Shown here: positions 1 through 64,000 of the stretch, piece by piece
Numbering within the stretch: the first letter of the stretch is position 1
Layout: each line of letters begins with the position of its first letter
Source of the DNA: an uncultured Actinomycetes bacterium
Lineage (GTDB): Bacteria > Actinomycetota > Actinomycetes > Nanopelagicales > Nanopelagicaceae
Direction of reading: 5' to 3'
Length of the DNA: 64,000 bases
Assembly (NCBI GenBank): GCA_937876245.1
Contig: CALEGP010000004.1
Span: forward strand, 1 to 64,000
Notes under the pieces: model-generated
Seen by the model: the letters and a program-made list of their open reading frames with translations, nothing else
What the model was told of the DNA's origin: nothing
The model's database searches: none
Translations under genes and position numbers: made by a program

Positions 1-72
1 AGCAGGAGTTGGTGGGCCAGCAGGAGTTCCTTGGCCAGCAGGAGTTGGTGGGCCACCAGGAGGGCCCTCCGC
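1..72. repeat. 18-nt tandem repeat inside the secreted protein gene
   Basis: Three consecutive 18-nt units (1-18, 19-36, 37-54) of the form AGCAGGAGTTGGTGGGCC, the middle one varied, followed by a degenerate fourth at 55-72. Each encodes six residues in the minus-strand gene (GPPTPA type). The array touches the window edge, so the copy number is unknown. Such arrays can vary in length by slippage. Confidence 0.8.
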
Positions 73-180
73 ATACCCTGGTGAAGCTAAATTAATTGTT
101 GTTGCAGTAAAAGCCATTATTAAAACTGTGCTGACTCGCTGCCTTCTAGCGACACCTACCTTGTTAAATAGAGCGTCCAT
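1..180 (-). CDS. Secreted proline/glycine-rich repeat protein, 5' part only
   Basis: The first 60 codons of a gene that runs off the left edge. The start is the ATG at 180-178, preceded by a strong ribosome binding site (GGAGGTG, about 4 nt upstream). The protein starts MDALFNKVGVARRQRVS, then has a hydrophobic stretch (VLIMAFTATTINLAS) and a plausible signal peptidase site near PGYA, so it is very likely exported. After that comes a low-complexity stretch rich in Gly, Pro, Thr and Ala (GPPTPA, GQGTPA, GPPTPA) built from an 18-nt DNA repeat. I do not recognise the family. The rest, including any folded domain, lies outside the window. Surface or cell-wall exposure is an inference from the signal and the Pro-rich spacer. 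Confidence 0.75.
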   Translation of the reverse strand, partial: MDALFNKVGVARRQRVSTVLIMAFTATTINLASPGYAEGPPGGPPTPAGQGTPAGPPTPA

Positions 181-218
181 CTAACACCTCCACACAAGAA
201 TTTCTTCTCTAGGGCGAG

Positions 219-231
219 GTGGAATTTCCAC
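219..231. promoter_or_regulatory. Perfect 13-bp dyad, candidate operator
   Basis: GTGGAATTTCCAC is a perfect inverted repeat around one central base. It lies in the 5' leader of the secreted protein, about 40 bp before its start codon and just downstream of an AT-rich -10-like sequence (GATAAT on the minus strand). The position suits a repressor site, but I do not recognise the cognate regulator. Confidence 0.35.
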
Positions 232-416
232 GGCACCCTAATTATCATTAGAGTATTGTTTTAGACAGTACCCCTCATTCTTGAAAAAGGGAAGAAAAAT
301 CAGGGATTACTTTTCAGATACCAGGGTCTTTACTTGGAAGCTTCCGCCAGTCCCTTAACCAAAATTCTTAGTAGAAACGACAGTGAGCGTGAAAGTTAAC
401 AACCCGGGGTCTGTTC

Positions 417-436
417 TAGTCCAATGGCAGAGACAG
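417..436 (+). repeat. 20-nt inverted partial copy of the neighbouring tRNA
   Basis: TAGTCCAATGGCAGAGACAG on the plus strand is identical to bases 8-27 of the tRNA encoded on the minus strand (genomic 651-670). A shorter collinear match follows at 508-516 (AAATCCTTC, as in the tRNA anticodon arm). Acceptor and T arms are not present, so this is a relic or mimic and not a second functional tRNA. Confidence 0.7.
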
Positions 437-578
437 TTGGAGCGCGAGCTTTGCTCGAGCGCAGATGCTCTGGGCTGAGATGTATCGAGGATCAGAGCAT
501 CGCCTTCAAATCCTTCACGGCAAATATGTATGCATTTATGTATGCACTGCAAAATAAATGCTGGAATATTTTTACTAA

Positions 579-598
579 GTGCGAGATACTTTACGCAC
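579..598 (-). terminator. Weak hairpin downstream of the tRNA
   Basis: On the minus strand, immediately after the tRNA, GTGCG and CGCAC form a 5-bp stem with a 10-nt loop, followed by an A/T-rich run rather than a clean U tract. It could stop or process the tRNA precursor. Evidence is only the dyad and its position. Confidence 0.3.
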
Positions 599-601
599 AG
601 C

Positions 602-677
602 TGGTGCCCCCGGTCGGACTCGAACCGACACTGGAAGGATTTTAAGTCCTCTGTCTCTGCCATTGGACTACGGGGGC
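602..677 (-). tRNA. tRNA with anticodon UAA (Leu), short variable arm, CCA encoded
   Basis: Cloverleaf on the minus strand. The acceptor GCCCCCG pairs fully with CGGGGGC, discriminator is A and CCA is encoded (602-604). The D arm is GTCC...AGAC, and the anticodon stem-loop is GAGGA-CTTAAAA-TCCTT with anticodon UAA. The variable region is five bases (CCAGT) and the T arm is GTCGG-TTCGAGT-CCGAC. UAA reads the leucine codon UUA. Bacterial leucine tRNAs normally carry a long variable arm, which is clearly missing here. The short form may be shared by some other actinobacteria; I cannot check that. Confidence 0.85.
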
Positions 678-761
678 GAAAGTAGTGAGAGCAGTCTACT
701 AGGCGCAAATGGTTCCAACTTCCACGTGATCTTGCTACCTAAACCAAATTCGGCGCGCGAC

Positions 762-767
762 TAGAAT
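762..767 (+). promoter_or_regulatory. -10 element TAGAAT of a leaderless transcript
   Basis: TAGAAT ends exactly 6 nt before the ATG of the GNAT gene at 774 and there is no Shine-Dalgarno sequence, so transcription probably starts at or next to the start codon. Confidence 0.5.
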
Positions 768-773
768 CTGTCA

Positions 774-1484
774 ATGAGTACTGAGGTAAAAATTGTTCCG
801 TTGGTTTCTATAAAGGAGCAAAATTTTGCTCGGAACGTATTTGATTCGGTTTGGCCAATGGCCGTTGGAACGGAAATAACATCCAACTTAATGCAAGCGA
901 TGGTCCATAACGGAGCATATTTATCTGGCGCCTTTTTAGGTGACGAATGCATCGGCGCATCTTTTTCTTTCCCTGGAACCACAAATGGGTTGCATCTTCA
1001 CTCCCATATGACTGCCGTTCTAGGAAAGTTTAGGAACCGAGGAATTGGATACGCACTCAAGATTGACCAATGGCACTGGGCCAAGGAAAATAATTATAAG
1101 GAAATCACTTGGACTTTCGATCCTTTGGTTAGACGAAATGCAAAACTTAATCTGCTCAAACTAGCTGTTGATATATCTGCCTACCATACAAATTTCTATG
1201 GCCCAATGGCCGATGCTTTGAATGCAGGCGATGAAACAGATCGTGTTGTGGCAAGTTGGGCGGTCTTCGGCGAAGAACCTATCTCAAGAAATGCAATTTT
1301 GGATCCGCACAGTACAGACATTCTTATTTCAATCCCCGAAGATATTGTGGCTATTAGAGAGCAAGATATGAAAGAAAGCTTAAAATGGCGGCACAAAGTC
1401 AGAGAGCAATTTGTAGAATCTTTAGCAAATGGCGGCAAGGTCATTGGTTTTTCCAAAAATAATGAATATGTTGTGAGAATATGA
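774..1484 (+). CDS. GNAT-superfamily acetyltransferase (COG3375-like)
   Basis: A 236-residue protein. The central part (GKFRNRGIGYALKIDQWHWA, about residues 84-103) has the acetyl-CoA-binding pattern of GNAT enzymes (R-x-x-G-I-G-x-A). The following segment with TWTFDPLVRRNAKLN resembles a subgroup of predicted acetyltransferases that is often encoded beside N-acylamino-acid racemase/MenC-type enolase-superfamily proteins. That is the arrangement here: its stop overlaps the start of the next gene by 4 nt (ATGA type), so the two are probably translationally coupled. A pathway in which one enzyme acylates an amino acid and the partner acts on the N-acyl product is plausible but is inference. The substrate cannot be read from the sequence. 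Confidence 0.75.
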   Translation: MSTEVKIVPLVSIKEQNFARNVFDSVWPMAVGTEITSNLMQAMVHNGAYLSGAFLGDECIGASFSFPGTTNGLHLHSHMTAVLGKFRNRGIGYALKIDQWHWAKENNYKEITWTFDPLVRRNAKLNLLKLAVDISAYHTNFYGPMADALNAGDETDRVVASWAVFGEEPISRNAILDPHSTDILISIPEDIVAIREQDMKESLKWRHKVREQFVESLANGGKVIGFSKNNEYVVRI

Positions 1485-2581
1485 AACTAAAAGAAATTGA
1501 ACTTCGCAGAATACACATCCCACTGGTTCGACCATTTAGGACATCATTTAGTACGCAAACATCCCGAGAAGTTCTTCTCGTAAAAGTCACAAATGAAAAT
1601 GGAACCGTTGGTTGGTCAGAATGTGTGGCCATGTCCGAACCTCTTTATTCCCCTGAATATGTCGCAGGTTGCCAAGACATGATGAAGAGATTTTTAATCC
1701 CTGCTCTTAGAGATAAATTGGATTTAACTGCTGAGGATGTGCCAATCATTTTGAAACCATTTTTGGGTTGGCAGATGACAAAGGCGGCTCTTGAAACGGC
1801 AGTTCTAGATGCCCAACTTCGAGATAGGAATGTCTCGCTAGCCACTTATTTAGGTGCGACTAAAAGCAAGGTGGCGTGCGGGGTATCGGTTGGGATAGCC
1901 AATAATTTAACCGAACTTGCCGAAGAGGTTAAATCCTATGTCGATGCTGGATATCGCCGTATTAAATTGAAAATTCAACCCGGATGGGACATTGAAGCAG
2001 TTAAAACCATTCGCGAGCTATATCCCAAAATAGCGCTTCAGGTAGATGCAAATCAGGCCTATTCTAGAAGTGACTCTGGGCGCTTAGGAAAATTAGATCA
2101 ATTCGATTTATTACTAATTGAACAACCGTTGGATGAGCACGATATTTTGGGGCACGCGCTCTTGGCTAAAGAAATTAAGACACCAGTCTGTTTGGATGAA
2201 TCGATAACTTCGCTTCGATCAGCCGAAGATGCGCTAGAACTTAAGGCAACGTCTGTCATCAATATAAAACCTGGCCGCGTGGGTGGCTATATTGAATCAG
2301 TAAAGATCCATAATTTATGTGTTGGCAGAAATATTCCAGTTTGGTGTGGCGGAATGCTTGAAACGGGAATCGGAAGAGCGGCGAACTTGGCACTTGCAGC
2401 TCTGCCTGGATTTATTTTGCCAGGTGACACATCAGCATCTTCTCGCTACTTTAAAAAGGACATCACCATGCCTTTTATAATGGAGGATGGATACTTAAAT
2501 GTTCCAACTGGGGCCGGGATAGGCGTAACTCCCGATATGGATTATCTAAACGAAATTACAATCGATAAGGAAGTTATCTAA
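1481..2581 (+). CDS. menC: Enolase-superfamily enzyme: o-succinylbenzoate synthase / N-acylamino acid racemase
   Basis: 366 residues with the full muconate-lactonizing-enzyme fold signature: general base pair K162-x-K164 (RIKLKIQPGWD), metal ligands D189 (LQVDANQAY), E214 (LLIEQPLD) and D239 (VCLDESI), and the second catalytic lysine K263 (INIKPGRVGG). This residue set is typical of MenC (dehydrates SHCHC to o-succinylbenzoate in menaquinone synthesis) and of the promiscuous N-acylamino acid racemases. The GNAT partner upstream favours an N-acylamino acid role, whereas a menaquinone role would fit the cytochrome bd and NDH-2 genes in this window. No other men gene is seen nearby. The gene converges on mscS with 4 bp between the stop codons. 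Confidence 0.8.
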   Translation: MKLKEIELRRIHIPLVRPFRTSFSTQTSREVLLVKVTNENGTVGWSECVAMSEPLYSPEYVAGCQDMMKRFLIPALRDKLDLTAEDVPIILKPFLGWQMTKAALETAVLDAQLRDRNVSLATYLGATKSKVACGVSVGIANNLTELAEEVKSYVDAGYRRIKLKIQPGWDIEAVKTIRELYPKIALQVDANQAYSRSDSGRLGKLDQFDLLLIEQPLDEHDILGHALLAKEIKTPVCLDESITSLRSAEDALELKATSVINIKPGRVGGYIESVKIHNLCVGRNIPVWCGGMLETGIGRAANLALAALPGFILPGDTSASSRYFKKDITMPFIMEDGYLNVPTGAGIGVTPDMDYLNEITIDKEVI

Positions 2582-2585
2582 ATTT

Positions 2586-3446
2586 CTACTCTGGTTTCTT
2601 GCTTTCGCGTTTCCACACCGTGAGTTGAGGGAATGGGAATTCGATCTCGGCTTCATCGAATCGCTCTTTGACTAAGAACCTCAATTTTCTGGCCATTTCC
2701 CACTGTTTACCTGCCTGGACTCTTGCTACCACTCTGAAATCTATTGAACTATCCGCGAGTTTCTCGACTCCAAGTAATTCTGGAAAATCTATTAAGAATT
2801 CTTTAACATCTGGAAGATTTGAGTATTCGGTCAAGATTTCCATAATAGTTTTTTGAACATACTTTAAATCACTTTCATAGGCAACACTTATATCCAAGAT
2901 CATGCGCGACCATTCTTGGCTCTTGTTAGCCACGCGCTCGATTGAACCATTGGGAATATGCCAAAGAGTTCCATCTAGTGACCGAATCCGCGTACTTTTC
3001 AGACTAATTGACTCCACAACACCGACAGCTTCCCCTGCGTCAATAACGTCACCAACGCCATATTGATCTTCGGCAAGATTGGAAATTCCAGCAATAAAAT
3101 CTTTCACCAGCGTTTGCGCACCAAATCCGATAGCAACACCAAAAACGCTTGCTCCAGCGAGAAGTGGCGCCAAATTAATTTGTGCGAAATCAAGTAATAT
3201 CAAAAAAGCAATTACTGTAATAAAAATAGTGACAACGGAGTTAGAAACTGCTGAAAGCGCATCGGCTCTCTGATTAATTCTTTTGTCATAACTAGAACTT
3301 TCTTGATTAGCATCTCTAAGTTGTAACACGCGCACAATGAATTTTCGCATAATCATCTTAATGAGCTTTATGGCTACAAAGGCGCCAATAAAGACAGCTG
3401 CTGATTTACCTAAAAGAAACCAAAGATCACTACTGTTTAAATCCAT
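2586..3446 (-). CDS. Small-conductance mechanosensitive channel, MscS family
   Basis: 286 residues. One N-terminal membrane segment (WFLLGKSAAVFIGAFVAIK), two more around residues 70-125 ending in the pore-lining helix (LLAGASVFGVAIGFGAQTLV, Gly/Ala-rich, as TM3 of MscS), then the beta domain (YGVGDVIDAGEAVGVVESIS) and a cytoplasmic alpha/beta domain. It would release solutes during hypo-osmotic shock. The start codon at 3446 has no Shine-Dalgarno but a TAACAT box exactly 6 nt upstream, indicating a leaderless message. The length is typical of a minimal MscS. Confidence 0.88.
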   Translation of the reverse strand: MDLNSSDLWFLLGKSAAVFIGAFVAIKLIKMIMRKFIVRVLQLRDANQESSSYDKRINQRADALSAVSNSVVTIFITVIAFLILLDFAQINLAPLLAGASVFGVAIGFGAQTLVKDFIAGISNLAEDQYGVGDVIDAGEAVGVVESISLKSTRIRSLDGTLWHIPNGSIERVANKSQEWSRMILDISVAYESDLKYVQKTIMEILTEYSNLPDVKEFLIDFPELLGVEKLADSSIDFRVVARVQAGKQWEMARKLRFLVKERFDEAEIEFPFPQLTVWKRESKKPE

Positions 3447-3452
3447 ATTCTT

Positions 3453-3458
3453 ATGTTA
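3453..3458 (-). promoter_or_regulatory. -10 element TAACAT of a leaderless transcript (mscS)
   Basis: TAACAT on the minus strand, followed by 6 nt (AAGAAT) and then the ATG of mscS. No ribosome binding site is visible. Confidence 0.45.
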
Positions 3459-3533
3459 CATCCCGTAGGACAAATACAGAATTCGATGCACATATTTAGC
3501 GTAAGACGATAGCGCAAGACATTATTGCAATGT

Positions 3534-4466
3534 TTAAGGCTTATCACTTTCAGCTCGGCTAAGCGACCATCCCATGCCATCTAAAATATCGGATTCCGAT
3601 GCCATGAATTCATTCGCCCCGGTTGCGATCATGATCCTAGAAAGCACAAGAGAACCCGCTGCTATCACGTCAACTCGACCTGGATGCATATAACCAAGTG
3701 CGGCAATTTCCTCTCTCGACATGAGTGAGAACATTTGCGCGATTTCAAATACCTTAGTTGCTGGAATCCGAGATAAATGAATTGCATGACGATCATATTC
3801 ACTAAGTCCAAGAGCGGCTGCTGCAACTGTCGTTGCGGTCCCGGCAACTGCAATTAGAGTTTTTGCCGCTTTAAGGGGGACTGTATAGGCGGCTTCAGTG
3901 ATAGCAAGATCTATATCGATTATTGCATGCTGAATTGCCAAGGGGTCTTGTGGGGCTTTCTTAAGATGGCGCTCTGACATTCGCACACAACCAATATCAA
4001 CTGACTTTGCAAACTCTACTTCCGAGTTGCCTAAAACAAACTCAGTTGAGCCGCCGCCAATGTCAACCACAAGGAAGGGCTTCTCGGTATGCGTGAGTCC
4101 CTTAGTTGCACCAATGAAGGAGAGTTCTGCTTCTTCACTTCCAGAAATTACTTCAGGCTCTATCCCTAAAATTTCGCGCACACCATCCACAAAAAGCTCG
4201 CGGTTCTTTGCATCTCGAGTGGCCGAAGTTGCACAGAAGCGAATTTTTTCCACTCCCTTGCTTGCAATTATTTCGGCATATTTTCTTGTCGTGCTCAAAG
4301 TACGCTCTATTGCTTCTGGATCGAATTTGCCCGTCGAATCAACGCCTTGCCCCAATCTGACAATTTCCATCTCTCTCGCTAATTCTTGAAAATTTTCACC
4401 ATTGATATCGGCGATTAAAAGTCTTATGGAATTAGTTCCACAATCAATAGCAGCAACCCGACTCAT
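3534..4466 (-). CDS. ppx: Exopolyphosphatase / guanosine pentaphosphate phosphohydrolase (Ppx/GppA)
   Basis: 310 residues of the ASKHA fold. The phosphate-1 motif is at the N terminus (AAIDCGTNSIRLLIAD), the second phosphate motif is FLVVDIGGGSTEFVLG (about residues 135-150), and the adenosine-type motif is near LIAVAGTATTVAAAAL. The length corresponds to the short two-domain Ppx of actinobacteria, without the C-terminal HD-like region of E. coli Ppx. It hydrolyses terminal phosphates from polyphosphate and possibly pppGpp. Its start overlaps the DUF501 stop by 4 nt and it is the last gene of the mazG-eno-ftsB-DUF501-ppx cluster, an order conserved in actinobacteria. Confidence 0.9.
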   Translation of the reverse strand: MSRVAAIDCGTNSIRLLIADINGENFQELAREMEIVRLGQGVDSTGKFDPEAIERTLSTTRKYAEIIASKGVEKIRFCATSATRDAKNRELFVDGVREILGIEPEVISGSEEAELSFIGATKGLTHTEKPFLVVDIGGGSTEFVLGNSEVEFAKSVDIGCVRMSERHLKKAPQDPLAIQHAIIDIDLAITEAAYTVPLKAAKTLIAVAGTATTVAAAALGLSEYDRHAIHLSRIPATKVFEIAQMFSLMSREEIAALGYMHPGRVDVIAAGSLVLSRIMIATGANEFMASESDILDGMGWSLSRAESDKP

Positions 4467-4975
4467 TTATTTTCCTCACTTACTACTTCGCATGGATCTG
4501 TTAGCCACCATTTTGGTAGCGCGGCTAGAGCTTCATCTCCAAGTGGATTGACACCTGGCCCGGCGCTTAGGGAATGGGCAACGAGCGAGTGTAAGCACTT
4601 AACCCGATCTGGCATACCGCCCGCCGTTATTCCTTTTACTTCTTGGACATCCATACCAAGTTCATCACGTGCTGCTTGATATTGATCGTGAGCACTCTGA
4701 TATTTTGTCGCCAAATCTCTCTCTTCGCCTAGCCGGTTTTGCATCTCCCCCATCATCCCTGTGGTTTCTAGGGTCGAAATTGCGCCAGTTAAGCGTGGGC
4801 AAGTCGCATAATAAAAAGTTGGGAAAGGTGTGCCATCAGAAAGTCTCGGTGGTGTTGCGACTACTGCTGGCTTTCCGCAGGGACAACGGTATGAAATTGC
4901 ATGTACATCTCGCGGAGTACGGCCGAGCTGATTTTGAATTACATCCAAATCGTCTTGGGTTGGTTTGTTTGTCAT
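4463..4975 (-). CDS. DUF501 family protein
   Basis: 170 residues matching the actinobacterial DUF501 family, recognised from the segment ISYRCPCGKPAVVATPPRL followed by PFPTFYYATCPRL, with cysteines (CPC and C) that could bind a metal. The function of the family is unknown to me. It overlaps both neighbours (ftsB upstream, ppx downstream) by 4 nt each, so the three are almost certainly one operon. A link to polyphosphate or envelope processes is only guilt by association. Confidence 0.88.
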   Translation of the reverse strand: MTNKPTQDDLDVIQNQLGRTPRDVHAISYRCPCGKPAVVATPPRLSDGTPFPTFYYATCPRLTGAISTLETTGMMGEMQNRLGEERDLATKYQSAHDQYQAARDELGMDVQEVKGITAGGMPDRVKCLHSLVAHSLSAGPGVNPLGDEALAALPKWWLTDPCEVVSEENK

Positions 4976-5367
4976 CTATCTATATTCGTATTTGTAATCG
5001 AAGAAATTAGCCTGCCATACCAAGGGAGTCCATTTGGAATTAAGGTTGAAATTGGTGCTGCTGGAGCACGCTTCTCGCTTTCAGTTTTAGGAACATTTAG
5101 CACGATGTATTGCCGCTCTCCTGGAAAAACAAAATGCAGTCTTTGTCTTGCTTGCGACGCGACATATTCGGGATCATTCCATTTTGCTAATTCCAGACGA
5201 GCTTTTTCCAATGCGTTATTGCTGTCATTTACTTGAACCCGAATAGAATTTATTTGGGCTCGCTGTGCGAAAAAGCGTTGAAGAGGTGGGGCAAGTGTGA
5301 TTGCAAAAATAAAAGCAACAGTAACAACCGCTAGCCAGCGGGCAGAGGAATTACTTTTCTTTGCCAT
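4972..5367 (-). CDS. Septum formation initiator family protein (FtsB/DivIC)
   Basis: 131 residues: a short basic cytoplasmic N terminus, one membrane helix (WLAVVTVAFIFAITLAP, about residues 11-27), then a coiled coil (INSIRVQVNDSNNALEKARL) and the conserved motif WNDPEYVASQARQRLHFVFPGE (positions about 62-83; the family pattern is DPxYVE-x-A-R-x-x-L-x-x-V-x-P-G-E). This is the bitopic divisome protein that in other bacteria joins FtsL and FtsQ. It lies directly after eno, the usual actinobacterial place, with 3 bp between them. Confidence 0.9.
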   Translation of the reverse strand: MAKKSNSSARWLAVVTVAFIFAITLAPPLQRFFAQRAQINSIRVQVNDSNNALEKARLELAKWNDPEYVASQARQRLHFVFPGERQYIVLNVPKTESEKRAPAAPISTLIPNGLPWYGRLISSITNTNIDR

Positions 5368-5370
5368 CTT

Positions 5371-6666
<1,296 letters not shown>

Positions 6667-6710
6667 TTACCTGGATATTTACTTCAAAACCATATGCTAA
6701 TTCTAACTTG

Positions 6711-7364
6711 CTAATTCGATTCATATTCCTTGATTTGAGCTATGTATCCCTTAGTTGCCGAGCGCAGCGCCGCTTCTGGGTCGATATCTAGCGCAAGGGC
6801 TTGGTCCAGAATTCCTAGTAAAAGCTGCCCCAATTCTTTTTGGTTAATGCTTGGCGCCAGCGCGACTGGATGTTCGATCGAAATTTGATGGCCATATTTT
6901 TGAGCTCGGTAAATCAGTTTTGTGGCAAGAGCTAGTGCGGGTTGGGCAAGAGGGATACCTTCGGTGGCTGAGGTTCGGCCTTTTTCTAAAGCTTTTTGTG
7001 CCTCCCAATTTTCTAGGACTTCAGCGCTTCCTGAAACTTTCGTGTCGGCAAAAACGTGCGGATGTCTGCGAACTAATTTCTCTGCAACTGACTTCGCAAC
7101 ATCTTCAATAGAAAATGGATCAGTTGGATGCTCTTCGGCTATTCGGGCGTGGAAATAGACTTGTAGAAGGACATCGCCAAGTTCCTCGCGCATATCATCG
7201 CGGTCACCTACTTCTACGGCTTCAATAAATTCGTAGGATTCCTCAAGTAGATATTTAAGAAGGCTCTCGTGGCTCTGTTCGCTATCCCAAGGACATCCGC
7301 CTGGAGATCGCAAACGATCCATAACCTCATGGAGTCCTGCGAGCTGTGAGGTTGCATCTGACAT
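6711..7364 (-). CDS. mazG: Nucleoside triphosphate pyrophosphohydrolase MazG
   Basis: 217 residues. The N-terminal MazG domain has LRSPGGCPWDSEQSHESLL and the metal-binding EExxE motif (LEESYEFIEAVE, then MREELGDVLLQVYFHARIAEE). It hydrolyses NTPs, probably non-canonical ones, to NMP plus pyrophosphate. A second half (LALATKLIYRAQKYG) is a degenerate repeat as in other actinobacterial MazG proteins. The lipoprotein gene upstream ends 4 bp before its start, in the cluster mfd-lipoprotein-mazG-eno. Confidence 0.92.
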   Translation of the reverse strand: MSDATSQLAGLHEVMDRLRSPGGCPWDSEQSHESLLKYLLEESYEFIEAVEVGDRDDMREELGDVLLQVYFHARIAEEHPTDPFSIEDVAKSVAEKLVRRHPHVFADTKVSGSAEVLENWEAQKALEKGRTSATEGIPLAQPALALATKLIYRAQKYGHQISIEHPVALAPSINQKELGQLLLGILDQALALDIDPEAALRSATKGYIAQIKEYESN

Positions 7365-7368
7365 CTAG

Positions 7369-7968
7369 TTACTTCTTTATTGCCGAGTTATCAGGAGCTG
7401 GGACAATATTTGCATTCTCGTAATCCCAAACGCCATAACGAGGATTTAGATTTACCTTCTCCTCTTTTGCCATAGCCACAATTAATTTTTGAATTCCGCT
7501 TCCATCTGTACTTTCATCCCCTTGCGCCTTAAGCGCATCGCCAAGTTTTTCCGCTATTAAAACGGTCCGTAGGTATCTTGGGAAATCCTTCTCGGCGATC
7601 TGAGCACTCACTAAGGCTGGACCTAGATCTTGCTCGGAACCAATTTGACCAACGATTGACTTACGCCGAGCTGCAAGTTCAGCATCGGTAATCTTCATCT
7701 TAATCTTTGCTGCAATGTCATCAAACAAAACTGAAACTACATGGAAGCGAATGGCATTTGTTGTTAATTCACTACCTGTTGATAAATTCATCCCAGCTGT
7801 GTCAACTTTCGTACGTTCTTTTAATAGGCCATCAATTGAACCTTGAACTGTTGCTGTTGGGATATCTGTTCTGCCGATGGTCGCTGCTGAGTTCGGATTA
7901 GAGCAAGCTGTAAGAAGTAATAGGAGCCCAGCACCAAATGCTGCGACAATCTTCTTGGACGTATTCAT
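7369..7968 (-). CDS. Lipoprotein with SurA-N-like helical region
   Basis: 199 residues from the ATG at 7968, which has GGGGA upstream; a start 15 nt earlier (TTG) is less likely. The N terminus is a lipoprotein signal (KKIVAAFGAGLLLLLTACSN, lipobox LTAC, cysteine about residue 22). The mature part is helical (DAELAARRKSIVGQIGSEQD, FPRYLRTVLIAEKLGDAL) and resembles the N-terminal domain of SurA/trigger-factor-like chaperones. Proteins of this kind occupy this place between mfd and mazG in many actinobacteria. No parvulin (PPIase) domain is present, so isomerase activity is not supported. Role: probably extracytoplasmic folding; inference. Confidence 0.78.
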   Translation of the reverse strand: MNTSKKIVAAFGAGLLLLLTACSNPNSAATIGRTDIPTATVQGSIDGLLKERTKVDTAGMNLSTGSELTTNAIRFHVVSVLFDDIAAKIKMKITDAELAARRKSIVGQIGSEQDLGPALVSAQIAEKDFPRYLRTVLIAEKLGDALKAQGDESTDGSGIQKLIVAMAKEEKVNLNPRYGVWDYENANIVPAPDNSAIKK

Positions 7969-7989
7969 GAATTCCCCGTTCAACTATGC

Positions 7990-10900
7990 TCAAATTTGAT
8001 TTTTAACTGGTGCAACGATTGAAGTCAGTACTTCTATCGTCCATGGCAGAGTTGAAGTATCCCCTATATCCCCACCAGCAATCCAATTGGGAGATGTGCT
8101 CCGCGCTACCAGGACGGTAGATGTGGCGACTTTCACGATTGACCCAGGATAAATTCGGTTTAATCTCATCTGTGCCGAATCTGGCAAATTCAGGGGTGCA
8201 AGGCGCAAGAATTTTCCTTGCAAAACAACTTCAGTTAAACCAAATCCTTTTGCCATTGTTCGAAGATGAGCAACCGCCATCAGATTTTCGGCCTCATCTG
8301 GAAGTGGGCCAAAGCGATCTACCAGCTCCTCGCGAATCGCAGTAAGGTCCCCGATATTTTGGGCATCAGCCATTCGTCGATAAATATCTAAGCGCAACCT
8401 TTCGGAAGTTAAATATTCAACCGGAATATGAGCGGTAATTGGAATTTCCACTTTGCATTCCTTGAATTTTTCATCATCCTCATTTTTGGGAACAAAGCCA
8501 GTCTTAAATTCTTCTACAGCTTCCGCCACCATTCGCATGTAGAGATCAAATCCTACTTCGGCGATATGTCCTGACTGTTCGCCTCCCAAAAGATTTCCCG
8601 CACCACGAATTTCCAAGTCTTTAAGGGCAACTTGCATGCCAGAGCCCAGATCAGTATTTGTGGCAATCGTCGTTAAGCGATCATGTGCAACTTCAGTTAA
8701 TGGCTTATCTGCTGAGTAAAGAAAGTAGGCATACGCGCGTTCTCGGGAGCGACCAACTCGGCCACGTAATTGGTGCAGTTGAGAAAGACCGAAGGTATCT
8801 GCCCGATCGACAATTAAAGTGTTTGCATTCGGAATATCAATTCCGCTTTCAATAATTGTTGTGCAAACTAAAATATCGAATTCTCTCTCCCAAAATGCCA
8901 GAATTGCACTTTCCAGTTCGCGCTCTCCCATTTGGCCATGAGCGACTCGGATTTTTGCTTCAGGAACCAGTTTCCTGAGCCGTTCAACGATTCCATCAAT
9001 ACTTTCAACGCGATTGTGAATAAAGAAAATTTGACCATCTCGAAGCAACTCACGATGGATCGCGGCAGTCACTTGCTTATCATCGTATGGACCGACGTAA
9101 GTTAAGATTGGGTGTCGCTCTTCAGGTGGCGTGGTTATATTCGACATCTCACGAATTCCAGTGATTGCCATCTCTAGTGTGCGCGGAATTGGCGTAGCTG
9201 ACATTGAGAGAACGTCAACATTTGTCCGAGTTTTTTTCAACTCTTCCTTGTGTTCAACGCCAAAACGCTGCTCTTCATCCACAATAACCAGACCAAGATC
9301 GCGAAATTCCACATCTTTGGATAGCAATCGATGTGTGCCAATAACGACATCTACTGCTCCACTTTTCATTGCTTTAAGTATCTCGCGCCCCTCTTTAGGC
9401 GAATTGAATCTGGAGAGCCCGGCAACTTTTACTGGGAATCCGGCATACCTATTAATAAATGTTGAAAGATGTTGTTGTACCAATAAAGTTGTAGGCACCA
9501 ATATCGCAACTTGTTTTCCATCTTGAACCGCTTTGAAGGCCGCCCTGATTGCTATTTCGGTTTTGCCATATCCGACATCCCCGCAAACGACTCGATCCAT
9601 CGGATGTGACTTCTCCATGTCAGCTTTTACTTCTTCAATGGTGGCAAGTTGGTCGGTTGTTTCAACATATGCGAATGCTTCTTCGAGTTCCCTCTGCCAA
9701 GGTGTGTCTTGAGAGAAGGCATACCCTGGTGCGCTCATTCTTGCCGCATAAAGTTGAATTAGTTCGGCGGCAATTTGTTTAACGGCCTTGCGGGCTCGAC
9801 GTTTTGTATTTTGCCAATCCGATCCACCAATTCGATTCACTGCTGGCGCCTCGCCGCCCACATATCTTGTAATTTGTTCGAGAGTGTCAGTTGGAACAAA
9901 GAGCCGATCCGCAGGTTGACCTCTTTTTGAGGCAGCATATTCAATTACTAGGTACTCCCGTGAAACATCGGCGACGGTGCGATTCACAAGTTCGATATAT
10001 TTTCCAACACCATGTTGCTCGTGGACTATGTAATCTCCGAGTTTTAGCTCAAGCGGATCGATCGCCTTCTTTCGCCGAGAGGGCATCCGTGCCTGATCTT
10101 TACTGGATGTTCGTTGACCTGAAATATCTTTTTCTGTTATCAATGCAATTTTTGCTGAGTGATTGACGAATCCGTGTTCGATCGCACTTGTTGTTAAGTG
10201 AACTACCTCCCTTGTAAGGGAGCCCGCGATATCTGCGATTTTTCGTTCGGGAATCTGGGCTTCACGAAATAGAACTTGATATCTCTCAAGTATTCCCGGC
10301 CCGCTTGCGCTAAAGATTAATTGGTAGCCCTTGGCTAACCAGTTAGATATATCAGCAATCGCACTCTCGATATTCCCGCTATATACCGGGACTGCAGCAA
10401 AATCAGAGAGCTCACTCTTTTCTGCCAGCTCATCTGGATTCTCTCTGTATGGATTAAGAGCCCACCAACTTAATCCCAATTTCTCAGCTAATTCGTGCAG
10501 CTCTTCAAAAGTTGAATAACCGCCACTTGAAATCAGCCCAGTTAAATCTATCGGTGCCTGCGACCCAAGTGCGGCGTTCGACCAAGAAGCATCCAAGAAT
10601 TCATAATTTGTTCTGACTAAATCGCCGGCTCGAGATTTAATTCTTGGTTGGTCGATTATTACAACTTGAAATTCTTTAGGCAAAAAATCTAAAAGGCTCT
10701 TAAATTCTGGTTTGAGTAAGGCAGCAATAGATTCCATGCCCTCGACAGAAATTCCTTCGCTTATTTTACTGGCCATCTCGGCAAGTTGCGGAAATTCGGC
10801 AACCAGATACTTAGCCTTTTCCTTAACTTCATTTGAGATCAGAAGTTCGCGACCTGGATAAATCGTTACTTTATGCAGCAATGGTTCGTAAGTTCTCTGG

Positions 10901-11493
10901 TCGGCAACTCGAAAGTATTGTAAGTCTTCAATTTCATCACCAAAGAAATCAATACGAATTGGGTGTTCTTGATCTGCTGGAAAGACATCAAGAATTCCGC
11001 CTCGAATCGCAAAATCGCCACGTTTCTCAACTAAGTCTGTGCGAGTAAAGCCGAAGTAGGAGAGTCTGGTCGTAAGGTTCAACATAGTAATTTTTTGTCC
11101 TAGGGCAAGAGTGATGAGTTCTTCGCTCATCAAGTCGCCAACAATTGGCTGCAGCGCCCCTCGTATAGATGTAACGATAACTTTTGGTGGCTTTGCAGCT
11201 GTAATTTGATGCAGCGCTTTAATTCGTGAAGTTACAGTGTCACTCTTCGGGCTTAGCCGTTCATGAGGAAGAGTTTCCCAGGCTGGAAAATTAGAAACGA
11301 AATTACCTAAGTACGAACGAATTTCATCGGAAATTTCATCTGCAATTCGAGTTGATGGAGCAATAACCAAAATCGGCGCGTTTTGGCTGGCTATTGAAAT
11401 AACAAATGAGCGAAGTGAGTTAATACAGACTAATTCGCCGCCATTGCTAGGAGTTTGTATTTCAGATCCCGAAAATGCCGGTAAAAGTGTCAT
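7990..11493 (-). CDS. mfd: Transcription-repair coupling factor Mfd
   Basis: 1167 residues. I place the start at the ATG at 11493 because it has a perfect AAGGAGG 7 nt upstream; the reading frame is open 21 nt further. The order is typical: N-terminal UvrB-homology region (IAPSTRIADEISDEIRSYLG, FPAWETLPHERLSP), RNA polymerase interaction domain around DYIVHEQHGVGKYIELVNRT, a superfamily 2 translocase module with Walker A (VCGDVGYGKTEIAIRAAF), DEEQRFG box, SATPIPRT and the RecG-like TRG motif, then a C-terminal domain (VEIPITAHIPVEYL). It removes stalled RNA polymerase at lesions and recruits UvrA. Confidence 0.97.
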   Translation of the reverse strand: MTLLPAFSGSEIQTPSNGGELVCINSLRSFVISIASQNAPILVIAPSTRIADEISDEIRSYLGNFVSNFPAWETLPHERLSPKSDTVTSRIKALHQITAAKPPKVIVTSIRGALQPIVGDLMSEELITLALGQKITMLNLTTRLSYFGFTRTDLVEKRGDFAIRGGILDVFPADQEHPIRIDFFGDEIEDLQYFRVADQRTYEPLLHKVTIYPGRELLISNEVKEKAKYLVAEFPQLAEMASKISEGISVEGMESIAALLKPEFKSLLDFLPKEFQVVIIDQPRIKSRAGDLVRTNYEFLDASWSNAALGSQAPIDLTGLISSGGYSTFEELHELAEKLGLSWWALNPYRENPDELAEKSELSDFAAVPVYSGNIESAIADISNWLAKGYQLIFSASGPGILERYQVLFREAQIPERKIADIAGSLTREVVHLTTSAIEHGFVNHSAKIALITEKDISGQRTSSKDQARMPSRRKKAIDPLELKLGDYIVHEQHGVGKYIELVNRTVADVSREYLVIEYAASKRGQPADRLFVPTDTLEQITRYVGGEAPAVNRIGGSDWQNTKRRARKAVKQIAAELIQLYAARMSAPGYAFSQDTPWQRELEEAFAYVETTDQLATIEEVKADMEKSHPMDRVVCGDVGYGKTEIAIRAAFKAVQDGKQVAILVPTTLLVQQHLSTFINRYAGFPVKVAGLSRFNSPKEGREILKAMKSGAVDVVIGTHRLLSKDVEFRDLGLVIVDEEQRFGVEHKEELKKTRTNVDVLSMSATPIPRTLEMAITGIREMSNITTPPEERHPILTYVGPYDDKQVTAAIHRELLRDGQIFFIHNRVESIDGIVERLRKLVPEAKIRVAHGQMGERELESAILAFWEREFDILVCTTIIESGIDIPNANTLIVDRADTFGLSQLHQLRGRVGRSRERAYAYFLYSADKPLTEVAHDRLTTIATNTDLGSGMQVALKDLEIRGAGNLLGGEQSGHIAEVGFDLYMRMVAEAVEEFKTGFVPKNEDDEKFKECKVEIPITAHIPVEYLTSERLRLDIYRRMADAQNIGDLTAIREELVDRFGPLPDEAENLMAVAHLRTMAKGFGLTEVVLQGKFLRLAPLNLPDSAQMRLNRIYPGSIVKVATSTVLVARSTSPNWIAGGDIGDTSTLPWTIEVLTSIVAPVKNQI

Positions 11494-11623
11494 ATCAACT
11501 CCTCCTTGCCTCAATAAACAGCACCGAACAACGCCAAAAGCCCCACATCCAAAAGCGATGGGGGTGATCTAGAAGAAATTGTATTCTCTTATAAAATTTC
11601 GCTCTACCAAGGCCCAATACCTG

Positions 11624-11630
11624 TAATAAT
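11624..11630 (+). promoter_or_regulatory. -10 element TAATAAT before ppc
   Basis: TAATAAT ends 6 nt before the ATG of ppc at 11637 and no Shine-Dalgarno is present, suggesting a leaderless transcript. Confidence 0.5.
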
Positions 11631-11636
11631 TAAGCA

Positions 11637-14255
11637 ATGACTGAACATATTTCCGAAATCCAGGCTGACGACGCGGGCTTGCGAAGTGATGTTCGCCGAC
11701 TCGGAGAATTGCTTGGTGAATCATTGGTCCGCCAAGAAGGCAGTGAGCTTCTGGAATTAGTTGAGAAGGTTCGTATGCAAGTCCGTGAAGGTGGCGGCGA
11801 GGAAGTATTGGAAAATCTAACCGTCGATCAAAGCGTGCAATTAGTTCGAGCATTTAGCAACTATTTCAACTTAGCAAATGTGGCCGAACAAGTGCACCGT
11901 GCCCGGATTTTGGCCGAAGAGAGAATAACTGGGGGTTCGTGGCTTGCCAGAGCCGTGGACCGAATAATAAAGGTGCAGGCTGAAACAAAAGAATTCACAA
12001 CAAAAGATATTCAGGGATGGGTCAATAATTTCTCTGTGCGGCCAGTATTCACCGCCCATCCGACTGAGGCGGCAAGGCGATCGGTACTAAGCAAAATGAA
12101 TACGATTGCTGAGCTTTTGGATCAACCAGAAAATGCCAAGAGGGATCGTAGGCTTTCAGAGACAATTGATCTGCTCTGGGAGACCGATGAGTTACGCCTT
12201 GGACATCCCGAGCCACTCGATGAGGCAACTAACGCTCTCTATTATTTGGACGATCTTTTTCGGCTAACGGTTCCAGAAGTCCTAGATGATTTTGCAATCG
12301 AGCTCAAGAGGCTTGGCGTTGAAGTTTCTCCAACTGCCCGTCCTTTAAGTTTTGGAACTTGGATCGGTGGTGATCGAGATGGTAATCCAAATATCACCGC
12401 GGCCGTTACTACCGCAGCCATCACCTTACAAACCGGCCACTTCATTCGTGCTATGACTGGCGCCCTCGATGTACTGCGCCAGGCGCTATCAGTCTCAACT
12501 CGAATATCCGGTACCACTCCAGAGTTAGATCTTTCTGTTACTAAAGATTTAGCTGTCCTGCCGGAAATTGAAGAGCGCTTTCGAAGATTAAATGTCGAGG
12601 AACCTTATCGACTAAAAGCAACTGCGATTCGTCATCGATTGATACTGACCCAGCGTCGCCATGCTGTTGGTGGTCCACATGTTCCTGGGCGTGACTACGA
12701 AAGCACAGCACAACTTTTGGAAGATTTGAATTTAATGCGGACTTCTCTTTTCGCTCATCGCGGTGAATTGATTGCTACTGGCTTACTTGAACGCATAATT
12801 CGCACAGTTTCAAGTTTTGGTTTGACCCACTCAACTATGGATATCCGTGAACACTCTGATGCCCACCATCATGCTCTTGCTCAAATTGAAAGTGTTGGTC
12901 TCGAGAATCTCCAGAATCTTGATTCTGAGGCTAAAAATACTGTTGATACCTTTATTGCCATAAGGGATTTGATCGAAAAATTCGGTCCTGAAGTTATCGA
13001 GACCTACATAATTTCCATGACCAAATCCCATGAAGATGTTCTGGCTGCCGTACAACTTTCACGAATAACCGGACTGTTCGGCAAGATCGGATTTGCTCCC
13101 CTTCTGGAAACCGTCGCTGAGCTTAAATCGGCAGACACAATTTTAGATGCCCTACTTTCCGACAAGGAGTACCGCGAGCTCGTAACAATGCGCGGCAATA
13201 TTCAGGAAGTGATGCTTGGCTATTCAGATTCAAATAAAGATGCAGGTATTGCCACTTCGCAATGGGAAATTCATAAGGCACAACGAAAATTGCGAGATAT
13301 TGCGATCAAGCACGGTGTGAAACTTCGCTTGTTCCATGGTCGTGGCGGTTCGGTTGGTCGCGGTGGCGGTCCGACATATGATGCATTGATTGCCCTTCCT
13401 TGGGGTTCAATTGATGGTCAAATTAAAATGACTGAACAAGGCGAAGTAATAAGCGATAAATATGGGCTTCCCTCTCTTGCCAGAGAAAATGTCGAGTTGG
13501 CACTCGCTGCCGCCTTGGAGGCAACCGTATTAAATCGTGCTCCGCGTCAGTCAGAAGCCGCCCTTGCAAACTGGGGCTCCTGCATGGACTCAATAAGTCA
13601 GAGTGCGTTTATTACTTACAGGGAACTAGTTGACCATCCAGATTTGCCTGCATATTTTTATGCTTCAACACCGGTCGAGCAGTTAGGTGAAATGTTTTTG
13701 GGTTCTCGGCCATCTCGCAGACCTGATGCAGCAAGTGGATTATCTTCACTTCGTGCGATTCCCTGGGTTTTCGGCTGGACCCAGTCTAGACAAATTGTTC
13801 CAGGTTGGTTTGGTGTTGGCTCTGGCTTGAAGGCCGCAAGAGAAAGTGGCAAGAGTCCTGTCCTAACCGAGATGTTGCATGACTGGCACTTCTTTCGCAC
13901 TTTTATCAGCAATGTGGAAATGACCCTTGCTAAAACAGATCTAGCCATGGCGCGCAAATATGTGAAGACTTTGGTTGATCCAAAGTTGCACCATTTCTTA
14001 GACACAATTGAGGCGGAATACGAATTGACTAAATCTGAAATACTTCTGCTTACCAAAAAGAGTGAGCTGCTTGGCGATCAACCAATTTTGGCCCGTACGC
14101 TCCAGGTTAGAGATGCATATTTAGCGCCACTACATTTATTGCAATTTACTTTATTGAACAAGGTACGTCATGGTGCGGCTTCAGATCCCCTGATTAGGCG
14201 GGCGCTCTTACTGACGATAAATGGTATTGCCGCTGGGCTTCGTAATACTGGTTGA
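11637..14255 (+). CDS. ppc: Phosphoenolpyruvate carboxylase
   Basis: 872 residues, full length. It carboxylates PEP with bicarbonate to oxaloacetate, refilling the TCA cycle. The catalytic histidine is H141 in FTAHPTEAARRS. Other signatures are GGDRDGNPN, MLGYSDSNKDAG, the mobile-loop motif FHGRGGSVGRGGGP and the C-terminal end with NGIAAGLRNTG (conserved C-terminal T/NTG). Mfd diverges from it across 143 bp. Its stop abuts the stop of pth directly, with no intergenic base. Together with citrate synthase in this window it supplies four- and six-carbon acids. Confidence 0.98.
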   Translation: MTEHISEIQADDAGLRSDVRRLGELLGESLVRQEGSELLELVEKVRMQVREGGGEEVLENLTVDQSVQLVRAFSNYFNLANVAEQVHRARILAEERITGGSWLARAVDRIIKVQAETKEFTTKDIQGWVNNFSVRPVFTAHPTEAARRSVLSKMNTIAELLDQPENAKRDRRLSETIDLLWETDELRLGHPEPLDEATNALYYLDDLFRLTVPEVLDDFAIELKRLGVEVSPTARPLSFGTWIGGDRDGNPNITAAVTTAAITLQTGHFIRAMTGALDVLRQALSVSTRISGTTPELDLSVTKDLAVLPEIEERFRRLNVEEPYRLKATAIRHRLILTQRRHAVGGPHVPGRDYESTAQLLEDLNLMRTSLFAHRGELIATGLLERIIRTVSSFGLTHSTMDIREHSDAHHHALAQIESVGLENLQNLDSEAKNTVDTFIAIRDLIEKFGPEVIETYIISMTKSHEDVLAAVQLSRITGLFGKIGFAPLLETVAELKSADTILDALLSDKEYRELVTMRGNIQEVMLGYSDSNKDAGIATSQWEIHKAQRKLRDIAIKHGVKLRLFHGRGGSVGRGGGPTYDALIALPWGSIDGQIKMTEQGEVISDKYGLPSLARENVELALAAALEATVLNRAPRQSEAALANWGSCMDSISQSAFITYRELVDHPDLPAYFYASTPVEQLGEMFLGSRPSRRPDAASGLSSLRAIPWVFGWTQSRQIVPGWFGVGSGLKAARESGKSPVLTEMLHDWHFFRTFISNVEMTLAKTDLAMARKYVKTLVDPKLHHFLDTIEAEYELTKSEILLLTKKSELLGDQPILARTLQVRDAYLAPLHLLQFTLLNKVRHGAASDPLIRRALLLTINGIAAGLRNTG

Positions 14256-14822
14256 TTACTTGTTGAATTCTTGTTGCGCGTAATCTAAGCCTTTTTCTAT
14301 TAACTGCTCGACGGCAAGCGCACCTCTAGCAATGAAATCAGGAAGTCGCTTTTTCTCTGGCTGGCTGAAAGGTTTAAGTACAAAATCCGATGGATCTATT
14401 GGTGCTGGTGGCCGTCCAATTCCCATCCGTAAGCGATAGTAATCGGGTGAAGCAAAATGCGTAGTTAGTGATTTCAAACCGTTGTGGCCGTTGTCGCCAC
14501 CGCCCTGCTTAATTCGAATAGTATTGAATTCGATATCAAGCTCGTCATGCATGACAACTAAATTTGCCGGAGAAACTTTATAAAAGTCTGCCAGCGCCTT
14601 TGCCGGAGCCCCGCTCTCGTTCATAAATCCCAGAGTTTTTGCCAGAAGCACTGAGCGCCCAGCAACTCGAATACTCGCGACTTGGGTCCTGGATTTATGA
14701 CTTGAAAATTTAACATCAGAGGCCAGATAGTTAAGAACCATCTGGCCAATGTTGTGACGTGTAGTCGCATACTGATCGCCAGTATTCCCGAGTCCGAGAA
14801 TTAACCAGCGTTCATCAATCAT
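14256..14822 (-). CDS. pth: Peptidyl-tRNA hydrolase
   Basis: 188 residues. It releases peptides from peptidyl-tRNAs that drop off the ribosome. Signatures are LILGLGNTGDQYATTRHNIG (catalytic His in RHNIG), KTLGFMNESG (KPxTFMNxSG family motif), VMHDELDIEF (catalytic Asp) and KQGGGDNGHNGLKS. Downstream partner of rplY, a pair conserved widely in actinobacteria, with 15 bp between them. Confidence 0.96.
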   Translation of the reverse strand: MIDERWLILGLGNTGDQYATTRHNIGQMVLNYLASDVKFSSHKSRTQVASIRVAGRSVLLAKTLGFMNESGAPAKALADFYKVSPANLVVMHDELDIEFNTIRIKQGGGDNGHNGLKSLTTHFASPDYYRLRMGIGRPPAPIDPSDFVLKPFSQPEKKRLPDFIARGALAVEQLIEKGLDYAQQEFNK

Positions 14823-14837
14823 TGCTAATTTCCTAAA

Positions 14838-15461
14838 TTACTCTTTATCAGCTTCAGTGGCTGGTGCTTCGCCATCTTCACCAATAGCACCTGGTTCAGC
14901 AACAACTTCAACTTCCTCAACAGCAGTTGAACGTTCGGAAAGGTGAATAACTGCCATAGCTGGATCTGAAATAAGGATAACGCCAGCGGTGAGAATTACA
15001 TCAGATGCATAACGTGAATCGCCAGCCATCATGCCATCCATATTCAATTCAAGGAACTGTGGAATCGATGTAGCTTCTGCTTCTACTTCAATCGTGTTAT
15101 TCATATGTTCAAGAATTCCATCAACATCATGCTTACCTGTCGTGTGAACTGGTACTTCAACTTTAACTCGCTCGCCACGACGAACAATAATTAAGTCAAT
15201 GTGAGCAAGTATGCCTGTAAGTGGATTACGTGTTACTGACTTTGGAAGTGTCAGCTCTGTTTTTCCATCAACAACAACATCTAGTAGAACGTTTGAGGTT
15301 TTTAGTGCGGCGCCAAGTTCACGAAGTGGAAGTGCAACATGTTGTGGTTCTGCACCATGACCATAAATAACAGCTGGGACATTGCCAGCGCGACGATCGC
15401 GGCGTGATGCGCCTTTGCCAAACTCAGTGCGCTTGGTTGCATTAATTGTAATTTCGGCCAT
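14838..15461 (-). CDS. rplY: Ribosomal protein bL25 (Ctc/TL5 form)
   Basis: 207 residues: the N-terminal 5S-rRNA-binding L25 domain (TKRTEFGKGASRRDRRAGNV, PAVIYGHGAEP) followed by the C-terminal Ctc domain (about residues 95-185) and an acidic tail. The start at 15461 has AGAGAGAAG upstream. The 145-bp gap from prs contains several small dyads and could hold a promoter. Confidence 0.95.
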   Translation of the reverse strand: MAEITINATKRTEFGKGASRRDRRAGNVPAVIYGHGAEPQHVALPLRELGAALKTSNVLLDVVVDGKTELTLPKSVTRNPLTGILAHIDLIIVRRGERVKVEVPVHTTGKHDVDGILEHMNNTIEVEAEATSIPQFLELNMDGMMAGDSRYASDVILTAGVILISDPAMAVIHLSERSTAVEEVEVVAEPGAIGEDGEAPATEADKE

Positions 15462-15606
15462 TTGCTTCTCTCTCTATCTAAATCGTCAATGTGACAACGT
15501 CCGAGGAGAGCCAAGCCGTCGATTACGGATTTTTAAATCCCTCGCCGGAACGAGTGGCTAGGCTATCTAACCCCTAGCTAAAAGACAAAGTCTGGGCGGG
15601 CCTAAT

Positions 15607-16587
15607 TTAGCTCATGCCATCAAAGAGGCTGGTTACTGAGCCATCCTCGAAGACTTCGCGTATCGCCCGCGCCAAAAGTGGAGCAATCGGCAGCACCGTT
15701 AAATTATCGAAGTGAGAATCTTCAGGGATTGGCAGGGTGTCGGTCACGACAACTTCACTCACATTTGATGCCTTCAACCGTTCTACTGCTGGTCCCGAAA
15801 AGACTGCATGGGTGGCTGCGATGATTACATCTTTAGCTCCCTCTGCATAAAGAGCGTCAACTGCTTTTGTAATTGTTCCTGCGGTATCGATCATGTCATC
15901 AATCACAACACAGGTCTGGCCTTTTACATCACCAACAACTCTTCCGGTCTGTGACTCATTTGGAATTCTTGGATCCCGCATTTTATGAATAAACGCAATA
16001 GGGCAACCACCCAGTAAATCCGACCAACGTTCAGCAACTCGCACTCGTCCCGAGTCCGGTGAAACAATCGTTAATTTGGTGCGATCGACTTTACTACCAA
16101 CATAATTTGTAAGAAGAGGCAGAGCAAAGAGATGATCAACAGGACCATCAAAGAAACCTTGAATTTGTGAAGTATGAAGATCTACAACCATCAGACGGTC
16201 GGCGCCAGCTGTTTTGAAAAGGTCAGCCATCAGTCGCGCAGAGATTGGTTCGCGTCCCCGATGTTTCTTATCTTGGCGGGCATATCCGTAAAATGGGGCA
16301 ACAACAGTTATTCTCTTCGCTGATGCGCGCTTTAGAGCATCAACCATAATTAACTGTTCCATGATTTGCTTATTAACTGGCGCGCAGTGCGATTGGATTA
16401 CAAAGGCATCACTGCCGCGAACACTTTCTTCAAAGCGAACAAATATCTCGCCATTTGCAAAATCATAAGCAGATGTTGGAGTAATCGGAATACCGAGTTC
16501 AGCAGCGACACCTTCGGCCAACTCTGGATATCCGCGCCCGGTAAATATCCGTAGTCGCTTTTCCGAGGTAAGTCGAAGTTCGCTCAT
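15607..16587 (-). CDS. prs: Ribose-phosphate pyrophosphokinase (PRPP synthetase)
   Basis: 326 residues. It makes PRPP from ribose 5-phosphate and ATP for nucleotide, histidine and tryptophan synthesis. Signatures are the FVIQSHCAPVN segment, FYGYARQDKKHRGREPISA (ATP site), the metal/PRPP signature MVVDLHTSQIQGFF and the PRPP loop VVIDDMIDTAGTITKAVD. The start has GGGAG 7 nt upstream and follows glmU by 3 bp: glmU-prs is a standard actinobacterial pair. Confidence 0.97.
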   Translation of the reverse strand: MSELRLTSEKRLRIFTGRGYPELAEGVAAELGIPITPTSAYDFANGEIFVRFEESVRGSDAFVIQSHCAPVNKQIMEQLIMVDALKRASAKRITVVAPFYGYARQDKKHRGREPISARLMADLFKTAGADRLMVVDLHTSQIQGFFDGPVDHLFALPLLTNYVGSKVDRTKLTIVSPDSGRVRVAERWSDLLGGCPIAFIHKMRDPRIPNESQTGRVVGDVKGQTCVVIDDMIDTAGTITKAVDALYAEGAKDVIIAATHAVFSGPAVERLKASNVSEVVVTDTLPIPEDSHFDNLTVLPIAPLLARAIREVFEDGSVTSLFDGMS

Positions 16588-16590
16588 GTT

Positions 16591-18033
16591 TTAGCTCCCT
16601 TGTTCCGAGGATTCATTGGCGCCGGCGGCTTTTGCTACCTGCGCAGATTTAGTTCCCGATCTTTTGCGAAGTACCCAGCCAAGAATATTGCGTTGCTTGG
16701 ATCTGGCAAAACCCATCGCGCCAGCTGGAATATCATCAGTAATTACTGAGCCTGCGGCAGTGTAAGCGCCGTCGCCAATTGAAACTGGTGCAACCAGCAT
16801 TGTGTCGCTGCCAATTCGCACTTCATCTCCAATTTTTGTCTTGTGTTTCTCGACGCCATCGTAATTCACAAAGACTGTGGCAGCGCCAATATTCGTGCCC
16901 GAGCCAATTTCAGCGTCACCAACATAGGAAAGGTGTGGAATTTTACTACCCTCACCGATAGTTGAGTTCTTAATTTCGACAAAAGCACCAGCTTTAGCGC
17001 CTTCTCCTAAGTTTGTTCCCGCCCTCAAATAGGAATATGGTCCTACGCTTGCGCCGGCGCCGATCGTGCAATCAACGCAGTTAGATTCGATAACTGAAGC
17101 GCTAGAGCCGACCTTTACATTCATCAATGTTGTTCGCGGCCCGATGATTGCTTTTGAGCCAATTTTTGTTGTCCCAGCCAGCCAACTTTCTGGAAAAATT
17201 GTGGCATCAGAATCAATCTCTACGCTGGCATCAATCCAAGTTGTTGTCGGATCAATAATTTCAACACCATTAATCATGTGTTCGTAATTAATTCGATCGC
17301 GCATGATTGCTGCACATTCAGCAAGTTGTGAGCGATCGTTTATCCCGAGAGTTTCGCTGTAATCATTCGAGAGGATGGCCGCTGCTCTGCCGCCCGATGC
17401 TTTGATATCTGCGATTACATCAGTTAAATAAAGTTCGCCTTGAGAATTATCTGACTTTAACTTTGCAACACTGGTGCGAAGAGCATCGATATCGAATAAG
17501 TAGACTCCGGTGTTAATTTCATCAATCATCTTGATTTCATCTGGGGCATCTAGCTCTTCGATGATCGCGAGAATCTCATCAGCCTCATTACGCAGAATTC
17601 GACCATAGCCAGTTGGGTCTGGAAATTGAGCAGTCAAAACCGAGACTGTATTCTTGCTCTCGGAATGAACATCGATAAATTGCGCCAAAGTTTCACTGCG
17701 AAGAAGTGGCGTATCTCCAGCACATATTAAAACTGTTCCTTTAATTTTCAAATCGGCGAGCGCTACTTGCACTGCATGGCCCGTCCCATTTCGCTCAGCT
17801 TGAAAAATAAACTCAACGGTCGGTGCTATTTGTTTTATATGTTCCTCAACAGAGTCACGAGCTGCGCCAACGACAACGCGCAACGTGCCTGGACTTAATT
17901 TAGAGACTTGAGAAATCACGTGGTCGATAATCGTTTTTCCTGAAATAAAATGTAAGACTTTTGGCGTCTCTGACTTCATTCGGGTGCCTTCGCCAGCAGC
18001 CAGCACGATCGCTACTTCAAGGGTCTTGGCCAA
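16591..18033 (-). CDS. glmU: Bifunctional UDP-GlcNAc pyrophosphorylase / glucosamine-1-phosphate acetyltransferase
   Basis: 480 residues from a TTG start at 18033, preceded by GGGAG with 6 nt spacing. A longer open frame to 18114 would run through the tRNA-Gln and is rejected. The N-terminal half has the nucleotidyltransferase signature (VLAAGEGTRMKSETPKVLH). The C-terminal half is a left-handed beta helix with hexapeptide repeats and the acetyltransferase site (FVNYDGVEKHKTKIGD, active-site His). It makes UDP-GlcNAc for peptidoglycan. Probably transcribed with the tRNA-Gln just upstream and prs downstream. Confidence 0.96.
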   Translation of the reverse strand: MAKTLEVAIVLAAGEGTRMKSETPKVLHFISGKTIIDHVISQVSKLSPGTLRVVVGAARDSVEEHIKQIAPTVEFIFQAERNGTGHAVQVALADLKIKGTVLICAGDTPLLRSETLAQFIDVHSESKNTVSVLTAQFPDPTGYGRILRNEADEILAIIEELDAPDEIKMIDEINTGVYLFDIDALRTSVAKLKSDNSQGELYLTDVIADIKASGGRAAAILSNDYSETLGINDRSQLAECAAIMRDRINYEHMINGVEIIDPTTTWIDASVEIDSDATIFPESWLAGTTKIGSKAIIGPRTTLMNVKVGSSASVIESNCVDCTIGAGASVGPYSYLRAGTNLGEGAKAGAFVEIKNSTIGEGSKIPHLSYVGDAEIGSGTNIGAATVFVNYDGVEKHKTKIGDEVRIGSDTMLVAPVSIGDGAYTAAGSVITDDIPAGAMGFARSKQRNILGWVLRKRSGTKSAQVAKAAGANESSEQGS

Positions 18034-18072
18034 GTTCGACTCCCGTCTATTGAGACTTCTGATGCGAGCTGG

Positions 18073-18147
18073 TGGCTCCGCCACCAGGTATCGATCCTGG
18101 ACCCTGGGCTTCAAAGGCCCATGTGCTAGCCACTACACAATGGCGGA
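18073..18147 (-). tRNA. tRNA-Gln (UUG)
   Basis: Acceptor TCCGCCA pairs with TGGCGGA; discriminator G and an encoded CCA end at 18073. The anticodon stem-loop is TGGGC-CTTTGAA-GCCCA with anticodon UUG; the T arm is CCAGG/CCTGG with loop ATCGATA. It lies 39 bp upstream of the glmU start, an arrangement seen in other actinobacteria, and probably shares its transcript. Confidence 0.95.
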
Positions 18148-18177
18148 ACCTGAATTCTCCCTTATAAATGCGAATAC

Positions 18178-18202
18178 CACCAAACTCACCGCAAATTTGG
18201 TG
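18178..18202 (-). terminator. 7-bp inverted repeat after ispE
   Basis: CACCAAA and TTTGGTG (18178-18184 and 18196-18202) form a perfect 7-bp stem with an 11-nt loop between the ispE stop and tRNA-Gln. No U tract follows on the minus strand, so it is a weak terminator candidate or part of the tRNA promoter region. Confidence 0.3.
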
Positions 18203-18215
18203 CAGCAATTCTTTC

Positions 18216-19136
18216 CTAGAGCGTTTCTACTACTCGGGCCCCATGCACTGGGCCACTTGCACGGACAACGCCAGCCACAACCCCGCTGGAACTCAGTGCC
18301 ACGGTTAAATCCATCGACTTCTCTTCATCCTCTGCTAGAAATGCAACTGTTGGTCCAGATCCCGAAACAATTACGCCAAGTGCGCCATAGTCACGACCAA
18401 CATCTAAAACTAATCGCAGGGCTGGGCGCAAGGAACATGCCGCCGCTTGCAAATCATTTGAAAGAGCAGCACCTAGCGCAGTTGGATCTCCAGCACGCAG
18501 AGCCTGCATCATTGATTCACTAACTTGTGGTTGGGCAATATCTAGACCTTCGCGCAATCGATCACACTCTTGATAAACCGCAGGAGTTGAAAGCCCTTGA
18601 CTAGAAAGAGCGAGTACCCAGTGATAATTTCCACGACTTAGCGCTGGAGTTAATTGGTCGCCACGACCTCGGCCAATTGCAGTTCCGCCAGAAATTCCAA
18701 ATGGAACATCGCTGCCAAGTTTTGCCGCGATCCCTTCCATTTCATCTCTTGAAAGCCCGATTTCAAATAACGCGTCCATCGCCACAATTACGCCAGCGGC
18801 ATCAGCACTTCCCCCGGCCATTCCGCCAGCAACTGGTATCTCTTTTTTCAAGTGAATTGCTAAGTCGGTCGAAAGATCAAATTTCTCCGTCATTAACTTT
18901 GCGGCCCGCATCGCTAGATTTTCGTTATTGATAGGAACTCCACCGGAAGTCGAGCCAGAAAGTGATAATAGAATTCCTGAGTTCTCTTGCGCAAATTTAA
19001 CGCTCACATCATCAAAAAGTGAGATCGCTTGAAAAACTGTAGTAACTTCATGAAAACCATCACTGCCAAGTGGACCAACGGCCAGCTGCAAATTTATTTT
19101 TGCTGGGACTCTTACTACTACTCCGCTGGTGCTCAT
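18216..19136 (-). CDS. ispE: 4-diphosphocytidyl-2-C-methyl-D-erythritol kinase
   Basis: 306 residues of the GHMP kinase family. The N terminus is VRVPAKINLQLAVG (PAKxNLxL family start). The ATP-binding glycine-rich loop is IPVAGGMAGGSADAAGVIVA, and the third motif is GVIVSGSGPTVAFLAE. It phosphorylates CDP-ME in the MEP isoprenoid pathway, alongside ispDF at the other end of this window. The start overlaps the rsmA stop by 4 nt. Confidence 0.95.
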   Translation of the reverse strand: MSTSGVVVRVPAKINLQLAVGPLGSDGFHEVTTVFQAISLFDDVSVKFAQENSGILLSLSGSTSGGVPINNENLAMRAAKLMTEKFDLSTDLAIHLKKEIPVAGGMAGGSADAAGVIVAMDALFEIGLSRDEMEGIAAKLGSDVPFGISGGTAIGRGRGDQLTPALSRGNYHWVLALSSQGLSTPAVYQECDRLREGLDIAQPQVSESMMQALRAGDPTALGAALSNDLQAAACSLRPALRLVLDVGRDYGALGVIVSGSGPTVAFLAEDEEKSMDLTVALSSSGVVAGVVRASGPVHGARVVETL

Positions 19137-19972
19137 TTAGAAAGAGTAATCGCAATCTTGATAAAATCAGAGAGTTCTAAAGCCTCGCCCCGAATTGTTG
19201 GGTCTATACCGCTAGTTTCTATAATCTCGCTAGCTTGTGCGCTTCCCCCGCATAGGGTACTTAAGGCGGCCCGCATCATTTTCCGGCGCTGAGCAAATGC
19301 TGCATCAATAATTTTAAAAGTTGATTTTCGAAGTTCTTCGTTGCCGGCGCTGGGGTGACGAACAAAACGAACGAGTGAAGAATCCACGTTAGGGAGTGGC
19401 CAAAAGATTGACCTGCTGACCGTTCCTGCCGAGCTTAGCTCGGCCCACCAGGCTGCTTTCACTGAGGGACTGCCATAAGTTTTATTATTTGGTTTCGCCA
19501 CTAACCGATCAGCGACTTCACTTTGCACCATAACAACTCCGGATCCTAGAGTTGGAAAGAGCTCCAGGAACCGAAGTAGTACTGGTACTGAGATGTTATA
19601 TGGCAAATTTGCTACAAGGACTGTTGGATCAAATGGAAGGGCGCAAACTCCCATCGCATCTTCACAAAGAATAGTTAATTTACTTGGATCAAAACCATGG
19701 CGTTCTGCCGTCATCGGCAGTTCTGCCGCCAGCCGGCTATCAATTTCAATTGCCACGACCTTATCTGCGACTTCAAGCGCGGCAAGAGTTAGAGAACCAA
19801 GACCCGGGCCAATTTCAAGTACGACATCCTCCGAAATAACTCCTGCGCTCTTAACTATCTTCCGACAAGTGTTGGCATCAACGACAAAATTCTGACCTAG
19901 TTTCTTGGTCGGGCGCACTCCGATTCGTTCGGCAATTTCCCGTATCTCGGCAGCTCCAAGTAATCCGCTCAT
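19133..19972 (-). CDS. rsmA: 16S rRNA dimethyladenosine transferase (KsgA)
   Basis: 279 residues. It dimethylates two adjacent adenines in helix 45 of 16S rRNA. The N-terminal KLGQNFVVD motif, SAM motif I VVLEIGPGLGSLTLA and catalytic motif IV NLPYNIS (NLPY variant) are intact, with a helical C-terminal domain (FAQRRKMMRAAL). Member of the metG-tatD-rsmA-ispE cluster; it abuts tatD with no gap. Confidence 0.95.
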   Translation of the reverse strand: MSGLLGAAEIREIAERIGVRPTKKLGQNFVVDANTCRKIVKSAGVISEDVVLEIGPGLGSLTLAALEVADKVVAIEIDSRLAAELPMTAERHGFDPSKLTILCEDAMGVCALPFDPTVLVANLPYNISVPVLLRFLELFPTLGSGVVMVQSEVADRLVAKPNNKTYGSPSVKAAWWAELSSAGTVSRSIFWPLPNVDSSLVRFVRHPSAGNEELRKSTFKIIDAAFAQRRKMMRAALSTLCGGSAQASEIIETSGIDPTIRGEALELSDFIKIAITLSK

Positions 19973-20827
19973 CTAGGAGAATGGTCCGAATAGTCGTTCG
20001 CAATTATTTGATATTGCAGTTGCGAGAAAATCCAAATCCTCGCCACGTTCCTCTGCCATAAACCGCAAAATTGTTGGGATCTGTGCCGGAGTATTTAGCG
20101 CACCTCGGTGTGGCATGGGTGCTAGAAATGGCGAATCTGTTTCTACCAATAATTGATCATGGGGCACGAGCTTTACCGCTTCTCGCAAATCTGGCGCATT
20201 TTTAAAGGTTAACGTTCCGGCAAATGAGAGGACATAACCTTTTTCAATGCATTCTCGCGCCATCTGTACATCCCCTGAATAGCAATGAAAAATCGTAATC
20301 TCTGGTGCTCCTTCTTGCTCTAATACATCTAGAACATCGCGATGGGCATCCCGATCATGGATTACTAGCGCTTTATTAACCTGCTTTGCTAATGCAATAT
20401 GGCGGCGAAAAGAATATTTTTGTCGTTCTTGAAGTGCAGGCTCGGTCCGAAAATAATCCAAACCTGTCTCACCAATTGCCCGAACTCTTGGATGTTTCGC
20501 CAACTTTTCAATTATCGCAAGGTCTGCTTCCAGATCATTAACCACGGGCGCTTCATTGGGATGCAGGGCAACTGCAGCTAGAACATTTGGCCAACTCTCT
20601 GCCATTTTTACGCACCATTCGGATTGTTCGGCTGAGTATCCAACTTGAACAACGCGATCTATGCCGACACTTTTTGCATCTTCCAAAACCTTGCCAACTT
20701 CTGGTGAATCTGGGGCAGTATTTGTAACAATTTCAATATGCGCGTGTGCATCCACACACTTAACTCTCAGCGGCTCTGGAAGTGGTGCTAGTTGGCGATC
20801 AATATCCCGATTGTGACGATCTGCCAT
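19973..20827 (-). CDS. tatD: TatD family metal-dependent DNase
   Basis: 284 residues in the amidohydrolase fold. Metal ligands are visible as VDAHAHIE (HxH), GETGLDYF (Glu), VIHDRDAH, IFHCYSG and the late aspartate in LVETDSPFLAP. TatD proteins are Mg-dependent 3'-5' exonucleases; the cellular role is DNA/RNA quality control, although some members act on D-aminoacyl-tRNA. Encoded between metG and rsmA, 3 bp after metG. Confidence 0.93.
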   Translation of the reverse strand: MADRHNRDIDRQLAPLPEPLRVKCVDAHAHIEIVTNTAPDSPEVGKVLEDAKSVGIDRVVQVGYSAEQSEWCVKMAESWPNVLAAVALHPNEAPVVNDLEADLAIIEKLAKHPRVRAIGETGLDYFRTEPALQERQKYSFRRHIALAKQVNKALVIHDRDAHRDVLDVLEQEGAPEITIFHCYSGDVQMARECIEKGYVLSFAGTLTFKNAPDLREAVKLVPHDQLLVETDSPFLAPMPHRGALNTPAQIPTILRFMAEERGEDLDFLATAISNNCERLFGPFS

Positions 20828-20830
20828 CTG

Positions 20831-22381
20831 TTATTCCAGCCTTGGGAAAAGGACTGCGCCTTTAGTCACTTTGCAACCAGCTGGCAATATGCCCCAATTC
20901 GAGACATCTGAAATCTTTTGCTCACCAATTTTACCTAGCGCTACATCTGCCCCAAGTGATGCCCAAAGAATTTCAGTAGTCGCAGGCATTATCGGGTGCA
21001 ACAAAACCGCAAGAGCCCGAATCGCATCGGCCGTGTTATATAAAATTTCATTCAACTCGAGAACTCGAGTGGGGTCTTTTGCAACTGCCCATGGCTCTTT
21101 CTCTGTGACATAGCCATTTACTCGCTTACAGAACTCCATAATCGCATTAATTCCACTTTGGAAATCAAGGGCAAGGATCGCTTTATCTGCAGCAATAGCA
21201 GTTTCCGTTAACATCTTGGCCAAGCCAACATCATTGGCAACGTCTGGAATTTTCCCGTCACAATATTTTTCGATCATTGCAATCAATCGAGATGCCAAGT
21301 TGCCAAAGTCATTGGCTAGCTCGCTGGTATACCGAGCCGACATATCTTCCCAAGAAAATGAACCATCTGTGCCGAATGGAATAGCGCGTAAAAAGTAATA
21401 CCTAAAAGCATCTACCCCGAAGTGATCAGTAATATCACTTGGCGCAATCCCAGTCAGTTTTGACTTACTCATTTTCTCGCCGCCGACTAATAACCATCCA
21501 TGTGCAAAAATTTTCTTCGGGATTGCAATATTTGCCGCCATTAACATTGCTGGCCAAATTACTGCGTGAAAACGCAGAATATCCTTACCTACCAAGTGAA
21601 CATCTGCCGGCCAAGTACTTGTAAATTTCTTTCCGCCCTCAGAATCAGGATCATCACCTAGTCCAACGGCGGTTGCATAATTGAGAAGAGCATCGAACCA
21701 AACATAAATTACCTGCTTGGTATCCCATGGCACTGGGATTCCCCAATCAAAAGTAGAGCGTGAAATTGAAAGATCTCGTACCCCACTCTCCAAGAAAGCG
21801 ATTACTTCGTTGCGCGCACTTGCTGGCTCGCAAGCTTCAGGATTGTTCTTATAGTGTTCGAGTAACTGTGGAACAAAAGCTGAAAGTTTAAAAAACCAAT
21901 TATCTTCAGAGAGCATCTCAACCGGCTTGCCGTGAACTTTGCACTTGCCTTCATCGAGATCGCCAGGGAGCTTAAATTCTTCGCATCCAATGCAGTAGGG
22001 GCCCTCAAATTTTCCAGCGTAGATATAGCCATTATCTTTCAATAGAGTCATAAATCTTTGAACACGTTCTTCATGTCTAGGTTCGGTTGTCCGGATAAAA
22101 TCATCGTTGGCGATATTTAACGCTCTCCAATTTGGCTTCCACGCATCAGTAACTAGCCGATCACACCAATCTTGGGGTGAAACGTTATTTGCTGCCGCAG
22201 TGTTCATGACTTTCTCGCCATGCTCATCTGTACCAGTTAGGAACCAAACACTTTCCCCACGTTGACGATGCCACCTGGTAAGTACATCACCAGCTACGGT
22301 CGTATAGGCGTGGCCAATATGAGGGGCATCATTTACATAATAAATTGGCGTTGTTAAATAGAAAGATTTTTCTGCGCTCAT
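20831..22381 (-). CDS. metG: Methionyl-tRNA synthetase
   Basis: 516 residues. Class I synthetase with the HIGH motif in NDAPHIGHAYTT and the KMSKS loop in GGEKMSKSKLTGI. The zinc-knuckle region is partly kept (CIGCEEFKLPGD, then GKCKVHGKP, so the second pair is C-x-x-H in place of the common C-x-x-C). There is no C-terminal tRNA-binding EMAP domain, as usual for the short actinobacterial form. Its start overlaps the rsmI stop by 4 nt. Confidence 0.96.
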   Translation of the reverse strand: MSAEKSFYLTTPIYYVNDAPHIGHAYTTVAGDVLTRWHRQRGESVWFLTGTDEHGEKVMNTAAANNVSPQDWCDRLVTDAWKPNWRALNIANDDFIRTTEPRHEERVQRFMTLLKDNGYIYAGKFEGPYCIGCEEFKLPGDLDEGKCKVHGKPVEMLSEDNWFFKLSAFVPQLLEHYKNNPEACEPASARNEVIAFLESGVRDLSISRSTFDWGIPVPWDTKQVIYVWFDALLNYATAVGLGDDPDSEGGKKFTSTWPADVHLVGKDILRFHAVIWPAMLMAANIAIPKKIFAHGWLLVGGEKMSKSKLTGIAPSDITDHFGVDAFRYYFLRAIPFGTDGSFSWEDMSARYTSELANDFGNLASRLIAMIEKYCDGKIPDVANDVGLAKMLTETAIAADKAILALDFQSGINAIMEFCKRVNGYVTEKEPWAVAKDPTRVLELNEILYNTADAIRALAVLLHPIMPATTEILWASLGADVALGKIGEQKISDVSNWGILPAGCKVTKGAVLFPRLE

Positions 22382-23226
22382 AGCCCCAGCCTATCTTGTG
22401 ATTTGTAGGTAACCATTGCGTCAAAGACCTCTCTTTTGGCAACACCAGATAATCTGGCGACTTCAGCTATTGCTTCCTTGCGCGAAATTCCGGCGGCCTC
22501 TTGCTTTAAAACTTCTGAAATTAAATCTTCCGACGAAAACTGCCTTGAATCGGGATCAAAGCCAGCAAATACCAAAGTAATCTCGCCTAAAATTTCTTTC
22601 GAGCTTGCCCACTCGTGAAGTGTTTCAAGATCTCCTCGAATCACTTCCTCGTAAGTTTTCGTCATTTCCCTACAGATTGCGCCAAGACGATTCGGCCCTA
22701 ACTCCGATTTTGCATCCGCCAGAGAATCAAGAAGTCGATGTGGCGCTTCAAAAAAGATTATGGTGCGCGTTTCAGTGGCCAGATTTGCGAACCAAGATTT
22801 GCGAGCCCCGCCAGTTCTTGGAGCAAAACCTTCAAAACAGAATCGATCACTGGGTAGACCGGAGAGTAAAAGTGCGGTAGTCACTGCACTTGGACCTGGT
22901 AGAACTTTAATTCGAATATTCTTCTCAACTGCAGCTCTAGCTAGGCGAAACCCAGGATCGCTGATACCAGGAGCCCCTGCGTCGGTTACTACTAATAAAT
23001 CAGAACCGCTCTCCAGAATCTTTACTAGCTCCTCAAGCCGTTCAATTTCATTTCCCTCAAAAAATGAAATAACTTTTGCGGAAAATATAACTCCAAGGTC
23101 AGAGCACAGGCGAGAAAATTTTCTAGAATCTTCAGCAGCGATAAATTTTGCCGAGGTAATGGCATCTTTAAGGCTCTGCGAAGCATCCAAGGGATTACCT
23201 AATGGAATCGCAGCGAGAATTAGCAT
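22378..23226 (-). CDS. rsmI: 16S rRNA (cytidine-1402-2'-O)-methyltransferase
   Basis: 282 residues of the tetrapyrrole-methylase fold. Motifs: IPLGNPLDAS at the N terminus, AAEDSRKF, VTDAGAPGISDPGFRLARAA (SAM site) and VLPGPSAVTTALLLSGLP, then FEGFAPR and FFEAPHRLLDSLAD. It methylates the 2'-OH of C1402 in the ribosomal P site. First gene of the minus-strand run rsmI-metG-tatD-rsmA-ispE; diverges from the mannosyltransferase gene across 32 bp. Confidence 0.95.
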   Translation of the reverse strand: MLILAAIPLGNPLDASQSLKDAITSAKFIAAEDSRKFSRLCSDLGVIFSAKVISFFEGNEIERLEELVKILESGSDLLVVTDAGAPGISDPGFRLARAAVEKNIRIKVLPGPSAVTTALLLSGLPSDRFCFEGFAPRTGGARKSWFANLATETRTIIFFEAPHRLLDSLADAKSELGPNRLGAICREMTKTYEEVIRGDLETLHEWASSKEILGEITLVFAGFDPDSRQFSSEDLISEVLKQEAAGISRKEAIAEVARLSGVAKREVFDAMVTYKSQDRLGL

Positions 23227-23246
23227 TGGGTAATTCTCTCAGGCTT

Positions 23247-23252
23247 TAGGCT
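23247..23252 (+). promoter_or_regulatory. -10 element TAGGCT of a leaderless transcript
   Basis: TAGGCT, then 6 nt (CTCCCT), then the ATG at 23259. The same TAGGCT-CTnCCT arrangement precedes serC at 42048-42053. Confidence 0.5.
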
Positions 23253-23258
23253 CTCCCT

Positions 23259-24521
23259 ATGACCGTCAGGGGCCGAATCTCAAGGGATTGGGTGATTGCC
23301 CTGAGCTTTAGCGCGCTCGGCTTGGCTCTGCGCCTCTGGAACCTTGCCACCCCTAAGGGAAAATATTTCGACGAAATTTATTATGCAACGAATGCTCGTT
23401 CTCTTCTATCCCACGGAGTTGAATTAGATTCAAAGACGGGGGCAGCTCAATTTATTGTTCATCCTCCTGTTGGAAAATGGCTAATCTCCTTTGGGATTAA
23501 GTTATTTGGTTACAACGAATTTGGTTGGCGTTTTAGCTCAGCGCTAATTGGTTCGGCCTCAATCGCTCTTATGTATTTCACGGCCAAAAAGTTATTTAAC
23601 AACGAGTTTCTAAGTATTTTTGCCACTTTCTTAATCTCGGTTGATGGCTTGCATTTAGTACATTCCAGGATCGCACTTTTAGATATATTTCTGCTTTTCT
23701 TTATTCAAATTACAGTTCTCGCATTTCTCCACCAAAAATATTGGATCGCCGGGCTTGCTCTGGGGTTGGCGATTTCTACAAAGTGGAGTGGGCTCTATGT
23801 TCTGCTCGCCCTGGCAATATTGGTTTTAACTTTGGACTATCGAAGGAATCGGCTATCTCTGAAAACTTTTTCGGTGCGAATAATTCAATTTGGTCTTCTT
23901 CCACTTCTTACCTATCTTCTTTCGTGGACCGGTTGGTTTGCCACCACTGGAGGGTGGGATAGAAAATGGTCACCAAACCTTGCTAAATCTTTCTGGCATT
24001 ACCATGCTGAGATTTTGGACTTCCATTCCCATTTAACAGACTCCCATCCTTATTCTGCCAACCCCTGGAGCTGGCTTATCCAAGGGAGGCCAACTTCGTT
24101 ATTTTATGCGACTCCCAAAGACTGTGGCGCTTCAAGCTGTGCGCAGGAAGTCCTAGCTCTTGGTACACCAATTCTTTGGTGGGCAGCAACTTTCGGACTC
24201 ATGGTTACTTTTGGTTACTGGATTAGCAAAAGAGAGTGGGCAGCTGAAATCATTTTGGTTGTTACTGCAGCCAGTTATTTACCTTGGTTTGCCTTCCAAA
24301 AACGGACAATGTTTAGCTTCTATGCAATTTCATTCGAACCATTCTTACTATTGACTCTGGTATATCTCTTGAGCAAAATAGGTAGAAACCAAAGACAGGT
24401 AGCGGTTATTTTTGGAGCGATTGTTCTTGTGAATTTCCTTTATTTTCTCCCGCTATTCCTGGGAATTCCGATTTCATATAACTCTTGGCGCGACCATATG
24501 TGGCTGCCATCCTGGATATAA
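23259..24521 (+). CDS. Dolichyl-phosphate-mannose-protein mannosyltransferase-like (GT39)
   Basis: 420 residues, a polytopic membrane protein with about ten hydrophobic segments. Near the N terminus it has the acidic pair expected in the first extracytoplasmic loop of protein mannosyltransferases (GKYFDEIYYATNARSLL, D-E at about residues 38-39), followed by HPPVGKWLISFGI and the C-terminal WAGG-type region (SWRDHMWLPSWI). It would transfer mannose from a polyprenyl phosphate to exported proteins. It is somewhat shorter than mycobacterial Pmt (about 520 residues). The place next to rsmI is conserved in actinobacteria. Confidence 0.88.
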   Translation: MTVRGRISRDWVIALSFSALGLALRLWNLATPKGKYFDEIYYATNARSLLSHGVELDSKTGAAQFIVHPPVGKWLISFGIKLFGYNEFGWRFSSALIGSASIALMYFTAKKLFNNEFLSIFATFLISVDGLHLVHSRIALLDIFLLFFIQITVLAFLHQKYWIAGLALGLAISTKWSGLYVLLALAILVLTLDYRRNRLSLKTFSVRIIQFGLLPLLTYLLSWTGWFATTGGWDRKWSPNLAKSFWHYHAEILDFHSHLTDSHPYSANPWSWLIQGRPTSLFYATPKDCGASSCAQEVLALGTPILWWAATFGLMVTFGYWISKREWAAEIILVVTAASYLPWFAFQKRTMFSFYAISFEPFLLLTLVYLLSKIGRNQRQVAVIFGAIVLVNFLYFLPLFLGIPISYNSWRDHMWLPSWI

Positions 24522-24529
24522 AACTTAAA

Positions 24530-25285
24530 TTATTCGTTAACGACGTCAAACCTATTTATTGCTGCGCTCTCTTCAAGTTCCTGATCAAATAATTCATCGC
24601 GCGATGGCAGTAAATCTTCCTCTATCTGTGCCATTTGAGTGGCGCTCCACGCTCCTGGAATTGTTAGATCAATAATCCGCTCCGCGCGAAAAGCCTTTGC
24701 AGCTGTTACATAAGTTGGTTTAGGAATGCTTGTAGGTTGCCAGCTTGCGCCATCTTTCGGAATTACTACAACTCCTGCGCTATCGATTCGCTCGATTAGG
24801 GGAATCCAATGTTCTTTATTTTCTGAAATAAAATCAGTTCGCGATGAAAAGGTAACAACATCTAGCGGCTCAGTTACTACGCTTGCCGAAGAAATTTGTT
24901 GGAATGCTTTTACTCTTCTCTGTTTGACTTGACTTGCAACTATTTGACGCCGAACATGTAAAACATAAATTCCTAGCGCTGTTATCGGTAAAAATATTAT
25001 GGAGCCTGAGATCGTTGCAAATGCCCAAAGCGCTACAATGGTTAAGAGTAAAAAAGTTAAGGCAGAAAATATTATTCGGCGATTTGTAATTTGTTTTTGA
25101 ATTTTAATCTTCTCACCAGTACTTGAAAGTAAATTTATTGAACCATTTTCACCAACTACTCGCATCGCACTCTTATATCTTTCCGCAGATTTACCTGAAG
25201 TTTCGTCGTGGCTTGTAATCCATTTGGGCAGAAAATAAGCTGCCCACATCCCGAGGATGATTAGATAGATAAAACCGGAGGCCAT
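24530..25285 (-). CDS. Membrane division protein GlpR/SepX-like
   Basis: 251 residues. The N terminus is one membrane helix followed by a short conserved segment (FIYLIILGMWAAYFLPKWIT, then SAERYKSAMRV), which I recognise as the start of actinobacterial SepX/GlpR (Rv0996-type). Two more adjacent membrane helices lie at about residues 70-110 and are followed by a cytoplasmic C-terminal region. In Corynebacterium GlpR is the membrane receptor of the MoeA-like Glp and both influence FtsZ; in Streptomyces SepX supports division. Glp and a RimJ-like gene are just upstream, the same order as Rv0994-Rv0996 of M. tuberculosis. The protein is shorter than the mycobacterial one as I remember it. Identity is by pattern and synteny. 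Confidence 0.78.
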   Translation of the reverse strand: MASGFIYLIILGMWAAYFLPKWITSHDETSGKSAERYKSAMRVVGENGSINLLSSTGEKIKIQKQITNRRIIFSALTFLLLTIVALWAFATISGSIIFLPITALGIYVLHVRRQIVASQVKQRRVKAFQQISSASVVTEPLDVVTFSSRTDFISENKEHWIPLIERIDSAGVVVIPKDGASWQPTSIPKPTYVTAAKAFRAERIIDLTIPGAWSATQMAQIEEDLLPSRDELFDQELEESAAINRFDVVNE

Positions 25286-25363
25286 AGAGCAAAATGATAA
25301 GTATTCGGAGGCTAAAAGGGGGGGATTTAGGCGGTATGTCTTTACTAACCTTATTGCAGGTAT

Positions 25364-25945
25364 TTACTTAATTTTTGGGTTTTCGATTACGTAAGTTAAG
25401 TGATCCCGCCATGCGCCATCGATGTGTAAGTACCGCGATCTCTCGCCCTCTAAAACATAGCCACACTTTTCGGCAACTCGCTTAGATGCGCTATTTTCTG
25501 GCCTTAAATTAATCTCGACTCTATGGAGGGCTAACTCATTTAGGCCGAAATTCGTTAGCAGTGAGACTGCCTTAGTTATGTGCCCTTGGTTAGCAAATTC
25601 TTGGTCAATCCAGTAGCCAATATGAGCCCCCCGCATCGCCCCGAATGTGATTCCACCCATCGTTATCTGACCGATGAAGCTCTCCTTGCCGCTTTCTAGG
25701 AGCCAAATGCCTAAAGAAATCGACCTAAGCGCTTCCCCATCTTTTCGATATTGGAGAACCATTCCTAAAAATGAGATTGGTGGAAGATGTGACTCGATTT
25801 CAGGACGAGTAGCCTCCCAAGGCGAGAGCCATTCCCGATTCTTGGCCCGGGTTAAATCCCAGACCTTCTTATCCCTGATTCGAAGCGGGCGCAAGAAGAG
25901 CTCGCCCTCGCGAAGCTTTATTGGCCAGTCAGATCTTGTGCTCAA
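25364..25945 (-). CDS. RimJ/RimL-type GNAT acetyltransferase
   Basis: 193 residues. It has the RimJ-like N-terminal REGELFLRPLRIRDKKVW, a central AHIGYWIDQEFANQGHITKA (acetyl-CoA site, variant Q-G-x-I/x-x-A) and LHRVEINLRPENSASKRVAEKCGYVLEGE. Family members acetylate the N-terminal residue of ribosomal proteins or small molecules. The true substrate is unknown; its constant place between glp and glpR in actinobacteria hints at a protein of the division complex, which is inference. It overlaps nothing but starts directly at the glp stop. Confidence 0.85.
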   Translation of the reverse strand: MSTRSDWPIKLREGELFLRPLRIRDKKVWDLTRAKNREWLSPWEATRPEIESHLPPISFLGMVLQYRKDGEALRSISLGIWLLESGKESFIGQITMGGITFGAMRGAHIGYWIDQEFANQGHITKAVSLLTNFGLNELALHRVEINLRPENSASKRVAEKCGYVLEGERSRYLHIDGAWRDHLTYVIENPKIK

Positions 25946-26863
25946 TTAGTTTGAGCTCCGCTCAAGGACCATGACATCAACAATCTCACCTGTCTTAATT
26001 CCTGCTGAATTTTCTGGAACTATGACTAACGCGTGCGCGTCAGATAGAGAAACCAGGTCGCCCTGTTCTTTTAGGACGCTTGCCACCACGCCATTTTCAG
26101 AAGAAAGGACGACTCTTACAAAACTGCTCTCACCTGAATTTGAAGTAATAGAGCCTTTGAGTTTCGCCTTCAACTGATTTCGAAAAATATTTGGTGACCC
26201 GAGCATTTTGCGAATCATTGGCCGGACAAATATTTCAGCGGCAATTCCTGCTGCTACCGGATCTCCTGGCAAGGTGAATACCGGCGTCATATCAGGCCCG
26301 ATCAAGCCAAAGTTATGTAAACCACTCTCGCTCATTTTTGGTAACACAGTTGTTATTTGACCAAGCTCCTTCAATACCGCCGTAATTAACTCAAAAGATT
26401 CATCATGGCGTGCCCCGCTAATTAGGATGAAATCTGCACGAACTAATTGATCCTCGATAACTTCTTTCAATTGTTGGTGATTCTCCGGAATCATATGAAC
26501 TCGAAAACCATTCGCTCCAGCTTCTCGGACTGCAGATGTGAGCATCCATGAATTTGTTTCATAATCTCCCTCGGCTTCACCGCGCAGCTGTCCGGGCTCA
26601 ATTAAATCGTTGCCAGCAGAAATTACGACAACTCTTGGATGTGGCATCGTAGGAAGCCGATCCAGGCCAATCGATGCTGCAAGCCCAATCTGGGTAGATC
26701 GGATTCGAGAACCTGCTCGCATGACTAATCGCTCGCCAGCATAAATATCTGTGGCAAGTGTCGCGCCATGCGCGTCTAAAAGTGGCATATCAAAAGGGGC
26801 GAGTGGGGATGCGATTTCAAGAAGCTTTTCTAAAAGCTCCTCGACGCTTGCTTGTTCTTCCAT
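25946..26863 (-). CDS. Glp: MoeA/gephyrin-like protein lacking domain II
   Basis: 305 residues; intact MoeA proteins have about 390-430. The N terminus (VEELLEKLLEIASPLAPFDM, LLDAHGATLATDIYA) matches MoeA domain I, but the sequence then jumps straight to LVMRAGSRIRSTQIGLAASI. The stretch of about 100 residues that holds the DNSAMDGYA motif and all of domain II is missing. Domain III (VVVISAGNDLIEPG) and domain IV follow. The family motif SGGVSVGxxD is replaced by SGARHDESF, and PGNPVS by PGDPVAAG. Molybdenum-cofactor synthesis is therefore unlikely. Next to rimJ and glpR it is best read as Glp, the division scaffold. No frame break is visible. Start supported by a TAGGGT box 6 nt upstream. 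Confidence 0.8.
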   Translation of the reverse strand: MEEQASVEELLEKLLEIASPLAPFDMPLLDAHGATLATDIYAGERLVMRAGSRIRSTQIGLAASIGLDRLPTMPHPRVVVISAGNDLIEPGQLRGEAEGDYETNSWMLTSAVREAGANGFRVHMIPENHQQLKEVIEDQLVRADFILISGARHDESFELITAVLKELGQITTVLPKMSESGLHNFGLIGPDMTPVFTLPGDPVAAGIAAEIFVRPMIRKMLGSPNIFRNQLKAKLKGSITSNSGESSFVRVVLSSENGVVASVLKEQGDLVSLSDAHALVIVPENSAGIKTGEIVDVMVLERSSN

Positions 26864-26869
26864 GACTAA

Positions 26870-26875
26870 ACCCTA
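26870..26875 (-). promoter_or_regulatory. -10 element TAGGGT of a leaderless transcript (glp)
   Basis: TAGGGT on the minus strand, 6 nt (TTAGTC) before the glp ATG. It lies only 9 bp from the divergent box at 26885-26890. Confidence 0.5.
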
Positions 26876-26884
26876 CTTCTTAAT

Positions 26885-26890
26885 TAGAGT
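26885..26890 (+). promoter_or_regulatory. -10 element TAGAGT of a leaderless transcript
   Basis: TAGAGT, 6 nt (AATTCC), then ATG at 26897 of the cyclo-ligase gene. The 33-bp gap to glp thus carries two back-to-back -10 boxes, and each -35 region would lie inside the opposite gene. Confidence 0.5.
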
Positions 26891-26896
26891 AATTCC

Positions 26897-27451
26897 ATGG
26901 ATGTCGGAAGCATGAAGAAGCGAGAACTTCGTCAGAGATTTCGAAGTGAAAGATCGCTCCGGGATTTGGCTGAATCGTGGGTTCACATAATTAATTCCGA
27001 TGAGTTCATGGCTGCCAAAACGATTGCTAGTTACCTTTCCTATGGCGATGAACCTCAAACTAAAGATTTAAATGAGGCACTTATCAAAAACGGAAAGACT
27101 CTGCTTTTGCCCAGGATGCTAAAAAATAGAAATCTGGAATGGGTAATCTGGGATGGCAAGATGTCAAAACTCGTAAAGAGCGGAAAAATTCTCGAACCAG
27201 TCGGTAACCCAGAATCTGAGAACGGCATTGATATCGTCATTGTTCCAACCCTGCATGCAACCCGCGAAGGAGATCGGTTAGGCCAAGGTGGTGGCTCCTA
27301 TGATCGAGCACTATCAAGGATTTCAGCCTGGCGAATCGGGCTTATTTATTCGGGAGAATTAACCATTGAGCCCTTTCCCGTTGAAACTCACGATATAAAA
27401 CTAAACGCAATTGCCACGCCTGATTTAATTCTTCGATTTCCTAAAAATTAA
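26897..27451 (+). CDS. 5-formyltetrahydrofolate cyclo-ligase family protein
   Basis: 184 residues. N-terminal KKRELRQRFRSERS (basic ATP-binding segment), IASYLSYGDEP, and the C-terminal family signature RLGQGGGSYDRALS (GxGxGYYDR pattern). It converts 5-formyl-THF to 5,10-methenyl-THF using ATP, returning stored folate to use; PurU in the same window handles 10-formyl-THF. It diverges from glp as Rv0992c does from the galU-moeA1 group, except that no galU lies here. Confidence 0.9.
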   Translation: MDVGSMKKRELRQRFRSERSLRDLAESWVHIINSDEFMAAKTIASYLSYGDEPQTKDLNEALIKNGKTLLLPRMLKNRNLEWVIWDGKMSKLVKSGKILEPVGNPESENGIDIVIVPTLHATREGDRLGQGGGSYDRALSRISAWRIGLIYSGELTIEPFPVETHDIKLNAIATPDLILRFPKN

Positions 27452-27463
27452 TTCCAATTACTC

Positions 27464-28606
27464 TTACCTTAAATCTTCTAGGTGTCGTGCCATTACGACT
27501 CGTTGCACTTGATTTGTTCCCTCATAAATTTGAGTCAACTTCGCATCGCGCATCATGCGCTCAACTGGAAAATCTGACACATATCCGTAGCCGCCTAAAA
27601 CTTGCACCGCATCAGTAGTAACTTTCATTGCTACATCAGAGGCAAAACATTTGGCAGCAGCCGAAAAGAAAGTTAAATCCTTCTCGCCTCGCTCGCTCTT
27701 TACGGCTGCGAGATAAGTCAGCTGTCTGGCCGCGGCAATATTCATTGCCATATCGGCCAACATGAATTGGACTCCTTGAAAATCAAAAATTTCTTTTCCG
27801 AATTGTTTACGCTCGTGCGCGTAGGCCGTAGCAATTTCAAAAGCACCTTGAGCAATCCCCAGCGCTTGTGCGGCAATCGTAATCCGAGTGTGATCGAGGG
27901 TTTCCATTGCCAGAGCGAAGCCACTTCCTATTTCGCCAATTCTACGATCGTCCGGAATAGCAACGCTATCGAAATAAACCTCTCGAGTTGGCGAGCCTTT
28001 GAATCCCATCTTCTTCTCATGTGCACCGAATGAAACTCCAACATCGTCTTTTTCTACAATGAATGCAGTAATCCCTTTTGCTCCCAGCGCTGGATCAGTT
28101 TGTGCAAGCACAGTATAAAAATCTGAAAAGCCAGCATTTGAGATCCACTTTTTACTTCCAGTGAGAACCCATCCGTCGCTACTTTTTTTAGCTTTAGTTT
28201 TCATTGCGACAGCATCAGAACCGGCGTCAGATTCAGAAAGGCAGTACGAGAACGCTTTGCCGGCGGCTAATTGTGTTAAATACTTTTCCTTCTGCTCTTC
28301 ATTTCCTGCCAAAATAAGTGGAAGTGACCCAAGTTTATTTACTGCTGGAATAAGAGAAGAGGCTGCGCAAACTCGCGCTATTTCTTCAATTATGATTGCA
28401 GTTGCTAGCGAATCTGCGCCCTGCCCCCCATATTTAGGATCGACATGTGCTGCCGCAAGATCAGAACCTTGAAGCGCCTCATATGCTTCTTGCGGAAAGC
28501 GGGAATCTTCATCAACTTCCTTTGCAAAAGGAGAAATCTTATTCTCGGCAAGCGCGCGAACGCTCTCCCTAAGAGCCTCATACTCCTGACCAAATAATGC
28601 ATCCAT
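27464..28606 (-). CDS. Acyl-CoA dehydrogenase
   Basis: 380 residues, the standard length. FAD and substrate motifs are CLSESDAGSDAVAMKT and WISNAGFSDFYTVLAQ. The C-terminal QVLGGYGYVSDFPVERMMRD is followed by the active-site region IYEGTNQVQRVVMARHL with the catalytic glutamate typical of short/medium-chain enzymes. It introduces the trans-2,3 double bond in fatty-acyl or branched-chain acyl-CoA and passes electrons to ETF. No other beta-oxidation gene is adjacent, so the substrate is open. Twelve base pairs separate it from ctaG upstream. Confidence 0.93.
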   Translation of the reverse strand: MDALFGQEYEALRESVRALAENKISPFAKEVDEDSRFPQEAYEALQGSDLAAAHVDPKYGGQGADSLATAIIIEEIARVCAASSLIPAVNKLGSLPLILAGNEEQKEKYLTQLAAGKAFSYCLSESDAGSDAVAMKTKAKKSSDGWVLTGSKKWISNAGFSDFYTVLAQTDPALGAKGITAFIVEKDDVGVSFGAHEKKMGFKGSPTREVYFDSVAIPDDRRIGEIGSGFALAMETLDHTRITIAAQALGIAQGAFEIATAYAHERKQFGKEIFDFQGVQFMLADMAMNIAAARQLTYLAAVKSERGEKDLTFFSAAAKCFASDVAMKVTTDAVQVLGGYGYVSDFPVERMMRDAKLTQIYEGTNQVQRVVMARHLEDLR

Positions 28607-28618
28607 GGCTTAATTAAC

Positions 28619-30511
28619 TCAATCTTTTGGCTTGACGTCTAGTCTCGTTAAATCAGCGAGATATTTATTGTATTTAGCCAAATCGTCATCTTCTCCCATT
28701 GCGGCTGCACGATCCTCGGCCCTATCAATTCGCCGTGTTTCCTTCTTGTCTTCGCGCACCCATTGAATAAAGGTCGCAATCAGGGCAAAAATAATTGGTA
28801 TCTCTCCCATCGCCCAACCAAGTGCGCCACCAGTATTTTGGTCCGCTAAAAGATCTAAATTCCAAGGTCGCTCTAAGCTCTGGAAATAACCACCATCTAA
28901 AAGAGTGGTTGCTGATAGCAGCGCGACGGAGAAAAATGCATGAATGCTCATGGCTGCAAATAACACAATAATTCGAACGATGTGAGGTAGTCGTTTTGGT
29001 GTTGGGTCGATGCCGATAATAACGTGGAAAAAGAGCATGCCAGCTAATAAGAAATGGATATTCATAAATAAATGTCCGCCATGACTCTGCATCAAGTCGC
29101 CAAATAAAGGCGTCATGTAAAGCAAGAAGAGCGAACCATCAAAAATTGCCAGAGCAACTATTGGATTTGAAATAAACTGAAAATATTTAGAGTGCAACAA
29201 AGCGACAAGTACACCGCGAATTCCCCGCTCTTCCGGAGTTCGACCGGGTGGCAAAGTTCGAAGCGCAAGAGTCATCGGTGCACTTAATACGAATCCAATT
29301 GGAGCAATCATTCCGAGAATCATGTGCGCGACCATGTGATACGAAAATGCAAAATGTGCATATACGCCAAGGCCTCCGCTCGTCGCATAGTCCGCAGCAA
29401 TTACTGCTGCCGCGAAGGAAAGCGTTCTTCCAATTGGCCATTTATCACCGCGCTTGGAAAGAATCATTACTCCTCTTATATAGAGCGCAGTAATAATAAT
29501 TAGAAGGCCCAAGAAAGCACCATCGGGAACATAAGTGAAAAATAGATTTTTCCACGTCGGAGCATCAGGCATCGCAATCCCAGAAATGCTCTCTGCAATA
29601 CCAATCTGTCGCAGAGTCTTGGGATCTGGCGGTGCACTTGTTGATAGCCAGGCTCCTATGCTGATCGCTAGAACCATGACAAAAATTTCAACAACTAGTA
29701 ATTGATAGACCTTGCGAGCTCCATGTAATTTCTTAACGATATATTTTCTGTGCGCTGCGCCAATGAAAATCAAAATTGCACTCAGAAATATCTTATAAAT
29801 TACCAAGTTCGCATACTGTGAGTTCCAGGCATCGCGAAAATTTAGGCGGGTCCAAGCGTTTATTGCACCACTTGCGCAGACTGCGATAGCTGACCAGAGA
29901 GCCAGTGAACTGAAGCGTGGAATGGCCAATTCTCGCTCGGACTGACTTATTAAAATTAACCCAATGACTCCGCCCACCCAGAGCGAAATAAAAATTACGT
30001 GGAATAAGAGTGATCCAATTGCCATTCCGTGGTTTCCTGAACTACTGGAGTGGCTTTGAAAAATTGGAGCCAGCAAGCCGATAAAGACGATTGCCAGCGA
30101 GAAATAAGCATGAGTGGTGCGGCGAATTCTTGGAATCAAAAACATAACGACTGCGGCAGCCAAAATATTTAGTGCCTGACTTTTCCCAAGTGAAGTCTGA
30201 GTCGTGAACGACCTAATCACAATCGGGTCAAAAGCATCGACAATTGGAGTTGCCAATAAGTTGGCAAGTTCAACAAAGAGCGCGCCTAAGCTGGACATAA
30301 ACCAGGCGGCTGCCGGAATTATTGCAAGATTGCGAATTCGGATTGCTTCCTTAAGCAGCTTCGAGCGATCTTCACGGATGAAGAAACCAATTGCTAGAAG
30401 CAGGCCAATTAGCGTAACTGCTGAAAGTATCTGCAAATCTTTTACAAGCGGCGTAATAAAACTCAACGAGCCAATAGTTTCATTGTCGTGGATTTCTGCA
30501 GAAAAGTGCAT
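28619..30511 (-). CDS. CopD-CtaG fusion membrane protein (copper transport / oxidase assembly)
   Basis: 630 residues with many membrane helices. The N-terminal half has a CopD-like domain (LLFHVIFISLWVGGVIGLIL and following helices to about residue 300). The C-terminal half matches the CtaG family (residues about 330-600: FSYHMVAHMILGMIAPIGFV, LSAPMTLALRTLPPGRTPE, MNIHFLLAGMLFFHVIIGID), with conserved histidines that could bind copper. Such fusions are common in actinobacteria and are linked to copper supply for cytochrome c oxidase. The CopC-like gene lies 12 bp upstream, supporting a copper role. No oxidase subunits are in this window. Confidence 0.88.
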   Translation of the reverse strand: MHFSAEIHDNETIGSLSFITPLVKDLQILSAVTLIGLLLAIGFFIREDRSKLLKEAIRIRNLAIIPAAAWFMSSLGALFVELANLLATPIVDAFDPIVIRSFTTQTSLGKSQALNILAAAVVMFLIPRIRRTTHAYFSLAIVFIGLLAPIFQSHSSSSGNHGMAIGSLLFHVIFISLWVGGVIGLILISQSERELAIPRFSSLALWSAIAVCASGAINAWTRLNFRDAWNSQYANLVIYKIFLSAILIFIGAAHRKYIVKKLHGARKVYQLLVVEIFVMVLAISIGAWLSTSAPPDPKTLRQIGIAESISGIAMPDAPTWKNLFFTYVPDGAFLGLLIIITALYIRGVMILSKRGDKWPIGRTLSFAAAVIAADYATSGGLGVYAHFAFSYHMVAHMILGMIAPIGFVLSAPMTLALRTLPPGRTPEERGIRGVLVALLHSKYFQFISNPIVALAIFDGSLFLLYMTPLFGDLMQSHGGHLFMNIHFLLAGMLFFHVIIGIDPTPKRLPHIVRIIVLFAAMSIHAFFSVALLSATTLLDGGYFQSLERPWNLDLLADQNTGGALGWAMGEIPIIFALIATFIQWVREDKKETRRIDRAEDRAAAMGEDDDLAKYNKYLADLTRLDVKPKD

Positions 30512-30523
30512 GGATAAAAATGC

Positions 30524-31069
30524 CTATTTGCGCTTTTGTTTTTTTGTTCCACCAAAAGTTATTTTGGCATACCAAATAAGAAATATGAAAACAAAACCTG
30601 CTAGGACTAGAAGTACATAAATGAAAGTGTTCGAGCCGTCATTCAAATTCTTTTCGCCTTGATAAGAGCCTCCAGTAGTTGGTGCTGGGGTAGGCGTTCC
30701 CAAACTAGCTGGAGCTTTAAATAAAAATGTATAAGCCCCAGTAAGTGGATCTTCAGTGTCTGAGAGCAACGTGTAATTAACGGTATATACGCCGCTCTTT
30801 TTCAATTCAGCCATTCCGACAATCGCATTATTCCCATTTATAGTTATCGAGCCATCATCAACCGTAAGGCCATTGGGATCATTTACAACTATGAGGCTTC
30901 CCTGCCCTGAAAGCGGTGATGCCGTAGTGATTGAAATCGAGTTTGGCGAGATAGTTAAGACTGCCCCTGGTTGCGGAACAGCTGCTGTGAAGCTATTCGC
31001 AAAAGCCGAACCTGGGAGCAAGATTAAAACCGCCGTAGTAAATACGGTAATTACCCTCGTTAATCTCAT
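30524..31069 (-). CDS. CopC-domain secreted protein with C-terminal membrane anchor
   Basis: 181 residues from the ATG at 31069, with GAGAGG upstream. A longer frame to 31189 has no signal at its start and would cross the FmdB gene. Signal peptide VITVFTTAVLILLPGSAFA, then a CopC-like beta-sandwich (FTAAVPQPGAVLTISPNSIS, YTVNYTLLSDTEDPLTGAYT), a Pro/Thr linker and one C-terminal helix (FIYVLLVLAGFVFIFLIWYA) with a basic end. In canonical CopC the mature N terminus starts with His; here it is Asn-Ser (ANSF), so the N-terminal copper site may be lost. Works with the CopD-CtaG protein next door by inference. Confidence 0.85.
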   Translation of the reverse strand: MRLTRVITVFTTAVLILLPGSAFANSFTAAVPQPGAVLTISPNSISITTASPLSGQGSLIVVNDPNGLTVDDGSITINGNNAIVGMAELKKSGVYTVNYTLLSDTEDPLTGAYTFLFKAPASLGTPTPAPTTGGSYQGEKNLNDGSNTFIYVLLVLAGFVFIFLIWYAKITFGGTKKQKRK

Positions 31070-31119
31070 TTTTGGCCTCTCAGCTCGATTCCCAATTAGA
31101 TGTAATTCTCTCACTTCTT

Positions 31120-31125
31120 TACAAT
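31120..31125 (+). promoter_or_regulatory. -10 element TACAAT before the zinc-ribbon gene
   Basis: TACAAT, 7 nt, then ATG at 31133. It supports this ATG over a GTG six bases upstream. Confidence 0.5.
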
Positions 31126-31132
31126 AGTGCCC

Positions 31133-31393
31133 ATGCCTACCTATGAATATGCCTGCACCGCCTGTGGCCATCAATTCGAGGCTTTTCAAGCATTTACAGA
31201 TGATGCATTGACTAAATGCCCCGAGTGTAAAGGCCTAGTTCAAAAGGTTTATTCAAATGTTGGTGTTGTCTTCAAAGGTTCCGGGTTTTATAAAACAGAC
31301 TCGAGAAATGCGAAATCATCAACTACTTCACCTTCACCTACAGTGGCCCCGACACCAACAACTTCCCCTGCCCCTGTCGCTAAAAGTGATTAG
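31133..31393 (+). CDS. FmdB-type zinc ribbon protein, Ruc-like
   Basis: 86 residues. N-terminal zinc ribbon with two CxxC pairs (YACTACGHQF and TKCPECKG), then VYSNVGVVFKGSGFYKTDSR and a disordered C-terminal tail rich in Ser, Thr, Pro and Ala. The ribbon plus VGVVFKGSGFY plus disordered tail is the layout of M. tuberculosis Rv0991c (Ruc), reported as a redox-regulated chaperone: oxidation releases zinc and activates it. That function here is inference from similarity. Rv0991c also lies near the Rv0992c-Rv0996 group, genes that are present at 24530-27451. Confidence 0.85.
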   Translation: MPTYEYACTACGHQFEAFQAFTDDALTKCPECKGLVQKVYSNVGVVFKGSGFYKTDSRNAKSSTTSPSPTVAPTPTTSPAPVAKSD

Positions 31394-31506
31394 CCGTGAT
31401 GCGGTGGCTTGTCGCCCTCGATCTCATTATCGCGCTGTGAGTCATCATCTTCACGAGGATCAATTTCATCCTGTGTCACTTTGGGCAAAATATTTGGGTC
31501 ACTCAT
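31390..31506 (-). CDS. Small acidic protein, 38 residues
   Basis: An unrecognised ORF, MSDPNILPKV... ending ...GDKPPHHG, very acidic in the middle (EDDDSQRDNE). Support: a TACACT box sits exactly 6 nt before its ATG, the leaderless pattern seen at many genes in this window. It fills the gap between the zinc-ribbon gene and the MMPL gene, and its stop overlaps the zinc-ribbon stop by 4 nt in convergent orientation. No membrane segment or domain. Confidence is limited by the short length. Confidence 0.5.
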   Translation of the reverse strand: MSDPNILPKVTQDEIDPREDDDSQRDNEIEGDKPPHHG

Positions 31507-31512
31507 AATTGA

Positions 31513-31518
31513 AGTGTA
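31513..31518 (-). promoter_or_regulatory. -10 element TACACT before the 38-residue ORF
   Basis: TACACT on the minus strand, then 6 nt (TCAATT), then ATG at 31506. Confidence 0.45.
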
Positions 31519-31542
31519 ATCAACTTAAGAGAAATAGGAAAT

Positions 31543-33642
31543 ATGTTTGAGAAATTAGGTCACGTCATAGTACGCCGAAGAAAGGCAGTTCTTGCTGGCT
31601 TTATTTTCGCAGTGATCGCTTCCGGAGTAATCGGCTCATTAGTTTTTTCCCAACTTCAAAGTGGTGGCTATTCCGACCCGGGCAGCGACTCAACAAAAGC
31701 TAGCAAATATTTAACTGATGTTTTCAAAGTGCAAGATCCAGCAATTATTTTTATCATTGATGCTGGTAAGAGCGCTGCCAATCCAACAGTCGCCACCGAA
31801 GTTGCGGTGATTGAAGCTGATGTAAGGGCCACGAGCGGGGTGGAAAAAACTCTTTCGTACTGGAGCGCCGGTGGTGCAAAGCAGTTACTAAGTGCCGATG
31901 GCAACGCTGGTTACCTCTTTGTTTATACAAGTAACCCAGACCCGACTTTGGCGACAGATTTAGCGGCAGAACTACAGCGAAAATATGACAGAAAAATTGG
32001 CGATTTGCGAATCTATGTTGGCGGCTTCTCGACATTTAGCCATGAAGTCAACAACACTATTTCCAAAGACTTGGCTAAGGCCGAAGTAATTTCAATTCCC
32101 CTGACATTCCTGTTTTTGATCTTTGCATTTGGTGGCTTAATTGCCTCCGCGATGCCAGTAATAGTTGGAGTGAGCGCAATCCTTGGAGCATTTCTACTTC
32201 TCTATTTAATTAGTTTATTTACCGGAGTCAGCATATTTGCGCTAAACCTTGTAACTGGAATGGGTATGGGGCTTGGGATTGATTATTCCCTTCTAATGGT
32301 TAATAGATTTCGCGAAGAGCTTCACAAGTCTAAGAGCGTGGAAGACGCTGTGGTTAGTACCGTAAAAACTGCAGGTAGAACAGTTTTTTTCTCTGGGATA
32401 ACTGTGATAATTAGTCTTGCCTCTCTGACATTTTTCCCACAAATGTTTTTGAAATCATTCGGATACGCTGGAGTTTCAGTCGTTACAGTTGCGATCCTTG
32501 GAGCGCTAATTCCACTTCCAGCAATCATGGCTCTGCTCGGGCACAGGATTGATAAATTTGTAGTTCGCAAGAGTGCAATTACTCCTAGGGAAGATGGTCG
32601 GTGGGCAGATACGGCGCGGTTTGTAATGAAGCGGCCGGTTGCTGTGATTCTCTTTTCATTATTAATTCTTGGAACTTTTGCCGCCCCGCTTAAAGATATT
32701 GTCTTCTCCCAGGTCGACACTCGAGTATTGCCTGCTTCAAATAAGGCGGCGCTCTCGGCGCAGATTGGTTTGGAAAGATTTCCAGGCCAGCAAGGTAATC
32801 CAATAGAAATTATTATCCCAAATGGTTCACAAAAAATAGTTGAAATAACTGCCTACCTAAGTGAGTTGGCAAATGTTCCTGGAGTTGTGGGGGTCGGTGC
32901 GCCAGAAACTGCAGGCAGTGCTCTTCGAATTGCCGCGGTTCACAGCATGGGGCCGAGAACTCCCGATGCTGAAAAATTGATAACTAAAATTCGAGAGTTG
33001 AAATCTCCTGCTGGAACATTAATTGGTGGGGTAGCCGCAGATTATGCGGATAGTCAGAAAGGTATTGCCGATAAAATTCCATTTGTCTTGATTTGGATTT
33101 CGGTCGGAACTTTGCTCTTGCTATTTATGTTTACTGGATCCATTATTTTGCCAATTAAGGCCGTGCTTTTAAATCTTCTTTCGCTCTCGGCAACCATGGG
33201 CGTCTTGACCTGGATCTTCATCGGTGGCCATCTGACTTGGCTGGTCGGCTCATTTACAAATACCGGAACTATTGATACCTCCATGATTATTCTCATAGCT
33301 GTCGTGGCATTCGGTCTCTCGATGGATTATGAGCTCTTTCTCTTATCTCGAATCAAAGAGGAGCATGATGCTGGCAGTTCAAATATCGAATCTGTTGCAA
33401 CTGGATTGCAACGTTCCGCTCGAATTATTACTGCTGCCGCTGTGATTCTTGCCGTTGTTTTTGCCATATTTACGACAAGCAGTGTGACCTCGATCAAAAC
33501 CATGGGATTTGGCGTCGCTTTTGCAATTTTGTTGGATGCGACATTGGTTCGTGCGCTATTGGTACCGGCTCTTATGCGTCTATTCGGGGAGCGCAACTGG
33601 TGGGCCCCCAATGCGTTAAAGAGATTCACAATTAAGCATTAA
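31543..33642 (+). CDS. MMPL-family RND transporter
   Basis: 699 residues. The layout is of MmpL proteins: TM1 (VLAGFIFAVIASGVIGSLVF), a first extracytoplasmic domain, a block of five to six helices (VISIPLTFLFLIFAFGGLIA, then GMGMGLGIDYSLLMVNRFRE with the conserved D-Y pair of the proton path), a second extracytoplasmic domain, and the repeated helix block (VVAFGLSMDYELFLLSRIKE). It probably exports lipids or other hydrophobic compounds using the proton gradient; the substrate is unknown. Ribosome binding site AGGA just before the ATG. Confidence 0.9.
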   Translation: MFEKLGHVIVRRRKAVLAGFIFAVIASGVIGSLVFSQLQSGGYSDPGSDSTKASKYLTDVFKVQDPAIIFIIDAGKSAANPTVATEVAVIEADVRATSGVEKTLSYWSAGGAKQLLSADGNAGYLFVYTSNPDPTLATDLAAELQRKYDRKIGDLRIYVGGFSTFSHEVNNTISKDLAKAEVISIPLTFLFLIFAFGGLIASAMPVIVGVSAILGAFLLLYLISLFTGVSIFALNLVTGMGMGLGIDYSLLMVNRFREELHKSKSVEDAVVSTVKTAGRTVFFSGITVIISLASLTFFPQMFLKSFGYAGVSVVTVAILGALIPLPAIMALLGHRIDKFVVRKSAITPREDGRWADTARFVMKRPVAVILFSLLILGTFAAPLKDIVFSQVDTRVLPASNKAALSAQIGLERFPGQQGNPIEIIIPNGSQKIVEITAYLSELANVPGVVGVGAPETAGSALRIAAVHSMGPRTPDAEKLITKIRELKSPAGTLIGGVAADYADSQKGIADKIPFVLIWISVGTLLLLFMFTGSIILPIKAVLLNLLSLSATMGVLTWIFIGGHLTWLVGSFTNTGTIDTSMIILIAVVAFGLSMDYELFLLSRIKEEHDAGSSNIESVATGLQRSARIITAAAVILAVVFAIFTTSSVTSIKTMGFGVAFAILLDATLVRALLVPALMRLFGERNWWAPNALKRFTIKH

Positions 33643-33651
33643 CATTTGGAC

Positions 33652-34488
33652 ATGGATTTAATAGTTGCTCTTCAGTGCAAGGATCAGCCTGGAATCGTTC
33701 ATGCGATGACCACAGCAGTTTTAAGTGCTCGTGGAAATATTATTGAAAATCAACAATTCACGGATCCAACAACAAAAGATTTTGTTATGCGCACTCGCTT
33801 TGAAACCGAGTTGGATATTGCAGAAGTAAAAGAGACTTTAAATTCCAGTCTTAGCCAATTCGAGCCCAATCTTTCAATTCGTTCAGTGGCAAAGCAGAAG
33901 AAGGCGCTAATTCTTGTCACCAAAGAATCACATTGTCTGCGGGACTTGCTTTATTTGCAAGAACTTGGCGAGCTGCCGATTGAGATTCCAGTCGTGGTTT
34001 CCAATCACCAAGATTTAAAAGCTCTTGTGGAATCACACGGCATTAAATTTATCGATCAGAGTGGGTTGGATAAATCAGTCGCAGAAGCTCAAATTGCCGA
34101 ACTTGTCACGGAACTAGAAATTGATCTAGTTGTACTGGCTCGCTATATGCAGATTCTTACCAAGGAGTTCTGCGAAAAGATGTCGGGGCGAATCATCAAT
34201 ATTCACCATTCATTTTTGCCCGGGTTTAAGGGAGCGAAGCCTTATCACCAAGCTCATGCCCGTGGGGTGAAAATTATTGGTGCTACAGCGCACTTTGTCA
34301 CCCCTGACTTAGATGAAGGACCAATCATTGATCAAGATGTTGCTCACGTTACTCATGCGGCGACACCAGAAGATTTGATTTCTACTGGCCGAGATATTGA
34401 ACGTCGAGTCTTATCTCGCTCAGTTCGTGATTTTGCCGAAGATCGCATATTTATTGTTGGTGACAAAACAGTAGTTTTTCATAATTAA
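33652..34488 (+). CDS. purU: Formyltetrahydrofolate deformylase
   Basis: 278 residues from ATG 33652 (a TTG two codons upstream is possible). The N-terminal ACT domain is about residues 1-80 (VALQCKDQPGIVHAMTTAVL). The C-terminal formyltransferase-fold domain has LVVLARYMQIL and the catalytic segment IINIHHSFLPGFKGAKPYHQ with His and downstream Asp (DLDEGPIIDQD). It hydrolyses 10-formyl-THF to formate and THF, balancing one-carbon pools. Ends 11 bp before the tRNA-Arg on the opposite strand. Confidence 0.95.
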   Translation: MDLIVALQCKDQPGIVHAMTTAVLSARGNIIENQQFTDPTTKDFVMRTRFETELDIAEVKETLNSSLSQFEPNLSIRSVAKQKKALILVTKESHCLRDLLYLQELGELPIEIPVVVSNHQDLKALVESHGIKFIDQSGLDKSVAEAQIAELVTELEIDLVVLARYMQILTKEFCEKMSGRIINIHHSFLPGFKGAKPYHQAHARGVKIIGATAHFVTPDLDEGPIIDQDVAHVTHAATPEDLISTGRDIERRVLSRSVRDFAEDRIFIVGDKTVVFHN

Positions 34489-34499
34489 TTTTTAGCTTG

Positions 34500-34572
34500 T
34501 GTCCCAGGCCGGAGTTGAACCGGCGACCTACCGCTTAGGAGGCGGTTGCTCTATCCACTGAGCTACTGGGAC
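34500..34572 (-). tRNA. tRNA-Arg (CCU)
   Basis: Acceptor GTCCCAG/CTGGGAC, discriminator A, D arm GCTC...GAGC, anticodon stem-loop ACCGC-CTCCTAA-GCGGT with anticodon CCU, T arm GCCGG-TTCAACT-CCGGC. CCA is not encoded. Confidence 0.95.
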
Positions 34573-34692
34573 TTGCTGTAATTTAAATATATTAGACATT
34601 TACAATAAGTAAGTTTACTAAGGCTTGCACACATATAAGCAACTGGGCTAGGCTCCAAGAAATACAAAAACACTTGTTTGGAGTTGGTTTTA

Positions 34693-35922
34693 ATGAAGGC
34701 CCTTGTTATAGGCGCCGGTGGAGTTGGTAGAGCAATAGCGAATATTGCCTCCCGTCGTTCATTCATCACAGAAATGGTAATTGCTGACCGCACCTTGTCG
34801 CGCGCAGAAGCTGCTGTATCTCGTTTAAATGACCCGCGATTTTCCGCAGCCTCAGTTAATGCATCAGAACTTGAAGATATTCGTGAATTGATTCGTAAAT
34901 CAAAACCCGACATTGTCGTAAATGCCGTCGATCCTCGTTTTGTCATGCCGATATTTCTTGCTTGCGAGATTGAAAATACTAATTATCTTGATATGGCAAT
35001 GTCTTTATCGAGACCTCATCCAGATCTGCCTTACACCGAGTCAGGTGTTAAGTGTGGCGATGAACAATTTGCCCGTGAACCAAATTGGAATGAACGCGGA
35101 ATTTATGCGCTAGTTGGCATGGGTGTCGAACCTGGTATGAGCGATGTTTTTGCGAAGTATGCAGATGATGAGCTCTTCTCTCGTATCGACTCCATAACTG
35201 TTTTTGACGGCTCTAACTTGGTAGTAAAAGGATATGAATTCGCTCCCTCTTTCTCTATCTGGACAACGATTGAGGAATGTTTAAATCCACCACTAATTTG
35301 GGAAGATGGCCGCGGTTGGTACACAACTGAACCATTCTCCGAGCTTGAAGTTTTTGATTTTCCAGAAGGAATTGGGCCGGTCGAATGCGTCAATGTTGAG
35401 CACGAGGAAGTTGTGCTCATTCCACAGAAAATAAACGCCAAAAAAGTAAATTTCAAATATGGGCTGGGCGAACAATTTATTTCTACATTGAAAACTATTC
35501 GTACCCTAGGTATGGATCGAACAGAAACTGTGGATGTTCAAGGTCTCAAAGTTTCGCCGCGAGATCTTTTAGCTGCCGCACTTCCTGATCCTGCAACACT
35601 TGGCTCACGCATGAGTGGAAAAACTTGTGCCGGAACTTTAGTTAAAGGTTTGGATAAATCTGGCGAACCAAAAGCTGTTTATATTTACAACGTTGTTGAT
35701 AATGCCTGGTCCATGGAGAATTACGGGGATCAAGCTGTTGTTTGGCAGACTGCTATTAATCCACTCATAGCGATGGAACTTATTCATGAAGGAATTTGGA
35801 AGCCAGGGGCTGGAGTTGCGGGTCCGGAATGGTTTGATCCAAAACCTTTCCTTGCCAAACTCGAACAATATGGCAGCTCTTGGCACATTCGCGAAGAACC
35901 AACTACGGGGATTGTTAAGTAA
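34693..35922 (+). CDS. Saccharopine dehydrogenase family NAD(P)-dependent oxidoreductase
   Basis: 409 residues from ATG 34693, which has GGAG about 9 nt upstream. The N-terminal Rossmann motif is KALVIGAGGVGRAIANIASR. It continues with VVNAVDPRFVMPIFLACEIE, TNYLDMAM and GMGVEPGMSDVFAKYA, the pattern of saccharopine dehydrogenase/carboxynorspermidine synthase-type enzymes. These catalyse reductive condensation or oxidative cleavage of amino-acid conjugates. No decarboxylase (nspC) or lysine-pathway partner is adjacent, so whether the substrate is saccharopine, a polyamine precursor or another opine-like compound is open. The following SDR gene starts 3 bp after it and is probably co-transcribed. 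Confidence 0.85.
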   Translation: MKALVIGAGGVGRAIANIASRRSFITEMVIADRTLSRAEAAVSRLNDPRFSAASVNASELEDIRELIRKSKPDIVVNAVDPRFVMPIFLACEIENTNYLDMAMSLSRPHPDLPYTESGVKCGDEQFAREPNWNERGIYALVGMGVEPGMSDVFAKYADDELFSRIDSITVFDGSNLVVKGYEFAPSFSIWTTIEECLNPPLIWEDGRGWYTTEPFSELEVFDFPEGIGPVECVNVEHEEVVLIPQKINAKKVNFKYGLGEQFISTLKTIRTLGMDRTETVDVQGLKVSPRDLLAAALPDPATLGSRMSGKTCAGTLVKGLDKSGEPKAVYIYNVVDNAWSMENYGDQAVVWQTAINPLIAMELIHEGIWKPGAGVAGPEWFDPKPFLAKLEQYGSSWHIREEPTTGIVK

Positions 35923-35925
35923 GAG

Positions 35926-36699
35926 ATGGCTACAGCACTTGTAACAGGTGCTACCGCAGGAATTGGTGAGGCTTTCACTAGATTGCTTGCGGCGAAAGGT
36001 TATGACTTAATTCTTGTAGCTCGTGATACAAAACGGCTACAAGAGCGAGCAAGTATTTTGATTGATACCTACCAAATCAAAGTAGAAGTTTTGCCTGCTG
36101 ATCTGGCAATTCCTGCACAACTGGAAAAAGTGCAAGCTCGCCTCTCTGAAATCAAAAGGCCGGTAGATGTCTTAATAAATAACGCAGGCTTTGGAATTAA
36201 AGATAGTTTTTTGCAGAGCCAAATTTCCGATGAAATTCTTCTACTTGATGTACTGACTAAAGCTCCGATGCAATTGACCCATGCGATCCTGCCCCAAATG
36301 CTGGCACGCGACTCTGGAATTATCATAAATGTTTCAAGCGTCGCAAGCTTTATCGCGGGTGGAACATACAGTGCCGCTAAGGCCTACTTGACTGTTCATA
36401 CTGAATCACTGCATGCCGAACTTGCTAAAACTAATATAAAAATCAGTGCGCTCTGTCCTGGATTCACGCATACCGAATTTCACCAACGTGGAAAAATGAA
36501 GATGTCTAGCTTGCCAAATTTTATGTGGCTAGAGGCAGATCGCGTTGTCGCTGATTCTTGGCGCACGGCAATGGCTGGTAAGGCAATTTGTATTCCAGGC
36601 TGGCAATATAAAATATTGAGCACAATTGCTAGATTTGGCCCTCGTCCATTAATTCGTAGAGTCGGAATTAAGGTTCGTATGGGCCAGCGCGCAAAGTAA
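35926..36699 (+). CDS. Short-chain dehydrogenase/reductase
   Basis: 257 residues, classical SDR. Cofactor motif LVTGATAGIGEAFTRLLAAK (TGxxxGIG), LINNAGFGI (NNAG), and the catalytic triad in INVSSVASFIAGGTYSAAKA (Ser, Tyr-x-x-x-Lys; here Y-S-A-A-K). The Arg at the end of the second strand (VARDTKRL) suggests NADPH preference. Substrate unknown. It follows the saccharopine dehydrogenase-like gene by 3 bp. Confidence 0.9.
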   Translation: MATALVTGATAGIGEAFTRLLAAKGYDLILVARDTKRLQERASILIDTYQIKVEVLPADLAIPAQLEKVQARLSEIKRPVDVLINNAGFGIKDSFLQSQISDEILLLDVLTKAPMQLTHAILPQMLARDSGIIINVSSVASFIAGGTYSAAKAYLTVHTESLHAELAKTNIKISALCPGFTHTEFHQRGKMKMSSLPNFMWLEADRVVADSWRTAMAGKAICIPGWQYKILSTIARFGPRPLIRRVGIKVRMGQRAK

Positions 36700-36737
36700 A
36701 TAGCAAATTCACAGTATTTTCACCGCAACCCAGCCAA

Positions 36738-36769
36738 TATCTCCCTTCCCGGTCTTGCCCTGGGAGATA
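36738..36769. terminator. 8-bp inverted repeat after the SDR gene
   Basis: TATCTCCC (36738-36745) and GGGAGATA (36762-36769) pair perfectly around a 16-nt loop, 38 bp after the SDR stop. No U tract follows, so it could be a factor-independent terminator of weak type or an operator for the secreted protein gene that starts at 36820. Confidence 0.4.
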
Positions 36770-36819
36770 GAATTCACTTATTCACGCCACATCAAATTGT
36801 GGCTTTTGAGGAGGGTCTT

Positions 36820-37398
36820 GTGTCAGTTTCAAGAAAATTTTCTGCGGTATCTATCGCGGTTTTCGTTCTAGCCGGAACACTCGCCGGAATAACCAGCGCA
36901 TCAGCGGCAACCCCATATACAGCTTGTAGCCCAGCGAAGGCAAAGATAAAAATTGGTTCTACGAAATATAAGTGCTTGGCCAATCCCGGTAATGCCTCTA
37001 AGAAGAAGGTTTGGGTCTCTAAACAGTGCATCAGCGCTAACAGGAACTATAAGAGCGCTGTCTCAATCTCAGGTTCTAACGAGGCCACGACAACAATGGC
37101 GCTTAACGCCGCCAATCGGCAAATTACCCTGCGAGAAAGACAGATCGTGACTGCTCAGAAGAATGTTGATACTTGGAGCAAGAACATGCTCTCCTATCCG
37201 AAAAATCCGACTGAGACTGAGAAAAAGCAGATTGCCACTGTTCAGGCTGGAATAGATCTAAATAAGCAGAGAGTTATCGACGCTCAGGCTGATATTTCAA
37301 ATCTGCAAGCACAGATCCAGACAGCTTCTGCTGAAGATGAAAAAAATGCTGCTGGTATTCTGAAGATCAAGGCAAGCGTCGTTAAGGCCTGTAAGTAG
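36820..37398 (+). CDS. Secreted coiled-coil protein of unknown function
   Basis: 192 residues from a GTG start at 36820, with a strong GAGGAGGG 4 nt upstream; an in-frame ATG at 36799 lies before this site and is less likely. Signal peptide with hydrophobic core VSIAVFVLAGTLAGI and cleavage near ASAA. The mature N terminus has a small Cys-containing motif (ACSPAKAKIKIG, KYKC, KKVWVSKQC) that recalls a short C...G...Y-x-C...W repeat I associate with exported proteins of freshwater actinobacteria. The rest (about residues 70-190) is a long helical coiled coil rich in Gln, Ala and Lys. I do not recognise a named family. Confidence 0.75.
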   Translation: MSVSRKFSAVSIAVFVLAGTLAGITSASAATPYTACSPAKAKIKIGSTKYKCLANPGNASKKKVWVSKQCISANRNYKSAVSISGSNEATTTMALNAANRQITLRERQIVTAQKNVDTWSKNMLSYPKNPTETEKKQIATVQAGIDLNKQRVIDAQADISNLQAQIQTASAEDEKNAAGILKIKASVVKACK

Positions 37399-37415
37399 AT
37401 AGCTTTTTTCTACCC

Positions 37416-37421
37416 TACGCT
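37416..37421 (+). promoter_or_regulatory. -10 element TACGCT of a leaderless transcript
   Basis: TACGCT, 6 nt (CGTTAA), then ATG 37428 of the diguanylate cyclase gene; no Shine-Dalgarno. Confidence 0.45.
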
Positions 37422-37427
37422 CGTTAA

Positions 37428-38834
37428 ATGGCGGGCGTAGAGAGTCAAAGAAGTTTTGGGCTACGTGCCAGCGTTTTTCTCTTATTGATAGGCCACCTAA
37501 TTATCCGGGTGGCCTTTCATGTTCCATCCCTAATCCCAGATTTAATAATATTTAACTTAATTGGATTTGTTGCTGCAGTTATTGCTTGGCGCTCACCTAA
37601 ATCAAATGATGCAATTGCCAAACATAGTATTTCGCTCGCGATCTTTATTTGGTCAATTGGTTCGACTCTTTCGACAGCCAATTCGTTTTTCGAATTCCAA
37701 TTTTCTGAGAGAATTATAGATTTCGCATATATTTCTTTCTATCCACTAGCGCTCATTGGAATTATCCGTTCCCTAGCTGTGACAAAAAAGATTTCCTCTC
37801 TTGAATTACTGGATACTGCCATTATTGCCCTCGGTACTTCGAGTGTAATTGCTGGTTTACTGCTGCGCCCGGCAATGCAAACTTTTGTGGGACCAAGCTT
37901 CGAAATTTTTCTTTCTATTCTCTACCCAATTGGTGATCTAGTTCTAGTCGCAGCCACAATCTCGCTAATAGTGCTACAGCACCGAAGTGCGCGCGCACTT
38001 TGCCTGTTAACCGGTATTTCAATTTTTGCCATAACTGATCTATTTTTCTTATTGCTTTCAGCTACTTCTGGATATGAATTTGCGGCGCTAACAGATGATG
38101 GCTGGCTCTTAGGGTTAGCCTTAGTCGCAAGTTCATTATGGTTTCATGGCGGTGAAACACAAGTGTTAGAAAATCGCATAAGCACGTGGGCAACGACTTT
38201 CTCGCTTGTTATAAGTTCCTTCATCTTGGCCTATGGCGCAATTAAGGCTAATTACTTTCCAATATTTGTTCTGCTCCTGGCCTTTTTCACAATATCTCTT
38301 GCCTTTATTCGCATGGCGCTGGCTCTTCGTGATGCCCGAAGTGTGGGCGAAGAACGTGAACTCGCTCGAACAGATGATTTAACGGGGTTACCAAATCGTC
38401 GGAGATTTATTGCAGAACTTGAATTACTGCGTCGTAAAACTGGAACGTTGCTGCTCCTTGATTTGGATGGCTTTAAAGTAGTCAATGATAAATACGGACA
38501 CGAAATTGGGGATCAACTATTGAAACAAATAACCGTGAGATTTAATCGGGTATTACCAGAGGACGTATTAATTGCCCGTTTAGGTGGCGATGAATTTGGA
38601 GTGATCGTTTACGGAAATCGAAGTATCGGAAATGATGTGGCACTAGCCTTGCGTGCTACTTGTACTTATCCCTTTATCCTCACTGTCGGGGAAATCAAAG
38701 TTGGCGTAAGCATTGGAAGCGTTACTACCGAGGGAGCCACCACAACAAAGGAAGATATGTTGAGGCGGGCGGATTTAGCAATGTATGAAGCAAAGCGAAG
38801 TGGTATGGGCTTGGTTCAAGCCCCTATTAAATAG
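37428..38834 (+). CDS. Membrane-bound diguanylate cyclase (GGDEF)
   Basis: 468 residues. About eight to nine membrane helices over residues 1-295, then a GGDEF domain (about 310-468) with DDLTGLPNRRRF, the substrate segment LDLDGFKVVNDKYGHEIGDQ, and the intact active-site motif ARLGGDEFGV. The product-inhibition I-site (RxxD five residues before GGDEF) is absent; the position reads PEDVLIA. Catalysis of c-di-GMP synthesis is expected from the intact motif. The helical N terminus resembles the membrane sensor of other actinobacterial GGDEF proteins. No EAL or HD-GYP partner lies in the window. Confidence 0.9.
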   Translation: MAGVESQRSFGLRASVFLLLIGHLIIRVAFHVPSLIPDLIIFNLIGFVAAVIAWRSPKSNDAIAKHSISLAIFIWSIGSTLSTANSFFEFQFSERIIDFAYISFYPLALIGIIRSLAVTKKISSLELLDTAIIALGTSSVIAGLLLRPAMQTFVGPSFEIFLSILYPIGDLVLVAATISLIVLQHRSARALCLLTGISIFAITDLFFLLLSATSGYEFAALTDDGWLLGLALVASSLWFHGGETQVLENRISTWATTFSLVISSFILAYGAIKANYFPIFVLLLAFFTISLAFIRMALALRDARSVGEERELARTDDLTGLPNRRRFIAELELLRRKTGTLLLLDLDGFKVVNDKYGHEIGDQLLKQITVRFNRVLPEDVLIARLGGDEFGVIVYGNRSIGNDVALALRATCTYPFILTVGEIKVGVSIGSVTTEGATTTKEDMLRRADLAMYEAKRSGMGLVQAPIK

Positions 38835-40191
38835 TTTTTAATTCTGTCAGTCTTAATAGAGCTTCCAGCCGCTCTGTCGCGTGATCGACAATTCGCTCTG
38901 GGTAATCCATGGAATAACCGGCCAAATATTTCCAAGGTTCATGGATTTCCGCCGCACCGAGATGGCTAAGTTCGGCGACATATTTGCGTATGTAATCACC
39001 ATTTACATCGAATCGCTTGCCTTGCTCGATCGGATTAAATACTCGGTAATAAGGAGAGGCATCTGTGCCAGTTCCAGCTGTCCACTGCCAGCCATGAGCA
39101 TTAGAAGCAACATCAAAGTCCAGCAGATGTTCCTTGAAAAAACCTGCCCCTAATTGCCATTCTAGGTGAAGGTCTTTAACTAAGAAGGAGGCAACTACCA
39201 TTCGAGTTCGATTATGCATCCAGCCTTCCTTAACAAGCTGGCGCATAGCGGCATCGACAAATGGATACCCTGTTCTTCCCATGCACCAAGCCTCAAATTT
39301 TTCCTTAGGTTGGTCATATCGCATCTTCTTAAACTTTGGTGCGTAGTAGTCGCTTTCAGTGTGCGGATTGTTAAAAAGAACATCGGCATAGAACTCACGC
39401 CAGGCCAACTCTTTTCGATAGGTAACATGCGAGGTGCTGGAACCAAGTTCAGCAAGCAGGGTTCGAGGATGAATCTCTCCCCACTTCAAATGAGCGCTTA
39501 ATTTACTTGTGCCATCAATCCCCGCGTTATTTCTCTCGGCGTCATAACTTTCAAGTGCGCTCTTCTTAAATTCATTCCATCTTGCATGTGCTGCTAATTC
39601 GCCAGCAATGGTGATTTCGCATCCATCTGGTACTTTCCAATCTACAAAATTACGATCTTTCTCTGTTGGAATAACTAGTTTTAAATCTTTTGGGGCCACG
39701 ACTGGTGCCCGCCAACCATGGGCCGCCCAAGCTTTGTAAAAGGGGGTATAGACCCGGTAAGGAGTTCGATCACTTGGCTTTAATACTCGCCCTGGCGAGA
39801 CGGCATAAGGGCTGCCAGTTCGAATCAATTTAATTCCGGCGCTCTCAACACGTTCATCACGCGCAACTCCGTAAGGTTCAAACTCCTCGCTGATATGAAC
39901 TTCACTTGCTTTATATTTAGCGAGCAACTCCTGCAAAACTTCTACTTGATCACCGACCATTAGATGCAATTTATTATCAAGGGATTCATCTAGAGCGCGT
40001 AGGGATTGGCCGAGATAGGCCAGGCGTTTGCTTCCACTTTCTCCTATGAGTTTCTCATCGAGAATGAAAACCGCGACGATCTCATCGCTATTGGCAATCG
40101 CAGTAAGGAGCGCTGGATTATCTGATAAACGTAAATCTCTCCTGAACCAGAAGATGTTTCGTTTAGCTATGGAGCGAGTGGACTGACTCAT
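38827..40191 (-). CDS. phr: Deoxyribodipyrimidine photolyase
   Basis: 454 residues from ATG 40191. A much longer open frame upstream lies inside the citrate synthase gene and is rejected. N-terminal antenna-binding domain (NIFWFRRDLRLSDNPALL), then the FAD-binding helical domain (YRKELAWREFYADVLFNNPH, GRTGYPFVDAAMRQLVKEGW, HNRTRMVVASFLVKDLHLEW, DASPYYRVFNPIEQGKRFD). It repairs cyclobutane pyrimidine dimers with light. A surface-water habitat would fit. Its start overlaps the end of citrate synthase by 29 nt, and its 3' end overlaps the GGDEF gene by 8 nt. Confidence 0.95.
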   Translation of the reverse strand: MSQSTRSIAKRNIFWFRRDLRLSDNPALLTAIANSDEIVAVFILDEKLIGESGSKRLAYLGQSLRALDESLDNKLHLMVGDQVEVLQELLAKYKASEVHISEEFEPYGVARDERVESAGIKLIRTGSPYAVSPGRVLKPSDRTPYRVYTPFYKAWAAHGWRAPVVAPKDLKLVIPTEKDRNFVDWKVPDGCEITIAGELAAHARWNEFKKSALESYDAERNNAGIDGTSKLSAHLKWGEIHPRTLLAELGSSTSHVTYRKELAWREFYADVLFNNPHTESDYYAPKFKKMRYDQPKEKFEAWCMGRTGYPFVDAAMRQLVKEGWMHNRTRMVVASFLVKDLHLEWQLGAGFFKEHLLDFDVASNAHGWQWTAGTGTDASPYYRVFNPIEQGKRFDVNGDYIRKYVAELSHLGAAEIHEPWKYLAGYSMDYPERIVDHATERLEALLRLTELKTI

Positions 40192-41275
40192 CCCAACCTT
40201 GAACATCACTTGGTTTTCGTGGACTAGGTCCAACATAGCGAGAGGATGGCCGAATAATGCGTCCGGTGCGCTTCTGTTCAAGAATATGCGCTGACCAACC
40301 GGCGGTACGAGCTGCTGTGAACATGGAGGTAAACATATGTGCTGGAATTTCTGCGAAATCCAGAACGATTGCAGCCCAAAATTCAACGTTTGTTTCTAGC
40401 ACGCGATCTGGTTGGCGCTCATGAAGTTCTTTAAGTGCCGCAGTTTCTAGCGCAAGGGCAACGTCATAGCGCGGTGCATTTAATTCTTGGGCAATTCGGC
40501 GAAGTGTGCGAGCGCGTGGATCTTCAGCGCGGTAAACGCGATGGCCAAAACCCATCAAACGTTCTTTACGGTCTAGGACGCCTTTTACATACGAGGTTGC
40601 ATCTCCAGATTTCTCAACAGCTTCGATCATACTTAAAACACGTGCTGGTGCTCCGCCATGAAGTGGGCCAGACATCGCTCCTATTGCACCCGATATCGAA
40701 GCAGCAACATCCGCGCCTGTTGAGGCAATTACCCGAGCAGTAAATGTTGAGGCGTTCATTCCATGTTCGGCTGCCGAGACAAAATATGCATCAATTGCTC
40801 GAATGTGGCGAGGGTCTGGATCGCCACGCCAACGAATCATCATTCGTTCAACAACGGTATCGGCTTTATCGACTTCTGATTGTGAAACCATAGGTGCATT
40901 TCCTCGCGCTGCTTGCGCAACATAGGAAAGTACCATCACTGAAGTTCGGGCAAGTTGCGTGCGAGCTTCTTCATCAGTGGTGTCTAAAAGTGGTTTAAAT
41001 CCCCAAGCCGGTGCCAACATTGCAATTGCTGATTGGACATCCACTCGGACATCTCCTGAGTGAACAGGGATTGGAAATGGTTCTGCTGCTGGAAGGCCAG
41101 GATTAAATTCGTTATCTACTAGTAGGCCCCAAACATTTCCGAAAGTTACTCGACCAACAAGGTCTTCAATATCAACGCCGCGATAGCGAAGAGCGCTACC
41201 TTCTTTATCTGGTTCGGCGATTTCTGATTCAAAGGCAATGACGCCTTCAAGACCGGGTTTAAAACTATCTGGCAC
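40163..41275 (-). CDS. Citrate synthase (CitA-like)
   Basis: 370 residues from a GTG start at 41275, which has GGGAG 6 nt upstream; the frame stays open further but crosses the divergent pdxH gene. Signatures are SALRYRGVDIEDLV near the N terminus, the catalytic histidines in FVSAAEHGMNAST and IGAMSGPLHGGAPARV, GFGHRVYRAEDPRARTL, and the late aspartate region (NVEFWAAIVLDFAEIP). It condenses acetyl-CoA with oxaloacetate. The length matches citrate synthase 2 of mycobacteria (about 370 residues); a 2-methylcitrate synthase role cannot be excluded by sequence, but no prp genes are near. Confidence 0.93.
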   Translation of the reverse strand: MPDSFKPGLEGVIAFESEIAEPDKEGSALRYRGVDIEDLVGRVTFGNVWGLLVDNEFNPGLPAAEPFPIPVHSGDVRVDVQSAIAMLAPAWGFKPLLDTTDEEARTQLARTSVMVLSYVAQAARGNAPMVSQSEVDKADTVVERMMIRWRGDPDPRHIRAIDAYFVSAAEHGMNASTFTARVIASTGADVAASISGAIGAMSGPLHGGAPARVLSMIEAVEKSGDATSYVKGVLDRKERLMGFGHRVYRAEDPRARTLRRIAQELNAPRYDVALALETAALKELHERQPDRVLETNVEFWAAIVLDFAEIPAHMFTSMFTAARTAGWSAHILEQKRTGRIIRPSSRYVGPSPRKPSDVQGWDESVHSLHS

Positions 41276-41366
41276 GACGGGCTCCCTTGAGTAGTTGTGC
41301 CTATTCTCCACACTTTTGCGCGTAAGGCCAAACCAGAAATGTAGTAATGATGCGAAAGGGTGGAAA

Positions 41367-42047
41367 GTGACGTTAAATACATCTATGGGCGAAATTAATC
41401 GGGAGTCGATACGGGCTATGCGCCTGTCATATAGCCAGGCTGCTCTAAACGAGAGTGACATTGTGAGTGATCCAATCGCACAATTTGTGAAATGGCTAGG
41501 CGAGGCGAGTGAAAATATTTTAGTCGTAGAGCCCAATGCAATGGTGCTCGCAACTAACTCCGGAGAATTCCCCACTTCTCGCTCGGTTTTATTGAAAGAT
41601 GTATCTGAAGTTGGATTCACATTCTTCACCAACTACTTATCGCGAAAAGCTGAAGCGATTTCTAAGAATCCAAAAATCTCACTCCTCTTTCCTTGGTATC
41701 CAATGGAGCGGCAAGTAATAATTTTAGGCAGCGCCGAGAAAGTTAGCGCTGAAGAGAGCGATGAATATTTTGCGACTCGGCCATGGGCTAGTCAGATTGG
41801 GGCAATAGCCAGTGCCCAATCATCGGTTTTGGAATCTCGTGAAGCTTTAGAGGAGAAATATCTCCGGTTCGTAGAAAAATTTCCCAAAGGTAGCAAAGTT
41901 CCTAGACCAGAATATTGGGGTGGCTATTTAGTGCGACCGGTCAGCATCGAATTTTGGCAGGGCAGATATTCGAGATTACATGATCGCCTCAGATATTCGC
42001 GTTCAACTCCAGATCGCCCCGATTGGTCAGTTACACGCCTGAACCCT

Positions 42048-42050
<3 letters not shown>
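41367..42050 (+). CDS. pdxH: Pyridoxamine 5'-phosphate oxidase
   Basis: 227 residues from GTG 41367, chosen for AAAGGG about 6 nt upstream; ATG 41385 is an alternative that keeps the whole conserved domain. FMN-binding motifs are SRSVLLKDVSEVGFTFFTNY, SRKAEAISKNPKISLLFPW and RQVIILGSAEKVS. The C-terminal substrate motif is RPEYWGGYLVRPVSIEFWQG and RLHDRLRYSR. It oxidises pyridoxamine/pyridoxine phosphate to PLP, the cofactor of SerC encoded next. Its TAG stop is embedded in the presumed -10 box of serC. Confidence 0.95.
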
Positions 42051-43181
<1,131 letters not shown>

Positions 43182-43188
43182 CGAAAAG

Positions 43189-43269
43189 ATGAGTTATAAA
43201 GTTCGCAGGCTTGCGACTCTTGCTGTTCTAGTCGTTGGCCTTCTCTTGGTTATAATTTTTCGCGGTTAA
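43189..43269 (+). CDS. 26-residue single-helix membrane miniprotein
   Basis: ATG at 43189, 7 bp after the serC stop. The product is basic at both ends with one hydrophobic helix: MSYKVRRLATLAVLV, then VGLLLVIIFRG. Its TAA stop overlaps the ATG of the DUF2530 gene (TAATG), the classic geometry of translational coupling, which is the main reason to believe it is translated. No family recognised. The positive-inside rule would put the N terminus in the cytoplasm. Confidence 0.55.
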   Translation: MSYKVRRLATLAVLVVGLLLVIIFRG

Positions 43270-43460
43270 TGTCGATGGCTAAAATGCAAAGTGCAATTAC
43301 TGTCATAATCGTTGGCATCGCAATCTGGTTCATAGCGCTAATAGTCGCCTTTGGAATTGGCGCCAGCGAAAATGCAAAATGGACTTGCGTTGCCGGAATT
43401 ACTTTTGGCGTTTTAGGTTTGCGCTACACAATTAGGCGAGCAAAGCACGAGCAAATCTAA
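43269..43460 (+). CDS. DUF2530 family small membrane protein
   Basis: 63 residues, two membrane helices (VIIVGIAIWFIALIVAFGI and WTCVAGITFGVLGLRYTI) and a basic C-terminal end (RRAKHEQI), the layout of actinobacterial DUF2530. Function unknown. The start at 43269 overlaps the stop of the 26-residue ORF; an ATG two codons later is an alternative. Its 3' end overlaps the cold-shock gene on the other strand by 4 nt. Confidence 0.82.
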   Translation: MSMAKMQSAITVIIVGIAIWFIALIVAFGIGASENAKWTCVAGITFGVLGLRYTIRRAKHEQI

Positions 43461-43840
43461 TTTTCGAATTGACCAGCAATACCGCGCAGAACTTTAGCTA
43501 AACGCTCGGCATCAGGGCCTGATGGGTGTCGTCCGTGGCGTAGTCCATTTCCGACTTTATCTAGGATTTTAATTGTGTCCTCGATCATTGTCGCAAGATC
43601 ATCATGATTTATTCGTGAATTGGCAACCACAGAAGCTGGTTCTTCAATTAACCGAACTGTCATTGCTTGAGGTCCCTTCTTGCCTTCTACAACACCGAAT
43701 TCAAGTTTGGTTCCTGGCTTAACTGTTGCAACACCTGCAGGTAGAGCAGAAGATGCCAAATAAACATCTGCGCCTTCTTCAGATTCAATAAATCCAAAAC
43801 CCTTTTCGAGGCTGTACCACTTAACGCGACCTAGAGGCAT
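43457..43840 (-). CDS. Cold-shock-domain protein with C-terminal extension
   Basis: 127 residues. The cold-shock domain covers residues 1-66 with RNP1 (GRVKWYSLEKGFGFIE) and RNP2 slightly altered (ADVYLASSAL in place of DVFVHxS). The C-terminal 60 residues (DDLATMIEDTIKILDKVG to VLRGIAGQFEN) are helical and typical of the longer actinobacterial CspB-like proteins. It binds single-stranded RNA or DNA. The start has an excellent AAAGGAG site. Confidence 0.92.
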   Translation of the reverse strand: MPLGRVKWYSLEKGFGFIESEEGADVYLASSALPAGVATVKPGTKLEFGVVEGKKGPQAMTVRLIEEPASVVANSRINHDDLATMIEDTIKILDKVGNGLRHGRHPSGPDAERLAKVLRGIAGQFEN

Positions 43841-43896
43841 TTGGGGAACTCCTTTTTTTCTTTGAACTCAGTTTTGGCAAGAGGGTTAGTTTAACT

Positions 43897-43924
43897 TATC
43901 CGGGGTATCTAGCGCTGCCGGATA
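43897..43924 (-). terminator. 7-bp inverted repeat between DUF3027 and the cold-shock gene
   Basis: TATCCGG (43897-43903) and CCGGATA (43918-43924) form a perfect stem with a 14-nt loop, about 20 bp after the DUF3027 stop on the minus strand. It is followed by AAGTTAAACT and not a U run. Either a terminator of DUF3027 or a structure near the cold-shock promoter. Confidence 0.4.
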
Positions 43925-43942
43925 TTCGCGCTTGTTTAGCTC

Positions 43943-44644
43943 TCAATCTGTAACGACTAGCGCCTCGGAGTGCGCTCCGCAGCCGTGGTCCACAGATACT
44001 ACGCGGGCATCATCTGGTGACAAGACATTTGCGCAAACACCAAATGCCGATCGAAGTGAGCCAGCAATTGGAATAAAGAAACCACAAGAGTTGCAAGGTT
44101 TTGGCGCCTGTTGTGAAATTGGATTATTCGGTCCACGATCACCCGCATACCAACGATTAGCAGCAAGATCGCGACCAGTAATAGAAAGAACTCGCGCGCG
44201 GCCTAGACCCAATTCAAATAGCTGGGTGAGATCAAGATCTTCATCCTCTGGCAGAGAGGCAAATCCGGGAACTAGACGTTCATCATCTGCAGAAGTTGGA
44301 ACTATATCGCCAGCCCCGACATCGCCCGGAAGTAAACGGTCCTTATATGCAATCCATTCTGGAGCCAGTAATGAATCGGCACCTGGGAGTAAAACAACAT
44401 CGCAAATTGTAGGCGAGCTTGCATCATCAACTTTTGCAACAGTTACTGCCCAACACCATCCCACATAAGCAGGAAGTGATGCTTCAAAAAGATATGTAGC
44501 GATACGAGATTCTTCTGCTTCATCAAAAGTAATAGAAACTAATTCACCTACGTGTTCCACCTTAGGTGCATCTTCAAGTGCGGCGGCGCGCGCAATCTCA
44601 AGGGCGCCGAACTTATCTTTTACTTTGGTAGAACTCATGGGCAT
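43943..44644 (-). CDS. DUF3027 family protein
   Basis: 233 residues, recognised as DUF3027, an actinobacteria-specific family next to the cold-shock gene. Visible features are ALEDAPKVEHVGELVSITFD, YVGWCWAVTVAKV, VVLLPGADSLLAPEWIAYKD and a late Cys pair (KPCNSCGFFIP) followed by VVSVDHGCGAHSE, where cysteines and histidines could bind a metal. Function unknown. A site AAGG 7 nt before the ATG serves as the ribosome binding site. Confidence 0.88.
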   Translation of the reverse strand: MPMSSTKVKDKFGALEIARAAALEDAPKVEHVGELVSITFDEAEESRIATYLFEASLPAYVGWCWAVTVAKVDDASSPTICDVVLLPGADSLLAPEWIAYKDRLLPGDVGAGDIVPTSADDERLVPGFASLPEDEDLDLTQLFELGLGRARVLSITGRDLAANRWYAGDRGPNNPISQQAPKPCNSCGFFIPIAGSLRSAFGVCANVLSPDDARVVSVDHGCGAHSEALVVTD

Positions 44645-44655
44645 ACCTTAAAGCA

Positions 44656-44687
44656 GAAGGCCCGCGAATAATAATTCGCAGGCCTTC
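44656..44687 (-). terminator. Strong hairpin between groEL and DUF3027
   Basis: GAAGGCC (44656-44662) pairs with GGCCTTC (44681-44687), and the inner GCGAAT/ATTCGC extends the stem to about 13 bp with small mismatches. It follows groEL on the minus strand and ends only 12 bp before the DUF3027 start codon, so it is either a groEL terminator or an attenuator in the DUF3027 leader. Confidence 0.6.
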
Positions 44688-44731
44688 TTACGCTTGTTTC
44701 CTCCGCCCTTTTAGAGCGAAAAGTTACCGAT

Positions 44732-46351
<1,620 letters not shown>

Positions 46352-46387
46352 TTATGTATCTCTCTCTTACTTCAAATTAACGTCGAA

Positions 46388-46414
46388 TTATCACTCTAAG
46401 GCTACGAGTGCTAA
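46388..46414 (-). promoter_or_regulatory. CIRCE operator (HrcA site) upstream of groEL
   Basis: On the minus strand: TTAGCACTC, 9 nt, GAGTGATAA. The consensus is TTAGCACTC-N9-GAGTGCTAA, so there is one mismatch and exact spacing. It lies 36 bp before the groEL start codon. Confidence 0.92.
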
Positions 46415-46493
46415 CGCCAAATCTAGAGCAGGTCTCAAGCCTCAGCAAATCGAGCCGGGATTGGGCTGCAATTAGGCTGGTTCGAGCGGGAAT

Positions 46494-46760
46494 TTATCGG
46501 GATCGGGCATTTGTACGGGCCTCGCGCAGGCGGCGAAGGCGCTTAACTAGCATCGGCGAGGCAAGTAGAGCATCGTCACGATCGATCAAATTATTGAGGA
46601 GCTGGTAATAAGCGGGCGGCGCAATATCAAAAAGTTCCTTGATAGCGCTCTCTTTTGCCCCAGCAAACTTCCACCACTGACTTTCAAAATCCAAGATCTT
46701 GGCTTCGAGTTCGGTTAGAGATCTCGCTTGATCTTGCGCGTTAATCTCCAAGTTTTCCAT
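46494..46760 (-). CDS. DUF3263 family protein
   Basis: 88 residues from ATG 46760, supported by a perfect TATAAT exactly 6 nt upstream (a TTG two codons earlier overlaps the spacer). The segment LTELEAKILDFESQWWKF, then PPAYYQLLNNLID, then SPMLVKRLRRLREAR identifies DUF3263, small actinobacterial proteins of unknown function with a helix-turn-helix-like, DNA-binding appearance. It lies upstream of groEL on the same strand but has its own promoter. Confidence 0.85.
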   Translation of the reverse strand: MENLEINAQDQARSLTELEAKILDFESQWWKFAGAKESAIKELFDIAPPAYYQLLNNLIDRDDALLASPMLVKRLRRLREARTNARSR

Positions 46761-46766
46761 CCCCAA

Positions 46767-46772
46767 ATTATA
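46767..46772 (-). promoter_or_regulatory. -10 element TATAAT of a leaderless transcript
   Basis: Consensus TATAAT on the minus strand, 6 nt (TTGGGG), then the ATG at 46760. Confidence 0.55.
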
Positions 46773-46809
46773 CGAGATGAGCGTGATATTTTCAGGGATT
46801 TAGCAGAAT

Positions 46810-48348
46810 TTATGACTCTTTTAATTGCGAGTCCAGATAATCTTTTTTATTAGCGCTGCGGACTAAATTTGCCAGCATCTTAGGAAATATTAAGACGTGA
46901 AATGGTGAAATCGCGAACCAGTAAAGTTGCCCACCAAGACCTCTTGGCGAAAACGTCGCCTCTTGCGAAATCTTCTGTAATTTTATGCCATCAATAATTA
47001 TCTCTTCAATTTTAAATTCCAGCCAAGCTTTGCCTGGAAGAATCATCTCGGCATAAAGTTTTAATGAGACACCTTGTTCTAAATTCTCTACTCGCCAAAA
47101 ATCAAGGCTCTCCCCAATTCGCAAAGTATCCGGGCTGCGCCGACCACGGCGAAGTCCTACTCCACCAAAGATACGATCTAAAATTCCTCGTGCCCACCAG
47201 AGAAAATCTGCGCCATACCAACCATTATCTCCACCAATTTGCTCAATACTTTTCCAGAGATTCCCCTTCGATGTCTCGACAATTTTTTCACGATGATCAC
47301 GATAAATAGTTTCGCCTGCCCATGACGGATCGCTCTGCGCCTTCTGCCAAGGTGCCGCTGGTTGCGTTGCATCCGACCAACGTGATTCAACTTGATTTTG
47401 TGTAGTTAGTGAGAGTGCTAATTCAATTGCTTGATTCACCTGTAACAAACCTTCAGGTGGTGGTGAGATCAATCCCGAGATACTTTTCTTTGGATCGGCA
47501 ACAACTTCACTAATGAGTGAGTGAACTAGCGGCCGTGCCAGAGCAGTGGGAACTGGAGTAACTAAGCCAATCCATAAACTAGATAGCGCCGGTGATAAAA
47601 CTGGAACTTTAATAATCCAACGACGTCGTAAGCCAGATATTTTTGCAAACATCTGCATCATCTCGGCATATGAAAGTACTGCTGGGCCGCCGATATCGAA
47701 GATTCCACTCACTGGTTTCACAAGCGCAGCGGCACTGGTTAGATACCAGAGCACATCTCGAATTGCGATCGGTTGTGTGCGATTTGAAACCCACTTAGGG
47801 GTAGTCATGATTGGCAGGCGATGGGTTAAGTGTCGAAGCATTTCGAATGATGCCGATCCAGATCCAATGATTATTCCAGCGCGCATTTCAATGACTGGTA
47901 CTTTCCCGCTCGCTAGTTGGCGGCCGGTATTTGCGCGAGATTCTAGGTGCTGGCTTATTTGTTTGTCATTTGCAATTCCGCCTAAATAGATTATTTGGCT
48001 TACTCCGGCCTCCTCTGCCGCGGTTGCAAAATTACGAGCCATCTCTGCTTCTATCTCATCAAAGTTTGATCCCAGATTGATTGAATGCAATAAATAGAAA
48101 GCGGTATGGATCCCGGTTAACGCATTCTTAACAGATGAAAAATCACTGGCATTGCCTTCTGCAATCTCGACCTGATTTATCCAACTTTGTCCAGAAATCT
48201 TATTTTTGTCGCGGACCATTGCGCGCACCACAAAATCTCGACTCAGCAACTGTCGAACCAAGCGACCACCGACATAACCAGAAGCCCCCGTAACAAGGAT
48301 TCTACGTCCGAGATTTAGCGGAAATAGTTTATTAGTAGGCGTGTTCAT
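46810..48348 (-). CDS. NAD(P)-binding epimerase-like protein with DUF2867 domain
   Basis: 512 residues. The N-terminal extended SDR domain (about 1-300) has RILVTGASGYVGGRLVRQLL and the family Tyr region replaced by ATAAEEAGVSQIIYLGGIAN. The C-terminal DUF2867 domain is about residues 340-500 (GADFLWWARGILDRIFGGVG, LRIGESLDFWRVENLEQG, SPRGLGGQLYWFAISPFHVL). This two-domain arrangement is known in actinobacteria and other bacteria, but the substrate is unknown. Start supported by a TACTGT box 7 nt upstream. Confidence 0.88.
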   Translation of the reverse strand: MNTPTNKLFPLNLGRRILVTGASGYVGGRLVRQLLSRDFVVRAMVRDKNKISGQSWINQVEIAEGNASDFSSVKNALTGIHTAFYLLHSINLGSNFDEIEAEMARNFATAAEEAGVSQIIYLGGIANDKQISQHLESRANTGRQLASGKVPVIEMRAGIIIGSGSASFEMLRHLTHRLPIMTTPKWVSNRTQPIAIRDVLWYLTSAAALVKPVSGIFDIGGPAVLSYAEMMQMFAKISGLRRRWIIKVPVLSPALSSLWIGLVTPVPTALARPLVHSLISEVVADPKKSISGLISPPPEGLLQVNQAIELALSLTTQNQVESRWSDATQPAAPWQKAQSDPSWAGETIYRDHREKIVETSKGNLWKSIEQIGGDNGWYGADFLWWARGILDRIFGGVGLRRGRRSPDTLRIGESLDFWRVENLEQGVSLKLYAEMILPGKAWLEFKIEEIIIDGIKLQKISQEATFSPRGLGGQLYWFAISPFHVLIFPKMLANLVRSANKKDYLDSQLKES

Positions 48349-48355
48349 GGGTTAA

Positions 48356-48361
48356 ACAGTA
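48356..48361 (-). promoter_or_regulatory. -10 element TACTGT before the DUF2867 gene
   Basis: TACTGT on the minus strand, 7 nt, then ATG at 48348; no Shine-Dalgarno. Confidence 0.4.
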
Positions 48362-48422
48362 GACTTCATTCCTAGTTCTAGAAACTTCAAATTTGATTAT
48401 TTAGAAATGGCAGAGGAAACAA

Positions 48423-49655
48423 ATGGCCCATCGTTCAAAGCCCCGAGTTGTAATAATCGGTGGGGGTTTTGGTGGAATAACTACAGCTAAAGCACTTGGC
48501 AAAAATGCAGATATCACGGTCGTAGATCTCCACAACTATCAAACCTTTTTGCCGCTGCTCTACCAGGTATCTACAGCAGGACTGGCGGCTGACCATGTTG
48601 CTTATCCAATCCGAGGCGCACTGCGATCTTTTAACGGTAATTTTCGAATGGGAAGTCCTATTTCGATTGATCATAAAAACAAAACTGTAAAATTAGATAG
48701 CAGCGAAGTTTTGCCATTTGATCATTTAGTTATCGCTCTTGGATCAGTGACTGCCGACTTTGGAACTCCAGGTGTTTCGGAAAATGCACTTGGCATGAAA
48801 TCAGTTCGCGAAGCTCTTTTAATTCGTGCCGAAGTTATGCGCCGCTTCGAGGATCTATGTCGCTTCGAGGATGATACAAAACTTTCTATTGTCGTTGTAG
48901 GTGGCGGTCCAACGGGCATCGAGATGGCAGGAGCACTGGCTGAACTTGTTCGGGGGCCACTTAAAAATGATCAGAAACATGCAGCTCGACATATTGAAGT
49001 TTCATTGATTGAAGCCGGGCCAAGGTTATTGCCTAGTTTTTCTCCTACGCTCTCAGAAAAAGCAAAAAAATCTCTAGAAAAACTTGGTGTTAAAGTTTTG
49101 CTAAATACTGCAGTCAAGGCTGTTAAGCGTACGGAAATATCGCTAGCAAATGGCGAAGTTATTCCGGCAGAAGTGACAATATGGGCAGCTGGCGTAAAGG
49201 GTTCTCCGGCAATCGAAAAACTCTCACTTCCACTTGATGGCAATAGATTAAGTGTTGACTCGACTCTTGGCGTTACAAACTATCCATACATTTGGGGAGT
49301 TGGAGATATATGTGGGGCTAAAGATAAAAATTCTCGCTTTCTTCCAATGGTCGCACCTGTCGCAATGCAGCAAGGACGTTTTGTCGCTGAACAAATATTG
49401 CGCCAAGCAAAAAACCTAGCGCTCAAGGACTTCAAGTATCGAGATAAGGGATCAATGGCCACTATCGGCCGTAATAAAGCAGTTGTAGAAGTGGGAAATA
49501 TCCGTTTTTCTGGTTTCCCAGCTTGGGTCGCTTGGTTATTTCTTCACTTGTTCTACATTATGGGTGGGCGAAACCGTATTGGAACTATTGCTGACTGGTG
49601 CTGGAATTATGTAACTTTCGATCGTGGAAACCGACACATCATGGATTCGATTTAG
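48423..49655 (+). CDS. ndh: Type II NADH:quinone oxidoreductase (NDH-2)
   Basis: 410 residues. Two Rossmann motifs: FAD site RVVIIGGGFGGITTAKAL and NADH site LSIVVVGGGPTGIEMAGALA. It also has YQTFLPLLYQVSTAGLAADH and the late VWGVGDICGAKD. The C-terminal amphipathic region (FSGFPAWVAWLFLHLFYIMG) anchors it to the membrane. It oxidises NADH and reduces quinone without pumping protons, feeding the cytochrome bd encoded downstream. Ribosome binding site GAGG; the hydrolase gene follows after 3 bp. Confidence 0.94.
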   Translation: MAHRSKPRVVIIGGGFGGITTAKALGKNADITVVDLHNYQTFLPLLYQVSTAGLAADHVAYPIRGALRSFNGNFRMGSPISIDHKNKTVKLDSSEVLPFDHLVIALGSVTADFGTPGVSENALGMKSVREALLIRAEVMRRFEDLCRFEDDTKLSIVVVGGGPTGIEMAGALAELVRGPLKNDQKHAARHIEVSLIEAGPRLLPSFSPTLSEKAKKSLEKLGVKVLLNTAVKAVKRTEISLANGEVIPAEVTIWAAGVKGSPAIEKLSLPLDGNRLSVDSTLGVTNYPYIWGVGDICGAKDKNSRFLPMVAPVAMQQGRFVAEQILRQAKNLALKDFKYRDKGSMATIGRNKAVVEVGNIRFSGFPAWVAWLFLHLFYIMGGRNRIGTIADWCWNYVTFDRGNRHIMDSI

Positions 49656-49658
49656 CTA

Positions 49659-50486
49659 ATGCTCAAATTAAAACGAGACTACATAGAACTTCGCGGACAC
49701 CAAGTCTGGTCTGCCCAAGGTAAAACTTTTGGCAAAAAGAAAGAGGTTGCCTTATTAATGCATGGTGGACTTAGTTCGACTGAAAGTTGGGATTACACGG
49801 TTATTCCTGCCCTTGCGCGAACTCATGAAATTTTTGCATATGACCGAAGCGCTCATGGCCGAACCGCCAGTCGCGAAGGGTTTTATCACTTTGATTTTCA
49901 AACCGATGAAGCCATTGCATATATTGAAGATGTAATAAAAGGCCCAACGCATTTAATAGGCTGGAGTGATGGCGGCATTATCTCGCTGATGATTGCTTTA
50001 AAACGGCCAGATTTAGTTAAATCAATCGTTGCCATTGGAACTAATTTTCACTTTGACAGCGGCCTCTCGTTGATAGAAGAAAACCCCGAAATTATAATTA
50101 CTGAAGATGAGGCAGCTAAGTTCGCACTTCGTTCACCAGATCCGGCTCATATGCAAGAAGTTATAATTCGCAAAGCATATGAAGTTTGGAATTCAGAGCC
50201 AACTATGACAACTGCCCAGCTTGCAAGAATAAGTTGCCCAGTGCTTGTTTTGACTGGGGATGACGAACCATTCTCAAATAATCACACCATAGAACTCTAC
50301 GAGGCAATTCCAAATGGTCGACTAGCAATAATTCCGGGTACTTCACATTTCGTAGTTAAAGAGAAACCAAAATTAGTCCAGGCCTTAATAAAAGATTTCT
50401 ACCAGAACCTTGATTATCCGCTCACGACTTGGCCCAGACTTAGAAAAGATGAGAGTGAAAGACTTACTGAAGGTGGCGAAAACTAA
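49659..50486 (+). CDS. Alpha/beta hydrolase
   Basis: 275 residues. The alpha/beta hydrolase fold is indicated by VALLMHGGLSSTESWDYTVI (oxyanion-type HGG), the nucleophile elbow LIGWSDGGIISLMIAL (G-W-S-D-G), the acid near VLVLTGDDEPFSN and the His in IPGTSHFVVKEKP. A complete Ser-Asp-His triad is therefore present. Substrate unknown. Three base pairs after ndh and probably co-transcribed; its 3' end overlaps the GMC gene by 4 nt. Confidence 0.9.
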   Translation: MLKLKRDYIELRGHQVWSAQGKTFGKKKEVALLMHGGLSSTESWDYTVIPALARTHEIFAYDRSAHGRTASREGFYHFDFQTDEAIAYIEDVIKGPTHLIGWSDGGIISLMIALKRPDLVKSIVAIGTNFHFDSGLSLIEENPEIIITEDEAAKFALRSPDPAHMQEVIIRKAYEVWNSEPTMTTAQLARISCPVLVLTGDDEPFSNNHTIELYEAIPNGRLAIIPGTSHFVVKEKPKLVQALIKDFYQNLDYPLTTWPRLRKDESERLTEGGEN

Positions 50487-52159
50487 CCTTCCATTTTTAA
50501 TTCTCCGGGTGCACCAATTGGTACGATCGGATTTACTGGGAACTGGCCAAAAATGCGCACGTAAGCGGATCCTTGACTAGGCCTAGGATCTAAATCTCCC
50601 TTATTTGGCCACATGGAAATAGCTCGTTCGGCTTGCGCAGTAATTGTTAGTGAGGGATTGACCCCAAGATTTGCAGTCACACTGGCACCATCCACAACAT
50701 GAAGAGTCGGATAATTCCAAACTCGGTGGTACGGATCAATAACTCCAGAAAGTTCAGAATCGCCAATTACGCAACCACCAACAAAATGCGCCGTAAATGG
50801 TGCACCTATCAGATCGCCAATATGCCCACCCGCGATACCGCCATTTTTCTCAGCAATCCGACGCACAACCTCATTCGCAGCCGGAATATATGTTGCATTG
50901 GGAATTTCACTATCGTTCTCAGAAGTTAATCGACTTCCGAATAATGAACGCTTCAACGAAACTGTCAGCGCTGAATCAACATTCTGCATAACAAGTGCAA
51001 TTACGGTGCGCTGACTCCACCTGCGAACGTTTAAAGTTCGTGCCAGCAGTGACGGATGAGTAATAACAGTTTTTAGCCATTGTTTGCGCCTTGCTCGCAA
51101 ATTAAATCCATCTGTCATTACTGTTTGAAGCATTCCCATTAAATTGCTGCCAACTCCATAGCGAACCGGCTCAACATGAGTGTGCTCATCTGGAAAGAAA
51201 GATGACGTGATTGCCGATCCCTGGCTGTAATCCACCTCAGAATTTTTCATTAAGGCACCAGTTAGGGCCTCACTATTTGTCCGGGAAAGCTTTCCCAGAA
51301 CCGCTGAAATTTTGGAAAGGCTACCTTTGCTCTTCATTCTATGAAGGAGTTTCTGTGTGTTATAGGTACCAGCTGCAACAATTACTTCATTCGCCGAGAA
51401 GACTCTTCTCCCTCCAATCCATGCTGAACTTTTGCGGGCATAAATTTTCCAACTACCATCTTCGTGCTGCTCAATTTTCGTAACGGTATGTTCAGCCAAA
51501 ACTTTAGCGCCCGAACTTTCTGCCAAGCCTAAGTAATTTTTTGGCAAAGTATTTTTTGCATTGAGGCGACAACCAGTCATGCAAGCTCCACATTGGGTAC
51601 AACCACTTCGCTCAATACCTTTGCCTCCGAAATATGGATCGGCACTTTTTTCACCTGGCCCAGCACCAAAATAGATACCAACTGGCGCCATTTTGAAGGT
51701 ATGGCCTACTCCCATTTCAATTGCGGTTTCTTTCATCGCAGCATCAGATGCAGAGAAATATGGATTTTCTACTACGCCCAACATCCTAGAAGCCTGGTCA
51801 TACCAGGGCAGAAGTTCAGATTTCCAATCGGTGATGTGGCGCCATTGTTTATCGTTAAAGTATGTATCGGGGGGAATATATAAAGTATTGGCATAGACAA
51901 GTGAACCCCCACCAACGCCAGCTCCGGCAAGAATCAAAACATCAGGAAGTATGTGAATCCGTTGGATACCGCGAAGTCCAAGTTTTGGCGCATATAGAAA
52001 TTTAGAAATTCGCCAAGAAGTTTTGGGTAGATCCGAATCTTTAAACCTACGCCCTGCCTCTAGAACACAAACCCGATAATTTTTTTCTGTGAGGCGAAGT
52101 GCGCTTACCGATCCGCCAAAACCCGAGCCAATAATTACAACGTCGAACTCCTCTGCCAT
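50483..52159 (-). CDS. GMC-family oxidoreductase, cholesterol-oxidase-like
   Basis: 558 residues. The N-terminal FAD motif is DVVIIGSGFGGSVSALRLTE, then LAGAGVGGGSLVYANTLYIP. The unusual cysteine cluster CTQCGACMTGC (C-x2-C-x2-C-x3-C) is followed by RLNAKNTLPKNYLGLAE. The C-terminal GGCVIGDSELSGVIDPYHRV and VHVVDGASVTANLGVNPSLT-like segment complete the fold. The overall pattern resembles the putative cholesterol oxidase ChoD of mycobacteria, where the cysteine motif also occurs. Sterol use by this organism is not established; related proteins may act on other alcohols. Start supported by a TATGAA box 6 nt upstream. Confidence 0.87.
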   Translation of the reverse strand: MAEEFDVVIIGSGFGGSVSALRLTEKNYRVCVLEAGRRFKDSDLPKTSWRISKFLYAPKLGLRGIQRIHILPDVLILAGAGVGGGSLVYANTLYIPPDTYFNDKQWRHITDWKSELLPWYDQASRMLGVVENPYFSASDAAMKETAIEMGVGHTFKMAPVGIYFGAGPGEKSADPYFGGKGIERSGCTQCGACMTGCRLNAKNTLPKNYLGLAESSGAKVLAEHTVTKIEQHEDGSWKIYARKSSAWIGGRRVFSANEVIVAAGTYNTQKLLHRMKSKGSLSKISAVLGKLSRTNSEALTGALMKNSEVDYSQGSAITSSFFPDEHTHVEPVRYGVGSNLMGMLQTVMTDGFNLRARRKQWLKTVITHPSLLARTLNVRRWSQRTVIALVMQNVDSALTVSLKRSLFGSRLTSENDSEIPNATYIPAANEVVRRIAEKNGGIAGGHIGDLIGAPFTAHFVGGCVIGDSELSGVIDPYHRVWNYPTLHVVDGASVTANLGVNPSLTITAQAERAISMWPNKGDLDPRPSQGSAYVRIFGQFPVNPIVPIGAPGELKMEG

Positions 52160-52165
52160 GGGTTA

Positions 52166-52171
52166 TTCATA
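52166..52171 (-). promoter_or_regulatory. -10 element TATGAA(T) before the GMC gene
   Basis: TATGAA on the minus strand (TATGAAT if extended by one base), then TAACCC and the ATG at 52159. No ribosome binding site is visible. Confidence 0.4.
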
Positions 52172-52187
52172 CCAAAGTTACTGCCCT

Positions 52188-52199
52188 AGTGCTAGCACT
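52188..52199. promoter_or_regulatory. Perfect 12-bp palindrome upstream of cydA
   Basis: AGTGCTAGCACT is self-complementary over its full length. It lies between the GMC oxidoreductase promoter and cydA, 128 bp from the cydA start. The half TAGCACTC resembles a CIRCE half-site, but the arrangement is inverted and lacks the 9-bp spacer. Candidate operator with unknown regulator. Confidence 0.4.
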
Positions 52200-52326
52200 C
52201 AAAGATGCATTTAGAAACGTCTGGCTAAGCATAGAAAAGAGGGCTGTGGCGAATTTCTCTCGAAATCAAATGGAACTTCACTAGACAAGACGAGAGACTT
52301 TCCGTAAGAGAGTTGGGAGAGTACCA

Positions 52327-53712
52327 ATGAACGCACTTGACCTTGCGCGATGGCAATTTGCTATCACGACCGTGTACCACTTTATTTTCGTTCCAATAAC
52401 TATTGGTTCTGGATTTCTTGTTGCAGGCCTACAAACCGCCTGGTATCGAACAAGTAAAGAGAAATATTTGCGTGCTACTAAATTTTTCGGCAAATTGTTT
52501 TTAATTAACTTTGCAATAGGTGTTGTAACTGGAATTGTTCAGGAATTTCAATTTGGTATGAACTGGTCCTCATATAGCCGTTTTGTAGGAGATATTTTTG
52601 GTGCCCCCCTTGCGATGGAGGGTTTACTTGCATTTTTCCTTGAGAGCACATTCCTTGGACTTTGGATTTTTGGTTGGGACCGACTTTCTAAGAAGGTTCA
52701 CTTAATTACAATCTGGGTTGCTGCAATTGGAACTTTGCTTTCGGCATATTTCATCTTGGCGGCAAATGCATTCATGCAACATCCTGTAGGTTATGAATTT
52801 AATCCAGAAACTGGCCGCGCAGAGCTGAAATCAATAGTGGCAGTCTTGACACAGCCAACCGCCGTGTCCGCTTTCTTCCACACAATTCCTTCAGCCTTCC
52901 TGACGGCTGGCGCCTTATTTACTGGAGTTGCTGGTTGGATGGTTCTAAAAGGTCGAGACTCTGAAGCGGCTAGACCGGTTATGAAATCGGGACTAATTGT
53001 TATCGTGCTCTCATTTATTCTGGTCGGAGTTACTGGCGATTGGTCAGCGCGAATAATGACAGAACAGCAACCAATGAAAATGGCTGCTGCTGAGGCCCTC
53101 TATGAAACTAAAGCTAATGCGCCATTCTCGCTCTTTACTTTGGGCACACTTGATGGAAGTAAATCGGTGTTTCAGATTGCACTTCCCTCGGTTCTCTCAT
53201 TTATGTCGACTGGTGATGTAAATGGCACTGTCGAAGGCGTTAATGATCTACAAAAGGAATATGTTGCCAAATATGGTGAAGGTGATTACAAACCAAATAT
53301 TCCGCTCGCTTATTGGTCATTTAGATTAATGATTGGTTTTGGTGGCCTGGCAGCACTATTTGCTCTCCTCACACTTTGGTATATGAGGAAGGGCGGATTG
53401 CCGCGCGGTAAATTTTATTTGCGCACAATGATTGCCCTACCATTCCTGCCAATTCTTGCAAACTCATTTGGTTGGATATTCACCGAAAGTGCTCGTCAAC
53501 CTTGGGTTGTCTTTGGGCTATTCAAGACAGCAGACGGTGTAAGCCCAGGGGTAAGTGCCGGGAGTGTTCTCTTTACTATGGTGACCTTTACTCTTCTATA
53601 CGGAGTTCTTGCAGTCATTGAATTTGGGCTCATGCTTCGCACAATAAAAGTAGGAACAGATATGACTCCAGTCCAAACGGGCGAAACTAAAACATTAACG
53701 ATGGCTTACTAG
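52327..53712 (+). CDS. cydA: Cytochrome bd quinol oxidase subunit I
   Basis: 461 residues, nine membrane helices. Haem ligand H18 (TTVYHFIFVP), the E99-type glutamate in AMEGLLAFFLEST, FFHTIPSAFLTAG (His of haem b558) and the short quinol-binding Q-loop (about residues 240-320) mark the short-Q-loop class. It reduces oxygen to water with quinol and high oxygen affinity. First gene of cydABDC, with ribosome binding site GGGAGAG and its own 167-bp upstream region. Confidence 0.97.
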   Translation: MNALDLARWQFAITTVYHFIFVPITIGSGFLVAGLQTAWYRTSKEKYLRATKFFGKLFLINFAIGVVTGIVQEFQFGMNWSSYSRFVGDIFGAPLAMEGLLAFFLESTFLGLWIFGWDRLSKKVHLITIWVAAIGTLLSAYFILAANAFMQHPVGYEFNPETGRAELKSIVAVLTQPTAVSAFFHTIPSAFLTAGALFTGVAGWMVLKGRDSEAARPVMKSGLIVIVLSFILVGVTGDWSARIMTEQQPMKMAAAEALYETKANAPFSLFTLGTLDGSKSVFQIALPSVLSFMSTGDVNGTVEGVNDLQKEYVAKYGEGDYKPNIPLAYWSFRLMIGFGGLAALFALLTLWYMRKGGLPRGKFYLRTMIALPFLPILANSFGWIFTESARQPWVVFGLFKTADGVSPGVSAGSVLFTMVTFTLLYGVLAVIEFGLMLRTIKVGTDMTPVQTGETKTLTMAY

Positions 53713-53733
53713 GTCAAGAACAGGATATGAAAA

Positions 53734-54777
53734 ATGTCATTTAATTCACTTTGGTTCATCCTCATTACCGTTCTTTGGGTTGGCTATTTCGTACTAGAAG
53801 GATTCGACTTTGGCGTGGGAATATTGCTAAAAGTCGTTGCAAAAAATCAAGCCGAGCGTCGTGCCGTTTTAACAACGCTTGGTCCATTGTGGGATGGAAA
53901 CGAAGTCTGGTTACTCGTCGCAGGTGGAGCAACATTTGCGGCCTTTCCAGAGTGGTATGCCACGTTATTTAGCGGCTTTTACCTCCCACTATTTCTAATT
54001 CTGATTTCCTTAATTGTTCGTGGCGTTGCATTTGAATACCGCAGCAAATATGGAAAATCAGAGTGGCGTGCTAGATGGGACAACGCGATCGTAGTTGCAA
54101 GTTTGATTCCAGCGCTTTTGTGGGGCGTTGCATTTGCAAATATTGTTCGTGGAGTTCCTCTCGAGAAAAGTTCTACAGGGGCAATTGAATACGCGGGTGG
54201 CTTTTTCAATTTGCTAAATCCCTATGCTCTTCTTGGAGGTCTAACAACCCTTTCACTATTCGTGACTCATGGAGCTTTCTTCCTAGCTCTGAAAACCGAA
54301 GGTGATATTCGAACTCGATCAAACGCGATCGGAATCAAAATGGGACTAGTTACAGCAGCTCTTGCAGTTGCATTCCTAGGTTGGACTCTAGCTTCGCTGA
54401 CATCTAAGGGCAGTGTTGTTGTTGGCTCTTTAATCGTCGTTACTGCTTGGCTTGCAGCACTCGCAGCAAATTATAAGGGCCGCGAGGGTTGGGCTTTCCT
54501 ATTCTCCGCAGTAACAACGGCATTCGTAGTTATCACGCTATTCCTTGCGCTGTATCCAAATGTGATGCCAAATATCACAACTGGTGGCGTAGGGCTTGAT
54601 ATCTTCAATGCATCGAGCACGCAATACACTCTCAAAGTTATGACCGTCGTTGCCGTTGTTATGACACCCCTGGTCTTGATTTACCAAGGATGGACATACT
54701 GGGTCTTCCGCAAGCGTATTAATCCGAATCAGATTGCTAATCCAGAATCTGGCGTATTGGATTCAATTCACTCGTGA
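53734..54777 (+). CDS. cydB: Cytochrome bd quinol oxidase subunit II
   Basis: 347 residues, eight membrane helices. N-terminal FILITVLWVGYFVLEGFDFG (conserved EGFDFG), LGPLWDGNEVWLLVAGGATF (WDGNEVW) and FRGVAFEYRSK-type loop (IVRGVAFEYRSK) are standard for CydB. It pairs with CydA, 21 bp upstream, and its stop overlaps the cydD start by 4 nt. Confidence 0.97.
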   Translation: MSFNSLWFILITVLWVGYFVLEGFDFGVGILLKVVAKNQAERRAVLTTLGPLWDGNEVWLLVAGGATFAAFPEWYATLFSGFYLPLFLILISLIVRGVAFEYRSKYGKSEWRARWDNAIVVASLIPALLWGVAFANIVRGVPLEKSSTGAIEYAGGFFNLLNPYALLGGLTTLSLFVTHGAFFLALKTEGDIRTRSNAIGIKMGLVTAALAVAFLGWTLASLTSKGSVVVGSLIVVTAWLAALAANYKGREGWAFLFSAVTTAFVVITLFLALYPNVMPNITTGGVGLDIFNASSTQYTLKVMTVVAVVMTPLVLIYQGWTYWVFRKRINPNQIANPESGVLDSIHS

Positions 54778-56408
54778 GACCTATAGATCCGCGGCTGCTC
54801 CGTTTCTCACGAAGCAGCCGCGGTTTTCTATTTTCAACGATTGCACTTTCGGTCCTGAGTGCTGTGGCAACGATTGCGCAGGCTTTTTTATTGGCTCTTA
54901 TAATTACCAATTTCTTTATCTCCCGCCAGAGCTTTTTCATGAATAAATTTGCCGTTATTTTATTGGGCTCCGTATTTGGGTTTCGAGCCCTAATTTCATT
55001 TGCCCTTGATCGCATATCTGCTAGGGCGAGCTCGCGGATGCGAAGTGAGTTAAGAAGCGCTGTAATGGTAAAAACCTTGGATTCTGGCGCGCAAGACGCT
55101 CAAAAGCACGGAACCGCCGGCCTGTCTGTGCTAATCACCAAAGGCATTAATGATCTCGATGGCTACTTTTCAAAATTTCTGCCGCAACTGTTTATCGCCA
55201 CAATTGTTCCGATGGCCGTAGGTATAACTATCGCTTCCCAAGACTGGTGGTCTGGAGTAATTGTTCTTCTCACAATTCCCCTTATCCCAATTTTTGGCGG
55301 TTTAATCGGGCGCTTTACGGCAAGCGCTATTGAAAAAAAGTGGCGAACTTTAGGAATTCTGAGCACCTACTTTTTGGATTTACTGAGTGGACTTACGACA
55401 CTTAAAGTTTACGGTCGGGAGAAGATTCAAAGCCAAAAACTCAGAAGCATTGGCGATACATATCGAAAAGAAACTATGGGCGTGCTTCGCATCTCATTCT
55501 TATCCGCTCTAGCTCTCGAGTTGGTGGCCACGCTCTCAGTTGCACTCCTGGCCGTCTCCATTGGTCTGCGCCTGGTAAATGGCTCTATCGGCTTACAAAC
55601 TGGACTTTTCATATTAATTATTGCCCCTGAGGTTTATTGGCCTATCCGCCAGGTAGCAGGCTACTTTCATGCTGCGGCCGACGGAATGCAGGCATTTGAA
55701 AAACTTTTTGCGATTCTAGATCGAGCTGACGAACCGGTAGGTAAAGATTTTAAGACGATAAATGCAATCACCTGGAGCAAACTGCAAGTTGAATATCAAG
55801 ATCGCACAAGTGTTCAGATTCCTGCCGGGCAGATTCCTAAGGGAAGTATTCATTTCTTGGTTGGGCCTTCAGGTAGCGGAAAGTCAACGCTGGCAAATAT
55901 CTTGCTCGGTTTTACCAAGCCAAGTAGCGGTGAAATCTTAGTTAGCACTGAAAAAGGCGACATATCCCTCTCAGAATTAGATGCCCGAATTTTGCGCAGC
56001 CAGATTTCTTGGCTGCCACAAGAACCAAAGTTTCCAATTGGCACAGTTGCTCAAATATTACGTCACGCCAAACCAGATGCCCTGGAATTTGAACTTGTAG
56101 AAATTTTGCACAAGGTCGGTTTAGATATCGTTGATCTACCAAATGGCTTGCGCACGCCGCTTGGCACGCTAAGACAACCACTCTCGGTCGGGCAGCTACG
56201 CAAAATTGCCCTGGCGAGAGCTCTGCTAAAGGAGTGCCAGATATTGATCCTGGACGAGCCGACGGCTTCTGTGGATGATGTAAGTGAGAGCGTTATTTCA
56301 GAAATCTTGGCGCAGAAAGCAGCTTCCGGAGTACTAGTTCTATTAATCACTCATAGAGTTCAAGGAATTTCCATTGAGTCAAGAGTTACTGACATGGCAC
56401 GAATCTGA
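54774..56408 (+). CDS. cydD: CydD subunit of the CydDC ABC exporter
   Basis: 544 residues: a six-helix ABC transmembrane domain (about 1-310) and a nucleotide-binding domain. Walker A is VGPSGSGKSTLANILLG, the signature is PLSVGQLRKIALARALL (LSVGQ, a variant common in CydD) and Walker B is ILILDEPTASVDD; the H-loop is LLITHRVQ. CydDC exports reduced thiols and haem-related compounds and is needed for assembly of cytochrome bd. Overlaps cydB by 4 nt and cydC by 1 nt. Confidence 0.95.
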   Translation: MRPIDPRLLRFSRSSRGFLFSTIALSVLSAVATIAQAFLLALIITNFFISRQSFFMNKFAVILLGSVFGFRALISFALDRISARASSRMRSELRSAVMVKTLDSGAQDAQKHGTAGLSVLITKGINDLDGYFSKFLPQLFIATIVPMAVGITIASQDWWSGVIVLLTIPLIPIFGGLIGRFTASAIEKKWRTLGILSTYFLDLLSGLTTLKVYGREKIQSQKLRSIGDTYRKETMGVLRISFLSALALELVATLSVALLAVSIGLRLVNGSIGLQTGLFILIIAPEVYWPIRQVAGYFHAAADGMQAFEKLFAILDRADEPVGKDFKTINAITWSKLQVEYQDRTSVQIPAGQIPKGSIHFLVGPSGSGKSTLANILLGFTKPSSGEILVSTEKGDISLSELDARILRSQISWLPQEPKFPIGTVAQILRHAKPDALEFELVEILHKVGLDIVDLPNGLRTPLGTLRQPLSVGQLRKIALARALLKECQILILDEPTASVDDVSESVISEILAQKAASGVLVLLITHRVQGISIESRVTDMARI

Positions 56409-58021
56409 TGAAGAGCCTACTTTCGATTTTAAAGCCGAACTGGAGAGGCCTTGCACTTGGCGGTCTTCTTGGCGGTCTCTCCCTTGGCGCCGCAGTCGGC
56501 TTGCTAGCGGCAAGTGCGTGGCTGATTTCAATGGCCGCTACCCGGCCTCCGATCCTGGTTTTACAAGTTGCTATCGTCGCCGTCAGATTCTTTGGACTCT
56601 CCCGAGGAACCCTTAAATATGCTTCGAGAATTGCCGAACACGACGCCGCGCTAAAAATTCAAAGCTCACTTCGAATCCGGATTTACGAACAAATTTCTAA
56701 TTTTCTGCCAGCTAATTTCGTCAAATTAAATCGGGGAAACCTACTTTCACAAATTATCAATGACGTTGAACTTGTCCAAGACCTTTGGCTTCGAGTTATG
56801 ATGCCATGGATTAACGCCCTGATCGCAGGAGTTTGCGGAATTGGAATTATTTATTTCTTGCTGCCAAGCGCTGCAAATGCAATCTCGCTAATCTTTTTGG
56901 CTGCGATATTTTTAGTCCCACTTGCCGCATCCATTATGACTCCCCAGCATAATGAGCGCGAATCTGAAGCCCAGCTCTTCTCTCAGGTTATGCAAGTTGC
57001 TGAGAGCGCTAACGAGGCACTGGTCTTTAACTTTCAAGAAGAATTGTTACAAGATATGGAACTGGCGCAATGCAATATTGCTGCCGCCCAGGAAGTCAGT
57101 GCCAAACGCGCCGGTTATGCCAGTGCACTGCACATGATCTTCTTGGGGATTGCTTCACTGGCAGCCCTCTATTTTGCGGCAAAAGGTTTTATTGATAAAG
57201 ATCTTGCCGGAGTAAATGTCGCTGTTATTGCGCTTTTGCCTCTTGTTATTTTCGAGGGAGTCGGAAATTTGCCAACTGCGTTCGCCCAGCTCTCAAAAAT
57301 AGTTGAAGCCACGAAAAACCTAGACCCATATTTGGAAGCATTGACGGCTGGGGATTCGGCGAAGACCTCGATGTCTCTTGCTCAAAATGTCACCATTAAA
57401 TTTCAAGATGTTAACCCAATTATTGCCGAAGCCAATTGTGCGCCGTTGACTACGACAGTAACTCCCGGTGAGACCCTAATTATCATGGGAAAGTCAGGAT
57501 CTGGAAAATCTTCGTTGCTTAATTCAATTCTTGGTTTCGCACCATTTACTGGAAGAATTGAAATCAATGGTGAAGAGCTTGGAGCAAAGCACAAGGATCT
57601 GTTCTCGGTTTTGCTTCAAGATGATTATCTATTTGCCACATCCATTCGTGAAAATTTGCTCATCGGAAAACCAGAGGCAACAGATCGAGAACTTGATCAA
57701 ATTTTGGAAGTTGTAGAACTGTCTGACTTAATTCATAAATTGCCAGATGGTATAGACACTCATGTTGGGCCATTGGGATATAACTTTTCTGGTGGTGAAA
57801 AACAGAGGATGAAACTTGCTCGTTTATTGTTGAGAAATACCCCAGTTTTTATTTTGGACGAGCCCTTTGAATTTCTAGATGCGCGCCAGGGCGCCAGAAT
57901 CGCAAATAAAGTTTCAAGAATCTTGGCCACCAAAACCCTCATTATTGTTTCTCATCTAGAGATGAGCATTCCGGGGAAAGTAATCACTCTAATAAACGCT
58001 GGAGCCCCCCGTCAGGATTGA
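56408..58021 (+). CDS. cydC: CydC subunit of the CydDC ABC exporter
   Basis: 537 residues. The transmembrane domain starts GGLLGGLSLGAAVGLLAASA with the CydC feature AASAWLISMAATRPPI. NBD motifs: Walker A MGKSGSGKSSLLNSILG, signature YNFSGGEKQRMKLARLLL, Walker B VFILDEPFEFLD, H-loop IIVSHLE. Acts as a heterodimer with CydD. The last six codons and the stop overlap the tRNA-Thr gene on the other strand by 19 nt, so the tRNA T-arm sequence supplies the C terminus (APRQD). Confidence 0.95.
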   Translation: MKSLLSILKPNWRGLALGGLLGGLSLGAAVGLLAASAWLISMAATRPPILVLQVAIVAVRFFGLSRGTLKYASRIAEHDAALKIQSSLRIRIYEQISNFLPANFVKLNRGNLLSQIINDVELVQDLWLRVMMPWINALIAGVCGIGIIYFLLPSAANAISLIFLAAIFLVPLAASIMTPQHNERESEAQLFSQVMQVAESANEALVFNFQEELLQDMELAQCNIAAAQEVSAKRAGYASALHMIFLGIASLAALYFAAKGFIDKDLAGVNVAVIALLPLVIFEGVGNLPTAFAQLSKIVEATKNLDPYLEALTAGDSAKTSMSLAQNVTIKFQDVNPIIAEANCAPLTTTVTPGETLIIMGKSGSGKSSLLNSILGFAPFTGRIEINGEELGAKHKDLFSVLLQDDYLFATSIRENLLIGKPEATDRELDQILEVVELSDLIHKLPDGIDTHVGPLGYNFSGGEKQRMKLARLLLRNTPVFILDEPFEFLDARQGARIANKVSRILATKTLIIVSHLEMSIPGKVITLINAGAPRQD

Positions 58022-58074
58022 ACTGACGACCTACGCATTACAAGTGCGTTGCTCTACCACTGAGCTAGGGAGGC
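58003..58074 (-). tRNA. tRNA-Thr (UGU)
   Basis: Acceptor GCCTCCC pairs with GGGGGGC (one T-G wobble), discriminator U. D arm GCTC...GAGC, anticodon stem-loop ACGCA-CTTGTAA-TGCGT with anticodon UGU, T arm GTCAG-TTCAATC-CTGAC. CCA is not encoded. The 3' 19 nt overlap the end of cydC on the opposite strand. Confidence 0.95.
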
Positions 58075-58225
58075 CTATTTGCTATCTAAACAGGGGGTAA
58101 TTATGGCATGGGATTTGCTCTGAGAAAAACCAGCGTTATTTCTTTCTCTAACCCCTATCCGCACTTATCCTGCGCGGTCTATAGTCTGGACTCAATACAA
58201 GATCCAATGAGTGTGAGGTGTGCGG

Positions 58226-59245
58226 ATGGCTAGCCCTTTTGCGCGCAACCTCGCCATCGATATTGGAACGGCAAATACCGTTATTTATCAATCAAAAAAG
58301 GGAATCGTTTTGGATCAGCCAAGCGTAGTTTGTGTTGATACCAAGACCGGAAATATTCTCTCTGTAGGTCACGAAGCAAGGGGCATGGTAGGTCGAACTC
58401 CAGAACATATTGTTTCAATCAGGCCACTAATTGATGGTGTCGTAGCTGATTTTGAAATTGCCCAAAAAATGTTACATGAATTTCTGGCCATGGTGGGAGT
58501 TCGCAAATTTGTTTCGAAGCCAATAATTGTCGTGGCCGTACCACCGCTCATAACTTCAGTTGAACACCGGGCAATTAAGGATGCAGCATATGCAGCCGGT
58601 GCTAAGAAGGTGTACATCATGGAGGAACCTATGGCTGCGGCAATCGGTGCCGGACTGCCTATTCAAGAGCCAGTTGGGTCAATGATTGTTGATATTGGTG
58701 GTGGCACAACTGATGTCGCAGTTATTTCACTTGGTGGAGTTGTTACTTCTCGGTCAGTTCGAATCGGTGGCGATTCGATTGATCATTCGATCGTTAATTA
58801 CATCAAAAACTCTTATAACTTACTTATAGGTGAGAGAACTGCTGAAGAATTAAAGATGGCTATCGGATCAGCTATACGTTCCAGCGGTGAGAGCGCTGCC
58901 CGCATCCGTGGTCGTGATTTGGTTTCAGGGTTACCGAAAGATTTAATGGTTACCCCGCAGGAAATTCGTGATGCTATTGAGGACCAAATATTTAAGATTA
59001 TTTCCGCTATTAAGGCGACCCTGGATGAAACACCGCCGGATTTAGTCTCCGACTTGTCAAGACACGGAATGGTTTTGGCTGGTGGTGGCGCGCTTCTCAA
59101 TGGATTAGCAGAGCGACTTATGAATGAGACCGGGATGCCAGTTCGTATTGCAGATGATCCGCTCTACTGTGTTGTTGCGGGTGCTGGAAGATGCGTTGAA
59201 AATATAGAACTTCTTCAACAAGTTCTGGCGGTGGAGAGCCGATAA
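58226..59245 (+). CDS. mreB: Rod-shape-determining actin homologue MreB/Mbl
   Basis: 339 residues from ATG 58226, which has GAGG 7 nt upstream (a GTG two codons earlier is weaker). Actin-fold motifs: phosphate-1 AIDIGTANTVIYQSKKGI, phosphate-2 MIVDIGGGTTDVAVISLGG, connect segment and adenosine motif LAGGGALLNGLAERL. It forms membrane-bound filaments that guide cell-wall synthesis. No mreC, mreD or rodA follows; the next gene is on the other strand, so it is a solitary mreB, more like an Mbl. Confidence 0.94.
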   Translation: MASPFARNLAIDIGTANTVIYQSKKGIVLDQPSVVCVDTKTGNILSVGHEARGMVGRTPEHIVSIRPLIDGVVADFEIAQKMLHEFLAMVGVRKFVSKPIIVVAVPPLITSVEHRAIKDAAYAAGAKKVYIMEEPMAAAIGAGLPIQEPVGSMIVDIGGGTTDVAVISLGGVVTSRSVRIGGDSIDHSIVNYIKNSYNLLIGERTAEELKMAIGSAIRSSGESAARIRGRDLVSGLPKDLMVTPQEIRDAIEDQIFKIISAIKATLDETPPDLVSDLSRHGMVLAGGGALLNGLAERLMNETGMPVRIADDPLYCVVAGAGRCVENIELLQQVLAVESR

Positions 59246-59263
59246 ACCATAATTGGCTACTCT

Positions 59264-60040
59264 CTAACTCCAGGCAATCGGTCTTTCATATTTGGCCGAT
59301 CGGCCATCTCCGGATGACTTTCCTCGAACTCTGCGCCATATCCATGGCAGAACAAATGTAATAAGCCATCTAGCATCCCCACCTTTTTTCTTGTACCAAG
59401 GTTTCTTCTCGACTGGCGGCAGGTCGATCTTCCAGCCAGCATCGAAATTTTTTCCTAGTTTCTCTAGGACTGCTTGGGCCAATCGCCAATGCCCCTCGGA
59501 ATTAAGGTGCAGGCGATCCAGGGCAAGAAATCGTTTATCTGAAAGCCATCTAGCATCATCGGCCTCCATAATTATCGCGCCATACTTATTAGCAACCTTG
59601 CGCACATTTACATTGAAGGCGCTAAATCGCTCGTGCCAGAGTTCGGCAGCCTTGCCCTCACTCTCAACACGGTCGATGACAGTGAAAACTATTATTGTTG
59701 CGCCACTCTGCGCTAATTCTTTTATTCCGCTCTCATATTTAGTGAAAGCAACTTCACTTTGATATTTCGGCCGAAGCACATCATTTGCCCCAGCATGAAA
59801 GGAGACAAGGGTCGATTGATCTTTAATAATTCCTAGCGCGATTGGAATTTGTTCATTTATGACTTGGTGCAGTAACTTTCCACGAATTGCTAAGTTCGCA
59901 TATGAGAAATACGAACTCTCTGTTGCTAGGCCGTCAGCAACTCTGTCGGCCCAACCCCGATATTTTCCATCAATAATCTCATCACACATGCCCTCGGTCA
60001 TTGAATCACCAAGTGCGATGAATCGAGTGAAGGCCGCCAT
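59264..60040 (-). CDS. SGNH/GDSL-type esterase
   Basis: 258 residues from ATG 60040. SGNH blocks: RFIALGDSMTEGMCD (Ser), NLAIRGKLLHQV (Gly block), VSFHAGANDVLRP (Asn) and LDRLHLNSEGHWRLAQ (Asp-x-x-His). These are esterases, lipases or acetyl hydrolases; no signal peptide is visible, so it is probably cytoplasmic, and the substrate is unknown. The C terminus (VEKKPWYKKKGGDARWLITF) is basic. One base separates its start from the rlmB stop, so it is translated from the same message. Confidence 0.88.
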   Translation of the reverse strand: MAAFTRFIALGDSMTEGMCDEIIDGKYRGWADRVADGLATESSYFSYANLAIRGKLLHQVINEQIPIALGIIKDQSTLVSFHAGANDVLRPKYQSEVAFTKYESGIKELAQSGATIIVFTVIDRVESEGKAAELWHERFSAFNVNVRKVANKYGAIIMEADDARWLSDKRFLALDRLHLNSEGHWRLAQAVLEKLGKNFDAGWKIDLPPVEKKPWYKKKGGDARWLITFVLPWIWRRVRGKSSGDGRSAKYERPIAWS

Positions 60041-60041
60041 A

Positions 60042-60866
60042 TTATTTTGCTCGCTTCTCCGCGATCCAATACATAACAATCGCAGTTGCTACACTCGCAT
60101 TAAGTGACTCGACATCAGTATCCATTGGAATAGAAAGTATTAAGTCGCACTTCTCTTTAACAAGTCTTGATAAACCTTTTCCTTCGCTACCAACAATCAG
60201 GTAAACAGATTCGGTCGCCAGCGAGAATCCAGGCAGCGATTCATCTCCTTGCGCATCGAGTCCGACAACAAAAAATCCAGCTTTTTTTGCATCTTCAATT
60301 GATCTGACCATATTTGTTACCTGTGAAATTGGAAGCCTGGCGGCTGCTCCGGCAGATGCTTTCCATGCAGATCCAGTCATCGCAGCATTTCTGCGCTCTG
60401 GAATTACAACTCCATTTGCTCCAAATGCCGCCGCGCTTCTGACAATCGCGCCAAGATTATGTGGATCAGTAACTCCATCTAACCCGATGATTAGACCTGG
60501 TTTGGTAACGCCCAGTAAAACTGCTTCGAATTCCTTATATTGAAAGGGTTTGATGATCAGGGCAATGCCTTGGTGATTAGTGGTTCCGGTAACGCCATCT
60601 AATTGACCGCGAGGAACTTCCTTAATTACTAAATCTTGATTTTTCGCTAAGCGCAGGGCCTCAGTCATTCGCTCATCAATTTCTACTCGCTCGGCAACAA
60701 GTAGCTCCTTGGCTGGGATTTTGGCTCGAAGTGCTTCAACAACACTGTTGCGACCAGCCACTGCGTCGCTATTAGCCCGAGTTTCTAGCCTAGATTCTGG
60801 TTTACGACTTGTCGGACGATGGGTTGGTGCTATTGCCGCTTCACGACGTTTTCTTCCTGGACGCAT
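60042..60866 (-). CDS. rlmB: 23S rRNA (guanosine-2'-O-)-methyltransferase RlmB-type (SpoU/TrmH)
   Basis: 274 residues. A basic N-terminal extension (MRPGRKRREAAIAPTHRPTS) precedes the L30-like substrate domain (GRNSVVEALRAKIPAKELLV), followed by the SpoU methyltransferase knot: LDGVTDPHNLGAIVRSAAAF, VIPERRNAAMTGSAWKASAG, YLIVGSEGKGLSRLVKEKCD and SLNASVATAIVMYWI. It methylates the 2'-O of G2251-type positions in 23S rRNA. Follows cysS, as in other actinobacteria. Confidence 0.94.
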   Translation of the reverse strand: MRPGRKRREAAIAPTHRPTSRKPESRLETRANSDAVAGRNSVVEALRAKIPAKELLVAERVEIDERMTEALRLAKNQDLVIKEVPRGQLDGVTGTTNHQGIALIIKPFQYKEFEAVLLGVTKPGLIIGLDGVTDPHNLGAIVRSAAAFGANGVVIPERRNAAMTGSAWKASAGAAARLPISQVTNMVRSIEDAKKAGFFVVGLDAQGDESLPGFSLATESVYLIVGSEGKGLSRLVKEKCDLILSIPMDTDVESLNASVATAIVMYWIAEKRAK

Positions 60867-60883
60867 TTTTTCGCTTCGATTCT

Positions 60884-62281
60884 TTAGTTGATTGTCCAGC
60901 GCGAGCCGGTTGGGCTATCTTCGATATTTATATCTAGCGCGGCAAGCGATCCACGAATCGCATCACTTGCTGCAAAATCTTTTCGAGCTCTTGCTGAATT
61001 TCTCTGCTCTAGAGCCAAGGAAATTAACCCATCGACTAGTTCTCTCTTGATACTTCCAGTCTCAACAAATACTGGGTCAAATGGATCGCAACCAAGAATT
61101 GAAAGTGCGCCTCGAACTTCGCCGGCGCTCTTTGCAAGTTGGGCCAAATCATTGGCCGTTGCCGCATTATTTCCAATTCGTACTGCTTCCGATATATCTG
61201 CGAGTGCTTGCGGAACAGCTAAATCATTATTCATTGCAGCAGCAAATTCAGTTGAAATTATTAATTGGATCTCACTGCCAAGTAGTTCAGTAGCGCGAAG
61301 TAGAAATCCCTCGATTCGACGGAAGTTTACAGCTGATTCTTCGAGCGCTTCAAAAGAGAACTCCAGCATCGAGCGATAATGTGCGCCGCCAAGATACCAA
61401 CGAAGTTCAATCCCGCGCACTTGCTTGAGGATTTCTCTGACTTGTAGCGAATTACCAAGTGATTTACTCATTTTTTCACCGGCCGTTGTTACCCAGGCAT
61501 TATGCAGCCAAATATTGGCAAAGCCCCAACCCGCTGACTCTGATTGGGCCATCTCGTTTTCATGATGCGGAAAGATTAAATCCATCCCACCGCCGTGAAT
61601 ATCAAAAGACTCTCCAAGGTAGGCGCGTGCCATTGCCGAACATTCCAAGTGCCAACCTGGACGCCCGTCACCCCAAGGCGTTGGCCAAGATGGATCACCT
61701 GGCTTCGCACCTTTCCAAAGTGCAAAATCTCGCGGATCGCGTTTGTAAGTTGAGTCTGCATCCTCTGCCGACTGAAGATCATCTAACTTCTGATTTGAAA
61801 GAGTTAAATAAGATTTAAGTTTTCTAACCTCGAGATAAACATCGCCATTTCCAGGTGCATATGCGCTGCCATTCGTAATCAATAAATCCATAAGTTGAAC
61901 CATCTGTGTTATGTGCCCAGTCGCCCTTGGCTCATAAGTAGGTGGCATAACATTTATTGCCGCGTAGGCCTCTGTAAAGGCCCGCTCATATTTCATGGCA
62001 ACTGCCCACCAGGCAATTTTTTCGTGCACTGCTTTATGCAATATCTTGTCATCTATATCTGTAACGTTCCGAACAAAAGTAACGTCATAACCACTCGCAG
62101 TTAGCCAACGCCGCAAAATGTCGAAATTAACACCGGATCTTACATGGCCAATATGTGGCGGTGCTTGTACGGTCGCACCGCACAGATAGATACCAACTTT
62201 CCCCGGTTCGAGTGGGGTAAATTTTGAGACCGCGCGATCTGCGGTGTTATATAAATTTAGATCGCTATTTATTTTGGTCAT
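60884..62281 (-). CDS. cysS: Cysteinyl-tRNA synthetase
   Basis: 465 residues. HIGH motif in [15 protein letters not shown], zinc-binding residues ([26 protein letters not shown]) and KMSKS in [15 protein letters not shown]. The C-terminal DALR-like helical domain contains [15 protein letters not shown]. The product is normal CysS and not the mycothiol ligase MshC, judged by its length and the C-terminal domain. In the cluster carD-ispDF-cysS-rlmB. Confidence 0.95.
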
Positions 62282-62290
62282 CGCTAAATT

Positions 62291-63457
62291 CTACTTTAAT
62301 AAACTTTCACTTCGAATAATCAACGCTGTAGCTATTGCACCAATCCCTTTTCCTTCGCCTGTTAGGCCAAGTCCATCGGTCGTGGTTGCAGAAACCGAGA
62401 CTTTAGCCCCGCCGAGAGCCTGCGATATCTTCGCGATAGCTGCCAATCTATGCGGGCCGATTTTTGGGCGATTGCCAATGATTTGAACCGAGATATTTTG
62501 GATTGCAAATCCAGCGCTGGTTATTAGTTTTAGAGTCTCAGACAAAAGTCGCGCCCCAGAAGCTCCGGCATACTCTGGCTTTGCACTTCCAAAGTTCGAG
62601 CCGAGATCGCCAAGATTTGCCGCTGCAAAAAGTGCATCGCAAATAGCATGCGCTGCAACATCACCATCGGAATGTCCATCGACGCCAATTTCATTTTCCC
62701 AACGCAATCCAGCAAGCCACAGTTCGCGCTTTGGGTCACTAGAAAATGCATGGGCATCAATTCCAACACCAGTTCGAATATCGGCTGCAACTGCTGGTAC
62801 TAAATATTTCAAAGCGGATGCTAAATCCTCAGGATTTGTGATTTTTAGCGCCCGATCTTCACCTGTAATTAATTTAACTTTGCCACGCATCGCTTCTACT
62901 AACGAACCATCATCGGTTGCTTCAATATTTTGGGTGTGGGCTTTGGTCAAAGTCTCGCGGGCGAAACCTTGTGGAGTCTGCACAGCTCGCAATCTTTCGC
63001 GGTTTGGCGTTAGAACAACATAATTGGAGGCATCCACCTCTTTTATTGTGTCTGCAACGCTCAACGCTGGGATAACTGCGACTTCGCCAGTTAGGAGCGC
63101 CGCAATAACTTGCTCTCCAAGTTCGGTTGATGCGAGTGGTCTTGCGGCATCATGCACCAAAATATATTCAACTTCTGGGTCAATACTCTCCAGGGCAATT
63201 TTTACGCTCTTTGTTCGGGTGGAACCACCAGTCACAACTGTCACGGCATCACCTAAGAGATTTTTAAATTGATCTTCGAATCCAGCGGGAGCGGCAACGA
63301 TTATCTGAGCAGCAAGTGAGCCGAGATTTAAAATAGCATGTTCGATAAGGGTTCGACCATTTAATTGGACGAGCGCCTTAGGGATCGGTGCGCCAAATCT
63401 TTCGCCGCTGCCAGCAGCGGGGATGATCAGTGCGACTTTAGGAAGCAAGGACCTCAT
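62291..63457 (-). CDS. ispDF: IspD-IspF bifunctional enzyme of the MEP pathway
   Basis: 388 residues in one chain. The N-terminal IspD domain (about 1-225) has [30 protein letters not shown] and [13 protein letters not shown]. The C-terminal IspF domain (about 230-388) has [40 protein letters not shown] and LGDLGSNFG with the Zn ligands Asp-x-His and His. It makes CDP-ME and then MEcPP; IspE, encoded at 18216-19136, does the middle step. The start overlaps the carD stop by 20 nt. Confidence 0.95.
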
Positions 63458-63920
63458 CTAGCATCACGCCGGCCTTCTCTTCATCGGTGCGCTCAGCAAG
63501 TGCGAGTTCTGAAACCAAGATTTGTTTCGCTTTTGAGAGCATGCGCTTCTCGCCAGCAGAAAGTCCACGATCAAGATCGCGGCGGTAAAGATCACGAACA
63601 ACTTCAGCAACCTTAATTACATCACCTGAGGCAAGCTTTTCAACATTTGCCTTATATCGACGGGACCAGTTTGTTGGCTCTTCGGTATATGGCTGACGCA
63701 AAACATCAAATACTCGATCTAGCCCCTCAGCGTCAACAACATCACGCACGCCAACCAGGTCAATGTTTTCTGCTGGAACTCGTACCGTTAAATCACCTTG
63801 GGCAATCTTTAATACTAAATAAGTCTTTTCTTCACCTTTAATGGTCCGGGTCTCAATTGCTTCAATGAGAGCCGCTCCGTGATGGGGATAAACAACGGTT
63901 TCGCCGACCTTAAAAGTCAT
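63438..63920 (-). CDS. carD: CarD-type RNA polymerase-binding transcription regulator
   Basis: 160 residues. The N-terminal RNA-polymerase interaction domain ([40 protein letters not shown]) is followed by the C-terminal helical DNA-binding domain ([40 protein letters not shown]), including the Trp wedge that stabilises open complexes. The start is preceded by GAAAGG. CarD helps open promoters in actinobacteria with weak -10/-35 elements. Confidence 0.96.
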
Positions 63921-63949
63921 TAATTTGGCCTTTCGATAGGGGCCAAGGA

Positions 63950-63955
63950 TACCAT
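63950..63955 (+). promoter_or_regulatory. -10 element TACCAT before the right-edge gene
   Basis: TACCAT, 6 nt (TGCCTC), then ATG at 63962; same geometry as the other leaderless starts. Confidence 0.4.
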
Positions 63956-63961
63956 TGCCTC

Positions 63962-64000
63962 ATGTCTAAGAAAAACCTAAAATCAGCCATATCCGCCTAC
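63962..64000 (+). CDS. First 13 codons of an unidentified gene running off the right edge
   Basis: MSKKNLKSAISAY in an open frame to the window end, divergent from carD. Support is the TACCAT box 6 nt before the ATG and the divergent position; the piece is too short to name. A Shine-Dalgarno is absent. Confidence 0.45.
   Translation, partial: MSKKNLKSAISAY

Follow-up and report, generated by a model that had tools for sequence, protein, structure and literature searches.

Split inverted copy of a tRNA(UAA) gene at the probable end of tyrosine-integrase elements and single-gene cassettes of Nanopelagicaceae, a possible attachment-site module

RESULTS

Features at the start of the contig

The DNA analyzed here (the window, a stretch of 64,000 nucleotides) begins with base 1 of contig C4, which belongs to a 1.5-Mb genome (G000) of the actinobacterial family Nanopelagicaceae. 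Its first 677 positions contain the following features.

1..180, minus strand: 5' end of a gene truncated at the contig start, with a signal-peptide-like N terminus and repeats rich in proline and glycine
380..402, minus strand: conserved upstream part of the probable promoter of the downstream gene (alignment)
417..436, plus strand: tRNA mimic, 5' half (20 nt, inverted orientation; acceptor/D-arm/anticodon-stem side)
442..462, plus strand: small hairpin P3, with a GAGC-TTT-GCTC core at 446-456 (98.5% of cells paired, nearly invariant)
464..501, plus strand: large hairpin P4, 464-473 pairing with 492-501, with a conserved internal loop and a covarying stem
504..516, plus strand: tRNA mimic, 3' half (anticodon loop and 3' side of the anticodon stem, anticodon altered)
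526..534, plus strand: direct repeat ATGTATGCA, first copy, probable integrase arm-type site of the P' arm (homologous pairs in relatives)
538..546, plus strand: direct repeat ATGTATGCA, second copy, probable integrase arm-type site of the P' arm (homologous pairs in relatives)
590..598, plus strand: conserved TTTACGCAC near the tRNA 3' end (alignment)
602..677, minus strand: tRNA(UAA) of class I shape, the attachment gene of the element (ARAGORN; Rfam tRNA, 60.1 bits)

The minus-strand tRNA has the anticodon TAA. Positions 417-436 are a plus-strand copy of this tRNA, complementary to 651-670 over 20 nt (100%), as a sequence-only reading of this DNA had claimed. A second, collinear match, which that reading had placed at 508-516, is borne out as an exact 9-nt part of a longer one: 504-516 reads CTTCAAATCCTTC, and the corresponding tRNA piece at 634-646 reads CTTAAAATCCTTC (13 nt, 12/13 identical, 92%). 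Two hairpins lie between the halves of this mimic, and both the stem-loop (442-462) and the inverted repeat (464-471/494-501) previously described there are present. The longest match of the tRNA to the adjacent 601 nt of the plus strand is 20 nt, which is far above chance, since 300 first-order Markov sequences of that region gave matches of 6 to 12 nt, with 12 nt reached in one of them. None of the three other tRNAs of the window has an inverted copy of at least 12 nt. The term "tRNA mimic" is apt as a description, since it reproduces the tRNA 5' half together with the 3' side of the anticodon arm; a search of 410-525 for a cloverleaf with T arm and acceptor 3' strand returned no tRNA with either ARAGORN or Rfam.

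The tRNAs called as Leu(UAA) (602-677) and, in the same genome, Leu(CAA) (L170, 203-276) have a short variable region. Bacterial tRNA-Leu usually has a long variable arm. Comparable class I tRNAs with TAA or CAA anticodons were found in other actinobacterial families. In the window, an acetyltransferase gene, an enolase-superfamily gene, and an MscS-type channel gene (677-3534) separate the tRNA from a Ppx/GppA gene, which it adjoins in most relatives; the 5' side of the tRNA is thus rearranged here too.

The gene at 1-180 corresponds in position and direction to the secreted cargo genes of relatives, and its 60 amino acids had no Pfam match. Its signal-peptide-like N terminus is followed by 18-bp tandem repeats rich in proline and glycine, and a long secreted protein of the relative G254 begins with a similar N terminus. 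A -35-like TTGTTA is found at 402-397; the relatives contain TTGTTA, a spacing of 16 to 18 nt, and TATATA, TATCTG, or TATATG, and a sigma-70 consensus scan of the window found no site. The promoter block at 380-402 also precedes other cassette genes, with copies in G010, G019, G162, G280, and G281. Positions 380-405 had been considered as an att core, a candidate that was dropped as they belong to this block.

Distribution of the segment among relatives

The segment was retrieved by DNA search from 24 of 296 genomes of the family (freshwater "Ca. Planktophila" and relatives) and from 26 of the 296 with a covariance model built in this analysis. Among 297 sampled genomes of the class, only members of the same family contained it, and no match was obtained in phages, plasmids, or IMG/VR. 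Its hosts are Ca. Planktophila, including Ca. Planktophila lacus (G153), and freshwater Actinobacteria. Ca. Planktophila lacus MMS-21-148 is a strain with the segment. Every full-length copy immediately follows the 3' end of this tRNA and is inverted in the same way, and TTTACGCAC is common to nearly all copies as well as to some cassette ends without arms. Most relatives keep the tRNA without the segment, and in several complete Planktophila genomes the next chromosomal gene directly follows the tRNA. Several genomes (G247, G262, G300, and G009) retain only parts of the segment.

Integrative elements at the tRNA

The complete genome G284 contains, in this order, the intact tRNA, the segment, cargo genes, a helix-turn-helix gene, a tyrosine integrase (Pfam Phage_integrase, 3e-25), and a displaced tRNA 3' half. 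Direct repeats of 49 bp, equivalent to the tRNA 3' half, lie 7,905 bp apart and delimit a 7.9-kb element with the integrase beside one repeat and the segment beside the other. In the window, the part that is repeated at element ends in relatives corresponds to about 605-652, that is, the tRNA 3' half from the anticodon stem. Genome G285 has the exact empty site for this element, with flanks that are 95.5% and 100% identical; the segment is absent from it, which indicates that the segment moves with the element.

Two direct repeats, 11 to 12 bp apart, are located between the tRNA and the segment. In G284, G022, and G004, the same repeats recur beyond the core, next to the integrase, with a motif that varies in step on the two sides (ATGCATACA in G284, TGGATACA in G022 and G004). 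Paired repeats that flank a core are the arrangement of arm-type sites of lambda-type integrases, and by this analogy the repeats are probably integrase arm-type sites. In the window, such repeats are present on the P' side only, between the tRNA and the segment.

When the G284 integrase was used as a query against 28 genomes, clear relatives were found at this tRNA in four of them (43 to 100% identity), and a fifth, distant match (27%) was located elsewhere. All four elements at this tRNA with such a related integrase (G284, G022, G004, and G162) carry the segment or a divergent form of it. The proteins contain Phage_integrase and SAM-like N-terminal domains according to Pfam, the only domain search run. 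On the integrase side, the elements of G022 and G004 (L037 and L036) contain a complete tRNA with a promoter of its own; on the chromosome side, they leave a tRNA copy that is shortened at its 3' end. Many segment copies have lost the integrase, and no relative of the G284 integrase was found in G000, so that the copy in the window may be nonautonomous or a remnant.

The 3' half of the tRNA(UAA) gene is thus the insertion target of elements and cassettes in freshwater Nanopelagicaceae. Positions 380-601 very probably correspond to the tRNA-proximal end (attL, P' arm) of such tyrosine-integrase elements or nonautonomous single-gene cassettes, judging from sequence similarity. The copy in the window has neither a far end nor an integrase, the remainder of the element being located past the contig start, so that this assignment is based on homology between 380-601 and complete elements in other genomes. 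Read from the tRNA, the end consists of a conserved spacer, two arm-type-like repeats, the mimic 3' half, two hairpins, and the mimic 5' half, beyond which follow a promoter and the start of a secreted-protein cargo gene. None of the context that explains the segment (arm-type repeats, repeats of the tRNA 3' half, a tyrosine integrase, and cassette arrays) is visible from the window alone.

Single-gene cassettes and their junctions

A unit of 1,363 bp in G171 comprises a tRNA 3' half, the arms, the segment, the promoter, one secreted protease-like gene, and the next tRNA 3' half. This single-gene cassette lacks an integrase, and behind it a further unit of the same kind begins, again with the segment. 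In G216, several genes are parted by tRNA 3' fragments; in its array of secreted-protein genes (L095/L096, G216:C17:85673-91700), one of the intervening fragments is the last quarter of the tRNA only. A tRNA 3' half begins a few bases past the cargo stop codon in G002, G171, and G162, and in G281 that position is taken by a copy of the mimic 5' half and the promoter of the next gene. Where a copy of the segment is partial, the break is at P3, between the tRNA-like halves, and cassette junctions and rearrangement breakpoints are found there too. These junctions could have arisen by homologous recombination among the repeated ends of cassettes.

The products of several cargo genes have the C-terminal peptide CPxGYKKK. 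In L067, L111, L136, and others, PKCPxGYKKK stands right before the stop codon of otherwise different secreted proteins; this shared C terminus could be a sorting or surface signal.

The mimic follows the tRNA of its own genome

About 20 genomes have the mimic, which is more strictly conserved than its surroundings and tracks the local tRNA allele. Among 17 relatives, 12 to 21 of the 21 positions of the 5' half are identical to the tRNA of the same genome. In total, 315 of 357 positions agree with the own tRNA versus a mean of 305 with the tRNAs of other genomes (P = 0.004, permutation), and for the 3' half the values are 199 of 221 versus 191 (0 of 5,000 permutations, P < 0.0002), in tests that ignore the relatedness of the genomes. 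There are only two main tRNA alleles, and the fit is therefore confounded by shared ancestry. In G284, the hairpin class differs from that of the other genomes with its tRNA allele, and both mimic halves follow the tRNA.

The UAA anticodon is kept in none of the 17 mimics: where the tRNA has CTTAAAA, they read CTTCAAA (12 sequences), CTTGAAA (3), CTGAAAA (1), or CTTGGAA (1). Conservation within the mimic is strongest in the D-arm rather than in the few bases that flank the crossover, where CAGAGGA of the tRNA is replaced by CAGTTGGAG or CAGATGGAG in several members. The 5' half extends to near the first base of the tRNA in G216 and G284.

A covarying hairpin on the plus strand

Covariation was analyzed in an alignment of 17 sequences. 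In P4, five pairs were changed on both sides and 94% of the cells were paired. Read on the plus strand, these cells amount to 167 Watson-Crick pairs, 25 G-U pairs, and no A-C pair, indicating that it is the plus strand that folds, as RNA or as single-stranded DNA. The internal loop of P4 is conserved and contains tandem G-A. P3 is nearly invariant and thus provides little evidence from covariation. A stem around the D-arm (P2) is confined to one subtype and absent in G022 and G004, and a closing stem (P1) that looked good by eye failed a permutation test (P = 0.35) and was rejected. Between the same two tRNA-like halves, G022 and G004 have two unrelated hairpins; the layout is thus kept and the hairpin sequences are not. 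A search of Rfam 15 at a permissive threshold returned only the tRNA and a spurious antisense match, and no RNA family for the segment.

The sequence-only reading had called the segment structured. This holds for the larger hairpin, which covaries, and not for folding energy: the 116-nt segment by itself folds with z scores of -0.66 and -0.27 on the two strands. Positions 410-680 on the tRNA strand gave a z score of -7, a value that the complementary tRNA copy itself produces, and the case for structure consequently comes from covariation rather than energy. The interpretation in the sequence-only reading was supported in part: the larger hairpin covaries where it is present, but most of the relatives that keep the tRNA are without the segment.

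DISCUSSION

Function of the split tRNA copy

Our leading, tentative reading, to which we give a little less than an even chance, is that the split copy is a recombination module, not an RNA or a relic. The complete statement, which combines the element end with a split copy that acts in cis as a DNA-level attachment-site module, carries the same tentative weight. It builds on the element end, the arm repeats in relatives, the empty site, the covariation, and the tandem of cassettes, all of which are established. A DNA-level function in attachment is suggested by the neighboring arm sites, by the occurrence of the segment in minimal cassettes, by junctions that fall at the split, and by the altered anticodon. 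We infer from them that the integrase binds the arms, that the hairpins are extruded, and that the module has a decoy or joining role. In such a mechanism, (i) both hairpins would extrude on the plus strand, as single-stranded DNA or as a cruciform; (ii) extrusion would join the mimic halves into a tRNA-like core that the integrase of the element could bind next to the arm sites; (iii) the altered anticodon would coincide with the position expected for the overlap region of an integrase that targets tRNA genes, permitting binding and blocking strand exchange with the real tRNA; and (iv) the module might serve as an accessory or decoy core, or as a joining site for cassettes. A D-arm that is better kept than the flank of the crossover fits poorly with core binding by an integrase, and the G-U pairs and the tandem G-A of the internal loop suit an RNA equally well. 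The wobble pairs and the strong conservation of the D-arm are compatible with an RNA, and the partial copies with a relic.

The first of these other readings is that the plus strand specifies a structured small RNA of the element. Its transcription would run away from the cargo gene, and the RNA would display the D-arm and anticodon stem of the tRNA, in copied form, on a hairpin scaffold and either titrate a tRNA-binding protein or regulate the element. We regard it as unlikely, but as a serious candidate. The covariation of P4, with its 25 G-U and no A-C pairs on the plus strand, the conserved internal loop with tandem G-A, the well-kept letters of the D-arm, and the intergenic site in mobile elements adjoining a tRNA are all compatible with such an RNA. 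Set against them are the unsupported closing stem, the missing Rfam match, and, as a weak test, the lack of a recognizable promoter or terminator; furthermore, G022 and G004 keep the layout and not the sequence, and the cassette junctions at the split are left unexplained. RNA-guided homing of the CAST or IS110-like guide type, considered on account of the 20-nt match and the scaffold-like hairpins, was dropped, since tyrosine integrases are present in the elements examined and neither a Cas nor an IS110 protein was noticed in G284.

A relic, which we consider rather improbable, would consist of the 5' half and an anticodon piece of a tRNA that was displaced or inverted by an old integration and split by later insertions; its sequence would be kept by recent common descent and gene conversion, without a present function. 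Such an origin agrees with the loss of the integrase from many copies, with the genomes (G247, G262, G300, and G009) that keep only parts of the segment, and with the extension of the 5' half nearly to the first tRNA base in G216 and G284, as a displaced half would show, but not with the covariation of P4, the stricter conservation of the mimic than of its surroundings, or the presence of two differing hairpin sets at the same place. Control of the secreted cargo gene, with the segment as a regulatory leader or upstream DNA region and the tRNA match as a by-product, appears very unlikely. The 5' mimic half and the same promoter block do precede second and third cassette genes, but these later copies lack P4 and the 3' half, the segment itself is upstream of the promoter, and the identity to the tRNA would remain unexplained.

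The sequence-only reading had pictured the segment as the 3' trailer of the tRNA precursor, as an anti-tRNA element, or as a form of this tRNA interrupted in its anticodon arm, and the perfect complementarity on the tRNA strand speaks for it. We attribute almost no probability to this explanation. Most relatives with the same tRNA are without the segment and an exact empty site exists, so that the segment is not a trailer or an interrupted form of the tRNA; as part of the tRNA gene itself, this reading is refuted by the empty sites. An anti-tRNA would need a transcript of the tRNA strand, but the wobble pairs of the covarying hairpin are found only on the opposite strand, and an RNA from the plus strand would be identical, not complementary, to the tRNA, which leaves the anti-tRNA unsupported.

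Comparison with known systems

Streamlined freshwater actinobacteria belong to the most abundant bacteria of lakes, and the exchange of their surface and secreted genes is poorly known. The end module is mobile and present in complete genomes of isolates (G284 and Ca. Planktophila lacus G153), so that this route of exchange can be tested. Were the split copy a recombination site, it would represent an integrase element with a structured imitation of its own target; were it an RNA, mobile elements would have a new kind of transcript, one imitating the D-arm of a tRNA.

Islander-type islands are genomic islands that target tRNA genes by means of tyrosine integrases (PMC4383910). The elements described here share with them the insertion in the tRNA 3' half, with a regenerated tRNA on one side and the displaced 3' half on the other, the integrase at one end, and the arm-type repeats, but differ in a P' arm that holds an inverted, split tRNA copy with two hairpins. 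We found no description of a split inverted tRNA mimic in a P' arm in the literature searched. Additive flexible genomic islands include fGI1 of Alteromonas, where a tRNA is the target of cassettes (PMC4119200), and fGI-2 of Methylophilaceae, with repeats of the last 20 bp of tRNA-Lys (PMC10872708). Common to these and our elements are tandem cassettes at one tRNA, with tRNA 3' ends repeated between them, in aquatic bacteria; unlike theirs, the cassettes described here can be as short as one gene, mostly for secreted proteins, and carry a hairpin-bearing tRNA mimic and a shared promoter block. Tycheposons are tRNA-associated elements with a tyrosine recombinase in streamlined aquatic bacteria (PMC10872708). 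They have a much larger cargo, and that article mentions no such end module. Their association with a tRNA, their tyrosine recombinase, and their streamlined aquatic hosts are shared by the elements reported here.

The GOLLD and ROOL RNAs are structured RNAs reported near tRNAs in phage-like DNA. They resemble the segment in this location, but are far larger than the segment, which has no match in Rfam.

In integrons, cassettes consist of single genes with a stop codon that abuts the joining site, and the attC hairpins are variable, structurally kept, and confined to one strand. The single-gene cassettes that abut their joining site and the structurally kept hairpins on one strand resemble this arrangement; unlike in integrons, a tRNA gene serves as the anchor and each cassette brings its own promoter, and the integrase, assigned by Pfam as Phage_integrase, may not be IntI-like. 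No attC R and L boxes (RYYYAAC/GTTRRRY) were seen at the split when the alignment was inspected by eye. It is conceivable, at a low probability, that these genomes harbor an integron-like system anchored at a tRNA, in which single-gene cassettes for secreted proteins are captured and stacked by a phage-type tyrosine integrase acting in trans on a folded single-strand joining site whose two hairpins unite the halves of the tRNA copy. If the split copy is a recombination site, it would provide a second, independent solution to cassette capture besides integrons.

Follow-up and report, generated by a model that had tools for sequence, protein, structure and literature searches.

MoeA of Escherichia coli, the E domain of gephyrin and Cnx1E are molybdenum cofactor (Moco) enzymes with a domain II and an intact active site, and gephyrin does both jobs, enzyme and scaffold, in one protein. 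Glp is a bacterial counterpart of gephyrin, and DivIVA/Wag31 is a known partner of the membrane protein GlpR. The Glp of Corynebacterium glutamicum (Cgl0883; PDB 8bve and 8bvf) takes part in assembling the division machinery and retains domain II (residues 46–145; PMC10522489). A hairpin in its domain IV, with M361 and Y369, is required for FtsZ and GlpR binding alike. We found no report in the open-licence literature of a Glp without domain II. To our knowledge, it is an open question in the field which of the four Glp domains serve division, as is the enzyme activity of Glp.

We analysed a window of 64,000 nucleotides (contig CALEGP010000004.1) from a 1.52-Mb genome whose relatives include Ca. 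Planktophila versatilis and Nanopelagicaceae metagenome-assembled genomes. It encodes a short Glp that resembles the C. glutamicum protein in its degenerate catalytic loop, its proline-rich hinge 2 and the adjoining glp and glpR genes, but lacks domain II. It shares the fold of domains I, III and IV with the Moco enzymes, without their domain II and active site.

The short Glp of the window

The short Glp is encoded by an uninterrupted 305-codon frame with an ATG start (Table 1). The Pfam models MoeA_C (domain IV) and MoCF_biosynth (domain III) matched it above threshold, and just the last 21 positions of MoeA_N matched. Among solved structures, C. glutamicum Glp (8bve) is nearest to it in both sequence and fold (E = 4.8e-38, residues 39–301 against 148–416), and a family profile lowers the E-value to 4e-50. 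Given the limits of C. glutamicum domain II, the missing stretch (about residues 40–150 of that protein) corresponds to domain II and, at either end, a few residues of linker, and DNSAMDGYA falls within it. The AlphaFold2 (AF2) model of the protein alone (pLDDT 84.8, pTM 0.83) contains no domain II. In Foldseek searches, its top PDB matches were 8bve and 8bvf (TM 0.83, normalised by query length); the 305-residue query was spread over about 400 alignment columns, indicating one large gap, the pattern of a clean domain excision. Thus, Pfam, AF2 and Foldseek agree that the protein departs from the four-domain architecture of Glp.

Table 1. Features of the glp locus, numbered by position in the window
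Feature	Position	Strand	Basis
Membrane protein GlpR/SepX (251 aa), retaining the C-terminal motif WQPxxxPxPTYVxAxKA..R.IDL..PGxW	24530..25285	-	family HMM; motif alignment
GNAT acetyltransferase of the RimJ type; its gene separates glp from glpR in every locus scanned	25364..25945	-	Pfam; locus scans
Short Glp (305 aa), MoeA-derived, without domain II	25946..26863	-	ORF, Pfam, PDB alignment, AF2, Foldseek, NCBIfam
Domain IV (residues 228-305); its hairpin 246-263 corresponds to the C. glutamicum FtsZ/GlpR-binding hairpin; G(S/Q)GSH gone	25949..26182	-	Pfam, AF2, alignment
Residues 76-227, domain III (MoCF_biosynth fold)	26183..26638	-	Pfam; AF2 model
PGNPVS motif, changed to PGDPVA	26252..26269	-	alignment
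Ex-catalytic loop, SGGVSxGAYD changed to SGARHDESF (most of family: SGE.HDESF)	26393..26419	-	alignment
Domain I, second half (residues 43-75), one of the best-conserved parts; ends in Pro-rich hinge 2 (MPHP)	26639..26737	-	alignment, identity per part, signature positions
Deletion junction, residues 42/43 (DIYA/GER), precise to a few residues; loss of about 110 residues, domain II among them	26735..26740	-	alignment
Residues 1-42, N-terminal segment: start of domain III and first half of domain I	26738..26863	-	alignment; C. glutamicum domain limits (PMC10522489)
TAGGGT, six bases 5' of the short glp ATG; possible -10 of a leaderless transcript	26870..26875	-	upstream sequences of relatives
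5-formyl-THF cyclo-ligase; conserved next to the (galU-)glp operon, in divergent orientation	26897..27451	+	locus scans

These results bear out the sequence-only reading, which had described a Glp/MoeA protein without domain II and its catalytic loop; the changes of SGGVSVGxxD to SGARHDESF and of PGNPVS to PGDPVA that it had proposed were confirmed by alignment. The fourth active-site motif, G(S/Q)GSH of domain IV, is likewise gone, and none of the MoeA motifs DGYA, SGGVSxG, PGNPVS and GSH is present. The loss of the loop by itself is ordinary for a Glp, since C. glutamicum Glp has also lost SGGVSxG.

That the protein is a Glp rather than a MoeA, as had been supposed, is supported. The best NCBIfam model is Glp_gephyrin (244.7 bits, against 164.1 for MoeA_actino); the score lies below the Glp_gephyrin cut-off of 475, as expected for a protein from which a quarter of the model is missing. 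In the phylogenetic tree, Glps are separated from MoeAs with support 100/100, and the short Glp lies in the Glp clade. It keeps 19 signature positions, including the hinge-2 proline P74 and an EDQLxR helix, that are conserved in full-length Glps and in the short Glps of both families described below and are rare in MoeAs. P74 and P76 of hinge 2 are invariant across the family, and P74 is absent from the 11 MoeAs compared; hinge 1 (PLAPFDMP) was inspected by eye and left unscored. We consider it quite probable that the window protein is orthologous to Glp, the divisome protein of actinobacteria, and has been cut down to a non-enzymatic protein that most likely serves as a scaffold, which GlpR would tie to the membrane.

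Two probable origins of the short form

Among 251 genomes of the Nanopelagicaceae, the acI actinobacteria of fresh water, 239 have a Glp match, and the matches listed are almost all collinear short frames. The short form is found in nearly all genera examined, while genera g6 and g38 keep forms of 404–409 residues with domain II. The Nanopelagicaceae short Glps form a single clade (100/100), to which the full-length Glps of g6 and g38 are sister (joint clade 99/94). The domain II deletion thus has one origin within Nanopelagicaceae. The full-length proteins of g6 and g38 resemble the short Glp in locus and signature positions and differ from it in having domain II and all catalytic motifs.

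The short Glp is under purifying selection and is selectively maintained: dN is about 0.10–0.24, with dS above 2 or saturated. The gene is shortened, its motifs are lost and one relative shows a break that may be a frameshift, all of which a decaying pseudogene or an assembly artefact would also present; such an origin has next to no probability, being refuted by family-wide conservation, which extends to single-contig genomes and includes a constant deletion boundary. The claim that the frame, start and promoter are intact, and that the gene is not decaying, thus stands for the frame, the ATG and the absence of decay, but not for the promoter: a scan for the sigma-70 consensus found none at the start of the short glp. 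A TA(A/G)GGT hexamer upstream of glp recurs in many relatives and is compatible with a leaderless transcript. In the broken relative (L030, G019:C81), the Glp frame seems shifted between residues 49 and 84, by a frameshift or an assembly error.

Conservation is distributed unevenly along the protein. In the second half of domain I, the mean identity is 0.73 among Nanopelagicaceae short Glps versus 0.55 among full-length Glps; in domain IV, it is 0.33 versus 0.47. S149, G150, D154, S156 and I160 are invariant among 44 short Glps. These invariant residues, the better-conserved domain I and the SGE.HDESF loop conserved in most of the family could mean that the ex-catalytic pocket has become a new site for a ligand or partner, possibly with a new function outside division. 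We regard this as unlikely: the loop replacement differs in the early-branching genera g10 and g36 and in the short Glps of a second family, half of the pocket has gone with domain II, and the operon partner is still GlpR. A GlpR-linked scaffold is our best reading of the short Glp.

A search of related genomes for the deletion had been proposed; a loss of the same domain was found in a second family, f39. In genus g91 of this family, nearly all genomes with a complete Glp have frames of 308–341 residues without domain II (L228–L245 and L258–L261), and genera g145 and g92 have full-length Glps with degenerate motifs. As in Nanopelagicaceae, domain II of the g91 proteins is missing at nearly the same boundary, the operon is glp-rimJ-glpR and the genome is reduced. 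Unlike in Nanopelagicaceae, their loop reads (A/T)ACG(I/M)(S/N)A and PGNPVG is mostly retained. The tree groups the f39 short Glps with f39 full-length Glps (99/86) and the Nanopelagicaceae short Glps with their own full-length relatives (98/93), which requires two changes. A single clade of all short Glps, a grouping specified after the first searches, was rejected in an AU test (p = 0.034); one shared origin is disfavoured on this p-value, with some doubt left. The g91 loss is probably independent of that in Nanopelagicaceae, to judge from this phylogeny.

Still more divergent short Glp-like proteins occur in f39 genera g148 (L252, 328 residues) and g147 (L253, 313 residues). Their divergence prevented placement in the tree, and they could be further independent reductions. 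In the small genomes of f39 genera g142 and g144, a Glp match is absent in most cases.

Moco genes and the glp operon

MoeA_N matches are found in 58 of 159 Nanopelagicaceae genomes and MoaC in 58 of the 159, with nearly identical membership. Many genomes of the family have Glp and no other MoeA_N, and 11 complete one-contig genomes have a short Glp and no MoeA_N. Most short-Glp genomes lack any MoeA, and the remainder have a Moco cluster and a MoeA distinct from Glp. In the window genome, another contig carries the island narGHJI-mobA-moeA-moaC-mogA-moaE-moaA, with a full-length second MoeA. The sequence-only reading had made a full-length second MoeA with a complete Moco pathway one half of a case against a scaffold; that half is present in the window genome, but it is consistent with the enzyme role having passed to that MoeA and does not refute the scaffold. 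With its MoCF_biosynth fold kept, the short Glp might be imagined as still a Moco enzyme whose active site is minimal and unusual. This is very improbable, as all four active-site motifs are lost, many genomes without MoeA_N or MoaC keep the short Glp, and the Moco genomes have another MoeA. We reject the short Glp as a working MoeA, and Moco production does not run through the short glp.

The full-length Glps of the two sister genera present another picture. In g6, moaC and mogA lie between glp and rimJ; in g38, moaC lies directly 3' of glp and is followed by the contig end. In both genera, Glp is the sole MoeA_N match, has intact motifs and is probably dual-function, as its motifs and gene neighbours suggest. 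Two loci, G031:C29:49920-51564 (L217) and G063:C32 (L218), encode a full-length Glp with intact motifs as sole MoeA_N match, have moaC directly next to it, and are candidates for a dual-function Glp.

The scan of gene order covered 18 families besides Nanopelagicaceae, together with g6, g38, f39 and several short-Glp genera. SGGVSxG and PGNPVS are intact in all 17 rows with moaC directly after glp and degenerate in all 34 others, so that the two traits, intact motifs and an adjacent moaC, go together in 51/51 rows. The moaC label comes from a direct scan for part of the rows; other short-Glp rows were labelled as lacking moaC because their glp–glpR spacing fits rimJ alone. Each trait changes five times on the tree, and the 51 agreements amount to about five independent changes: the best tree has five pairs, two of which lie on well-supported branches with both traits changing together. 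A sign test is non-significant, as there are too few independent pairs. The Fisher p-value for the rows takes no account of kinship and carries no weight as evidence.

In the course of events that we propose, the ancestral actinobacterial Glp would have been a working molybdopterin molybdotransferase encoded in a galU-glp-moaC-mogA-rimJ-glpR operon, and would also have served the division site via GlpR. Most Nanopelagicaceae would descend from an ancestor whose glp operon no longer contained moaC and mogA, with Moco then lost or made today via a separate MoeA. Freed of catalysis, Glp could have lost its catalytic motifs, and domain II, which forms the active site and not the central dimer region where partners bind, may have been excised in one clean in-frame deletion. 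The remaining domains I, III and IV would most likely act as a scaffold tied to the membrane through GlpR. We infer this order of events, together with dimerisation, GlpR binding and a division role of the short Glp.

Two apparently independent deletions of domain II, and sister genera with a full-length Glp as their seeming sole MoeA, separate the enzyme from the division function. We lean, by a modest degree, towards a general view: actinobacterial Glp was ancestrally dual-function, Moco enzyme and divisome scaffold in one, and would still be so in many families with a moaC-mogA operon; it would be a pure scaffold only where moaC and mogA have left, and its domain II, excised in two streamlined lineages, would hence be dispensable for the division role. 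If true, a dual-function Glp contradicts the published view of a group without catalysis and without moonlighting. The short Glp is an experiment of nature on the parts of Glp that division needs, and a small ready-made construct for structural studies and complementation.

GlpR, FtsZ and a proposed division role

In the loci scanned, the gene order cyclo-ligase, (galU), glp, rimJ, glpR is conserved. glp and glpR are co-localised in the window, and across Nanopelagicaceae GlpR matches mostly share a contig with Glp. The assignment of the neighbouring gene as glpR was upheld by a match to NCBIfam SepX_GlpR_2, related to SepX/GlpR of Streptomyces (SepX_GlpR), at 93 bits, which is under the curated cut-off of 150. 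Membrane segments were found by eye in its sequence, and it has the C-terminal motif W.P..P.P(T/S)YV, which is common to full-length-Glp genomes and f39 genomes. Its cytoplasmic stretch past the first membrane helix is shorter than in C. glutamicum GlpR.

Few parts of the short Glps are less conserved than the counterpart of the C. glutamicum hairpin, and domain IV is their most variable part. In length, this hairpin is close to those of other non-corynebacterial Glps; the short Glp does not have the Met361 and Tyr369 pair, the equivalent of Tyr369 being mostly lost. Met361 looks like a signature of Corynebacteriales, since most Glps outside this order lack it. A family HMM found no DivIVA/Wag31 in six Nanopelagicaceae genomes (G000, which is the window genome, G027, G031, G035, G110 and G120); the C. 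glutamicum control was positive, and a divergent homologue may escape this HMM. Given the poorly conserved hairpin and the undetected DivIVA/Wag31, a division role of the short Glp is argued from gene neighbourhood and homology. Of the earlier proposal that the scaffold is kept and the enzyme stripped away, the removal of the enzyme half stands, but a scaffold kept in its known form is not supported.

FtsZ binding by the short Glp through the domain IV hairpin is uncertain. The short Glp may have kept its tie to GlpR alone and lost FtsZ binding, acting as a partner or stabiliser of GlpR and not linking FtsZ to the membrane. We hold this as a tentative possibility: the unconserved hairpin residues, the relaxed domain IV, the conserved GlpR tail and the missing DivIVA all speak for it, and against it stand the kept C-terminal peptide of FtsZ (DDMDIPDFMK in the window genome) and the lack of Met361 in most full-length Glps outside Corynebacteriales as well. 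The kept FtsZ tail is not decisive for a link to Glp, because SepF and others bind the same tail. The end of the tail has shifted from LDVPDFLK to forms like EIDIPDFMK in most short-Glp genera, g10 and g36 excepted (FtsZ C-termini L177–L198).

The 5' flank of glp varies among these genomes. In g6 and many other families, galU lies between the cyclo-ligase gene and glp; it is absent from the window at 26864–26896, where the two genes diverge and 33 bp separate their starts.
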